Positions 1 through 64,000 of a stretch of DNA of 64,000 nucleotides are shown here, one piece after another (positions within the stretch are counted from its first letter, which is position 1; each line of letters opens with the position of its first letter). The DNA is from Tetramitus jugosus (lineage: Eukaryota > Heterolobosea > Eutetramitea > Acrasida > Vahlkampfiidae): NCBI GenBank assembly GCA_937625935.1, contig OW569360.1:465000-528999 (forward strand), read 5' to 3'. The position numbers were made by a program, and so were the translations under genes. The notes beneath the pieces were generated by a model. It saw only the letters and a program-made list of their open reading frames with translations, did not search any database and was not told where the DNA came from.

Positions 1-894
1 GTCGACCTCTTACCAAACAAAGACTCCTCGACTCCTCCAACTAAGAAGAGATCAGTGGGTCGATGGAGAGTACTCAAGCTTGGATCATACATGCCATCCA
101 TTATGGTTCTCATTTTGACTCCTATCTTTTTCTCTGCATTTATCATGATACTGATCGAGTGGGACAAGAAAAGCAAGACAAAACTCAATCGAAAGCAGAG
201 GAATTATGCCTACGTTGGAACATTTCTCGGTGGTTTCTTACTATTGATGAGTGTTGCATACTATTACACGAATAGTTTAAGGTGTGGAACTCTTCAGTTC
301 TTGAGAATGAAGGGTGAAGATATTCAGGTTTACCAGTACATTGAAGACATGAGAGCCAGATTTCCCTATTTGGCCATGCATGTCGAGTGTTATCATTGGG
401 AAACTCGTACGAGATATGTGACGTACACCGATTCTCAGGGCAGAACTCACACCAGAGTTGAGACCTATCAGGTAAAAGTGGTCACATACAGAGAGACTCG
501 AACTCTTGCATTTACCAAAATGACTGATGCTTCACTGCCATTTGGCCTTGATAAGAACACTATGAAAAAGTACATCAAGTTGTACCTGTACAAGGCAATC
601 ATGCTGGGCGATGATATTACACGATTAGCTGTGGAGAATGCTAAGGCCCGAATCGTTATTGACAACCGATACAGAGACACTCATATTTCTTACAGTGATG
701 AGTACTGTATTGATGGATATAGGCACAGAGTAATGGCTGATATTGATGCCGCACAGACTGCTCCTCTGTTCGGCTATGGCTGGTTCTGGCTGTTCACTGT
801 ATTGGGCTTGACACTGCCCTATCGTATATACGTTAACCTTCGATGCCATGCACAAGAGTACACTCTGATCAAAACAGTCTCTGTCATGCCTTAA
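1..894 (+). CDS. TMEM151-like membrane protein, 5' end outside the window
   Basis: The reading frame is open from base 1, so the protein starts upstream of the window; the in-frame GTG at 55 is not a credible start. The visible part has two hydrophobic segments near its start (coded at about 91-165 and 220-270) and one near its end (about 765-825). Between them lies a soluble stretch with the pattern C-Y-H-W-E-T-R-T-R followed by V-T-Y-T-D and T-Y-Q-V-K-V-V-T-Y-R-E. This aromatic/basic pattern resembles the TMEM151 family of poorly characterised multi-pass proteins. The family call rests on remembered motif similarity only; function is unknown. It lies head-to-tail 167 bases before the next gene. 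Confidence 0.6.
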   Translation, partial: VDLLPNKDSSTPPTKKRSVGRWRVLKLGSYMPSIMVLILTPIFFSAFIMILIEWDKKSKTKLNRKQRNYAYVGTFLGGFLLLMSVAYYYTNSLRCGTLQFLRMKGEDIQVYQYIEDMRARFPYLAMHVECYHWETRTRYVTYTDSQGRTHTRVETYQVKVVTYRETRTLAFTKMTDASLPFGLDKNTMKKYIKLYLYKAIMLGDDITRLAVENAKARIVIDNRYRDTHISYSDEYCIDGYRHRVMADIDAAQTAPLFGYGWFWLFTVLGLTLPYRIYVNLRCHAQEYTLIKTVSVMP

Positions 895-1061
895 CAATGT
901 CATTGTTGGGATCCTCTGCACATTACAAAAAATTCACGCTTCATGAAGATTTCTCCTTCGCCCCTTGTTGGTTTTCACATAAAAAGAAAACATCCGACAA
1001 GCAATTTCGCACTCTCCGTTGTGAAAACAACTCTCGCTTTTGGTTTTTCTCTCGTCTCGTG

Positions 1062-2144
1062 ATGATGATTGTCAATGTTTTCTCTCATCTGTGCAACTTT
1101 ATTGTCAGATCGATTCTGTTGCTCTTTAGCACTCTTGCCTTGATTGTGATACTTATTTATGTCTATCCACATCCTCATGTGGACCAATTGGCTCGTAACT
1201 GGCCCAACAAGACTCTCGATGTGCACATTCCAGTGCAAGCACAGTTCCTAAACGTGTCTCTCTCCAATGGAATTCATCTCAATGTGATTGAAGGTGGAAA
1301 ACAACATGAAAAGCTATTGATGTTGTTGCATGGATTCCCAGAGACTGCTCTCATTACGTGGGGTCACCTCATTGATCGTTTTATCGATGAGGGATATCAT
1401 GTGATTGCACCAGATATGCGTGGTTATAACCAGAGCTCGAAACCTCAGGGTAGAGCCTCTTATTCGATGGAAATTCTGGCAACAGATGTTCAATTGTTGA
1501 TTACGGAGCATGCAGGCAAGCAGAAGGCAACAGTGTTTGGAGTGGATTGGGGTGGTATTGTCGCATGGCAATTCAGTCAACAGTATCCACAGCACTTGGA
1601 GATGTTTATTAACTCGATTTTGTACTTTAATTTGGAGAAGGCAAATACCCAGGCTGAACTGAGACAAGTTGCAAAGAGTTGGTACGTTTTCTTCTTGCAA
1701 TTGAAGGGAATTGCAGAGGGAGCCATCTCAAGGAACGATTTTGCACTGTTGTTTAATGTGGCACGATTCGATGACTTGGGCAGAAAGGGATTCTTCTCTC
1801 GAAAGTTGGCTGAACGTTTCCTATCTTCCTACAGAGATGAGAATGGCAACTCAAACTTGCTTTATCCAATCAATTACTACAGAGACTATGTTCTGAACGT
1901 TGTGATGAATCCAAAGCCAAAAGAGTCAAACATCCAGGTTGCAGTCCCTACTCTCATCATTTATCCAGAGAGAGACCATTATGTGGAAAAGGAACTCGCA
2001 AGACAAACATTTGAGCAAATGGTGGCTCCATCCATCAAGAAACACAGCCGATACGTCATCATTGACTCCAGTCATTGGATGACTCTCGAAAAACCTGACT
2101 TGCTGTTCGAAACAGTTCGTTCCTTCCTCAAGCAACAACTCTAA
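1062..2144 (+). CDS. Membrane-anchored alpha/beta hydrolase, epoxide-hydrolase-like
   Basis: A 360-residue protein. I chose the ATG at 1062 because the longer frame back to 843 would overlap the preceding gene. Residues about 8-32 are one hydrophobic segment, probably a signal anchor, and the catalytic domain follows. The H-G-F-P-E oxyanion-hole motif and the nucleophile elbow F-G-V-D-W-G-G (Asp162) mark the epoxide hydrolase/haloalkane dehalogenase branch, in which Asp rather than Ser is the nucleophile. A late Y-P-E-R-D-H segment and S-S-H-W-M-T-L-E-K-P-D supply the acid and the catalytic His. The layout matches animal EPHX3/4-type enzymes. Substrate is unknown; another alpha/beta hydrolase activity remains possible. 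Confidence 0.8.
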   Translation: MMIVNVFSHLCNFIVRSILLLFSTLALIVILIYVYPHPHVDQLARNWPNKTLDVHIPVQAQFLNVSLSNGIHLNVIEGGKQHEKLLMLLHGFPETALITWGHLIDRFIDEGYHVIAPDMRGYNQSSKPQGRASYSMEILATDVQLLITEHAGKQKATVFGVDWGGIVAWQFSQQYPQHLEMFINSILYFNLEKANTQAELRQVAKSWYVFFLQLKGIAEGAISRNDFALLFNVARFDDLGRKGFFSRKLAERFLSSYRDENGNSNLLYPINYYRDYVLNVVMNPKPKESNIQVAVPTLIIYPERDHYVEKELARQTFEQMVAPSIKKHSRYVIIDSSHWMTLEKPDLLFETVRSFLKQQL

Positions 2145-2226
2145 ACTGAGAACGTCGAAATAAAGTATACCCTTTGCAGCAGCAAACTCGATCTCCGTCA
2201 AACACAAAAACCAAGGCAAAAAAACG

Positions 2227-3300
2227 ATGACACAAGTTTCCACCATAGTCACGCTGGAGAACATCAAGGAAGCACATGAGAGAATCAAGCCACATGTTCA
2301 CCGGACTCCATTGCTCACTAGCCATTGTTTGAATGACATGACCGTCGATGCTGATGCTGAAGAAGGTGACAGTCAATTGAAGAATAACAAGAAGCAACTG
2401 TATTTGAAGTGTGAGAATTTCAACAAGATTGGAGCTTTCAAGATTAGAGGAGCCACCAATGCTGTTCTCCAGTTGTTGAAGTCTCCTCCTCAGCAGAGTC
2501 ATAGCACTGGTGGTGAATGTCGACACGTTTGTACTCATAGCAGTGGAAATCATGCGCAAGCGCTTGCTTTGGCCGCCAAAATGTTTCAGTTGAACGCACA
2601 CATTATCATGCCTGAAAATGCACCAATTGTAAAGCGCAATGCTGTTGAGTTGACTTATGGCGCCAAAGTGTATTTGTCGGGGAATAGTCAGCAGTCGAGA
2701 GAAGAGACTTGTGAGCGTGTGATACAGGAGACTGGGGCTCACTTTATTCACCCATATGATAATGACCATGTGATAGCAGGTCAGGGAACTGTATTGTTAG
2801 AGATGCTGGAGCAATTGAGAGAAGAAACAGGGGATCCAGAAGCCACGTTCGATGCTATTATCTGTCCTGTTGGTGGTGGAGGGCTAATGTCTGGAGTTTC
2901 AATTGCATCTAGAGGACTGCTTGGAGATGGTGTAAAGATATTTGGAGTGGAACCTGAGAAGGCCAATGATGCACAACGATCCATGCAAAAGGGATGCATC
3001 GTGGAGAATGAGCAACCACCACAGACAATCTGTGACGGACTCAAGACCAATCTGAAGCCAAGAACATGGCAATATATCAATCAAAATGTTGACCAAATTT
3101 TCTCAGTGTCAGACGAAGAAGTGACAAGAGCTATGAAACTCGTTTTTGAGAGAATGAAGATTGTGATTGAGCCATCAAGTGCCACAGTTGTAGCAGCGGC
3201 TCTATTTCATCCTGAATTGAGACAAATGTCATTGTCTAGGATTGGTTTAGTGATCAGCGGAGGTAATTGTGATCTCGATCACCTACCATGGTTGAATTGA
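2227..3300 (+). CDS. PLP-dependent serine racemase / threonine dehydratase
   Basis: A 357-residue fold-type II PLP enzyme. Lys72 in G-A-F-K-I-R-G-A is the Schiff-base lysine, S-S-G-N-H-A-Q-A is the substrate/cofactor loop and V-G-G-G-G-L-M-S-G binds the PLP phosphate. The C-terminal V-I-S-G-G-N-C-D is the usual end of the catalytic domain. There is no regulatory ACT domain, so the length and architecture fit eukaryotic serine racemase or catabolic threonine dehydratase (racemisation and/or deamination of Ser/Thr). A hydrophilic insertion at about residues 38-52 is unusual. Sequence reading cannot separate the two activities. Only 82 bases separate it from the preceding gene. Confidence 0.9.
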   Translation: MTQVSTIVTLENIKEAHERIKPHVHRTPLLTSHCLNDMTVDADAEEGDSQLKNNKKQLYLKCENFNKIGAFKIRGATNAVLQLLKSPPQQSHSTGGECRHVCTHSSGNHAQALALAAKMFQLNAHIIMPENAPIVKRNAVELTYGAKVYLSGNSQQSREETCERVIQETGAHFIHPYDNDHVIAGQGTVLLEMLEQLREETGDPEATFDAIICPVGGGGLMSGVSIASRGLLGDGVKIFGVEPEKANDAQRSMQKGCIVENEQPPQTICDGLKTNLKPRTWQYINQNVDQIFSVSDEEVTRAMKLVFERMKIVIEPSSATVVAAALFHPELRQMSLSRIGLVISGGNCDLDHLPWLN

Positions 3301-3340
3301 ATGAAATAAATTCTGATATTTATCTTCAATACCTACAGTA

Positions 3341-4330
3341 TTAGTTAGGTATATATTGTAGACTGGCTGGGGTCTTACCGGATGGAATATTGACTTTCGA
3401 TACTTGTTTCAGCTCTCTTCCATTGAAGGAATACCCAACAAAATCCATTGGAGCCTGTGGTTCATCGATCGACATAAATGCATAAATAATTCGGTTTACA
3501 TAGTCAATCGGTGTCATATTGGCCAGTATTTTGACATAATCATCAAATGTTCCATATGCATTCGTTTCACCAGTCACACCATCCAACGTAACCAGAGTAC
3601 GAGAGTATGTGTTGTTACTGCCCACAATTAAACCGATTCCAGTCATCAATGCTGTCTTCGGGTCATAGTACATGCTCTGCATCTTAAACTTGTTTGACAG
3701 AGCATCAAACTTGATGACTGCTCTATCAACATCGATTCCGAACAAGGATGGAAACGTGCTTCGTGCACCCAATTCCAACCACAGAACACCATTCTGAGGA
3801 TCAAAAGCAGACGCACTACCAGAGAGCATGTCCAGCGCATCGAACTGTATCAAAACATCAAGCTTTCCAGTCTTTGGAATCACTCTTAGCACCGTATGAG
3901 TGTTATTCGTAGCTGGAGCGAGCTTTCCACTCACATACACGTGGCCATTTCTAGGATCCACGTTGCAAGTCTCTCCAAAACCCAGAAAGACCGTTGTAAC
4001 AAAAGGAAGGACAACTGAGGATAGCGTATGACCAGTATTCACATCCAATCCAATCAATTGCAGCGCTTGAGAGGTTGTATTCAGACCAATCAAATAAAAA
4101 ATTTCATTTGTCAGATCCATGCTTGACAGCTGCTGAGGGAACACGACATCGGAGAGCTCAGGCCTTGTTTCAGAATTGATAAACTTTCCAGTCAACGGAT
4201 CAAATGTGGCAAGCTTTGTTGGTTGTCTTTGAATTCCAACCAGAGTCGCATGAGTGCACATGCTCAAAATGAGCAGCAGCGTAGTCAACAACAAGAAGGC
4301 AACTGTGGATTGTTTTGGCGCCATTTTCAC
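3341..4330 (-). CDS. Secreted beta-propeller-like protein
   Basis: A 329-residue protein with a clear signal peptide (first about 28 residues, hydrophobic core rich in Leu, ending near T-H-A). The mature part repeats strand-like units with D-P-x-x-G-x-V-Y, L-D-V-N-T-G and L-D-G-V-T-G motifs, typical of propeller proteins that read out per-blade 'D..TG' turns (PQQ/NHL/SMP-30-like). No catalytic residues are identifiable. Several N-x-T/S sites suggest glycosylation, so it is likely extracellular or lysosomal. It is transcribed divergently from the FHA gene across only 150 bases. It converges with the serine racemase gene (41 bases apart). Confidence 0.6.
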   Translation of the reverse strand: MKMAPKQSTVAFLLLTTLLLILSMCTHATLVGIQRQPTKLATFDPLTGKFINSETRPELSDVVFPQQLSSMDLTNEIFYLIGLNTTSQALQLIGLDVNTGHTLSSVVLPFVTTVFLGFGETCNVDPRNGHVYVSGKLAPATNNTHTVLRVIPKTGKLDVLIQFDALDMLSGSASAFDPQNGVLWLELGARSTFPSLFGIDVDRAVIKFDALSNKFKMQSMYYDPKTALMTGIGLIVGSNNTYSRTLVTLDGVTGETNAYGTFDDYVKILANMTPIDYVNRIIYAFMSIDEPQAPMDFVGYSFNGRELKQVSKVNIPSGKTPASLQYIPN

Positions 4331-4480
4331 TTTGTTTGCTTAGACACGATAGATTTCCAAAGTTTTCTAGAATTCTGAACCACCCAGAGAAACACAGAGA
4401 GAAAAGCTTCTTTCTTTCTTTGGTCGCACACAAGAAACAAAGCATAATATTCTTCAATCGATACACTCACAAAAACAAAC

Positions 4481-7130
4481 ATGTCACACGGCGGCGAAAC
4501 AAGGATCAAAGAGGCTTGTTTAGCTCTCTACAACAAGTCGCATGAAATCTTTCGCATGTTACCCATCTCTGATGAAACCATTATTGGAAGGTAAGTGTTC
4601 ATCACATTCTTGATCTCAAGTGTTTAACTGATTGGATCATGTTCAATAATTGAGTTGATCTTTTTCATCATGTGTTGTCTAACACTAACAACTAACTGTT
4701 CACAGTCAAAGCGATTGTCGAATTGTGATCCACAACAATTCTGAGATTCAACCAAAGCATGTCAAGATTGTCAAAGTGACTACTCCTGGTGATTCTGACA
4801 AGTATTTGATTTTTCGATACAATGAACAGTGCTCTCTGACCATTAATGACAAGGTGGTGAATGACAAGTCTGTTGAGTTGAGGCACAATGATCTCATTGC
4901 AATTGGTACGGTCACTCAAAAGGTGTTTGGATTTAGATGGCACGGTCGACATGTGTCCAGTGGTAAAGCTGTGGATAGCTCCATCGCTTCTTCTTCTGCG
5001 ACATCGAGCCGCAAGAACAAGAAGCAAGAAGCACAGAGTACTGCTCCTACTACTACTGCCGCCCAGAAAGAAATGGCATCATCTAGCAAGTTGCCAAAAC
5101 GCCAACAACAAGCTGTCACAAAGCCTGCTGCTACTGAAGCATCCAAGGACTCAAGTGCCGCCAAGAAGAAAAACAAGGGCAAGGAGATCAAGGACAAGAA
5201 AAAGAAGCAGGAGAAGAACAAGCGTGTTGAATTGGTTGAACATAGTGACTCAGAACAAGAAGAAGAAGAAGAACAACCTGTTGTGGCTCGTGCCAGTGGT
5301 AGCAGTCGTAGTGCAAACAAGGATGTGTCTGAGCCACAACCCATTACTCAATCTCAAACACAGCAAGCTCTCAGTCGTCAGGCATCACCTCCTGCTGAAG
5401 AACAAACACAAATTGCTTCACACATTTTAACGGCTCAACCAGATTCTGAAGATGAGGCAATGTATTCTGAGATTACTGAGATGAATGCTGAATATCCTTT
5501 CACGCAAGTCATGCATGATAGTACAGTTCTCGAGGAAGAGGGTAGCGAGAAGGATGATGCACATACAACTCAATCTCAACATGTAGACTCAATCTTACAC
5601 ATCCAGGAACAGAATGCTCAAGTTGTCGCAAACTCTCCCGAGAACCAAACAGAAGAAGCGGAAGAGTCAACTGCTCCTCCCAAAAGCGCTTCGAGTACAT
5701 TGCCACGTGCCAAGATAGATTTAAAGAGAAAGAGTTCCGAGTTGGACGCAAGCGCCTCCAAAAAGCCTAGACTCACGTCCCAGGATTCTACTCCGTCTCA
5801 ACCCTCTCAAGATTTAGCATCCATGAACTTCGAGCACTTGATTCAAAGTTTCAATACGAATACTATCACTAAGTTGCAAGAACTGACTGCAGAAGTTAAC
5901 AAGCTGCGAGCTGAGAACCAAAATTTGAAACACAGAGCTCATTCTACCGGACAACAGGTTGATGAATCACTAATTAATGAGATTTTACAAGAAAAATTGA
6001 GATATGAGAGTTTGTATGATGACAAGGTGAGCGAGAACTTGCGTTTGCAGGACCAAATGAGAAAGTTGCAACAGAAGAACAGCGATCTTCAAAGAAGCTT
6101 GGGTGAGAGATCCAACATTAGAGTCGATGAATTCCAAAAGATTCAAAACTTGTATCTCCAAGCCAAGAACGATCTGTTGGACAAGGATAAATTATTGAAG
6201 GGTGCTGAAGTTACTCGTAAGAGTTTGGAAGCAAACATGGACAAGGTTCGAAGTGAGAACACTTCACTCCACAAGAAGATTGCGGATATGAACGCTGAGA
6301 TTGACAGATATAAGACCCAAATCATGACCAGAGAATCTCATATGAACCAAACACTTAAGATTAATGTGGAGGCGTGTCATGTGATTGAGGAAGACACACG
6401 TGCCATGTTGTCAGAGTATCATGATATCAGAGAGCAGATAAACTCTCTATTGACAAGAGGCTCTTTAACATTTGCTCGTCGCAAGTTGAACATTTTCACT
6501 CAGACTGCGAACGTGTCCGAAGAAATGGAACCTAAGAGCACTCCACCAATGGCTGAGAACGCACCATCTGATGAGCCAATGGGTACTGATGCATTGAATT
6601 CTGCACCACCTGCCGACAAACCAACAACCACCTCTGTACCAGCCAAACCAAAGCATACCTTTTCGCGCGTCCCACTTCCTCCACCAACAGCCAATAGAGA
6701 CATTGAAGAGGCTAGAAGAATTGCCACACAGAGAGCACCTAGAATCGGATCTCTCGCCTTCACACAAGTGCCTAGAAACAACAATGATACCGCTGTCAAT
6801 CACTCAAGCGGTCCCAACACTGGTGCACCCTTGCCACCAAAGAAGGCCACCAAGGTAACGTTCAAAGATATTGACAATGACAGCGTTTCGATCGTGAGAC
6901 CACTTGGAGAGAGTCCAATTTGGTCAAAGAAGAGATCCAAAGCAGCAGAGCAATCAAGTCAGATGACTCAAGTTACCTTCCCTTTTACTTACGCTCAACA
7001 AAGTCAAAGAGTATCCTCCTCTGATTCGTTGCTCTCTGTGAGTGACCTCAGTGAAGAAGAGGAGAACAACTTGAAAAATTTGCACTTTGACAACTTGTCT
7101 GACAATGACGAGCAAATCTCATTCAGATAA
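4481..7130 (+). CDS. FHA-domain, coiled-coil nuclear protein (two exons)
   Basis: Exon 1 is 4481-4590 and exon 2 is 4706-7130, with a 115-base intron (donor GTAAGT, acceptor CACAG). Splicing restores an N-terminal forkhead-associated domain: the join creates I-I-G-R-S-Q-S-D-C-R-I-V-I, the phosphopeptide-binding signature, followed by I-Q-P-K-H-V-K-I. The 844-residue product then has Lys/Ser- and Glu-rich low-complexity linkers, a long coiled coil (coded at about 5,820-6,400), and a Pro/Ser-rich tail with an acidic end. The domain order (FHA, disordered, coiled coil) suggests a phospho-Thr-dependent scaffold in the nucleus, for example in DNA-damage or mitotic signalling. That role is inference, and no orthologue is recognised. 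Confidence 0.8.
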
Positions 7131-7257
7131 TAAGCAACGTTGTCCACAGTCAGAAATCATGACCATGTTAGAATAAGGAAAAAAAATAACACATCAATAA
7201 ATCGTAGATTATCACCTGCCGCACATTCCCAACAAAAAATCAAAAACAACAAAGAAA

Positions 7258-8358
7258 ATGAAGAAGAACGCAAGAAGGCAATCAAAGAACAACAACCAGT
7301 CAAAGATGGAGCAGCATCAACCCTTGTTGACAACCAAAGTGGAAGATGATGAAGATGAATGGTTTGCCAACAACAATGCTGCTTTGGATGATCTACCACA
7401 ACAACAATTCTTGGAACCTGAACAATCAGCCATTGCCATCACCATTCATGAAAATGGCACAAACAATAATAATAATAATACCAACAACAATAGTAACAAC
7501 AGCAACAACAATACGAGTGATTCTTCCATCTTTAGTTTCTTCACCAACAATATCACTAACAACAGTAGTGGTGGTGGTCATTTTGCCAATTCAATGATCA
7601 CGTCATATATTCAAAACTCACTATTTCAATCCTTTTCCAATGCATTTGCCTCTGATGATCAACAACAACAACAACAAAATAATCAACAAGAAAAGTCATC
7701 TCGAACACCGACTCGTACCATTGTAGGTGGTTTTCTCTCTCAGTACTTTGTTTCGATTGATGAAAAAATCATCTTGTCTCGCATCGTATCCACAGTGTAC
7801 AAGCCCTTCCAGCCCATGAATGACATTTTTATGAATCCTGACTTGTATGGACCATTGATGACTATTTTTAGCTTTGCCATTCTGATGGATTTGTTCTTGT
7901 CTGTGAATCGATTTGATTCGTTCCCTGGTGCTGTCATGTCATTTGCTCTGAGCTCGGTGTTGATTGTGTGGACATTGTTTAGTCTTGTCATGTACGTTGC
8001 TTGTCGAATGTTGTCTGTTCGTGACACAAACTTGGTCAGTGTGTTTAGCACAGTGGGATACAGCATGTTTCCACTGTTGATTGTTGGTTGTTTGAGTGTG
8101 CTGCAATGGGAAGGATTCAAGATTTTGTGTGCTCTCGTGTGGTTGACCATTGGTGTGTTGAGTGCGTTGAATCTTGGAAGGACATTTATGGTTCGTACAC
8201 CAAACAAGATGAATGCGTTGATTATGCTGGGTTTGTCTGTTGTCATACAAATGATTTGTGTGCTTGTTGTGGGTGGTGTTGGTGCTCATTACATTGTGAG
8301 AGCTACTACTCAGGCTGCACCTGACCAAGCTGGTTCGCCGTCAACAGGAACAAAATAA
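7258..8358 (+). CDS. Yip1-domain (YIPF) membrane protein
   Basis: A 366-residue protein; an internal ATG at 7306 is an alternative start. The first half is cytosolic and of low complexity (acidic, then Asn and Gln runs). The second half starts with the Yip1 signature N-P-D-L-Y-G-P and has five hydrophobic segments, the standard Yip1 topology. YIPF proteins work in ER-Golgi membranes with Rab/Ypt GTPases. The motif D-L-Y-G-P-L together with the long N-terminus resembles the YIPF3/4/5 group, but the subgroup is not certain. Confidence 0.8.
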   Translation: MKKNARRQSKNNNQSKMEQHQPLLTTKVEDDEDEWFANNNAALDDLPQQQFLEPEQSAIAITIHENGTNNNNNNTNNNSNNSNNNTSDSSIFSFFTNNITNNSSGGGHFANSMITSYIQNSLFQSFSNAFASDDQQQQQQNNQQEKSSRTPTRTIVGGFLSQYFVSIDEKIILSRIVSTVYKPFQPMNDIFMNPDLYGPLMTIFSFAILMDLFLSVNRFDSFPGAVMSFALSSVLIVWTLFSLVMYVACRMLSVRDTNLVSVFSTVGYSMFPLLIVGCLSVLQWEGFKILCALVWLTIGVLSALNLGRTFMVRTPNKMNALIMLGLSVVIQMICVLVVGGVGAHYIVRATTQAAPDQAGSPSTGTK

Positions 8359-9113
8359 GATGGATGAATGCTGCACGCACTTTCAATTATAAAAGAGAAT
8401 TTACTTAGTTCAAATGATGGATCTCTAGTAAGAGAACCATCATCACTCTCTTATCAAGGCCTAAGATCCCATATATGGTAGAACAGTGTCCCAGATACCA
8501 GAGCATATCAGAACGATCAATCGACTGATTCCACCAAGAACAAACTCTTCTCAAAATTGCAATCCGCCAAATATTGGAACATCACAGTTCTGAAATCTTG
8601 TGTCTCAATCTCGTCTTGGACAAGATCTCTGATATCCTGGGCGTACTTTTCTCTCGCATATTCGCATCCAAAATATACTCGACTTCACCCTCTTTTGGTT
8701 TGAACCAAAAGGATAGAAGATGTCGTTTACCTAAAAGGGCATGAATGCATGTCTCTGTTCATAGGAGTGGCCCTTTCACTGGAACAACCAACAAGTGAAA
8801 GTCGCAATGAGAAGCAGGCTCTCGTACCTTATGCACTGTAAACAACACACCTGGTGTCATACCCACCTCCCTCTACTCGCGCATGTCACCTTCGATTACT
8901 CCGGCTAATCCTGTCGGGATTTGCACATTTTTTCAGTTGGTACTTTGAGTGTCAAACGTTTCTGCGCCAATTCTTCACACACCCAGCACGCTTGCAAACT
9001 TTTTTTTCTCTTGGAAGCAAAAATCTCATTCCACACACACAAACAAACAACTACCCATTCTCAATCCAATAAACAACAACAACAACAAACAAGTTGATAT
9101 TGTTACTTTAACC
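8359..9113. other. Intergenic region, no gene seen
   Basis: This 755-base gap is long for this part of the window. It holds no convincing reading frame. A short inverted repeat (9-base arms, TTGG core) sits near 8693-8712, and CA/CAA-rich sequence precedes the elongase start, as expected for a 5' leader. Confidence 0.5.
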
Positions 9114-10043
9114 ATGTCAGACATTCAAACAAGAATCCTAGACTTTGTGGACACGAACATGATGCCACACTTGGACAAGTATGTGCTCCAAACGGATGCA
9201 TTCAAGACTTATCACTCAGTCTTGTCGAAACCAACCATTCTTAACAAACTCCTCAATGAGTACACTCACATTTTGCCATGGGTCTCTGTTGCCCTCTACC
9301 TGCTCATGGTTTTTGGTCTGCCAAAACTTTTGGCGCCAAAAAAAACGGACGGACCTCAAGGCGCCAAATCCGTACGCAAGCCAGTTTCTGGATTTTTGAA
9401 ATTTTTGATGGCATCACACAACTTGTTTTTGTGCTTGTTGAGCGCAGCTATGATTGCTTGCGCTGCCCTTCCATTTGTCTACAGGTCATCCAAGAGAGCG
9501 AACTGGTTGTTGAGCATTTGCGACACTGAGCACATTTTGTTTGCTGACAGTCCAATGCACTTTTGGGCCCTCATTTTTGTCTACTCCAAGTACTATGAGC
9601 TTTTGGACACTTTGTTCTTGATTATTAAGAATCCTGAGAGAAAGGTACCATTCTTGCACTATTATCATCACACCACTGTTCTCTTGTTCAGTTGGTATGC
9701 TGCCTACTACAACTTTACTGTTGGTTACTGGTTCGGATTGATCAATGGAACTGTGCACATGTTCATGTACTATTACTACTTTTTGACCGAGTTGGGCTAT
9801 AGACCTACTTGGGCCAAGCCATTGACCATGCTCCAAATCTCTCAAATGTTTGCCGGTTTGTTCTTGAACGGAACATGGGCCTACCAATTCCTTGCCAAGG
9901 AACAGAATTGTGAGTGCAAGAACCCTAATGCAATCATGATCTCTGCAGCTGTCATGTACGCCAGTTATCTGTACTTGTTTGTCAGCTTCTTTATCGGAAG
10001 ATACTCTACCAACAACAATAAGAAGACTGTCAAGTCTGACTAA
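9114..10043 (+). CDS. ELO-family very-long-chain fatty acid elongase
   Basis: A 309-residue multi-pass ER protein; the ATG at 9114 follows a CAA-rich leader, and the open frame upstream is not needed. The hallmark histidine box H-Y-Y-H-H-T-T is present, flanked by the conserved K-Y-Y-E-L-L-D-T-L-F and by N-G-T-V-H-M-F-M-Y-Y-Y-Y. About seven hydrophobic segments are visible. The enzyme is the condensing 3-ketoacyl-CoA synthase of fatty-acid elongation (malonyl-CoA plus acyl-CoA). The box has the HxxHH form with Tyr-Tyr spacing. A Lys-containing C-terminus (K-K-T-V-K-S-D) may be a retrieval signal. Substrate chain length cannot be read. Confidence 0.92.
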   Translation: MSDIQTRILDFVDTNMMPHLDKYVLQTDAFKTYHSVLSKPTILNKLLNEYTHILPWVSVALYLLMVFGLPKLLAPKKTDGPQGAKSVRKPVSGFLKFLMASHNLFLCLLSAAMIACAALPFVYRSSKRANWLLSICDTEHILFADSPMHFWALIFVYSKYYELLDTLFLIIKNPERKVPFLHYYHHTTVLLFSWYAAYYNFTVGYWFGLINGTVHMFMYYYYFLTELGYRPTWAKPLTMLQISQMFAGLFLNGTWAYQFLAKEQNCECKNPNAIMISAAVMYASYLYLFVSFFIGRYSTNNNKKTVKSD

Positions 10044-10126
10044 ATTAAACCACTGTTGAATTCTTATGATTTTGCATGTTTGTTTTTATTTGTGGTTGTG
10101 GAATATCATATTACTGTCACTTCAAT

Positions 10127-12581
10127 TTACCTGTATCTTGGTCCAGAGTGTCTTCTGTCTCTGGAGTCATGATAACCAGAGCTTTGTCTTGGTGGGTAGC
10201 TGTGTGGTGGCGGGTAGTGGTATCCGTGAGGTTGTTGCGGAGGCATTGCGTGATGATGGTAGGATTGAGCAGGGTGCGAGTGACCGGCATGAGGTCCTCG
10301 AGGTGCTTCATTCCTTCTCTTCTCGCTGAATGTCACCTTGATCTCCAAGCCGTTCAACATGTGTCCATGCACTTGAACTAGTGCTTGAATTGCATTATCC
10401 AAATTATCGAGTTGAACAATCGCCATCTTGTTCTCAATCTCTTGATTATCGTTGGTTCGTGCAGTCTTGTTGCCAAAGAATCGAACTTCTTGCACATCAC
10501 CATACTGTCCAAACAAATTTCTAATGTCGTCTTCCGTGGCAGAACCAGGAATGTTGGACACGTGCAATGATTTTGATGGAGCACAGATATGATTGTAGTT
10601 CTTTGATCCAGCTCTCTTGAATCTGTGCAGAGGAGAGTTATGGAAGTCTTTGAATTGACCATCGGTGGAGAATTCGCCAGAGTCGGACCTTGGTGTGTTG
10701 ATATTGTAGTGCTTTGATCGAGAGACAGATAGAGTAGATCCGTACAGTGGGCATCCACGACTCAAGTATTGCAATGCAACACCTGATCCGTAAGGATTTG
10801 TGAATTCAATCATGGCAGCTGACTTTGGTGGTGGCAGAATCTTGACTCTCTCCACGTCACCGTACACTCCAAACAACACAAACAAGTGATCGCATGTCAC
10901 TTGATTGTTGATGCCACGAACGTAGAGAACAGGCGTTTCAGGACCAGATCCATAACCTCCCATTGGTGGCTGTGTGTTGTACGGTGCGTAATGACTAGCA
11001 CCAGCATAGGGAGCCATTGGATAGAATGGTTGGTGGTGAGGATAGTTGCCAGCTGGTGGCGCAGAAGAACTGGCATTACGGCTAGGTGGAGGTGCATTGT
11101 TGGAGAATGCTGGCTCGTTTGGCAAATTAGGATTGGTAAAGTCTCTGGTTCGATCATTGTTGAACTTGACGTTCAAATCCTTCATTTTGGAGTACACGAT
11201 GCGCAATTTGCAACAATTTGGGTAAATGTTTTGTCCATCGAGTGCAACCTTGGCAGCTGTGGCAGCTTGAACATCTGCAAACTGAATCAGAGCTTGTGTA
11301 TTGTCTAAAGATTGTAAAGTGATTAGCTTTCATATGAGATCACATACATATTCGAACCACATATGAACATGAGATGGAAAACATAAAAAGAGAAAACATA
11401 CTGTTTTTCGAGAAGACAACAATCTTGTTCACATCACCATACCGAGAAAACACTTGATGCAACACATCAACTGTTATCGAATAAATCACATTGAACAGAG
11501 TGGCCAACAGCACATTATTTGGTCTCTCCTACACAAAATCAATCAAAGCGAAACACAATATTGTCAGTCATCCACCAAAAATACCATGTATATGCTTTTG
11601 CACAACAATTACACACACGCACTCTCTTAAAAAAAAGAAGAGACTCACACACTTAAAAAAAACAACTCAACATACATCTTTCTCAGGTCTCTTAATCTCC
11701 TGTCTACCAGAATAAGTCACATACACTTGTCTTCCTCTCAAATGAAACGATGAACCGTGGACTTGCAAGAATCGATCTGCATTTTCAATTGCATTAAACT
11801 CCACAAATGCTTGTTTACTGTCCTTGAGAACAACAATCTCCAATGAGTCATACGGTCCAGTCACCGCTTCAATCTCCGACTGTTGACAATTTGGCGGTAA
11901 ATTTCGAAGGAATAAAATTCGACTTGGCGCCACTTTTTCATCCGTTTTCCTTTGTTGTGAAAATGAAGAAGAAGAAGAGGACGATGAATCTCGATGTCCT
12001 CCTCTCTCATCATCATTCACTGACAAATCATCGTCTTCTTCATCATCAATGTTCATATCAACGTTTGATGATGATGATGATGATGATTGCATTGTTGTTG
12101 TTGTTGTTGCGACTACTGCATGAGAATGATCAATCAAAGAAGATGAAGAATTGTCCAATTTTGCCTTTTTCGATGGACTCAACACTGATTGTACTCTTTC
12201 ATTATGATGATCAGATGATGATGCTTGTCCACTCAACAACAATGATGACTCGTTTAATGTTGTTGATGTTGCTGATGATAATGGTGTTGATGATGATCCA
12301 GTTGCTGCTGCTGCTGCTGATGGCAATAATGATTTTTCATCAGTTTTCTCTCTGCGTCTTCTGTGATGAATATCATCGTCATCATCTTCTTCTTCATCTT
12401 CGTCTTCAGCGTCCTCAAAATTCACATTTTCATAATCGACTCTCGCGCGCTTCTTATGAGCCAATAACTGTTGTTGTTGTTGTTGTTGTTGCTGAGATGA
12501 TGTACCTCCAATAGCAGTAGTAGCATTAGAGGAACCAGTAGTAGATGGTGATGAAGAATCTGAATGATCGTTATTGTTCAT
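10127..12581 (-). CDS. PTBP / hnRNP-L-type RNA-binding protein, four RRMs (three exons)
   Basis: Exons on the minus strand are 11676-12581, 11402-11528 and 10127-11304, with introns of 147 and 97 bases (donors GTATGT). Phases fit (0 then 1) and give about 736 residues. An in-frame ATG at 12671 is an alternative start. The N-terminus is disordered (Gln, Ser, Asp/Glu runs). RRM1 begins R-I-L-F-L-R-N-L-P; RRM2 is assembled across both introns and contains V-V-F-S-K-N-N-N-T-Q-A-L-I-Q-F; RRM3 begins V-L-Y-V-R-G-I; RRM4 begins S-L-H-V-S-N-I-P. The linker K-F-N-N-D-R-T-R-D-F-T-N-P is diagnostic of PTBP/hnRNP-L. Expected role: pyrimidine-tract or CA-rich RNA binding in splicing and mRNA handling. The tail is His/Pro/Tyr-rich. 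Confidence 0.88.
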
Positions 12582-13022
12582 GTTTGTTCCGACAATTGCG
12601 TAAAAAAAATTTGTGATCGTTTTTTGTTGTTGTTGTTTTTCAATAAATATGTGCGTATGACTGACGTTCAATGGTGGTAGAGATCAATGATGTGCCTGGT
12701 GGTGGTGGTGGTAATGGTGGTCAGTCAGATTATTAGGTGAGTGAGAGAAGTGATTTTTGCTATAAGAACTAGATATATACACATATAGAGAGAGAGAGAA
12801 GAAGAAGAAGAAGAGAGCTTTGTGTGAGAAAATGAAGCGAATGACATGAAGTGAGGAGAGAGAGAGTATGTGATGGAAATACCCTGTGTTGTTGAGCTTT
12901 GACGTCAAAGTGACTGGCTGTTGTTTGTGTGTGTGGTGCGATTGGTTCTTTCGTTTTTTCGCAAGTAAGTAAGGGTTGTGAGAACACCAAAAATAATTCG
13001 ATCGTTTTTTCGTGCGCACGAA
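12582..13022. promoter_or_regulatory. Divergent promoter region with microsatellites
   Basis: This gap lies between the PTBP-like gene (minus) and ALG9 (plus). It carries a GA/GAA run near 12,787-12,817 and GGT repeats near 12,700-12,722. Short open frames here are Ser/His/Leu repeats produced by the microsatellites and are not credible genes. The region presumably holds both promoters. Confidence 0.4.
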
Positions 13023-15029
13023 ATGCTGTTCAACCAACACGAGGAACAAGATTTTTATCCGACTCACTCACAGATCACGAACAAAATGAGAGTAAAAGCT
13101 TCACCGTCATCAGAAGCTCGCAAGAGAGTATTGCCATCTACCACAGCTAAGCAGGCAAATAATAACAAAACATCTCATCATGAGAATCCATCTGCTGATC
13201 TGACCATTCAAAAGGTTGACACGACTGCCTCTTCAAGCAAGTTTTCCTTCCTCAAGTTTTGTTTCCTTGGTTTCTCATTGGTCAATTTCCTGTCTGCTTA
13301 TTTGAACCCCATTTCTGATTGTGATGAAACGTTCAACTATTGGGAACCCACTCATTTGTTACTGTATGGTTCAGGGTTTCAAACATGGGAGTACAGTCCT
13401 GTTTATGCTCTGAGATCATACCTCTATGTGAGCATACATGCATTTCTGGGAAAGCTTACTTCACTTGTTGTTTTTGCTACTGGAGGAGCAGGAGGCTTGC
13501 TATCGGGACAACAACAGAGCAAGATTCTCGTGTTTTATATGATTCGTGTCTTGTTGGGTCTGTTTTCTGCCGTATGTCAAACTTGGTTGATGAAGGGTGT
13601 CTGGGAACGGTTCGGTAAGAGAATTGGATGGATTACGATGTTGTTTCTCTGCTTTTCAAGCGGCATGTTCAATGCTGTTGCTGGTTTTTTGCCCAGTACG
13701 TTTGCCATGTATTTCTTGACGTTGACCTATGGTTCATGGTTGTCAGTGCCACAGAGCTCTGCTCAACAATTGTTCAAGTACTCCATGTGCATTGCTACGG
13801 CTGGTGCAGCTGTCATTCTCGGTTGGCCATTTTGTTTTGTTTGTGCAATACCTGTTGCAATTGACACACTCATCTACTATGGACTGTGGAAGTCGATTAA
13901 GGGAGCAATCAAGACGTGTGTCGTACTCTTTGGCTTTACAATATATGTTGATCGATTCTTCTATAGGAGATTGTTGATCACACCGCTGAATCTCGTTTTG
14001 TACAATAAGGGCAGCGGATCAGAGTTGTATGGAGTAGAATCGTGGACTTTTTATTTCAAGAACATGTTCTTGAACTTTAATCTGGTATTTGTACTGGCTT
14101 TGGTGATGCCATTGATCGTTGCTGTTCACTATTTATTGCTGCGATCCAGTGTGTTAGCCAAGAGAAACGCACCAGTCTATGGAATGACACATCTGAGATG
14201 CCTCATCTATGTCTCACCATTCCACATTTGGTTCACCTTTTTCACTACTCTGCCACACAAGGAGGAAAGATTCTTATTTGTTGTGTATCCCCTGTGCTGC
14301 GTCGCTGCTGCCATTGCTCTCGAGTACTTGATCCAAGCAGTAGAGTACCTATGGTTCGGAGACAAGCAAATCTGCACCCAAGAACAACAACCATTGAACA
14401 AGAAGTCGATCGATATTACCACGCTGATAGAACCAACAATGAAGCGCAGTGGACTGGGACGAGTGCTCATGTTCCTCGTGTTGTCTGCAGTGGTCGTACT
14501 CGGTCTTTCCCGCACAATTGCCGTGGTTACCAACTACGGTGCTCCACTGACCGTCTATGCTCAACTGTCACAGTACATTGAGAAGCATGAACCAGCAACG
14601 AAACCGATTCAGATTTGTGTAGGCAAGGAATGGTACCGCTTCCCCAGCAGCTTCTTCCTACCTCGAGACAATGTCAGTCTTCGTTTCCTCAAGAGTGATT
14701 TCTCAGGTCTGTTGCCCAAACCGTACGAGAATGCGATTCCACACGTCTCCGATGCCACTTCGCGCATTCCCACCACAATGAATGACGAAAACAGGGAAGA
14801 AATGGACAGATATGTCACCATAGATCAGTGTGATTACCTGGTGGATTTAGATCTGGTAGATCAAAAGGAAGAACATTTTGTGGACAAGACGGAAGAATGG
14901 GAGATTGCAGCACAGGAACCATTCTTGGACAACACAAAATCGCCCATGATCACAAGAGCTTTCTACATTCCAACATTGTCAGAGAAGAAAAATACCTATG
15001 CATCGTACTTGGCACTCAGAAGAAAATAA
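13023..15029 (+). CDS. ALG9: ALG9-type alpha-1,2-mannosyltransferase (GT22)
   Basis: A protein of about 668 residues if the ATG at 13023 is used; 12978 and 13086 are in-frame alternatives. After a short basic N-terminus it has a hydrophobic segment and then the GT22 luminal motif N-P-I-S-D-C-D-E-T-F-N-Y-W-E-P-T-H, which holds the catalytic acidic pair. Roughly ten membrane segments follow, including the conserved H-K-E-E-R-F-L-F-V-V-Y-P loop. ALG9 adds alpha-1,2 mannoses from dolichol-phosphate-mannose to the lipid-linked oligosaccharide in the ER lumen. PIG-B/ALG12 relatives share the fold, but the E-T-F-N-Y-W-E-P motif and Q-T-W-E-Y-S-P favour ALG9. Confidence 0.85.
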   Translation: MLFNQHEEQDFYPTHSQITNKMRVKASPSSEARKRVLPSTTAKQANNNKTSHHENPSADLTIQKVDTTASSSKFSFLKFCFLGFSLVNFLSAYLNPISDCDETFNYWEPTHLLLYGSGFQTWEYSPVYALRSYLYVSIHAFLGKLTSLVVFATGGAGGLLSGQQQSKILVFYMIRVLLGLFSAVCQTWLMKGVWERFGKRIGWITMLFLCFSSGMFNAVAGFLPSTFAMYFLTLTYGSWLSVPQSSAQQLFKYSMCIATAGAAVILGWPFCFVCAIPVAIDTLIYYGLWKSIKGAIKTCVVLFGFTIYVDRFFYRRLLITPLNLVLYNKGSGSELYGVESWTFYFKNMFLNFNLVFVLALVMPLIVAVHYLLLRSSVLAKRNAPVYGMTHLRCLIYVSPFHIWFTFFTTLPHKEERFLFVVYPLCCVAAAIALEYLIQAVEYLWFGDKQICTQEQQPLNKKSIDITTLIEPTMKRSGLGRVLMFLVLSAVVVLGLSRTIAVVTNYGAPLTVYAQLSQYIEKHEPATKPIQICVGKEWYRFPSSFFLPRDNVSLRFLKSDFSGLLPKPYENAIPHVSDATSRIPTTMNDENREEMDRYVTIDQCDYLVDLDLVDQKEEHFVDKTEEWEIAAQEPFLDNTKSPMITRAFYIPTLSEKKNTYASYLALRRK

Positions 15030-15123
15030 AGCAATGGATGAATAAAGTTGTTTTTTTCCCAGAACATGTTTACAAGTGAGTTTATTCCAAAAAATGCAAC
15101 ATCATCGCCAAAACAATGATAAT

Positions 15124-15503
15124 TTACAATTGAGAAATCTTTTGTGGATAATCTGTGATTCAAAGCTCCTGTTAGTTCTAAACCGTGCCGCATTGGATGA
15201 ACAAAAAAAGTACGTAAAAAAAGCTTACCTTCATCAGGAATTGCCTCATCATTTTCGTAGTCTTCAATCACAATATCGTCGAAAATGTTGTTCTTCTTTC
15301 CTTGCTTTCTTCTGAATCTTTGTTGAGCAAGACACTTTCTCAAAAAATAAGAGTTGAATCCAGCAAATCTCAAGTAGCTGAGACCGGCCTTGTATGTGTT
15401 CTATTGGTGATGGTGATGAGAAGCAATTGAAGTTTGTTAGTTGGTGTTCCTTCCTTCGAGGTCATCATTTTGGGTTCAAAAAAATGATACATACAATATC
15501 CAT
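15124..15503 (-). CDS. Mitochondrial F1-ATPase epsilon subunit, three-exon model
   Basis: Exon 1 (15495-15503) is only nine bases, Met-Asp-Ile, then donor GTATGT. Exon 2 is 15229-15400 and begins N-T-Y-K-A-G-L-S-Y-L-R-F; donor GTAAGC. Exon 3 is proposed as 15124-15152 (acceptor TCACAG), giving 69 residues. The core Y-x-A-G-L-S-Y-L-R-(F/Y) with a following amphipathic helix is the signature of the small mitochondrial ATP synthase epsilon subunit (about 50-70 residues), which sits at the base of the central stalk. Exons 1-2 are well supported by phase and homology; exon 3 is one of several possible acceptors. It converges with ALG9 (94 bases). Confidence 0.65.
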
Positions 15504-15688
15504 CTTGTCGTGAGTGAGTTTGTTTGTGAGATTTTGTTTTTTTCCGTTGAAGCAAGTTGACTTCAATCGGAGAAAAGAATGACCGACAACAAAATCTCAT
15601 TGTATGAACAGTCTCGAACTAGTGTTGCTGGCTGTGGGTTGAGTGCTACTGATGTTGTTACTTGTAAGTAAACTAAGTTGATTTTTAT

Positions 15689-18547
15689 TCAATCATTCCT
15701 CTCATCAAAGGGAAAATTGGTCTCCAAGAAAGTCTTCAATTCGACATAGTTAGCTCGAAGCAGATATTCATTCACCAAAATTGTCTCCAACGTCTCATGC
15801 ACGACCTTTGTGCTGCTATCGCCCTTTGTCTTATCGAAGAATGCCTTCACTTCATCGTACTTTGTCTTGGTGGCGAAACGAGAAGTGATGCCAGGTATCA
15901 GACCGTAGTAAGCCACAACTCGCTTATTCACCTTTTGTACGAGTGAATCGTAGTACTCACGCACAAACTCCCATGCCATCAAAGTTCCAAATGGATTGTT
16001 ACCTACTTCCCGAATTAAATAAATGGTTTCTTGCGAGGTCTGAACTAATTTGTTCAAACTGAACTCAAGTGTGTTCTTCAACAGAGAAGGCTGACTGGTC
16101 CAAGCGAGTGCATACAGGCAAGTGGTGATTTCTGATGAGTCAGCAGTATTCACAGCATGAATATACTTGGCCAACATCTGATAATATCCCTTCTCTCCAG
16201 TGTGACCTACAAAAGTCTTATAGATGGTAGAACGAATCTTGACGTCATATGTTGCGGCAGTAGTACTAGAGTTTTGCATTGCATAAAATAGTTCAACAGC
16301 AGCATTCACAGCCTTGGCCATACCATATTTGGTTGCAGCAGACAAAATACTGACTCTCAATTGTTTTTCATTTTCTGTATCAGATGCACGTACTTCCCAT
16401 CCAAGTTCCTCATACTTCTCTTCGATCAGATCGAGTACCAATCGTTTAAAGTTTTCATATATTGGTTCATGAGCAATCAAGGATCCAATCTTGTCCAAAT
16501 AACTTAAGACAGTACTCCACACAACATAACTGTGTTCTGCTTCAATAGCTGGAATTAATCTGAGAGCATCAGCAAGTTTAAGGTGACCAGAAAAGCTCAG
16601 TGCGAACAAATCGTCCACGAGACCAAATCTGTCCGATGTAGATAGATGTGCATTATCATTCTTAATTTGTTTGAAGAGTTCCTCCCAGATATTCTTTGGA
16701 TAGTTGACTCTGTAGAATGCAGTTTGGTTATTGTTCAGCTTGATCCATTCACTTGATCCTGCAGCTACTTCCAACGATGCGGCAGTCATGTCGTACCTTT
16801 TGACAGCACCATTGCTCGATTTAATAGTAACAGGGATCCACCAGATTGTGTTTTCCACGGTTTCATTCTTCGGTTGTCTAGAGAAGAAGCGGCTCTGTTC
16901 CAATCGGAGAGATCCGCTTGCTCCCTGCTTGACTTCAACAACCGGGAATCCAGGCTTATATGCCCATGCAGACACCAGGTCAACATGAGCACTCAAAATA
17001 TTGCTTGCTTTCATCACTTCAAATAACTCGGAGGTTTCAGCACTCGAATATTGATATTTGTTGAAGTAAGATCTCATCCATAATCTGAACTTTTCAGCAC
17101 CGATAGCATTATACATCATGTATAAAATGGCACCTCCCTTCTCGTACGTGATCTTGTCAAACACAGCATATACCTCATCTGGAGAGTTTGCACTGTTCAC
17201 AATGGCATGGCTTGTTGGAAGAGCATCTGTTACGAATGCATGTTGGAAGGAGTTGATTAACTTTGTCTGCCATCTGTTGAACTGTGGTCGTACAGCATCC
17301 AATGAAAAGGTTTCAAAGAATGTTGCGAATCCTTCATTTAGCCACAAATCACTCCACCATTTGCATGTGACCAGGTCACCAGTCCATTGATGCGCAACCT
17401 CATGAGCAACTACTTCGGCATTGTCTGCCGCCTGGATCATGGTCGTAGCATTATCTACTATGAGAATAGCTGGATTAAAAGTAAGAAGTCCCATATTCTC
17501 CATAGCTCCTCTAAAGTCTGGAATACCGATCAAATCCATCTTTGGCAAAGGGAATTTGATGCCAAAGTAGTTGTTAAGGAATCTGGTGACATTGCAGGCG
17601 ATATCTAGCTGGAATCGACCTGTTTCAACCGTACCTGGCAACAAATAAACTCGAATTCTTAACTCATCCTCCATAGCCTCGATAAAATCATATTCACCAA
17701 CTACAAATGCCGTGAAATAGGTGGACATGAGAGGGGAGGTCTCAAATTGGTAGAAAACGGTTCCATCGCCCAAAACCTTTCGACTTGATTCTGGCATATT
17801 GGTTAGAGCTTTCATTTTAGGGAATGCAGCGTCGTGAGCCGTCACCAAAATACTCACAGTAAAGTTTGCTTTCAATTCCGGTTCGTCAAAACAAGGGAAA
17901 GCATATCGAGCATCCTCTGATTCAAATTGAGTGGCGGCCACATACTTTGTTTCACCATTGGCATTCACATATGATCTCTGATAGAATCCTCTCATCTCTG
18001 TTCTCAATGCTGCGCTATATTCGATTTGAAGCTCATAATATCCACCAGAGCGCAACAATTCATTCAATTTAAGAGTCACCTTATTGTACTCGGTGTCCTT
18101 CTCCACGGATTGAACCGAAATTTTTCTTACTGACGAAGCAGATGCCACATGGAGCAAAATAATATTTGTCTTTTCAAACTTCAAGTCCTCTGCGTTGAAC
18201 ACGACGCACCTCGTATCAGTTTTCACCTCAAAACTCATCTTGACTGTTCCACCAAAATTCAAAGTCTTTAGATCAGGTCTCAATTGAATGTCATAGTGCA
18301 ACGGTTTCACGATATTCAACGGCAGTCGATACGGTGTCAATGGATGACTCACGACACATGTATTCAATGATCTGTACCTTGATTGAATGCTCACTGCACC
18401 GACAATCAGAGAAGTCAACAGTAATAGACCAATGAAACCTAATCCCACATAGAAAAAGAGGTTCATTCGACGTGAGCTTTCCACAGGTTTTGAGTGGTTC
18501 ATGTCATGATGATGTTGCATCAGTTCTTCATCGTCTACACCATCCAT
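15689..18547 (-). CDS. M1 family zinc aminopeptidase, type II membrane protein
   Basis: A 952-residue protein with an N-terminal cytosolic tail and a single hydrophobic anchor (residues about 29-52), like aminopeptidase N. The exopeptidase motif G-A-M-E-N and the zinc site H-E-V-A-H (His382, His386) with the third ligand Glu405 in L-N-E-G-F-A are intact, so it should be catalytically active. A C-terminal ERAP1-like helical domain fills the second half. Expected reaction: removal of N-terminal residues from peptides, at the plasma membrane or in an endolysosomal lumen. Length is normal for the family. The reading frame is intron-free. Confidence 0.93.
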   Translation of the reverse strand: MDGVDDEELMQHHHDMNHSKPVESSRRMNLFFYVGLGFIGLLLLTSLIVGAVSIQSRYRSLNTCVVSHPLTPYRLPLNIVKPLHYDIQLRPDLKTLNFGGTVKMSFEVKTDTRCVVFNAEDLKFEKTNIILLHVASASSVRKISVQSVEKDTEYNKVTLKLNELLRSGGYYELQIEYSAALRTEMRGFYQRSYVNANGETKYVAATQFESEDARYAFPCFDEPELKANFTVSILVTAHDAAFPKMKALTNMPESSRKVLGDGTVFYQFETSPLMSTYFTAFVVGEYDFIEAMEDELRIRVYLLPGTVETGRFQLDIACNVTRFLNNYFGIKFPLPKMDLIGIPDFRGAMENMGLLTFNPAILIVDNATTMIQAADNAEVVAHEVAHQWTGDLVTCKWWSDLWLNEGFATFFETFSLDAVRPQFNRWQTKLINSFQHAFVTDALPTSHAIVNSANSPDEVYAVFDKITYEKGGAILYMMYNAIGAEKFRLWMRSYFNKYQYSSAETSELFEVMKASNILSAHVDLVSAWAYKPGFPVVEVKQGASGSLRLEQSRFFSRQPKNETVENTIWWIPVTIKSSNGAVKRYDMTAASLEVAAGSSEWIKLNNNQTAFYRVNYPKNIWEELFKQIKNDNAHLSTSDRFGLVDDLFALSFSGHLKLADALRLIPAIEAEHSYVVWSTVLSYLDKIGSLIAHEPIYENFKRLVLDLIEEKYEELGWEVRASDTENEKQLRVSILSAATKYGMAKAVNAAVELFYAMQNSSTTAATYDVKIRSTIYKTFVGHTGEKGYYQMLAKYIHAVNTADSSEITTCLYALAWTSQPSLLKNTLEFSLNKLVQTSQETIYLIREVGNNPFGTLMAWEFVREYYDSLVQKVNKRVVAYYGLIPGITSRFATKTKYDEVKAFFDKTKGDSSTKVVHETLETILVNEYLLRANYVELKTFLETNFPFDERND

Positions 18548-18808
18548 TGCTTTGTATATCTTCTCTCACTCAAAACTTGTTGTTATTTGCTTGTGTGAAA
18601 CAGAGATGTGAACACTTTATGGAGTCTTCCAGGAAAACACGTGAATTCCCTCCTGGGTTGATTTCTCCGTTTGATTGGGATAATCTTTTTGGGAGTCAAG
18701 ATCGGGAGGCAAGGAATACAAATCGCTCCCTTCGACATTTGGCCTTGAGCAAATTTAAGTGTGAGTTGGAATCCACTTTATTGGCGATCGTCACTCATGC
18801 AAGGTTGA

Positions 18809-20536
18809 TCATATGTCATTGCTATTTTGAATTGTATGTTGTTGCATGAGTGCTATTGAATTGAGCAACTCATTGGCTTGTTGCTGTAGATCCGAGGGCA
18901 GTTGCCATTGAGTTATCGGATCACTGATTTCCTTCCAATTTTGCTCGACGTTGTTTGTTGTGCTAGATGATGATGATATAGTATGATGCAAACAGTTCAA
19001 TAGTACTTGCAGTACTTGCGAAAAAGTAGGATCCACTTCGTCTTCCTTGTTCAGATCCAACTGACGCGGCTGTTGCTGATAAGAATAATCATGATTCAAT
19101 ATATCATGTTCATATTGACTCTGGTAGTACCAATCTATCCAAACTGATGCAATGGCAACGAAATACAATGCAGCATAATAGTATTGTTGTCTCTGATATA
19201 AAAATTGGCCACGATAATAGGGCGAATCAGGAGAGTATTCATCCAGAGCTTCTCTCTTTGCATCTTCCATGTTCTCTGTGCCAGACAGTTCCCGTTTCAT
19301 TTTCTGATAAATAGAAAGATAGTCATGTTGTTCCTTCATGACTTGTTCATATTCATAATCTTCTCCAAAACATGGTTTTCCATAGAGTGCTATCGCATCG
19401 TTCGTTCCAAACTCTGAAATACTCAATTTCGTTTCTAAGCAATACTTTGTGAATCGATAGAACTCAATTTCACATATCTCATTCCCTGCATATCTATAGT
19501 CAAACTTGAGTCTGACTCGAAATTGACTGTAGTTGAATGAGGTAGGTAACGAAGAAGATTGTTCATCAATAGGACAGTCTTTTGCTGCTATCAGTGACCA
19601 AGTACCTTGAAGGCTCGTATCTGAAGGTGTTTCACCTCTCCGATCCTCCATCGTAATGAGAAAAGTGGGAACTGGTAAATAATCATCAGTGTCATTACTA
19701 ACAGTACTACTCATTTGAGTTGCTTTTGATGCTTCTTGTTCTTCATCTTCTCTTTTCTCGTCTTCTTCTTTGTCGAACGTATCCTCATCTGCTGCCTGTA
19801 AGATGGTATCCAAATTATGACTTTCGCTCCAATCAATGTGACTCACGACTTCATTTTGACTACTTCCATCACTCAGTTTCAAATAATAGCACACATACGC
19901 ATTCGCATTCTCTGTTGCATCCCCATCATCAGTATTCACTGCCACAATCGCATCATCTCCCTCTTCATTGTCATATTGACATCCACTTGTGTACTCTCCC
20001 ACAAAATACCGTTGCAACAACTGAAATTGTTCTCGATTTGTCTTCTCGTTGATCACCATTGGAAATGAATCAATTTTGTGGGTTTGACAACCACCTTGAT
20101 GCATTAACAAATCAGCAGCAGAAGCATTCATAATCTTCTCATGTTCATACAGTCTCCGAGACAACTGAGGTTTCGTACCCGACACCTTGAGCTCATACTT
20201 TGCACACATGGCCCTCAATTCATTCGTTTTGAATTTCTCCGACAATTCTTTGACTCGATTCTCCATTTCAACATTGTTTTGTTGTTCAATCATCCATTGA
20301 TTTTGATTCTGATTGTTGTTGTTGGTAGTGTTGTGATGAAATTTTGGTTTCTTCCAAGAAGATCGATTCTGATTGTTGTGTGATTGGAGATGGTTTGCAT
20401 TTCTTCTCTTTCGATCTCTTGTTGTTGTTGATGATGATGAAGAGGAGGATGATGAAGATGGATGAAAGCTTCGAGTATTGTTTTTTGATCGGTATCTGCC
20501 TCGTTGGTTAGAGTGTTGCTTGTTGTGTCTCTCCAT
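18809..20536 (-). CDS. SAP-domain protein, otherwise unrecognised
   Basis: A 575-residue protein. Residues 1-85 are basic and of low complexity (Asn, Arg, Ser, Gln). A SAP-like helix-extended-loop-helix follows at about residues 93-135: F-K-T-N-E-L-R-A-M-C-A-K-Y-E-L-K-V-S-G-T-K-P-Q-L. SAP motifs bind AT-rich DNA in scaffold attachment or repair proteins. The rest is acidic and globular-looking, with a Glu/Asp-rich patch (about 240-265), and matches nothing I recognise. A nuclear DNA- or RNA-associated role is likely but unproven. A 260-base gap without features separates it from the aminopeptidase gene. Confidence 0.65.
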   Translation of the reverse strand: MERHNKQHSNQRGRYRSKNNTRSFHPSSSSSSSSSSTTTRDRKRRNANHLQSHNNQNRSSWKKPKFHHNTTNNNNQNQNQWMIEQQNNVEMENRVKELSEKFKTNELRAMCAKYELKVSGTKPQLSRRLYEHEKIMNASAADLLMHQGGCQTHKIDSFPMVINEKTNREQFQLLQRYFVGEYTSGCQYDNEEGDDAIVAVNTDDGDATENANAYVCYYLKLSDGSSQNEVVSHIDWSESHNLDTILQAADEDTFDKEEDEKREDEEQEASKATQMSSTVSNDTDDYLPVPTFLITMEDRRGETPSDTSLQGTWSLIAAKDCPIDEQSSSLPTSFNYSQFRVRLKFDYRYAGNEICEIEFYRFTKYCLETKLSISEFGTNDAIALYGKPCFGEDYEYEQVMKEQHDYLSIYQKMKRELSGTENMEDAKREALDEYSPDSPYYRGQFLYQRQQYYYAALYFVAIASVWIDWYYQSQYEHDILNHDYSYQQQPRQLDLNKEDEVDPTFSQVLQVLLNCLHHTISSSSSTTNNVEQNWKEISDPITQWQLPSDLQQQANELLNSIALMQQHTIQNSNDI

Positions 20537-20698
20537 CTATCTCTTGTGTTTTCTCTGCTTGTTGTTTCCGGATCAAACAATGCTTGAGAGCGGAGTAGCT
20601 CAAATTGGAGAGTAGTCGGCGTTTTGTTGTGGTGTCGGCCGATGTCAAACACCGAAAAAAGAACAAACAATCTGAGATATCTCCTGACACCACCTATT

Positions 20699-21463
20699 AT
20701 GACAAAGTTTTCCCTGTCATCACTCGGACACATGTCTGTTTTTGTAGTCTTTTGTTGTGCTCTGTTGTTGTTCACTGGATGTGCAGTGAGAGCTTCATCA
20801 CTCAACATCAAGAGAGTTCATCTCATTGATTTTAACACGACTACTCAGCACTATCTGTTTAGAGGTAACTTCCCAGGCGATAGTCACTCATTCTCCTACG
20901 ATTTGTTGATGGAGTACGTGAGATCTCGTGCGCAAGGCGAAGCGGGTATCACATTGCCTGAAAAGTTGCGATTGGTTGATATTTCCCTGTTGCAAGATTT
21001 GATTAACCGATCTGAGCTCAAAATTGAGAGAGACTTCTTTGAGAAGAATGCTCATGTCGGTAGATTTGTTCATTGGACAGTCATTGGACATCCGATCAAT
21101 GCGTCTTCGCTGAGTGAAGGTGTCAGAAAGAAGATGGCTCTGTACACTCCAGATTGGGACTTGGAGGATAAGTTGGTTGATCGTATTGACAAGTTACACT
21201 CTTGGGTCCACACTCTATCAGCGGACGACGTTCCAACGGTATACTACGTTCACTGTTCTGCTGGTGTAGATAGAACGGGTGAAGTTTCTGGTTCCTACTA
21301 CATGCGTCACTTAAAATGGACATGGATGAAAGCTTTGCAATACGATTACCAAGTAGAACCGCGACCCATCAACAAGTGGAACCAAAATGCAATGAACTGG
21401 TATTGCTGGTGGATGTATTACAACGGTAACGGACCAGTCGATTGTGGCCTCGGATTAAATTAA
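20699..21463 (+). CDS. Secreted protein-tyrosine/dual-specificity phosphatase-like protein
   Basis: A 254-residue protein from the ATG at 20699. Residues about 11-32 are a hydrophobic signal sequence. The C-terminal half contains Y-V-H-C-S-A-G-V-D-R-T-G, a perfect H-C-x5-R-T phosphatase P-loop with catalytic Cys and Arg. The upstream R-G-N-F-P-G-D and W-D-L-E-D-K-L-V-D-R segments resemble plant/fungal atypical dual-specificity enzymes. A secreted or endomembrane phosphatase is unusual, since substrates would be luminal phosphoproteins, inositol phosphates or phosphosugars. The C-terminus is Trp/Tyr-rich. Divergent from the SAP gene by 162 bases. Confidence 0.75.
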   Translation: MTKFSLSSLGHMSVFVVFCCALLLFTGCAVRASSLNIKRVHLIDFNTTTQHYLFRGNFPGDSHSFSYDLLMEYVRSRAQGEAGITLPEKLRLVDISLLQDLINRSELKIERDFFEKNAHVGRFVHWTVIGHPINASSLSEGVRKKMALYTPDWDLEDKLVDRIDKLHSWVHTLSADDVPTVYYVHCSAGVDRTGEVSGSYYMRHLKWTWMKALQYDYQVEPRPINKWNQNAMNWYCWWMYYNGNGPVDCGLGLN

Positions 21464-21904
21464 TTTCCAATAGTAGTGAATGCCAAGGCGGGTAACTTTT
21501 GATCGAATCTCCCTGGTTACTTACCTATCACAGAGCTGTAAAGACATCATGCCGCGTTCGACTTTCCAAAAAATCGTGCCATCTTCTTCTTGCTTCAATG
21601 TGAACCTGGAAGTAGTTGTTCCCCCAAAAATCCAACGATGATTTCACAAGTTGGGAGAGATTCGTTCCGGATTATGGCGAACTCCGCTGCAAAAACGTTT
21701 TTTTAGTGATGACGGATGACGTTTGATAAACGACAGTCACTCCTAGTAGAGGCAACAAGGCGCCCAGCGTTCACAAAACCCAACTCTTCACACACATCGT
21801 GGTTGTTCTGCTCATCTTCCTTCCACCACCTAAAAAGAAAACAAACCAACTTCTACTTCTGCTGTAACACTATCACCACCTAAATCATACTTCTATCAAA
21901 GAAC
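21464..21904. other. Intergenic region, no gene seen
   Basis: This 441-base stretch lies between the phosphatase-like gene and the receptor-like gene. No reading frame or repeat stands out. The last 80 bases are CA/CT-rich and probably form the leader of the receptor-like gene. Confidence 0.5.
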
Positions 21905-24900
21905 ATGTTTAGCAGAAGAACTTCTTCTTCGATAGCAACTGCGCTCCTCTCAGCAGTTGTTTGTCTCGTCTTTTTGCTTGGTATGTACTCACACAACAAC
22001 AACATTTCATTTTTGGTAGTGGTGCTATCATTCACCACACTTTATTTTTTCTCTTTATGACATCCAAACAAGCAAACTAACACTGTTCATCATCACACAT
22101 TCTTTTTTTCTTGTTGCATTAAACCCAATTCCCCCTGGTATATACATCACATCTCCCCGTGAATGTAAATGTATCCCCTTAATGTGACTTCACACATTGG
22201 TACTACGACTACAAATCCAAATAGTTGTTACTCCATCGACACAAGGTGCAGCGACTGAATATTTTAAATTTACCGATTTTGCTCTCGGTTCCTCCTTTGT
22301 CTGCTCTATTACAAAGTACAATGGTAAGGTGCTTTGCTGGGGAGGTACTAACCTCGGTGACCTCAACAACGTTCCATCCTACAATGGAACATACAAGTCT
22401 GTTGCTGCAGGTAATGCTCATGCTTGTGCCATCAAGAGTGATGACACTGTTGTCTGTTGGGGAAGCACAACTGCTTCGTCCTCTGGTCCAGAGATTACAG
22501 GCCCAAATGCCTACACTGGAAAGGTGAAGGCTGTTGCTACAGGTTACGATCACACTTGTGTCATCAAGAGTGATGAAACGGTAGCTTGTTTTAGTCCTAG
22601 GGCAAATGATATTGCGATTCCACCTGATGTGACCACTGTTTGGGCCATCTCTGCAGGTACAGATTACACATGTGTCATCAGAAAGACACAACGTGACATC
22701 AGGTGCTGGGGTACTGTCTTGAGCGAAATGCCACAAGAGACCAACATGGATTCATTGTCTGCTGGTGGTCAACACGCTTGTGCATTGAACTCTACTGGAA
22801 GCGCATTCTGTTGGGGTCTTGACACTGAAATTGTTTTGGAGCCAAATGGCTACGCAGGTCCAATTTTATCCATTAGTGCTGGTATTGGTTCCACTTGTTT
22901 GATTGATGCCACCACCAAGGAAGGAGTCTGCTATGGTCCAAACCCAGAACCAGACGTTGTGAACTTTCCAACCTATTTGTCCTTGAAGACATCCACTGAT
23001 TTTTCATGTGGTATCATTGATGATTCCACCATGGTTTGCGGCGGCTCCAACACTTACGGTCAAACCGCTATTCCTTTGCCATCCACGTGTGGTGGTGTTT
23101 CACAGACTGACCCTACTGTCTGCTCTACTCACGGTTACTGCCACTCCAATGGAACATGTATGTGTAATGATGGCTTCGGTGGCGACACTTGCTCTCTCTT
23201 CACTTGCTTCGGATATGACCAAAACAACAACCTTACTTGTAATGGCAATGGTAACTGTACTGCTGTCGACGTATGTCAGTGTGCTGATGGTTATACTGGA
23301 CATGATTGCGAGCAATTCACTTGCTTTGGTCTAGGAGAGGCCGACGGTGCTGTTTGCAGTGGTCATGGTGCTTGTAATGGTCCAAACTATTGCGTCTGTA
23401 TCGGTGAATATTATGGTAGCGAGTGTGAGTTGTTCGATTGCTATGATCATCTGTTCAACTCTTCACAAGCGTGTAGCAATCACGGTACCTGTATTGACTA
23501 CAATAACTGTACCTGTGATAATTCCCATGGTGGACACAACTGTTCACTTCCAAAATGCTACGGTGTCTTGGCTGGTGCCTCTGGTGTCTGTAGCGGACAC
23601 GGTAGCTGTGACGCACCAGACATGTGTACCTGTGTCGACGGTTTCTATGGATCAAAGTGTAATCTGCCTTATCCTGTTGCATCTATTGCAGCTTCCGAGT
23701 ACGTTTCAAGTTGTGGCGACATCAAGATTGATGGTTCTCAAAGTTATACTACTGTTGGAACTAAATTGACGTACTTGTGGTCCTCTATTTACCTCGCTAA
23801 TGCCACAATTGCTCAAAACTTGAACAATTACTTGAATACTCAAAACAAGCCAATCATCTCTGTTCCAGTCAACTACTTGCCACCATCCGGTGGAGTTGTT
23901 ACTGTTCAATTGATTGTTAAGAACCAAGACGATCAGACTTCTCATGCCGTAACTACATCTGTCTCATTCAGCAATACTGTCACAAAGTCCATCAGTGCCA
24001 ATATTATTGGCGCAGCTGTTCAAACAACCATGAGATCTCGTGGTATCACTTTGTCTGGATATGCCTCGTTCCCTACATGTCTTACTCAACGTCCAACTCT
24101 GACTTATACATGGAAGGAGGGCTCCGCTACAGTTGGTACTGGCCCTGATTTGGTGTTCGGTTCCAATAGTTTGGTTGCTGGTACTCATACCTACCAATTG
24201 GTCATCAGTAATAGCGTTGATGCTAATGTAGCTTCTGCAGAAGTGACAGTTGAAGTCACTTCCAGCAAGCTTGTTGCTGTAATTGCTGGAGGTGATAGGC
24301 TAGTTGCACGATCCAGCGCAGTCGAATTGGATGCCTCCGGCAGTTATGATCCAGATAAGGCAGGTGAGCCTACTCAATTCGCATGGTCGTGCACAGGAAG
24401 CTGTAGTTCATTGCAAGCATTGTTGAGCACCACTACCGGCAAGCTCGCCATTCCTGCAAACATTTTGACCAACTCTGCTTCTTATTCCCTGTGCGTCACA
24501 TACAGCACCGTTTCAAGATCTAGCAAGACATGCACCAGTCTTCAAGTTTCAAGTGGAACTGTCAGCATCATTGATGTTTCTATGACGAAGACAAACCCAG
24601 TCATCACACGCAAGCCTCGTGTTGGTTCTCTCCCTGATTCTGTTAGATTCGAGACGACTATTGCCCCTGCGTACTCTGCTGCTACTGATGTTACATGCAC
24701 ATGGGCCTTGGACGGCACAACTGTTACATCAAGTAATGGTGTTGCAACAAGAAACTCCCTCGCTCTTTTCACTGAGAGCCTCGTAGAAGGGAAGACCTAT
24801 ACTCTGAGATTCAAGTGCGACAAGAGTGACAGTACTGCTTCTGGATGGGCCTCTACCGAGTTCACTGTCAACACACCACCTTCATCTGGTTCCGCTATTG

Positions 24901-26390
24901 CTGATGCAAGCACTGGTAGCGAAATGACAACCCTCTTCTCCTTTGCTGCTACTCAATGGACTGACGCTGATCTCCCATTGAGCTACTCATGGACTGCCAC
25001 TGACGCCAACAATGTCAAGTTGTTCACCACTTCTGCTTCTGCCCAAAATTCATTGAGCACTCTGTTGCCAGCAGGTACCATCACCTTGACTGTCACTGTA
25101 ACTGATAGCTTGGGTGCCTCATCAACTGCAACCACATCGGTCACTGTTACTGCTGCTTCCCAGACTGGCGCTGCCCTTATTTCTCTTCTCGATTCAACTT
25201 TGGACAATTTGTTCTTTGATGTCAACAGCGGTGGTGTGTCCAGTGCAAGAAACTTGTTGGTTCTCAGTGATATCATCATGAGCAAGCTTGCTTCCTTGAA
25301 TTCTGCAAGGAGATCAATCACTGATGCAGCATCATTGGTGGATAGACTTGTTGGATTGGTCAGCAGTACTTATGCAGGTATTGGTTCAGCCGAAGTTGAT
25401 ACGACACTCTATGAGCAAATCTCAACCAGTGTTTACAATTTTGCTACTTATCAGACAGTCTCCACAAATGCACAGGGTACTCTATTCACATTGTCCAAGG
25501 ATTTGATCAGCAGATCAAATACTCAAAATGTAAACTTTGCTCAACTGATGAGTACCTTGGTCGGTGCCTTGAATGCTCTGGCTAACAAAGACAATGCCAA
25601 ATTGAAGCAACTGCCAGACATTATCGCAAATTTGCAGGTCTTGATTGGTAGAGGAATTAATGGCTACGGTGAACAAGAGTTTTCTAGTGATGACTTAAAC
25701 ATGCTCGTTGGTAGATACTACACTGGAAGCATTGATTCAGCCATTTCCATTCCGCTTGGTGATGACTCCCAAATTACAGTTCAATTGACTAGCGATGGAA
25801 AGAACTTGCTTGTTAGCCAAACTTCTGGTGGTGATGCATGGTTCTATTCTCACATTTACAACTATACTCAATTGGTTGAAAGCGGTGCTATTACATCAGA
25901 CAATACTGAAAACTCTAATGTTGTGAGTCCTGTAATCACCGTCGAAGTCGTTCCAGGCAGCTATGACGCAAATGCACTGTCATCCTTCGATGACAAGACA
26001 TTCTTTACCATGGTTATCCCTGCCTCAACAGCAACTAACTCCATCGTGGAGTGCAAGTATTTGAGTGGAACTGGATGGAGCACTGAGGGATGTACTGTGT
26101 CTGCTCGAACAGCCTCCACCGTCACATGCTCATGTACTCACATGAGCCAGTTCATGGTTACCGAACAACCTGTTCGTGTGAACAAGAAGTCATCGAACGC
26201 TGTTGCTGTTGGAGTTGGTATTGGTGTTGGTTTGGGTATTCCTCTCTTGCTCATTGTACTATTGGTTGTAGTTGTAGTTGTTGCACTTTTGATTTACTTG
26301 TTGAGAACAAGATCAAACAAGTTTACAAACAGAAAGGAGTTGACTGATCTCGAACTTCAAAATGTCATGTATCGTGACGATCATATCTAA
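21905..26390 (+). CDS. RCC1-repeat / EGF / REJ-like / GPS single-pass receptor-like protein
   Basis: The main exon is 22225-26390 (about 1,388 residues). A signal-peptide exon 21905-21981 ends at donor GTATGT, and the acceptor is ATAG at 22224. As written, its phase is off by one base (see findings). In order: about six RCC1-type blades (22,260-23,060; repeated C-A-I-K-S-D and V-x-C-W-G); five tenascin-type EGF modules (23,095-23,670; C-x-C-x5-G-x2-C); PKD/REJ-like beta domains (23,690-25,150); a GAIN-like region; a GPS motif with C-S-C-T-H-M-S-Q-F near 26,130-26,160; one membrane helix (26,200-26,300); and a short tail. It resembles adhesion or cell-recognition receptors, with self-cleavage expected at Met-Ser. 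Ligand unknown. Confidence 0.8.
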
Positions 26391-26444
26391 TAAGAATCAA
26401 AACAAATAAAGTTTAACATAATATAATATTCAACAAGGCAGATT

Positions 26445-29400
26445 TTATTTGGATCTTGATTTTTGGTCACCGAATAGAATTTGTTGCAGCAAAGAGTCCC
26501 AATCGCACTTTTTACAGCCTTTGGGAGCTGTACTCAGCGTTTTTTCTTCAGCTTTTTCAGAGTCGAATACAACGAAGTCTGCTGCACTGATGACGTCCAC
26601 TTCATTTGCTTGACCAACCTGGAACAATAAGGACTTAAGATGTTTGTACTTGAATTTTGGTGCTTTGTCATTCAGGTCCTTGAATCTCTTTGTTACAAAA
26701 ACGTTCTTGTTCTTGAATGGTCGATCAAACTTTGGATAAATGGTATAGCTGTCCTCTGCTAAGAACTTGCCTTCCTTCTCTGAATCAAGCAACCAATTAT
26801 GCGATAAGACAAAGGTGCTTGTGAGACATGCTCCTAGAATCTTAATTGTTCTAATTCCCTGTGGTGCTATTACGTGAGTAATAGCTGGATCAAAGTGGTC
26901 TAAATTTCCGCTAGAGTCAAAGCAAACACCACCTAGACGTTCCACAATCTCTTCGTACTTCTTCTTGTCAGATAACGAGTAACCAGGAGTGGGTTTAGAT
27001 TCTTCAGGTTTGAATCCACTGAAGGAAACAATAGGTTGTTGTTTCTGTTTTTTGGCTCGTTTTGATCTTCTGGTAAGTCCATCATCACTCTCATCTGGGT
27101 TTGACACACTAGTGCTTTCTGGTTCTTCTGAATCTTTTGATTCTGAATCCTGTTGAGTTGCAGCTCGAGTTCTCTTTTTGGGAGTACTTGCTGATGATGA
27201 TGGAGCCTTTTGGGATGCTCTTTTTCGAGAGGGACTGTACACTATCTTTGAGCTCTGTGAAGGTAATTGCACTTGAGTATCAGAGTCTGGTACTTCTTCC
27301 TCCTCAGTTTTCGTAATCACAGGAGAGCTTCTTTCTTCTTCTCCTTTTTTGCGACGAGTGCCTCCTTCGTGCGCCTCGTCTGCTTGGGCGTTTTTACGTT
27401 TCTTTTCCTCTGTCTTCGAAAGTTTCTTTTTTAGTTCACCAATTTCTTCTTTGATTGTATTCATCTCGGCAGTACTTGCACGAATTTGTTCTTCTAATTC
27501 TTGCACGTGTATCTTGTGTTTTCTTTTCTCGTCTTGAGCAGTATTAAGCTCATCATTGAGAACTTTCTCATCCTCCGTTTTTTGGTCAATCTCAGCAGAT
27601 AAGTGGGCAATCTCTCTCTCCTGTTCCTCGCACTTTGCTTCGAGTTCTTTAAGTTTTTTTTCTTGGTTCTTCAATCTTGATAGCTCGTCTTGCGTCGAAG
27701 AGAACTGTTGCTCCAATTGTTCAAACTTCTGTTGGTACTTGTTCGATCTTTCCTTCTCTTCCTCTATCCTATCTTCTAATTTCATCATCTCTCTTTCTAA
27801 ATTAACGATCGATGCAGAGAGCTCTTTCTTTTCCTTATTGGCACTTTCGAGCAATTGTTTGAATGAATCAGCTTGATCTCTCTCGACTATGATTGCGTCC
27901 TTTAATGATGCTATCTCTTCTTCCAACTGAGCAACATTAGTCGTTTTTCTATCCAACTGTTCATCAGAATGTGTAAGCTTTAACTCTAACTCATCAATAG
28001 TGCGTTGAGCCAGTTTCAACTCCTTTCCTTTGCTCTCCAATTCAGTTCGTAGCAAAGATCCTTCTTCGCGTAGTTTTTCGACTTGTGTCTTGTTGGACTC
28101 AATCTCCTTATTCTTGGTGTCAACTCTGTCAGCAAGTTCTTTCTCAAGATCGGATATTCTTTCTGTTGCCTTAGATAATAACTCTTCTGCTCGTTGTGTA
28201 GAAGTACGATATTCTTCGAGTCTTAACTCAAGCTCGTCTCTCTGTTTGCTGTGTTCCAATACCTTATTCTCTAATTGCGATTGAGTTTGCAGAGCATTTT
28301 GTAACTGATCTCTTTCAGCTTCCAACTGACCTAATTGTTCCAACAAATCTTTGGATGTCTTAGCACTTTCTGTCTTTGCAATCTCCAATCTCTCCTCTAG
28401 TTGCTCCCTTTGTTCTTGTAACTTCAATTTTTGCTCTGTTTCCTGTTTGAAGCTTGTTTTCATTTGTTCGATTTCCGAACAGTATCTCTTATTGGATTCT
28501 TGTAGCTCATCAACTTGTTTCTGATAAGTGTCGATATGAGAGATTTTTTCCTTTAGTTTATCGTTCAAGGTGTTCCGCTCAAGTGCAGCACTCTCTTGCT
28601 CTTTTGCGAGCGTTTGTTTAATCTCACTCAGCTGTGTTTCCAAAGTACCAATAGCTGACTCGTGATCAATAGAGTTTGACAATTGAGTTCGCAACTGTTT
28701 TACTAGCTCAGAAGAGTCAGTCAACTCCTTCTGTAACAAGTTTGATTCCGCTTGAAGTTCCAATATTCGCTTTTCATATTCCTCGCGCTCCAAATTATTC
28801 TCAGCAGCGTTCTGCTCTTTTGATTGATCCATCTGATGTTTCAGCACTTGAATCTCATTGTCCTTGTCCTCGTTTTTCTTGATAAATTGAGAAACGGTAT
28901 CCTGCAATTGACGCACCTCCTGTTGCAGTGTCTCTTTTTCTGTTTCGTGCCTTTTGTTTTCTTCTTCTTGTTTCTGTTGCAAATCTCGTATTTGTTGGTT
29001 CAATTGTTCCATTTTGAGCAAAGAATCACTACCACCATTTTCATCCTTTTGATTATTCTTATTGTCATGATAATGACCACCATGTGATAGAGAAACAACA
29101 ATTCGATCTTGATCAATGTGATCGACATAATTCGAATCAACACTCTCTCTTCTCCTCTTTTTCAATGGTGGTGGTGAAGATTGTTCTTCAACATTACTTG
29201 TACGATCGATATTAATATTGTTGTCATCATCCCTGGTGGCCTTACTTTGGTCATTGTTATCAACAACTTCTGTTGTACTAGTTGTAGAAGTGGGAATGGC
29301 AGCCGCTTGGAACGAATACTTGAAAAATATCTCATTAAACTTGCAATCTATAATACATGAACAAATAAAAAAATTGTTGTTGTCAATCATAGGTCCATGC

Positions 29401-29595
29401 ATGTTTTTTGTTTTGGAATATGGATGAGTGAGCAGTAGTAGTTTGTTGCATACCTGCAATTTTACAATTCATGCGATTCATTTGTCTGTGACATGAAACA
29501 ATCTCATCTTCTTGTTCTTTTATTCGTCGTTTGAATTGTTGAATTTGTCTTCTGAGGAGAAGTTCAGTTGTGGAATTGGATGATGATCGAGCCAT
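26445..29595 (-). CDS. Coiled-coil protein with C-terminal tandem BRCT (two exons)
   Basis: Exon 1 is 29454-29595 and exon 2 is 26445-29347, with a 106-base intron (donor GTATGC, acceptor TTATAG), giving 1,014 residues. Exon 1 codes a basic helix. Exon 2 has a Ser/Asp-rich linker, a very long heptad coiled coil (about residues 130-690), a Lys/Ser/Thr-rich nuclear-type linker, and a C-terminal pair of BRCT-like domains (conserved H-V-I-A-P, hydrophobic W-L-L-D-S). Tandem BRCTs read phosphoserine in DNA-damage or replication proteins. The plan recalls animal/plant BRCT scaffold proteins, but no specific orthologue is recognised. It converges tail-to-tail with the receptor gene, 54 bases apart. 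Confidence 0.78.
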
Positions 29596-29839
29596 TGTGG
29601 TATGTACAAATGAAAGTGGGTAATGTGAATAATAAATAACTACACTCGTCGGACTACTAATGTTCAAACTCTTCTCTTGTTGTTGATGTAGTTTTTGTGA
29701 GTTATGAGATCGAAAAATCGAGGAGCCTCGATTCTGCCACAGAATTCGAGTATCGCTTCCCGCAATTTCTGGAAGTGGCGCAAAATTATTTTTCCGACGA
29801 TCAAACAAGCAAACCGAGTGAAAATAAAAGTTTAGAGCA
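29596..29839. promoter_or_regulatory. Shared divergent promoter, BRCT protein and ELOF1
   Basis: This 244-base gap separates the start codons of two divergent nuclear-protein genes. No specific motif could be identified; it is inferred to be a bidirectional promoter from position only. Confidence 0.4.
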
Positions 29840-30509
29840 ATGGGCAGGCGTAAGACCAGAAAAGCACCTCCAAAGAAGATGGCCGAAAAGATGGACACAA
29901 CATTTGATTGTCCATTTTGTAATCATGAGAAGAGTGTTGAAGCAAAAATGTACATCTTTTGTTTTTCTGTTGATTTTTTGCTTTGATGTGTGTTTTGTTG
30001 TTGGAAAGTAGTCAACTGACACACGAGATGGATAATATAGGGATAAGAAAAAGAATGTCGGAGTTGTAAGGTGTAGAGTTTGTGGTGCTGATTATCAGAC
30101 TAGAATCAATTGTATGTGTGACTTTTATGAAACAACTTGGTGTGAATTTCTTCACTTTGCTTCCATGTTTTTTCTGGCTCATCTCTCCGTATTGAACGAG
30201 AAAAAAACTAATATCTTTGATCTGTATTTGATTTTATGTACACATCATAATAATTATGATGATGATGATGATGACAAAATTGATGATGATAATGTGAAAT
30301 CTTCAGACTTGTCAGATCCAATTGATGTATATAGCGAATGGATTGATGAATGTCAGAGAATTAATCAAACAAATGATGATGATGACGAGGAAGGTGGTCA
30401 GAACGCAGATAAAGGAGGTGATCAATATGGAAATGATTATCAAGAGGATGATGATGATGATGATGACGCAGATAGATATGCATCTGACGAAGAACAGACA
30501 TTTTCATAA
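29840..30509 (+). CDS. ELOF1: Transcription elongation factor ELOF1, with acidic tail (three exons)
   Basis: Exons are 29840-29949, 30041-30111 and 30307-30509, with introns of 91 and 195 bases. Phases 2 and 1 fit exactly and give 127 residues. The start [13 protein letters not shown] and the C-P-F-C-N-H-E-K then C-R-V-C zinc ribbon are the ELOF1/Elf1 signature. [15 protein letters not shown] follows after the last splice. ELOF1 binds RNA polymerase II near the DNA entry channel and assists elongation and transcription-coupled repair. Animal ELOF1 is about 83 residues; here an extra tail of about 45 Asp/Glu/Gln-rich residues is present, as in the longer yeast protein. Confidence 0.92.
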
Positions 30510-30748
30510 CGTGTATAGACCAAATATCCTGTTTTTTTAAAGTATACATTGCACTCAGAGTGCAACCTGTAGTAAAGAACACATTCCCGAATTGTAATCG
30601 AAACATTTTCGGGTTGACTCCTTATTTCCCCCTGTGTCTGTTATTCGGACAAGAAATGAGTCCATAGTTGACCTAGATTGATGATCTATCGTCTCCTAAG
30701 ATTTGATGTTGTTCGTTCCCATGGCAAGTAACTTGTGTTCTGCCATCA

Positions 30749-31255
30749 TTATTGAGTAAGTTCTCCACCAGAGAAATCTGATTGTGCAACTAAAAACTCT
30801 TCAATCATACTCTGGATGGGTCTCGCGTCCTCTCTAGGAATCTTCCGACATATTTCGATCCATGAATTTAACCATAGGTTCAGAGCTAGTCTCCTGTCAT
30901 CTATCTTCACAGGATTCTTATTCCCAAAGAGCATTTTCCGAGGGAAGGAGGGAAGTGTACGTATGCCGTTGGTTCTGAGTATTGTTCGGAATCTGCTTAT
31001 CAGAACTCCATTCATCTTGTAACATTCGTTAAATCTCTTCCTTACTTTCCATTTAGAATCTCCACCGGAGCACTCCATGTGATAACACACGTACTCCTTA
31101 TCCTTCTTGTCTCTTTCAATAGTATAGTATTCTATTTCGACCTTTGTAACACGATCTCTGTTATTAAGATCTAAAGAGAAATATGAATTTTTGGTCTCCT
31201 GAACATTTACTATGTCACAATCACTCCTTTCCTTGTCTCTAGTTGATTCAAGCAT
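30749..31255 (-). CDS. PX-domain protein
   Basis: A 168-residue protein that is essentially one phox-homology domain. W-K-V-R-K-R-F-N-E-C-Y (the R-R/K-Y-x-x-F position), the L-P-S-F-P-R-K proline loop and D-D-R-R-L-A-L-N-L-W-L all fall in PX order. PX domains bind phosphoinositides, chiefly PI3P on endosomes. The core R-R-Y-S-D-F motif is degenerate (R-K-R-F-N-E-C), so lipid specificity is uncertain. No BAR or other partner domain is attached. It converges with ELOF1 across 239 bases. Confidence 0.72.
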   Translation of the reverse strand: MLESTRDKERSDCDIVNVQETKNSYFSLDLNNRDRVTKVEIEYYTIERDKKDKEYVCYHMECSGGDSKWKVRKRFNECYKMNGVLISRFRTILRTNGIRTLPSFPRKMLFGNKNPVKIDDRRLALNLWLNSWIEICRKIPREDARPIQSMIEEFLVAQSDFSGGELTQ

Positions 31256-31540
31256 TACTGTAGTTCGTTTTGTGGGCGACTTTTTGTCCGAAAATTATAT
31301 TGTCTGGCGGAAATATCACCCGACCTGGTGCTCAAACAGTTCATTGTTGTGTTAAACTATCACTCTCTTTTTTCTGACCAGATCTTATTAACGAGCAGTT
31401 GGAATGAATACAAAGGCAATGCTGGTCGGAATGATTGAACCTTCAGTCAACTCTTTTTTTCGGCGGGTAATTTTCGTTTTCCCTACAAAGAAAAAAATCG
31501 CAACAACAAAGCATCACCCATTACCCACCCATCAACAAAA

Positions 31541-31744
31541 ATGATTAGAGGAAGAGTCCACAAGCACATCTCTCCATTCCAACAAAGAGTCTTCGCTGGT
31601 TTTACCAAGGGTCTCCCACAAAGAATTTGGTTGAAGACCAGCAGATTTATTGCCGATGCTGGTCCAGCTTTCCTTCTCTACGCTGGTCTCTACACCTGGG
31701 CAAAGGAAACCAGACATCATGAAGAACTCCATGAAAGAGATTAA
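31541..31744 (+). CDS. QCR8: Cytochrome bc1 complex subunit 8 (QCR8/UQCRQ)
   Basis: A 67-residue protein. The N-terminal S-P-F-Q-Q-R-V-F and K-G-L-P-Q-R match the matrix-facing start of QCR8. The single membrane helix (about residues 41-55) ends in L-Y-T-W-A-K-E, like the family's V-Y-T-W-G. The subunit binds cytochrome b in mitochondrial complex III. Size is typical (70-95 residues). The start is set by the only upstream ATG, 37 bases after a CA-rich leader. Divergent from the PX gene by 285 bases. Confidence 0.85.
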   Translation: MIRGRVHKHISPFQQRVFAGFTKGLPQRIWLKTSRFIADAGPAFLLYAGLYTWAKETRHHEELHERD

Positions 31745-32032
31745 ATATTTTTCCAAATCTAATATTTGCTTGGAATGGGATCGTGCTTTTTTCGATATTA
31801 ATATTTGATACAATGCATGTGTCAGGTAGGAGCAGCGCAAAGAAGCACAACCCACATTGCAACTGTGCATGCCTGAGGGAGATTATTATTTGTGAAAATG
31901 GAACATCACATGGATGATGTTGTACAAACACACGCAACTGTTATTACACCAATAAAAAAAACCAATTAATGTTCAGGAACTTCTTTTGACCTAAAGCAGG
32001 TTTTTGACCTAAAAATTCGATCCGTGGATTGT

Positions 32033-32962
32033 TTATTGTGTTTGTCTTCTGTGCATTTTGTTCTCCCTGTGAAGATTGTTGAGTATGGAGTTCATGTTCT
32101 TATACATCTCCATCTGTTTGCGTTGCTCTTGCTGTTCAAGCTCTGCCAATTTCTGCATCTCCAAATATTGTTGAGTGTGCATCTGCTGTAATTGGAACTG
32201 TTTTCGTTTTACATAATTCTCATGTTGTATTTGAGGATTGTCTACGTGAGATGAGAATGATGGTGATGCATGACACACAAAATTCTGAATTCCATTGTTG
32301 TATTGTTGCTGCTGCACATGATGATGATGAGTATGATTTGATGATGATGATGGATAATTATGGATGCCAGATGATGATGAAGAGTCCTTGAGACAAATCG
32401 TAAAACCTAGTTTGTTGTCAGTGTTGTTTCTTGATGTTGTTGTTGCAGGTGGATGACTGAATGATGAGGAGGAAAAGAGTGATGATTGATGTTGTTGTTG
32501 TTGTTGTGAAAATGGATCATTTGCATGGATGCGCATTCTCTTGACTCCTTGAATAATGACCGCTCTGTTACTATTGGTGTTTGATGATGATGATTCACTA
32601 CTCGAATAACCATCATGACAATGATCACTGTCATCATCATTGTTATCGATATCATCATCATCATCACTCATTGATGATGTCATCATTTCTTGTCTATTTC
32701 TCTTCCTAGCACCGCTATGGTCATTGTAGTTGATATGATGCATCTTTGGTGTTGTTGTTGTATTCGGGTGATGATGATGGTATGTTGTTGGATGAGAATA
32801 TTGTTGTGAGAAGGGATGGTTGCTATAGGGAGATGGATGAGGTGTGGTAACAACAACAGGAGAGGAGTGGATATGGGTGGTATAGGGATAGAAGTTGTTG
32901 TACATTTGTTTGATGTTCGTTGGTTTTTGGCTGATTGGGTTAGTTTTTTTTAGAACTTCCAT
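32033..32962 (-). CDS. Low-complexity His/Gln/Ser-rich protein of unknown function
   Basis: A 309-residue frame with runs of His, Gln, Ser and Asp and a helical, Gln/Met/Glu-rich C-terminus (about residues 255-309) that may form a coiled coil. A short basic cluster R-K-R-N-R-Q occurs near residue 85 and could be a nuclear signal. No domain is recognised. Homopolymers may inflate apparent coding potential, but the long continuous frame and its own start support a real gene. It is divergent from the ribonucleotide reductase gene across 255 bases. Confidence 0.5.
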   Translation of the reverse strand: MEVLKKTNPISQKPTNIKQMYNNFYPYTTHIHSSPVVVTTPHPSPYSNHPFSQQYSHPTTYHHHHPNTTTTPKMHHINYNDHSGARKRNRQEMMTSSMSDDDDDIDNNDDDSDHCHDGYSSSESSSSNTNSNRAVIIQGVKRMRIHANDPFSQQQQQHQSSLFSSSSFSHPPATTTSRNNTDNKLGFTICLKDSSSSSGIHNYPSSSSNHTHHHHVQQQQYNNGIQNFVCHASPSFSSHVDNPQIQHENYVKRKQFQLQQMHTQQYLEMQKLAELEQQEQRKQMEMYKNMNSILNNLHRENKMHRRQTQ

Positions 32963-33217
32963 AAATTTCTTGAGCAGTTTTCAGCAGAAGATGTCATAGC
33001 AGGAGCAGTCGCTTGAAGGAGCTAAGCTTCTATTCACCGTGTCCTCTCGACAAGACCTCGTTGATGAATGTAAGAGCAAAGGGGTTTCACTCAAGACCTG
33101 GAAAAATACAAACTGTTTCGTCGATGTTGAGCCGCAATTTCTCACAAAACTCCTCTTGAGATTCTCACGCAAGAAAACATTTGCCACCATTTGGAGTATC
33201 AAATAACAATATCAACA

Positions 33218-36200
33218 ATGCGAAGAATTGCTTGTGGAGATAAGAGGAGAGGAATCCTATTCCCACTTCTCTCTATGCACTTGATAACGAGTCCAACAAC
33301 CGGTCGTACATCTTCTATTTTGGGCACAACAACAACAACGCGTGATCAGACACACATAAGAAGCTTTGCTTTGGTTCAGAGTCGAGCGTTTTCTGGAAGT
33401 GCTAGTTCCCGTGTGTTTTCTCGACCAAAAACAAGTGACTCTATGCAAAACAAGTATCCTTTCTCACATCAACAGACTTTAAAAGGAATGAAGAGCTTTC
33501 ATACTCAATTGAGTTGTTCATTGTCTACCTCCCAGCAGTTGAACCCTGCCGATGATCATGTTGTTGTTGATGATGATGATGACGACTATCAACCACAAAC
33601 AAATGAATTCTATACACGTATGCCCACATTTCATTCCACAATAGATGAACAAAAGGACAAATTTCAGATTGATCAATCGTTTGTGGATCAGTTTGCAAAT
33701 AGGCATGAGAGTCCATTCGGATTCAACGGTCTAGGTGAAGTAGTATATCAGAGAACTTACTCTAGAGTGAAGCCCGATACTCAGGAGAAGGAGCAATGGT
33801 ATGAGACGGTGCAGAGAGTAGTTAACGGTTGTTTTAATATGCAAAAACATTGGCTCGAACAGCAACATCTCACATGGAACGAAACTGAGATGCAAGTTAC
33901 GGCTCAGGACATGTACACAAGAATGTTTGAAATGAAGTTTTTACCACCTGGAAGAGGATTATGGGCAATGGGATCTCCAATTACAGAAGAAAGAGGATTG
34001 TTTGCCGCTTTGAATAATTGCGCATTTGTTAGCACAGAAGATATTGCAAAAGACCCGTCCAAGCCTTTTATCTTTTTGATGGACATGGCAATGTTGGGAG
34101 TGGGTGTTGGATTCGATACGAAGGGTGCAGGAACTCTTCAAGTTCGAGGACCAAAACGCAATTCCTCAAAGAAAGACTATCACTATATTATCCCTGACTC
34201 TAGGGAGGGATGGGTACAGTCCGTGAAGTTGTTGATTGACTCCTTTTTTACGAAAAGTTATGGAAATGTAGTGTTTGATTATAGTCTAATCAGGCCAGAA
34301 GGAGCCCCTATTCGCGGGTTTGGAGGTGTTAGTTCGGGTCCTACCGCACTACAATCATTACATCACGAACTCAAAGATATTCTAACAAAATCAATAGGTT
34401 CAAATCTAAGTATCACTGCCATCGTAGACATTATGAATTTGATTGGTAAGTGTGTGGTATCGGGAAATGTTCGCAGATGTGTCCCAGGCGATTCTTTAGT
34501 TCATACTCGCGATGGATTAATTCCTATCAGAGATGTTCGTGTCGGTCAAGAGGTGCTTACCTCTGATGGCTACAGAAGTGTAATCGATTGGTTTGATCAA
34601 GGAGAGAGAGAACTGGTGAAGATAGAGACGCTTGATGGGCATTTCATCTGCACACCGAATCATAGAATGCCTATTTTAAAAAACGCATCAAAGTATGAAT
34701 GGGTAGAAGCATCAAAATTACAACCTGGTGATCATTTAATAACTGCTCGAAAATCGATAGAAGGAACACATACACGATTACCAGATTGTAATACATCTCA
34801 ATCACAGAAAGTTGTGGTACCAGATCTTGACGAGTCAATATCGTGGCTCATAGGTTTCATTTCCTGTAGTTATCGCAATAGTGACCAGCCGCTCACATTC
34901 AACTTCTCCAACGAAGAATTCGCGATGGCTCATGTCATGAAGAATCAGCTACTAAGATTTGGTGTAGATGCAGAGGTGCAGGAGCTTTCAACAGGGTTTT
35001 TAGTAACTACTCACAGTATAACTCTAACTCAATATTTAATGAGCATCTTATTTGACAATAATCAATCTCCTCTGATTCCGGACTGTATATTACGATCGAT
35101 CACTTCTCAAAGATTGGCATTTGTTAGTGGAGTCATAGATGGATGTAACAGATTATCAGAGTATTTGTTGACGCATAAAAGTCATCATTACGTGCACTTG
35201 CTTCAAATTTTGCTCTACTCTTGCGGAGTGGAAACAAGATTGACCAGTGTTGATGATGACTTGTTCGGTTTGACCGTATTAAGTCAACACTCATTGAATG
35301 TATTATCATCGATAAAGCAACTCCATAGGATCCCGAGAAAGAGTTTCGATACCGCTTTGCTGAATAGCTTCCCGTTGAAATTCGTGGAGAATCAACAGGT
35401 AAGGGATCACTTGGCTGAGAAAAACGCAACTACGATTAGTATCGATGATTTTGAGGCAATGAATGGAGAGTGGAATCATTGTCCTGTTCAGGTTATTCAG
35501 GTGCATACACTATCTGGCACACGACACACCTATGATATTCAAGTTCAAGGCAATGAGGAATTTTTCTGCAATGGCTACCTGATTCATAACACTGCTGAAA
35601 TTGCTTTTGGAGATCATGAATCTGAGGAGTTTATGGATTTGAAGGATTATCAGAAGAATCCTCATCGAGGCGCTTATGGTTGGACATCTAATAACTCTAT
35701 ATTTGCAAAAATTGGAATGGACTACTATCCATCTTCTCAAAGAATAGCAAACAACGGAGAGCCAGGGTATGCTTGGTTGGAGAACATGCAGAACTATTCT
35801 CGAATGAATGGCACCGCTGATTATAAGGATATTAAGTCGAGAGGTGGTAATCCATGTCTGGAGCAAACATTAGAGAGTTATGAGTTGTGTTGTTTAGTTG
35901 AAACATTTCCGGCCAAACACGATTCACTAGACGACTTTATAAAAACTCTTCGTGTGGCATACCTGTACGCCAAAACTGTCACACTTGGAAAGACTCATTG
36001 GAGAGAAACGAATCAAGTGTTGTTGAGGAACAGAAGAATTGGATGCAGCATGTCTGGAATTGCTCAATTTTTGTCTCAACACGGAATAGATCAGCTAAAA
36101 CAATTCTGTGAGAAGGGATACAAGGCAATTCAAGATCTCGATGAGGAGTTTTCCAATATGTTTTCAATTCCTCGTAGCATCAAAACTACTTCCATTAAAC

Positions 36201-36748
36201 CGAGTGGAACTGTCAGTTTGCTCGCTGGAGCCACACCGGGCATGCACTATCCGGAGTCTAGGTTCTACATACGTCGGTTGAGAATATCAAAGAATTCTCC
36301 AATAGTTCAATCCTTGAAGGACGCAGGGTATCACGTCGAGGATGCCGAAACTGACCCTCAGTCTTGTGTGATCGAATTTCCAGTTGATGTGGGAGCAGGA
36401 ATTCGAACCGCAAGAGAGGTGTCGATGTGGGAACAGCTGAGCCTGGCCGCCTTTCTTCAGAGATATTGGGCTGATAATCAAGTGAGTTGCACAGTCACTT
36501 TTGATGCAAAGACAGAGGCGAATCAGATTGCTCCCGCTCTGAACTTTTTCCAATATCAATTGAAAGGAGTTAGTCTGTTGCCAAGATTGGATGGTTCTCA
36601 TGCCTATTCTCAAATGCCCTATGAAGCAATATCTGAGGATGTGTATCATCAAAAGGTGGCATCTATTCGTCCTTTTTCAAAACCGAACTCTCACCACGAG
36701 GATCCAGAAAGTGAAAAGTACTGTGACTCATCTGTGTGTTTGTTGTAA
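33218..36748 (+). CDS. Class II (adenosylcobalamin-dependent) ribonucleotide reductase with in-frame intein
   Basis: The 1,176-residue precursor, less a 371-residue intein, leaves about 805 residues, normal for monomeric RTPR enzymes. The ATG at 33218 is used; the first ~70 residues are Arg/Ser/Thr-rich and could be an organelle presequence. Enzyme motifs: N-N-C-A-F-V-S-T early; G-G-N-P-C-L-E with a second Cys in E-L-C-C-L-V-E-T-F-P (active-site and radical cysteines); K-P-S-G-T-V-S-L-L-A-G-A-T-P-G-M-H; and a C-terminal Cys-x4-Cys (C-D-S-S-V-C) that re-reduces the active site. It converts ribonucleotides to deoxyribonucleotides using vitamin B12 coenzyme, without oxygen. Most eukaryotes use class I instead. 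No intron is seen. Confidence 0.92.
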   Translation: MRRIACGDKRRGILFPLLSMHLITSPTTGRTSSILGTTTTTRDQTHIRSFALVQSRAFSGSASSRVFSRPKTSDSMQNKYPFSHQQTLKGMKSFHTQLSCSLSTSQQLNPADDHVVVDDDDDDYQPQTNEFYTRMPTFHSTIDEQKDKFQIDQSFVDQFANRHESPFGFNGLGEVVYQRTYSRVKPDTQEKEQWYETVQRVVNGCFNMQKHWLEQQHLTWNETEMQVTAQDMYTRMFEMKFLPPGRGLWAMGSPITEERGLFAALNNCAFVSTEDIAKDPSKPFIFLMDMAMLGVGVGFDTKGAGTLQVRGPKRNSSKKDYHYIIPDSREGWVQSVKLLIDSFFTKSYGNVVFDYSLIRPEGAPIRGFGGVSSGPTALQSLHHELKDILTKSIGSNLSITAIVDIMNLIGKCVVSGNVRRCVPGDSLVHTRDGLIPIRDVRVGQEVLTSDGYRSVIDWFDQGERELVKIETLDGHFICTPNHRMPILKNASKYEWVEASKLQPGDHLITARKSIEGTHTRLPDCNTSQSQKVVVPDLDESISWLIGFISCSYRNSDQPLTFNFSNEEFAMAHVMKNQLLRFGVDAEVQELSTGFLVTTHSITLTQYLMSILFDNNQSPLIPDCILRSITSQRLAFVSGVIDGCNRLSEYLLTHKSHHYVHLLQILLYSCGVETRLTSVDDDLFGLTVLSQHSLNVLSSIKQLHRIPRKSFDTALLNSFPLKFVENQQVRDHLAEKNATTISIDDFEAMNGEWNHCPVQVIQVHTLSGTRHTYDIQVQGNEEFFCNGYLIHNTAEIAFGDHESEEFMDLKDYQKNPHRGAYGWTSNNSIFAKIGMDYYPSSQRIANNGEPGYAWLENMQNYSRMNGTADYKDIKSRGGNPCLEQTLESYELCCLVETFPAKHDSLDDFIKTLRVAYLYAKTVTLGKTHWRETNQVLLRNRRIGCSMSGIAQFLSQHGIDQLKQFCEKGYKAIQDLDEEFSNMFSIPRSIKTTSIKPSGTVSLLAGATPGMHYPESRFYIRRLRISKNSPIVQSLKDAGYHVEDAETDPQSCVIEFPVDVGAGIRTAREVSMWEQLSLAAFLQRYWADNQVSCTVTFDAKTEANQIAPALNFFQYQLKGVSLLPRLDGSHAYSQMPYEAISEDVYHQKVASIRPFSKPNSHHEDPESEKYCDSSVCLL
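34478..35590 (+). mobile_element. Intein in the ribonucleotide reductase (371 residues)
   Basis: The intein starts at Cys421 of the precursor (after V-V-S-G-N-V-R-R) and ends at H-N (790-791), before Thr792 of T-A-E-I-A-F-G. Block A is C-V-P-G-D-S-L-V-H-T; block B is C-T-P-N-H-R-M with the Thr-x-x-His pair (His482); the C-terminal block is F-F-C-N-G-Y-L-I-H-N. All residues for standard self-splicing are present (Cys1, block-B His, penultimate His, terminal Asn, +1 Thr). Between them lie two LAGLIDADG-like helices, W-L-I-G-F-I-S-C and F-V-S-G-V-I-D-G. Removal joins V-R-R to T-A-E-I-A, a normal uninterrupted sequence in class II enzymes. Confidence 0.93.
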
Positions 36749-37276
36749 AGAACAAGCTCAAAGTCAAGAAGACTTTTTTGCACTAAAACAGAGAACAACG
36801 GCAGTAGTTTTATGATCTGGGAATTGTTCACCTGTACTGATTTTGAAACAAGCAATTTGAGCAACTGTTTCCACGTGGGGAGATTTGGCCTTCAAGAGAG
36901 CACTCCATGAACGAGCAGTGTCTTTTTGTTGTATTGAACGTATCGACAGAAGGATTTGCAGCAGCAATGCATCCATCAGGGTGCAGATGTCATACACGAA
37001 ATCGTAACTTTGTACGGGTCTTGAGCAAGGGGCAAACCAGACACTTTGCAAGTTTTGAATGAAGCGAACTTTAGCGTTCCATTGTCTCCAAACTAAAGCA
37101 ACAAAAGATATTCGGATTCTACAGCATTCCAATTATTATTCACAAAACAAATACCACAGATATTGAAATATTTTGGTTCAGACAAGTCAATGGCTTCGAA
37201 TGCCCTGAAAATGGGTATCAAAGTGTGAAGTACCGAGTTTCGTCCATAATAGATTATTCCTCAAAGGTAAGATGTA
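36749..37276. other. Gene-poor stretch after the reductase gene
   Basis: A minus-strand frame at 36764-37132 (122 residues) has no start context or domain I recognise, and may be a decayed exon. Nothing else stands out. The sharp drop in gene density begins here. Confidence 0.35.
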
Positions 37277-37546
37277 ATGTCAGGACGCTCCCACTATGAC
37301 CCACTTGACGAGGAGAACTCGAAGAGAGCTGCTAGGTCAATTGAGGGAACAACCGCTCTCTATGATTTCAATGCCGTCCAAGCTTCTTCACCAAGGACAC
37401 CATCACCGAGAATACTGTCGTCACCAAGGAATGTCTCATCATCAATGGTTATTGATATGGAGCAATTTAACCTCATGGCGACACAAGAGCCAGATCCAAC
37501 TACAAGAGTCAATGAAAGCCGACATTCATTGTCTGTATTGCACTAG
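37277..37546 (+). CDS. Small Ser-rich hypothetical protein or decayed exon
   Basis: An 89-residue frame with ATG start, beginning M-S-G-R-S-H-Y-D-P-L-D-E-E-N and rich in S-P-R repeats (S-P-R-T-P-S-P-R). Such S/T-P and S-P-R tracts are common in disordered cytoskeletal or nuclear proteins. It stops abruptly, and the sequence downstream is non-coding, so it may be the surviving 5' part of a larger gene. No homologue is recognised. Confidence 0.3.
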   Translation: MSGRSHYDPLDEENSKRAARSIEGTTALYDFNAVQASSPRTPSPRILSSPRNVSSSMVIDMEQFNLMATQEPDPTTRVNESRHSLSVLH

Positions 37547-37723
37547 CATGGACAGTTGAGGAGCATTGAGTTGACCATTCGAAAGATAGTTGCCTGAGAT
37601 TGCGTTACAATGTTGGAAACTTGATCGACAAAGAAAAACATTTCAATACACTTATTTTGAGGGAGAGCGATACTCGGGCGAGTAATTGCTAAATGAATAC
37701 ACTTTATTCCCTTGAGCAACTAA

Positions 37724-38218
37724 CTAAGAGAATTTAATGAAATGATCGACCGAAGTTGGTAAATCGTGACCAATTATACCAACTGCATTATTGTAATTAT
37801 CATACACTCTCAGTTGGCCCTTGATGTTCCTTCTGCACAAAACATAACGAGGGAAATCAACAGGCGATTTAAAGTTTGGATGGATCGTGGACATCATTTA
37901 TATGTACTGACGATCATCCATTGCTTCTTTGATAACTGGTAGGGTGTCGGTTTGTGTTTTGGAATCAGAACTCCAAACCCTAATTGTAATGTCTTTGAAT
38001 GACTCTATATATCCCTTATCTTCTGGCTGTTGAGATGAATGGTGCTGCACAACAACGTTACAGAGCAGAGGCAGCAATGATCGAATCTTGCAAAGCAAAC
38101 GGTGGTTGTGCATACAATAAGAACAATGGTGGTGGACAAAGAGAAACTTTCCCACAAGTACTTGAACTAGGATCCTAAGGTTCAAATCATCCAGACTTGT
38201 TACAGACCCTGTACCCAA
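37724..38218 (-). pseudogene. Decayed minus-strand gene with one in-frame stop
   Basis: A single frame of about 164 codons runs from 38218 to 37724, interrupted only by TAA at 37898-37900. The upstream part contains I-T-I-R-V-W-S-S-D-S, like a WD40 strand. The downstream part (57 residues from the ATG at 37897) is well behaved, with G-Q-L-R-V-Y-D-N-Y and G-I-I-G-H-D-L. Either the stop is a disabling mutation in a propeller-like gene, or the 57-residue piece is a separate small gene. No family is certain. Confidence 0.35.
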
Positions 38219-38307
38219 GTTTCAATGATGTAAATTATGAGCACTACGATTCAGAGACCAAGGTTGGGTGACATGCCTTACAGGCTAAACTCAGAAAAGC
38301 AATCGAG

Positions 38308-39141
38308 GTGAATGGCAGAGTTTATTACAATTATGATCCATCTTTGTGGCAGAATTCTCCTCAAGACCGAACTTTGATTGTCTGTGGTTTCATACCATTG
38401 GAGCAGAGGGTGACGATGTGTTTGCCACTGCTCACCAAGAGTCATCACTGGAACATTCAAGGATTCAAAGTTGAAAGTATCTGGTGTTGATTCGCTACAA
38501 GGTTTTTTGATTGATGCATGCCACTTTCAAATTTATTGGAGGTGCTGTTGGATAAATTGTGCATCCGCCACTGAGTCAACCCAGAAAAGCTGTAACTCTT
38601 GTCAGGACTTGGATTGGAAATCTCCCACAATAAGAAGTTGGGAGTAATCTCTTGTGAGATGCCCCTTGTATCATATAACCACCCTTAGCAAGGGAAATCT
38701 GCATGTGGAAAGTAGATCGCATCTAGTCGTTGTTTGATCAATAAAGAAGTGCAAGAATAGATGAGGACGAGCGATGTTGGCTACAGAGGGCAGCAAATAA
38801 CAGTGGTGCAGATTTTAGCTTCCTCAAATACCCCCATGGTATAGACAGGAAGTTGGAGTGGTTCCATGCGCAGGTACGCAGTGGTACACTCCACACAGCA
38901 GAAGTTTTTGCGTGAGCTGATACAAGGGACATGAAGTCCTTCTTACCCTTATCTCGTGTTCCTTTTCCTCTATGGCGTTTTCGGTACCTTGGTCAGACCA
39001 TCGGCAAAAAGGACAAGAGCTCTTCCTTCTTCTAACTTCTTACAACAGCAACATGTTTTGTAAGACAAGTACTGAAGATTAATGTTGTTATTCTCTTTAT
39101 TCTTGTGGTTGGGTTGGTAGTCCTGCATGGTTAATGATATG
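38308..39141. other. Gene-poor stretch with short coding-like remnants
   Basis: On the plus strand, 38,290-38,490 reads as a short protein-like segment (V-Y-Y-N-Y-D-P-S-L-W-Q-N), and 38,820-38,920 as another (Y-P-H-G-I-D-R-K-L-E-W-F). Both lack starts and are cut by stops. I could not assign them; they look like debris of older genes or mobile elements. Confidence 0.3.
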
Positions 39142-39867
39142 TTATTTGCGTGCTTTAGCCGGTATTTTGACTCCTTCGAATGAAGAACTTACAGAGCGAT
39201 CAGTTCTAAATCTTTTAGTACCTTTGGTGCTGTCTGAGCTTTCAGGAATTTCTGTTGGTTGCGATTCTACATAATCAAGTAGATGGAGCAGCAGAGAAGA
39301 TTGTTCGCCTCTTGGGGTTGGGTCATCTGGACGAGAAGCTCTAATCAGATGTGAGCGACCTCGAAGATTATCGAGCAATGAGTTTGTAAAGTTCGCGAAG
39401 CCAACACACACTTCTTTGGATACTTCCTGATGAGTATTACTTGGTAAAATTGTCAACCAGTGGCAAATTGAGCAAACCCTCTCAATCAAATGATTTTGGA
39501 CTATGTCATCGATTCCAATCTTCTTGCAAATCTCCTCAATCTTTCTTGGAGTGAAGACTTTAATGACATCATAGAGATGGATAAGAGAGAGGAGGTGATT
39601 TCGACCCTGTAACGTTGCTGGGTGTGGATTTTTAAAACATCCAAACACCACCATGAACATATAACTACAAAATGAACCCATCATAAAGTGTCCAATCAGT
39701 GAAATCTGTTGGATTTCCAATAAATTCTGAGCAATTCTGGTTCGTGTGTCGAACATGAACAGTTTGCTTAGTTCTTGGTCAGAAGGATTTAACAAAGTAA
39801 CATCTCCCATTCCATTGATGAATGCCACCATCTCATCACACATCAAATATTTAGTCCAAGTTATCAC
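39142..39867 (-). CDS. Second frame of a zinc-finger locus: helical protein of unknown function
   Basis: A 241-codon frame that overlaps the 3' end of the 39851-41209 frame by 17 bases in another register. Its first ATG-like codon lies inside the overlap. It is mostly helical, with a hydrophobic stretch (G-H-F-M-M-G-S-F-C-S-Y-M-F-M) and a basic, Ser-rich tail with K-R-F-R. It could be the continuation of the upstream protein after a frameshift, an exon joined by an unrecognised intron, or an independent gene. No domain is recognised. Confidence 0.4.
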   Translation of the reverse strand: MITWTKYLMCDEMVAFINGMGDVTLLNPSDQELSKLFMFDTRTRIAQNLLEIQQISLIGHFMMGSFCSYMFMVVFGCFKNPHPATLQGRNHLLSLIHLYDVIKVFTPRKIEEICKKIGIDDIVQNHLIERVCSICHWLTILPSNTHQEVSKEVCVGFANFTNSLLDNLRGRSHLIRASRPDDPTPRGEQSSLLLHLLDYVESQPTEIPESSDSTKGTKRFRTDRSVSSSFEGVKIPAKARK

Positions 39868-41209
39868 AATTTGATGAAGACAAATCGATGCTGTCCTTGA
39901 AAATCTCTACTATCTCTTTAGCGTTGGTATACTCATTCGACATGTGATCCTGCAAAAGCACTCTCAATGCTGCAACATACTCGCTTTCTGTTGGAATTTC
40001 CATTCCATACCTGCGTGTTGACAGGCTCATTCTTTCAGTTAAGTCCGAAAGATTTTCCTCGTCATCATTTTGTTTTGTCGGTTTCAGAGAAATTGGCAAT
40101 GAAAACTCAGTACTCACAATTTCGTGTGCATCCTTCTTGGAGAAATTGGGTGATTTTGAAAGCTCTTTGTTCTGTTGTTTCTGGGTCAGAACAGAACTAT
40201 GCGTCGCGTCAAGGTTACTATCTGTCTGTATGTATCTCACTTGGTAGGACTGACCAAAATGAGTTTGGGTCGAAGTGTCGAGGTTCTCAGATAAGTCCAA
40301 CAGTTGCCCAGCAATAGATCCAATTGTGTTTCGGATTAGTTTTCCTCTCATACTCTGTGTCTCTATCTGCTTATTAAGTTCTTCTATTTTTAATCGCAGT
40401 TCTTGTATCTCTTGTGCTGGATCTATCTCATTGCTGTTGTGAGCAAAATTTGAGCGTGGGGCACTTTCATTGTCCTCAAGAAGAAACATCTCTATAGAAA
40501 GATTCTCAGTACTCTGACTTGAGTTATATTTCATTTCATTCTCGTTCATCTGTTGATTCTCTATTCTCTGTTCTGCTTCGCTCCCTTGATGTGTGGAAGG
40601 AGCAGTTATCTCATTGTTGTCGTTGATAATGGTTGTTTGTGTGGTCAATTGTACCTCTGACGTACTAAGTACATCCGGAAATAGGTCATCAAAGTGTGAA
40701 GAACCATCAGACACTCCGTAAGTAGAGCCATGTTCGATCGATTGGAGTCGAGCATTTTGTGTAGTTACCTGCTCCTGAAGACTTCGTAGTTGTGCTTCAA
40801 GGCCCTTTATCCGACCTTGTAGTTGAGATGGATTCATGCTGGTTGAGTCATTGCTCTCGCTTGGGTTATTCCTTTGCGGTTGCTCATTAAAGTTGTTCGT
40901 TGGATTGGAACAGCCATCACGCAAGACAGTGTTCTCATGTCGCAAGCGAGCAACTTCCTCATTCAACTGCCGACACGCATTCTGTGCATTATGCAATTGT
41001 GCGATCGCAGAGTTCAAATCAATGGTTCCCTGGTATGATTGAGCACATATAGCATCGTATCGCTCATGAAACCTTTGGCAACTGGCAATGTGTTTGATGA
41101 CGTTCCCTTTACGTGTGTCGGAAAAGTGACAACAATTACATCGATAAGTGGCAGCATTTGCAGTGTTGACCGTGGTCAAAAGCCCACGTCGTGTGTGCCA
41201 ATCTTGCAT
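39851..41209 (-). CDS. Zinc-finger, coiled-coil protein of unknown function
   Basis: A 452-residue protein. Near the N-terminus, C-N-C-C-H-F-S-D-T-R-K-G-N-V-I-K-H-I-A-S-C forms a C2H2/C2HC-type or BED-like finger. Two coiled-coil segments follow (about residues 67-95 and 130-155, and again 268-285), with a long Ser/Asn/Gln-rich linker. The finger resembles DNA-binding heads of transposon-derived proteins, and the subtelomeric setting with a frame break at its 3' end supports a fast-evolving or mobile origin, but no transposase domain is visible. Divergent from the dynamin-like gene. Confidence 0.5.
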   Translation of the reverse strand: MQDWHTRRGLLTTVNTANAATYRCNCCHFSDTRKGNVIKHIASCQRFHERYDAICAQSYQGTIDLNSAIAQLHNAQNACRQLNEEVARLRHENTVLRDGCSNPTNNFNEQPQRNNPSESNDSTSMNPSQLQGRIKGLEAQLRSLQEQVTTQNARLQSIEHGSTYGVSDGSSHFDDLFPDVLSTSEVQLTTQTTIINDNNEITAPSTHQGSEAEQRIENQQMNENEMKYNSSQSTENLSIEMFLLEDNESAPRSNFAHNSNEIDPAQEIQELRLKIEELNKQIETQSMRGKLIRNTIGSIAGQLLDLSENLDTSTQTHFGQSYQVRYIQTDSNLDATHSSVLTQKQQNKELSKSPNFSKKDAHEIVSTEFSLPISLKPTKQNDDEENLSDLTERMSLSTRRYGMEIPTESEYVAALRVLLQDHMSNEYTNAKEIVEIFKDSIDLSSSNCDNLD

Positions 41210-41277
41210 GTTTTTGTGGTTGTTGGAAGTGTGCTTGAGGTGTGTGGTTGTGTTGCGAAATTGCGAGGTTTTTAACT

Positions 41278-41291
41278 CTGAGCTAGCTCAG
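41278..41291. promoter_or_regulatory. 14-bp perfect palindrome
   Basis: CTGAGCTAGCTCAG is its own reverse complement. It lies 69 bases before the minus-strand zinc-finger start and 213 bases before the dynamin-like start, in their shared intergenic region. It could be a dimeric factor site; no protein is known. Confidence 0.3.
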
Positions 41292-41384
41292 TGGAAAATT
41301 AATGCTGACCGGAAATGATGACCATAAAAGGTGTTGATTCCTCCGCAATAAAGACGAGATAAATTATTGTTGTAAGGTACAGAG

Positions 41385-41407
41385 CGGAGTACTCTGAGAG
41401 TACTCCG
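41385..41407. promoter_or_regulatory. 23-bp inverted repeat upstream of the dynamin-like gene
   Basis: Arms CGGAGTACTC and GAGTACTCCG are exact reverse complements around a 3-base centre. The repeat ends 96 bases before the ATG at 41504, a plausible operator position. Each arm contains the small palindrome GAGTACTC. Confidence 0.35.
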
Positions 41408-41503
41408 ACAAGTGTTACAACTGTCCTCGCCGACTTCTTAAAAGAAAGGTTTTTGAGTTTTCCCAAGCCAATATTAACCAAACAAGACTATTGAAGAGTA
41501 ACC

Positions 41504-44500
41504 ATGCAAGCCCCTATTAGAGACAGCCAACAATCCACCCTTCCAGAAACAATTGAGTTCCCAGTTATCAACTTGAGAAGCTTCCATGTCTTTGAAGCAA
41601 AAGAACCATTGCAAAGTATCTTTGCAGGATGGAGCACTTTCCTTGAATCCGCCCAGAAGGAACCTATGAAGGTCAACTTTCAAGGATTCCGAGATTCAAT
41701 CAATCGAAAGGTTGTTCGTGGTGTTCCGGAAGACCTTGGTTATTCTGATGCTCTCATCCACCAGGTAGTTAACACAATTGATCTCCCAATCGCTGTGTTC
41801 AATTACTACTCAGGACTGTGGAAATTATTTGGAGGAACAAAGGAAACAAGTCCTGACCCAAGAAAGAACATCGTTCTTTTTACTGATGGTGCCAAATTCC
41901 GAGTGGTCCTATCGGAAGTACTCCATGTACCAGGGGTGAACCTGTTCTACGACGGTAGTGTGGCTGAATTTCTCAAAAGAGAACTAGGTCAGCAAGACAA
42001 ATTGGCCCAAGTGAACAAAGAAGTCTATGACTCACCAAAGATCTTGGAGTTCGCGGCCATGCTCGGAGCCCAACAGGACACAATCCAACCACTACTGGAG
42101 CTGTCAGACCAGATCAGAGAAGGCCGAGTCCATGTCTCCTCTTCTTCTGTTTCGAGTGCACTGACCTCAGTCCTCCATCTTATGCAAATGGTTGGCTACG
42201 ACAATCAAGCGGATGTACCAACCTTCATTCTATTGGGAACACAGAGTCATGGTAAGAGTGCAGTTCTCTCAAGACTTCTCCAAGTCAATGTGGCCTACAG
42301 TTCCAGTGGCACTGCGACTAAAAGGCCGGTGTTCTACGTCATGATGAACTCCTTCACTCGTGATCCAGAGTTTTTTGTCTACAACAGAGACCACATCACA
42401 AAAGTCTCAAGACTGGAAGAAGTAATTTCAGTGTTGGACACCATCATGGAGCTCGAACCGAGCCTAGAACGAATCATGGTGCTGAACAAGATCCCAGGAA
42501 TTCTCGGGAGTAGATTCTTTGATATGATCGGCTTGGTGCACAACCAAGAAGGACCATACAAGGAACTTTCACAATTGGCTATCACATGTTCGGCGAAGTA
42601 CTTTTCAGAGTACATCGTCCGAGGGAATAAAAGGTCTTGCGCCATTTTCACCACGAAAGTGGGGTCAGAGGCAGCAGAGATTACTTGGCCGAGGATCCTA
42701 AACTCTGAAATCCGATCCTCAACAGAGAAGAAGCAGATAATAGAAGATCAGAGCATCTTCGTGCTAACTCACGGAGACCAAGTGGGTAGCTTGATTGACA
42801 AAGGGCAGTTCTCTCACTGTCAGAACTGGAAAGAAGTCGAAGAAGTACTCTTTGCCTCTATTAAAGAGGTAGTCGGAACGGCAAACATTAAAGGTTTTCT
42901 GATGGCGTCAGCACCAATGTCTTCAAAAGATTTTGCGAAGAGATTCGCGCAGGATCCGAGAGGAGCAGTGGAGGAATATCGCTCATGGAACTCTGAGAAA
43001 GAAATGGAAATGAGACGAGCCCTGTTGAGGATTGCTGAGAATGAAGGATTCGAAGATGACGATAAACATCGTCAAGACTTCTTCGCCAAGACCAAAGTTG
43101 ACCCCATCATAAAAGATCTAAGCCTACGTTGCTTCTCTGGGGTATTGGAACTGGGTCCAAAGTTCATAGAAGAACTCGATCATCTTCTAACGATGACCAA
43201 AAATTTAATCTCCCATGCTAGGGAGGAAAGAGCCAAATTGAAAGCGAGGGATCTTAAGGGAATGGCCAAACACTACTTGCGGGATTTTGTGGTCCTCCAA
43301 GTGTCACTATTTTCTGGCCAAGACTTCATGGCCAAAGAAGTGAATCCAACTTTTAATGTACAAACATGGACGACTTTCCGTATGAGCCACAAAAAGACTC
43401 ACAGCACCATCAAAGAAGATTGGGTATCGAATTTTCCCTACATCCCAGGGGACGTTGAAGGAAGTAAGCAATTTGCGGAGGCGATCGATAGTGACTTGCA
43501 AGGTCACTCAGAAGAATCATCGACAGGAGCAGTTCAAATGGTGGGTTTGTTGAGGGAGGTGTTCGTGAAAACACTTTTGATAAAGCCCAAACCTCTTCAA
43601 AGGGGAGACTTGGACTCAGGTCTGGCGAATGGAGTTGTTGGATTTAACATGATGAACATTCTGAAATGTCAGCTAAATATAGCGACAGAGAAAGCTGGAA
43701 AAGCAATTTCTCGATACCTCGGTGAGAGAGTTGTTGCCATACTCAGAGAACAAACTCACCTGGTGAGACAATTTATGATTGCGTCTATGGATTACGCCTC
43801 TATGCCGCAGCAGCTCCAAGATGATATCGCTGCAGTACTCAATGATTACTTCGACGAGAGGGCTACCACACGTGTTCGTCAGATGGTTGATCTCATGGTG
43901 GAGGACCAACTTGCACTCATCGATCTCCATGGTCCCATCCTGAACGATGTTACCTCACTTCTCAACCCTGTCGAGAACCAAAAAGTTGAAAACTTCTGCC
44001 AGAAGTTCCCCCACAGCCCGTTTGCACGGCTGTTCGGAGAAACACAAAGAAATGGAGAAGGACTGAAGAAGGTAGTGACAGCTGTCAAAACTACGGAGAG
44101 ATTTATTTCTCCACCAGAACTGGTTCATGCAGTTTACCAACTCATGTCGATGACGACGAGCCCAGATACATTTATGTTCAAGAACAATCTCTTCCTTACA
44201 TCTGATGAAGATGTTGTTGAAGTGAACTACGCAATGGGTAGAGTGTTCTCTTCCAGATTCCTGGATATTTCTAGGGGAATCTATCGTGGACTGCACAAGT
44301 TCATCACTGATGAATCTGCGGGAGCGATAATTGCGGTGAGACACAAGGTACTCTTCAACAAACTCAAGGAGTACGTACTCCAGAACAGGCACTTTGATCG
44401 AGTACAAGATGTTCGAATTTCCGATAGCCACGAAGAGGGAAGCCAGGCGGATGAAGGAATCAAGAAGATTTTCGGCGAGTGTTATGACCCATCAAGGAAA

Positions 44501-44683
44501 CTCATTGAACAACAAGAAGAAAAAATCAACAGATTATCTGAATCTGCTTCTATCCTGCAACGAATCAGGGATGCCAGTGAAACCTTCTTCGATTTCTTAG
44601 AAGAGAACAAGGAGGAGATCGCGAAAGAATTGGTTTCATTGCCTCAAAATATCACAATGGAGAGTACTGAAAATGAACAATAA
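41504..44683 (+). CDS. Divergent dynamin-superfamily GTPase
   Basis: A 1,059-residue protein. The P-loop G-T-Q-S-H-G-K-S-A (from residue 245) and switch-1 motif A-T-K-R-P (Thr272) match the dynamin pattern Q-S-x-G-K-S and T-R-R-P. The G3 position reads K-I-P-G (Lys329) where dynamins have D-L-P-G, and G4 reads T-H-G-D (422-425) where T-K-x-D is usual. A helical middle/stalk region and a C-terminal helix like a GED follow. The 240-residue N-terminal extension is not recognised. Dynamins remodel membranes, and Mx-type members restrict viruses. The altered G3 suggests weak or unusual GTP hydrolysis. No pleckstrin or membrane domain is seen. Confidence 0.7.
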   Translation: MQAPIRDSQQSTLPETIEFPVINLRSFHVFEAKEPLQSIFAGWSTFLESAQKEPMKVNFQGFRDSINRKVVRGVPEDLGYSDALIHQVVNTIDLPIAVFNYYSGLWKLFGGTKETSPDPRKNIVLFTDGAKFRVVLSEVLHVPGVNLFYDGSVAEFLKRELGQQDKLAQVNKEVYDSPKILEFAAMLGAQQDTIQPLLELSDQIREGRVHVSSSSVSSALTSVLHLMQMVGYDNQADVPTFILLGTQSHGKSAVLSRLLQVNVAYSSSGTATKRPVFYVMMNSFTRDPEFFVYNRDHITKVSRLEEVISVLDTIMELEPSLERIMVLNKIPGILGSRFFDMIGLVHNQEGPYKELSQLAITCSAKYFSEYIVRGNKRSCAIFTTKVGSEAAEITWPRILNSEIRSSTEKKQIIEDQSIFVLTHGDQVGSLIDKGQFSHCQNWKEVEEVLFASIKEVVGTANIKGFLMASAPMSSKDFAKRFAQDPRGAVEEYRSWNSEKEMEMRRALLRIAENEGFEDDDKHRQDFFAKTKVDPIIKDLSLRCFSGVLELGPKFIEELDHLLTMTKNLISHAREERAKLKARDLKGMAKHYLRDFVVLQVSLFSGQDFMAKEVNPTFNVQTWTTFRMSHKKTHSTIKEDWVSNFPYIPGDVEGSKQFAEAIDSDLQGHSEESSTGAVQMVGLLREVFVKTLLIKPKPLQRGDLDSGLANGVVGFNMMNILKCQLNIATEKAGKAISRYLGERVVAILREQTHLVRQFMIASMDYASMPQQLQDDIAAVLNDYFDERATTRVRQMVDLMVEDQLALIDLHGPILNDVTSLLNPVENQKVENFCQKFPHSPFARLFGETQRNGEGLKKVVTAVKTTERFISPPELVHAVYQLMSMTTSPDTFMFKNNLFLTSDEDVVEVNYAMGRVFSSRFLDISRGIYRGLHKFITDESAGAIIAVRHKVLFNKLKEYVLQNRHFDRVQDVRISDSHEEGSQADEGIKKIFGECYDPSRKLIEQQEEKINRLSESASILQRIRDASETFFDFLEENKEEIAKELVSLPQNITMESTENEQ

Positions 44684-44779
44684 ACTTCATCGAGTTAATT
44701 GTTCTTCACGTTATTTTGTTGGCTTTGAAGGAACTCTTCGAACTCATAGGAAGTATTCATTTAATAGAACACAACTAGC

Positions 44780-44925
44780 CAATGCGGTAGAGAGAGCGGT
44801 ATACCACGTTTGCTTATCACGTTTTGTGGTGGAAGGCGGTAGATACGTGGTGGACTGAAGTTTCTACCACGTTACAATATTTCTAGGACAAGCAAGGCGG
44901 TAAAAAGGTGGTTTACCCACTCATC
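44780..44925. repeat. Cluster of ACCACGT/ACGTGGT and GCGGTA motifs
   Basis: Downstream of the dynamin-like gene there are TACCACGTT, ATCACGTTT, ATACGTGGT and TACCACGTT in both orientations, interleaved with three GCGGTA copies. Inverted copies can pair, so this may be a foldback or a multi-site binding region. Confidence 0.35.
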
Positions 44926-44966
44926 GAATGATTTAAGCAACTTGACACGACAAACTTACGATATCA

Positions 44967-45655
44967 TCATTGAATTGATATATAGCATCTAGTAGTGCAT
45001 CCATCAGTTGTTGTGATCAAATCACCAACTCTAAATATTATATTCTTGTATGAAGCAGTTCTGAAGGACTTAATAGATGTCGTAGATGATCTTGCACAAT
45101 CTGAACATACTCTAGCTTTCAGTTGATCTGTGAGAGAGATGGAATCTTTCAGAACCAGATCATTATCATTCAATTGGTCCATTGTTGCCATATGCTTGAG
45201 AGCTTTGTACAGGATTGTTTTGGCATCATTGCGGTTATTGGTGTTAGTCAGCAGACGCTTCATTAGTTGCTTGGCTTCATATCTCATACAATATATACCA
45301 ACAAGTGGACCAAATGCTCTTATCGCTTCAACAAAATGCAGTCTGCAATGGGACTTGGGACAGAATGAATCTGGATAAGCTTTAGCCCACAAGTCCATAT
45401 GCGCTTTCAATAATTGGTCAAGTTTTGTGAGATCTGAATCAGTGAATGACCATTGCAGAGTGATCTGCAAGTACTCCAAGTGCTTCATCAGTGATCTGAA
45501 TTGAATACTATCTTTGATGTCTGACCATGCAGCTAATTGAGTACAAATGAATGGCATTAATGTTGAAAGTGAATACACCTGTCCTGCTGTTAACTCATTC
45601 GAACTTGGATTATTGTAGAACTTGTCTGAAACATCTGGTGGAACAAATGTCCCAG
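44967..45655 (-). pseudogene. Truncated copy of a CACTA-like transposase
   Basis: The minus frame (203 codons at 44967-45578, plus homologous codons up to about 45655) parallels the C-terminal part of the transposase at 51966-54188. Shared landmarks in order are D-L-x-K-L-D-x-L, K-A-Y-P-x-S-F-x-P-K-(S/T)-H, G-P-L-V-G-I and M-R-(Y/F)-E-A-K. The N-terminal zinc finger and all catalytic acidic residues are absent. The similarity is clearly diverged, so it is a relic of a related but older element, not a recent copy. Confidence 0.6.
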
Positions 45656-45660
45656 TTCAT

Positions 45661-45743
45661 CATTGTATGGGGCCGTGTTTCATTGCTCATTCTTGTCATC
45701 TCTTTATTGGTCTGCCGAAGGGCTTCTTAGGGGCCATACAATG
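45661..45743. repeat. Short inverted repeat beside the transposase relic
   Basis: CATTGTATGGGGCC at 45661-45674 faces GGGGCCATACAATG ending at 45743, with 12 of 14 bases pairing across about 55 bases. It marks the breakpoint of the transposase relic and could be a small foldback element. Confidence 0.35.
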
Positions 45744-45893
45744 AGCGGCTGTCCCAAACATGGAACACTTCTGCAGAGGGGGCTAATCACAACAGTTTCC
45801 ACACAGGTTTGCACAAATTGATTATCGCGAGTTCGAGTTCTATACAACAGAGCGGCTTCACAAGACTGTAGGGAATTCAAATACATTGTGGGT

Positions 45894-46232
45894 ATGTCCG
45901 TTGATAATAGTGTCGTCAGTTATGGAATCAAGGCCGGCATCTACGCTGTTGAGACTGCCCTGCCCAAATTCACCCCACTCAAATTGTCGGGACTCTGTGA
46001 GGTATGTGCCAATGATCAAATGCTGTGTGACATTATCAGTGAGCTATCAATCGAATACAACAGCTTTGATTATGTTGCCCCAGAAAAGAGGCTCCTATTC
46101 GCATTAGCTAAGGTGATACTAACAACACACGCACTCAATTCAGCAAAAGAGAAGCAAGATGCTGCTTCACTTGAACTCAAACTCGCCACCCAAGCAACAC
46201 AAGAGCTGATTGATAAGTCTAAAGAGCTCTAA
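45894..46232 (+). CDS. Small helical protein of unknown function
   Basis: A 112-residue protein from the ATG at 45894, with no Cys-rich or membrane segment strong enough to classify. It reads M-S-V-D-N-S-V-V-S-Y-G-I-K-A-G, with an L-C-E-V-C-A-N-D-Q-M-L-C motif and a helical, Glu/Lys/Ala-rich end. It begins the GC-richer island and is followed in the same direction by a broken membrane-protein gene. Small helical plus glycine-rich membrane proteins in series recall virus virion genes, but I recognise neither and do not assign an origin. Confidence 0.4.
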   Translation: MSVDNSVVSYGIKAGIYAVETALPKFTPLKLSGLCEVCANDQMLCDIISELSIEYNSFDYVAPEKRLLFALAKVILTTHALNSAKEKQDAASLELKLATQATQELIDKSKEL

Positions 46233-46307
46233 TGTGATTACAATTATTTTATCGCCCAACTTTTGTTGCCCGCGCCATATATAGATAAATCACAAATGAA
46301 TCAATAA

Positions 46308-47266
46308 TTAGTTAAGTTCGTCGACACAACATCTAAGCCCATCTTCGTTGGTGGCGTTGCTGCCGCCTCATATGGCGCCCTTTATGGTTTTGGTAGTGCA
46401 GCCAGATTGGGTAACACAAATATCAATGCCCCGCTCTTGATGGGTGCCGTAGCTGGTGCTGCATCATTAGCTGGTTCTGCAACAAAGAACTATATTGTTC
46501 CACTAGTGACAAACAACCCAATGAGTGAATCAATCGTTATGGCCGCTGAGTGGTCTTGTTCAGTTTTTCTACAAGGGCATTGGATGGCTCATCAACAGTG
46601 ACATGGTCAGCAAACTGCTTCTGGCAAGCACAAAACCTGCGGCCTGGTTGGGCATGTTGTCCACAAATGCCGGAGTGGCAGAAATGAGCACATCCTTCTT
46701 GGCAGTGCTTGCCGGGGTGACTCTTTCCCAAGAGGTGGTTCTCTTGTTGATTCAAAACTTCAAGCAAGGACTCAAGCATGAGACGACCACCGAATTGTTC
46801 CTCCAAAAGATGGTTGCATCAGTACCGAGCATCAAACCAGGCATCACATTTCTCAACCTGATGTTGGGTGCTCTTGCTTGGTTGGATGTTATGCTGGCGA
46901 CACCGAAAGCACTGCCCCATGCGCTAGGAAGTACCCAAACAGGGATGGCTCTGCAAAATGTTTGCTGCGAGATTGAGCATGGAGCTTGCGCCGTTGGTCA
47001 TTCCAGTTGGAGTCAAAGCAGGACTGCAATCATTGTTGGATGGACTGGTTCGATCATCTTTGCTCCCATTGAACATTGCCAATGAGTTGGTGTGCACTTT
47101 GCTCATGACTCCCATTCTGATTCGTGTACTGTCCAACAGCAAGCTGGTGCCCAGCACATGGAACCCAATGAAAAAGGTGGCACGCTTGTTCCAGGTTGCC
47201 AAACGACTTGCATTCCTGCATGCTCGCACCAACACAGGAACAGTGTCAATAGAGGACAATTCTTGA
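46308..47266 (+). pseudogene. Broken gene for a hydrophobic protein, two frame changes
   Basis: Three consecutive plus-strand pieces look like one protein. The first is 46308-46601, with glycine/alanine-rich hydrophobic stretches (G-G-V-A-A-A-S-Y-G-A-L-Y-G and L-M-G-A-V-A-G-A-A-S-L-A-G); it has no ATG and begins after a stop. The frame then shifts by one near 46,555 to a second piece ending about 46,960, and shifts again to a third (46958-47266) ending in TGA. The pieces share a GC-rich, CTG-biased codon style and abut closely. Single-base indels, or sequencing error, could explain the breaks. The function is unknown. Confidence 0.4.
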
Positions 47267-47315
47267 GCGGCACCAACATTGACGAACGACTTGAGCTTGC
47301 CATCGACCGACTTGG

Positions 47316-47800
47316 TCATGATGAGAGCAGCAAACTTTTGTTGCGGGTGTCAAGGTGAACTTTTGGTTCATCAATCTTGAGATCCCATTGTTCAGCCACT
47401 GCAAAAGCACAGCGCGTCTTGCCTAGTCCAGTTTCAGACGAGTCGAGAGCCACAAAGTTTCTCACCAGGATATGGCCCAACTGCTTCACGCGACCATCTT
47501 GCTGAGCAGACAATGTTTTCGTGATGGGGCCCTGTTTCTTGGTGGGAGCATTGGTGATGGTCTTGGTCTTTTTGGCTGGGCTGGATTGTGCACGTGACAG
47601 ATCCTGAAACTTTCTTTTCACTCCAACGCCGGTTGTTGATGGTGCCTTGGTGGTTGGTTGCTTGAGGTCGAGGCTTGCACGCTGATCGGTTTCACTTCTT
47701 CGGCGTGCCTTGCTTGGTGCCTCCCCGTCCGATGGCTCATTGTCAAGGCGCTTTCGTTTCCCCAGGGAAAGAGTGAATCGTGGTTTCGTTGTCGCTCGCT
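47316..47800 (-). pseudogene. N-terminal fragment of a P-loop (helicase-like) protein
   Basis: The minus frame is open from about 47800 to 47316 with no clear ATG. It has a long basic, Lys/Pro/Ser-rich head with several nuclear-signal-like clusters (K-R-K-R-L, K-A-R-R-R, P-A-K-K-T-K), then L-V-R-N-F-V-A-L-D-S-S-E-T-G-L-G-K-T-R-C-A-F-A-V-A-E. T-G-L-G-K-T is a Walker A box of the SF1/SF2 helicase type. The frame stops about 30 codons later, before motif II or any other helicase motif. It is therefore truncated. DEAD/D6-type helicases of large DNA viruses have the same box, but so do cellular ones. Confidence 0.4.
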
Positions 47801-48012
47801 TTCGTGAAGGACCATTGTATCTGTTTGATCAATGAGAATCTAGAAAAAACGAGTACGCAGGTGAATCTTACACTTGGGTACGTGAAGCAAGCCAGCACAT
47901 CGGCAGAACCAAGGTTCGACCAACTATCTTCGGACAGAAATCGGACGAAAGACTTACACTAGTTTGAGCTGATCTGTTCAAGAGCCCAACTGCCGAAAAA
48001 CACACCACAACA

Positions 48013-48720
48013 ATGATCGAGGAAGGAAAAGATTTTCGGGCACATGGCCGGATTCTATCCTGCATACATACTCTCAGAAAACTATGGTCCTTTGCTTTTG
48101 TGCTCTGTGCTGTCATGTTCCTGGCAGTTGCTTGTAAGACGATCGAAGAACAATCTATGCCACGCTGGTATCTCAGTTGCTCCATGGGTCATCACCGTTC
48201 TCTGCCATGCTCTATGGGACACTGGACAATCACACAACAGGAGTAAGCCATGCAACAAACAACACTTTTTTTTCTTTTGAATCGAACGGAGACGGACTTC
48301 TCGAACGGCGCAGATTGTTCACTTCCAATTTTACAACGGATCCAACCCTATTGGGAGTCATTGCGAACTACTATGTGACGCAAAGAGCTTTTTTCGTGGG
48401 TGTGCAAGCGTCCCAAAGAACCACCTTCTCAAAGGGTTGAAGACATTCCAACAGGTTGTGCTTCTAATAAGTGCAGTGGTCTCCAGGCCTTATTCAAAAT
48501 AGCGACAACAGTACTTGTTCTGCTGTCGTTGAAGAAGATATATAAGCATGATAAAGTCCGCGCTCAAATACAACTACTGACCAATATTACCAGCAACACT
48601 CAATTAGAAGAAGAACTCAAGGAGAGCAGAATGGATCCACATCGTGTTTTATTCCATAGAGACGAATCTATTTCAGCACGTCTTGCTGAAAGATATAATC
48701 ACGTGAGAGGAATAGATTAG
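48013..48720 (+). CDS. Possible split or broken small membrane-protein gene
   Basis: Starting at the ATG 48013 the frame codes a signal-anchor-like helix (L-W-S-F-A-F-V-L-C-A-V-M-F-L) and then meets GTAAGA at 48136, a plausible donor. Further on, coding-like stretches occur at 48177-48440 in another frame and at 48400-48720, the latter with a second hydrophobic helix (I-A-T-T-V-L-V-L-L-S-L) and a charged tail. I could not find one splice model that joins all three, so this may be a multi-exon gene or a decayed one. Confidence 0.3.
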
Positions 48721-49027
48721 GCCACCATCAAAAAGAGAGCGAATAGTTGCAACGCGGTATCGACGAAATACTTGATATGTCTGATCTTCGACAATGATTC
48801 GAAACAGATGCTACTTATCACGTAATACACAGCCACAGATGCTTTGTATAACACGAGCTGGTTGTTGAACAATTCATTGTCCATGTACATGTAAACAAAC
48901 ATAACGCCAAAGAGAATGGCATCGAAACATGTCAGAAGCTTGCCAATAGTTGCAAGTCGGTATGTCACTTTCTTGATTGCTTGATGTTCGAAGTGACTCT
49001 ATCACTAGGACTGTAGTGATGCGACAT
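48717..49027 (-). pseudogene. Small multi-helix membrane protein with apparent frameshift
   Basis: From the ATG at 49027 the first 20 codons (M-S-H-H-Y-S-P-S-D-R) run into TGA. Shifting one base in the AAGAAAG run near 48,970 opens an 84-codon frame with two to three hydrophobic helices, to a stop at 48717. Either a single-base deletion has broken the gene or the base call in the A-run is wrong. No family is recognised. Confidence 0.35.
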
Positions 49028-49140
49028 TTTTGCTTGTTTATTATTTTACTGTGAAGAGGACAAGAAACAAGCACGAAAGAGAAAAATAAGTCCGACAGTA
49101 ATAAACGCTGAATAGAAAGTATATGAATTTTACACGATCA

Positions 49141-50259
49141 TTACAGACTCAAACTAATGATCTTCACTGCCTGGTAATCCTGATCAGATTTTGCAGCAAC
49201 GATTGCAGAAATATAATTTCTAATATCAGGACGTTCTTCTGGACAATAAATGCCACTCAATCTCTCTGTTAGAAATTTCTTTCTCTCATCATTCTCAGTG
49301 AGTTTTTGCAGTATTATCTTCATGACATTAATACCGTGTAGTGCACTGTTAATTCGATCATGTTGATCAGTATACTTTAAGAAGTCATAACTAATACCAA
49401 ATGCAACTTCAAATATTCCTGTTACTAATTCTCCTTCATCCTTATTTAGTGCTTGTATCTTTCTCTCATACATCTTTGGAGGTAAAATATTTTGTAATGT
49501 GTAACATACTATCCAGGCATCATTTGACGTGAAGCAGTTATCATATCGAATAAAATTAATGGCTTCGGCTAGCACCTTCTGGATTTCATAACACATAAGA
49601 AAACGATCGCTATATTTTTCCAGATCATTCATATAATCCCTGTAGAATTGTACTTTTTCAAGAGTTACTGTGATGTTGGATTTGGTTATATTATAAGCAA
49701 GTTGACGTAGCTTCATTACAGCGTTTGCATTCATCATGGATTGTGTCAAATCATCAGGATGAAAATGCCGAATAGGAATCAACTCACTTACTCTCTTGGT
49801 TACTGTATCAATCAACTGATCCACAGTCACCTTTGCTCCAATTACACTATGGATTAGATTAAAACCATTAAAATGTGCTTTAGAGAGAACAGTTGAAGCA
49901 TTTGTAATGCGACCATCTACTTTTCCTTTCATATCATTTGGGTTAGTGCCACACATATACACAGGGAGAATTTCCCCCTTATCAATCTTGTTTTGCAAAC
50001 AAATGTGAATGAACTCCTGTTCACACCAGTTACTGACACCACTGAAATATGTTGGTGATAGAAACACGATGTAACATTTCGCTGAGTCAATAGATGCAAA
50101 TATTCTCTCAGGAAATTTGTTTCCAATTTCAATTGTGTCATGACAGTAGTATGTGTGATAGTTTTGTAATTTCAAGGCGTTGGCTACTTGCTCAGCTACA
50201 ACACCTGTTTCTTGGGTTTTGAATGAAATGAAAACATCTGCCTTTGGTGCAATGGTCAT
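49141..50259 (-). CDS. TIR-domain protein
   Basis: A 372-residue protein; the ATG at 50259 places the TIR domain at the extreme N-terminus. Residues about 6-135 give D-V-F-I-S-F-K (box 1), a B-B loop with I-E-I-G-N-K-F, and S-N-W-C-E-Q-E-F, whose Glu occupies the catalytic position of NAD-cleaving TIR domains (SARM1, plant and bacterial TIRs). The remaining 235 residues are all-helical with no recognised domain, and could be an oligomerisation or sensing module. Expected activity is NAD+ hydrolysis or adapter signalling in cell defence. It is head-to-head with the membrane protein at 50378. Confidence 0.8.
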   Translation of the reverse strand: MTIAPKADVFISFKTQETGVVAEQVANALKLQNYHTYYCHDTIEIGNKFPERIFASIDSAKCYIVFLSPTYFSGVSNWCEQEFIHICLQNKIDKGEILPVYMCGTNPNDMKGKVDGRITNASTVLSKAHFNGFNLIHSVIGAKVTVDQLIDTVTKRVSELIPIRHFHPDDLTQSMMNANAVMKLRQLAYNITKSNITVTLEKVQFYRDYMNDLEKYSDRFLMCYEIQKVLAEAINFIRYDNCFTSNDAWIVCYTLQNILPPKMYERKIQALNKDEGELVTGIFEVAFGISYDFLKYTDQHDRINSALHGINVMKIILQKLTENDERKKFLTERLSGIYCPEERPDIRNYISAIVAAKSDQDYQAVKIISLSL

Positions 50260-50377
50260 CCTGATGATGTTTTTTTCCTGACGTGTGATTGAGTTTGTTG
50301 AAGTGTTTTTTGTAGTATTTAAAAATAGCTGATGATTCCTGTCGGAATTGCGAGCACAAAAAAAACAAAATACAAAC
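50260..50377. promoter_or_regulatory. Compact divergent promoter of the TIR and membrane-protein genes
   Basis: Only 118 bases separate the two start codons. CAAAAAAAACAAAATACAA precedes the plus-strand ATG. A shared promoter is inferred from the spacing; no factor site is identifiable. Confidence 0.45.

Positions 50378-64000: not shown

Follow-up and report, generated by a model that had tools for sequence, protein, structure and literature searches.

The gene for a ribonucleotide reductase (RNR) near one end of a Tetramitus jugosus contig raises the question of whether a self-splicing intein can reside in a nuclear RNR gene and, if so, whether it still works and how it arrived. Our answer, which we hold with high confidence, is that the nuclear gene of a monomeric B12-dependent reductase carries a class 1 (Cys1) intein that would splice itself out, whose endonuclease has decayed and which appears to have been acquired horizontally.

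Genomic setting and host enzyme

The window, by which we mean the whole 64-kb stretch of DNA analysed, constitutes the last 64 kb of contig C17 (528,999 bases) in an assembly of 26.35 Mb and 56 contigs. The host gene and the contig end were delineated as follows.

33218..36748, + strand: intein-bearing monomeric class II (adenosylcobalamin-dependent) ribonucleoside-triphosphate reductase, nuclear gene, assigned by TIGR02505 and PDB 1l1l; the first ATG is predicted from the sequence
33218..34477, + strand: N-extein, whose basic N-terminal extension may be a mitochondrial presequence, from alignment with inteinless reductases
35591..36745, + strand: C-extein, whose first residue is the +1 Thr; it contains C889, aligned with the thiyl Cys, as well as C900 and the C-terminal pair C1178 and C1183, from alignment
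63142..64000, + strand: telomere-like (TTTGGG)n array with occasional TTTGGGG units at the contig end, read from the sequence

The ORF at 33191-36748 on the forward strand is open over its entire 1185 codons. A preliminary description of the locus had assigned it to the class II RNRs, and this assignment was upheld: the product scores 349.8 bits against the TIGR02505 equivalog profile (cut-off 340.05) and matches PDB 1l1l at 4.2e-91. Pfam matches comprise PF17975, PF02867 and the class II insertion domain, PF21995. Membership in the monomeric RTPR/NrdJm group is supported, and dependence on adenosylcobalamin is predicted. C277, C889, C900, C1178 and C1183 are invariant in an alignment of eight reductase rows; C889 and C900 have aligned counterparts in the L. 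leichmannii enzyme, and the alignment to PDB 1l1l ends before the C-terminal pair. We assume that these residues, including the thiyl Cys C889, play the roles of their L. leichmannii counterparts and that C1178/C1183 correspond to its C-terminal Cys pair. The host enzyme retains its aligned catalytic Cys residues on either side of the intein, which favours the reading adopted here. The first 60 residues contain nine K+R against two D+E, and the hydrophobic moment over 18 residues reaches at most 0.33; the basic N-terminal extension is possibly a mitochondrial targeting signal.

The nuclear, eukaryotic location proposed earlier was borne out by the telomere-like array, the eukaryotic neighbours and the 26-Mb assembly. 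Neighbouring genes in the window encode an M1 aminopeptidase, an Alg9-like mannosyltransferase, a REJ/PKD/EGF membrane protein and TIR proteins. The accompanying claim that the flanking genes contain introns was checked in part: one neighbouring gene has a GT-AG intron-like stretch near 29.3-29.5 kb, identified by eye from the sequence alone. That the reductase gene is instead a prokaryotic or viral contaminant, or a mis-assembly, is scarcely credible. Related inteinless reductases are indeed common in viral contigs (for example L190, with T4-like neighbours by eye), yet this gene lies on a 529-kb, telomere-capped contig among eukaryotic genes, including those for the M1 peptidase, the mannosyltransferase and the REJ/PKD protein. 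The reductase has an N-terminal extension, as does P0028, its sister in the N-extein tree, and third-position GC is similar in the intein (GC3 0.372) and the exteins (0.354 and 0.392). Contamination was rejected on telomere, neighbours and composition. The intein value, which falls between those of the exteins, is consistent with long residence.

The telomere-side part of the window also encodes two TIR-domain proteins (49141-50427 and 58432-60336). Two further ORFs, at 44967-45578 and 51966-54188, are related to each other (43% over 130 aa), have no Pfam match and perhaps represent a repeated subtelomeric family. Rfam and tRNA scans of the 64-kb window found nothing.

The intein and its predicted activity

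The insert and its splicing elements are the following.

34478..35590, + strand: 371-aa intein lying between residues R429 and T801 of the ORF, defined by a PF14890 match above cut-off and by borders shared with relatives
34478..34480, + strand: Cys1, which would act as nucleophile in the first step of splicing, from the sequence
34649..34663, + strand: block B, C-T-P-N-H (T59, H62), from column conservation
35528..35536, + strand: block F, T-Y-D (T351, D353), from column conservation
35561..35590, + strand: block G, FFCNGYLIHN, in which His370 is penultimate and Asn371 terminal, from the sequence

The segment is exactly 371 codons long and in frame, with Cys first, His-Asn last and Thr following. 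When aligned with eukaryotic and metagenomic reductases that have no intein, the protein is collinear except for a break exactly at VRR/TAEIAF. PF14890 (Intein_splicing) matches at 40.4 bits, above its curated cut-off of 35.8, and TIGR01445 (intein_Nterm) at 22.1 bits, just below its cut-off of 24.5; the top PDB matches of the insert are themselves inteins (the Spl DnaX mini-intein and gp41-1). The account in the preliminary description of an in-frame interruption of that length with all splicing blocks proved exact in coordinates, Cys1, TPNH, His-Asn and +1 Thr.

Same-site inteins were parsed in sets of n=136 and n=240. In the larger set T59 is kept in 238/240 and H62, T351 and D353 in 240/240 each, while the parser itself demanded Cys1, a penultimate His/Ser and a terminal Asn, so that the constancy of those residues is no evidence. 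The +1 residue is Ser in 205/239 and Thr in 34/239; many inteins react more slowly with Thr than with Ser or Cys at this position, which is a point against our reading. The conserved-site in-frame insert, Cys1, the TxxH of block B (TPNH), the HN/T junction and the splicing-domain profile are the marks of a class 1 intein, and the segment is a true member of that class that very probably splices.

The open 1113-nt frame is not due to chance, since none of 2000 base shuffles was free of stops and the other frames are stop-rich (33 and 28 stops in the other two forward frames, 25 in the one reverse frame counted). We also considered, and rejected, a spliceosomal intron that would remove 34478-35590 at the RNA level. 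GT-AG introns are probable in this organism, as the class II paralogue on contig C40 has a 44-nt intron-like stretch (GTATGT...CTAATAC...TAG; L007, from about 1956-1964) 1 base upstream of the same site. Nevertheless, 0/37 in-frame GT..AG pairs enumerated no more than about 60 nt from the two borders yield GNVRRTAEIAF, and all 1113 nt are open and encode conserved intein residues, which makes an intron extremely improbable. The RNA-type insert of C40 and the protein-type insert studied here nearly coincide in position within a single genome.

In the pathway that we propose, the entire 1185-codon frame would be translated, and the Hint domain would activate the Arg429-Cys1 bond for an N-S acyl shift aided by Thr59/His62. 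The N-extein would then pass to the +1 Thr by transesterification, cyclisation of Asn371, with His370, would release the intein, and an O-N shift would leave a seamless VRR-TAEIAF enzyme. These steps are the standard chemistry of class 1 inteins. The central homing-endonuclease domain would be a decayed remnant and the intein now inherited passively.

Decay of the endonuclease motifs, which was absent from the preliminary description, is visible at two positions.

34844..34879, + strand: degenerate first LAGLIDADG motif WLIGFISCSYRN, with S at the acidic position
35120..35152, + strand: degenerate second LAGLIDADG motif FVSGVIDGCNR, in which the DxDG of many relatives is replaced by DGCN

In the acidic column of the first motif T. 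jugosus has Ser, where same-site inteins have D (169/240) or N (41/240); the second motif is poorly aligned in the 240-intein set. Two motifs with catalytic acids define a LAGLIDADG enzyme, and T. jugosus reads ISCS and IDGCN. No LAGLIDADG endonuclease Pfam domain was found in the intein at E 0.001, and PF14528 is present in 20/24 reductase relatives from the intein search (precomputed Pfam list, which includes proteins carrying multiple inteins). Both motifs are intact by eye in 12/20 inspected relatives, L029 not being among the 12. Between the T. jugosus intein and that of the aphelid Amoeboaphelidium occidentale, identity is 66/100 over residues 1-100 and 19/36 in the C-terminal part, versus 55/176 in the endonuclease region, as expected for splicing that was kept after the endonuclease died. 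With its splicing residues kept and both motifs without catalytic acids, the intein probably splices but cannot home.

An intein that no longer splices, leaving the gene dead or yielding two truncated polypeptides, would be compatible with the condition of the other reductase genes. Besides the intein-bearing gene, the genome has the following class II sequences.

G000:C16:408802-410896, C4:4661-6300, C40:287958-289161 and C18:515811-515933: class II RNR copies or pieces lacking the intein, with disrupted frames or stops; single segments are 41-74% identical to the intein-bearing enzyme

The C16 and C4 copies run through the insertion site without an intein. C16 is split between two frames, and C4 and C40 have stops, some of which may be intronic in C40; all three are apparently decayed or partial. 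Both the large and the small subunit of a class I reductase are also encoded, so survival does not strictly depend on intein splicing. However, the splicing residues and the 1185-codon frame are intact here while the endonuclease motifs have decayed, and a dead gene should lose both; we regard a non-splicing intein as very improbable and retain the reading of an active one.

Two class I large-subunit-like frames with similar scores lie near contig starts (C37:5436-6230 and C20:6672-7466) and match only parts 167-336 and 460-523 of the profile. No second intein was found in the genome: only one passes PF14890, and the intein query matches only itself. A 242-aa ORF (L010:1375-2100; G000:C12:24643-25098) has a Hint module (PF01079, 141.9 bits) and an intein score of 21.3 against the cut-off of 35.8; it probably encodes a Hedgehog/Hog-like autoprocessing protein.

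Same-site inteins and a probable transfer into the nucleus

A search with the intein region returned 26 proteins, 24 reductases and two of SufB type. RR/C...N/[ST]A borders are shared by 24/26, of which 22 were parsed by script (20 distinct) and two, P0003 and P0020, by hand. The only named eukaryote among the 26 is A. occidentale (P0004, hypothetical protein MP638_006524), and it is again the only one among the best 120 of the 170 matches to its own intein, the rest being unnamed or bacterial. The two eukaryotic inteins share the exact insertion site, +1 Thr, Cys1...HN and degenerate LAGLIDADG motifs, but they are 36.7% identical and differ in length (347 aa versus 371 aa in T. jugosus), the aphelid intein is unannotated, and the host reductases do not pair in free trees. 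The N-extein is at least 55% identical to that of T. jugosus in 13/136 fetched intein-matching proteins, in one of them over 33 residues only.

Among viral sequences, 108 IMG/VR loci matched and 80 were kept; an intein was parsed in 53/80 and not in 27/80, and in 11 of 13 inspected loci from the latter group the intein match comes right after the N-extein. L045 and L046 have no intein match with the T. jugosus query, though by motif L045 contains a short insert of the Cys...His-Asn form. L030 belongs to a T4-like phage (Gp23), and the L029 locus encodes a 2C_adapt protein, which we take to be typical of giant viruses. Phage, giant-virus-like and metagenomic inteins at this site share architecture and splicing blocks with the T. 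jugosus intein (identity 34.1% for L030, 34.0% for L029 and 33.3% for P0014); unlike it, many keep the LAGLIDADG motifs and most have +1 Ser, and the T. jugosus host gene is nuclear. Only 10 of 50,697 named phage records match the intein, none over 80% of it; among them is Thermus phage phiLo, in which a ribonucleoside-triphosphate reductase aligns with residues 1-88 of the intein at 42%. A 'likely intein' is noted in NrdJm, a monomeric class II RNR, of Thermus virus g20c in the accessible text of PMC6459318. A viral scan with P0013 as the query found nothing.

Of 107 matching loci in GTDB genomes, the 80 retained come mostly from cyanobacteria, with a few from Chloroflexota and one from a Lokiarchaeota MAG. 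The comparison of insertion sites with prokaryotic class II reductase inteins that had been recommended earlier showed that cyanobacterial and Chloroflexota inteins (for example L100 and L101) occupy the same site, although their best-segment identity to the T. jugosus ORF is 24-30% and they fall in a separate part of the intein tree. Prp8 inteins, from a different host gene, match weakly, their structures at E 0.05-0.15. One metagenomic class II reductase, P0002, has similar inteins at two different sites, and these are sisters (99/97), which we read as movement within one gene.

The T. jugosus and aphelid inteins are sisters on long branches in three careful trees (98/91 with the bootstrap unsettled, 96/94 and 100/98) and in a quick tree (SH-aLRT 91). 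The host enzymes behave differently: in the N-extein tree the T. jugosus reductase pairs with P0028 (100/97), the closest reductase found, which is metagenomic and has no intein, and the aphelid host lies elsewhere with weak support. The C-extein tree unites T. jugosus, P0028 and the C16 copy (SH-aLRT 93). Neither the reductase of N. gruberi nor that of N. fowleri carries an intein; the two enzymes share 86.8% identity, against 64% with the T. jugosus C-extein. In the same assembly, adenosylhomocysteinase and glucokinase have PDB 5v96 and 6da0, both Naegleria fowleri entries, as their top matches, the former by a narrow margin (822.5 versus 810.6 bits). A heterolobosean related to Naegleria is therefore likely as the source, and Naegleria itself was rejected. 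Viral contigs with inteinless class II reductases (L190 and others) lie within a 44-row portion of the N-extein tree that also contains the reductases of Naegleria, oomycetes and T. jugosus (85/91).

That the intein or the entire gene was transferred, as suggested at the outset, is likely, and is favoured because the distribution is patchy; the intein would have come from a viral, bacterial and protist pool of same-site inteins. An ancient intein with repeated loss is also possible. An intein ancestral to eukaryotic class II reductases and lost in most lineages would account for the sister relationship of the T. jugosus and aphelid inteins, and a clade of their hosts is not rejected (p-AU 0.27). 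Against such descent, the insertion site is empty by pattern in 118 of the best 120 of 7598 hosts and by eye in one more (P0089), with the P0147 site unresolved and the intein-bearing hosts discussed here lying outside this best-120 list; the host sister P0028 likewise has no intein. P0202, P0205, P0209, P0219 and P0233, reductases with long N-terminal extensions and presumably eukaryotic, have a separate intein lineage. Forcing the aphelid intein into this lineage, a group named after the trees had been seen, is rejected (p-AU 0.004), and the grouping of T. jugosus, the aphelid and this lineage is borderline (p-AU 0.053). Ancestral presence is on balance unlikely, though it carries real weight, and we retain transfer as the preferred reading.

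The branch next to the T. jugosus and aphelid pair is unstable. A giant-virus origin was not adopted: an intein clade of T. jugosus, the aphelid and the giant-virus-like L029 is not rejected (p-AU 0.42) and one tree places P0196 + L029 next to the pair (81/84), but another has P0013 + P0003 instead. As a broader and doubtful proposal, class II RNR inteins at this site may move between protists, giant viruses and phages, with at least two entries into eukaryotic nuclei (T. jugosus + aphelid, and the P0205 lineage if eukaryotic); in T. jugosus the endonuclease would be dead, and splicing would have been retained in an enzyme that depends on B12 and may be mitochondrial, where it might serve as a conditional switch.

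A probable new host gene for nuclear inteins

The commonest hosts of nuclear inteins are Prp8, VMA1, RNA polymerase, ThrRS, GLT, CHS and eIF5B, according to the accessible text of a 2018 survey (Green et al. 2018, PMC5784728). That text places RNR inteins under viruses only, and its supplementary tables may hold a rare nuclear case. Seven intein-containing proteins are described for Naegleriavirus, and the accessible main text does not use the term 'ribonucleotide reductase' (PMC11043551). In the accessible parts of the open-access literature on Naegleria, Heterolobosea, aphelids, class II RNR and protist nuclear genomes, we found no report of a nuclear RNR intein (including PMC2795772, PMC11043551, PMC7765530, PMC6459318 and PMC12918982). 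An intein in a nuclear RNR is thus provisionally undescribed. The earlier suggestion to that effect holds within this literature, but an unannotated same-site relative is already present in the public A. occidentale protein. The novelty is one of location (the host gene and probably the lineage) and not of the kind of intein.

The finding adds ribonucleotide reductase, a viral-only host in the accessible text of the survey (PMC5784728), to the hosts of nuclear inteins, and probably adds a new eukaryotic branch to their distribution. An empty site in the relative P0028 and in the paralogues, together with a sister intein at that site in a distantly related eukaryote, makes this a tractable case for studying how inteins enter nuclei and persist there. 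Should the N-terminal extension direct the enzyme to mitochondria, the place and timing of splicing relative to import become a question as well.
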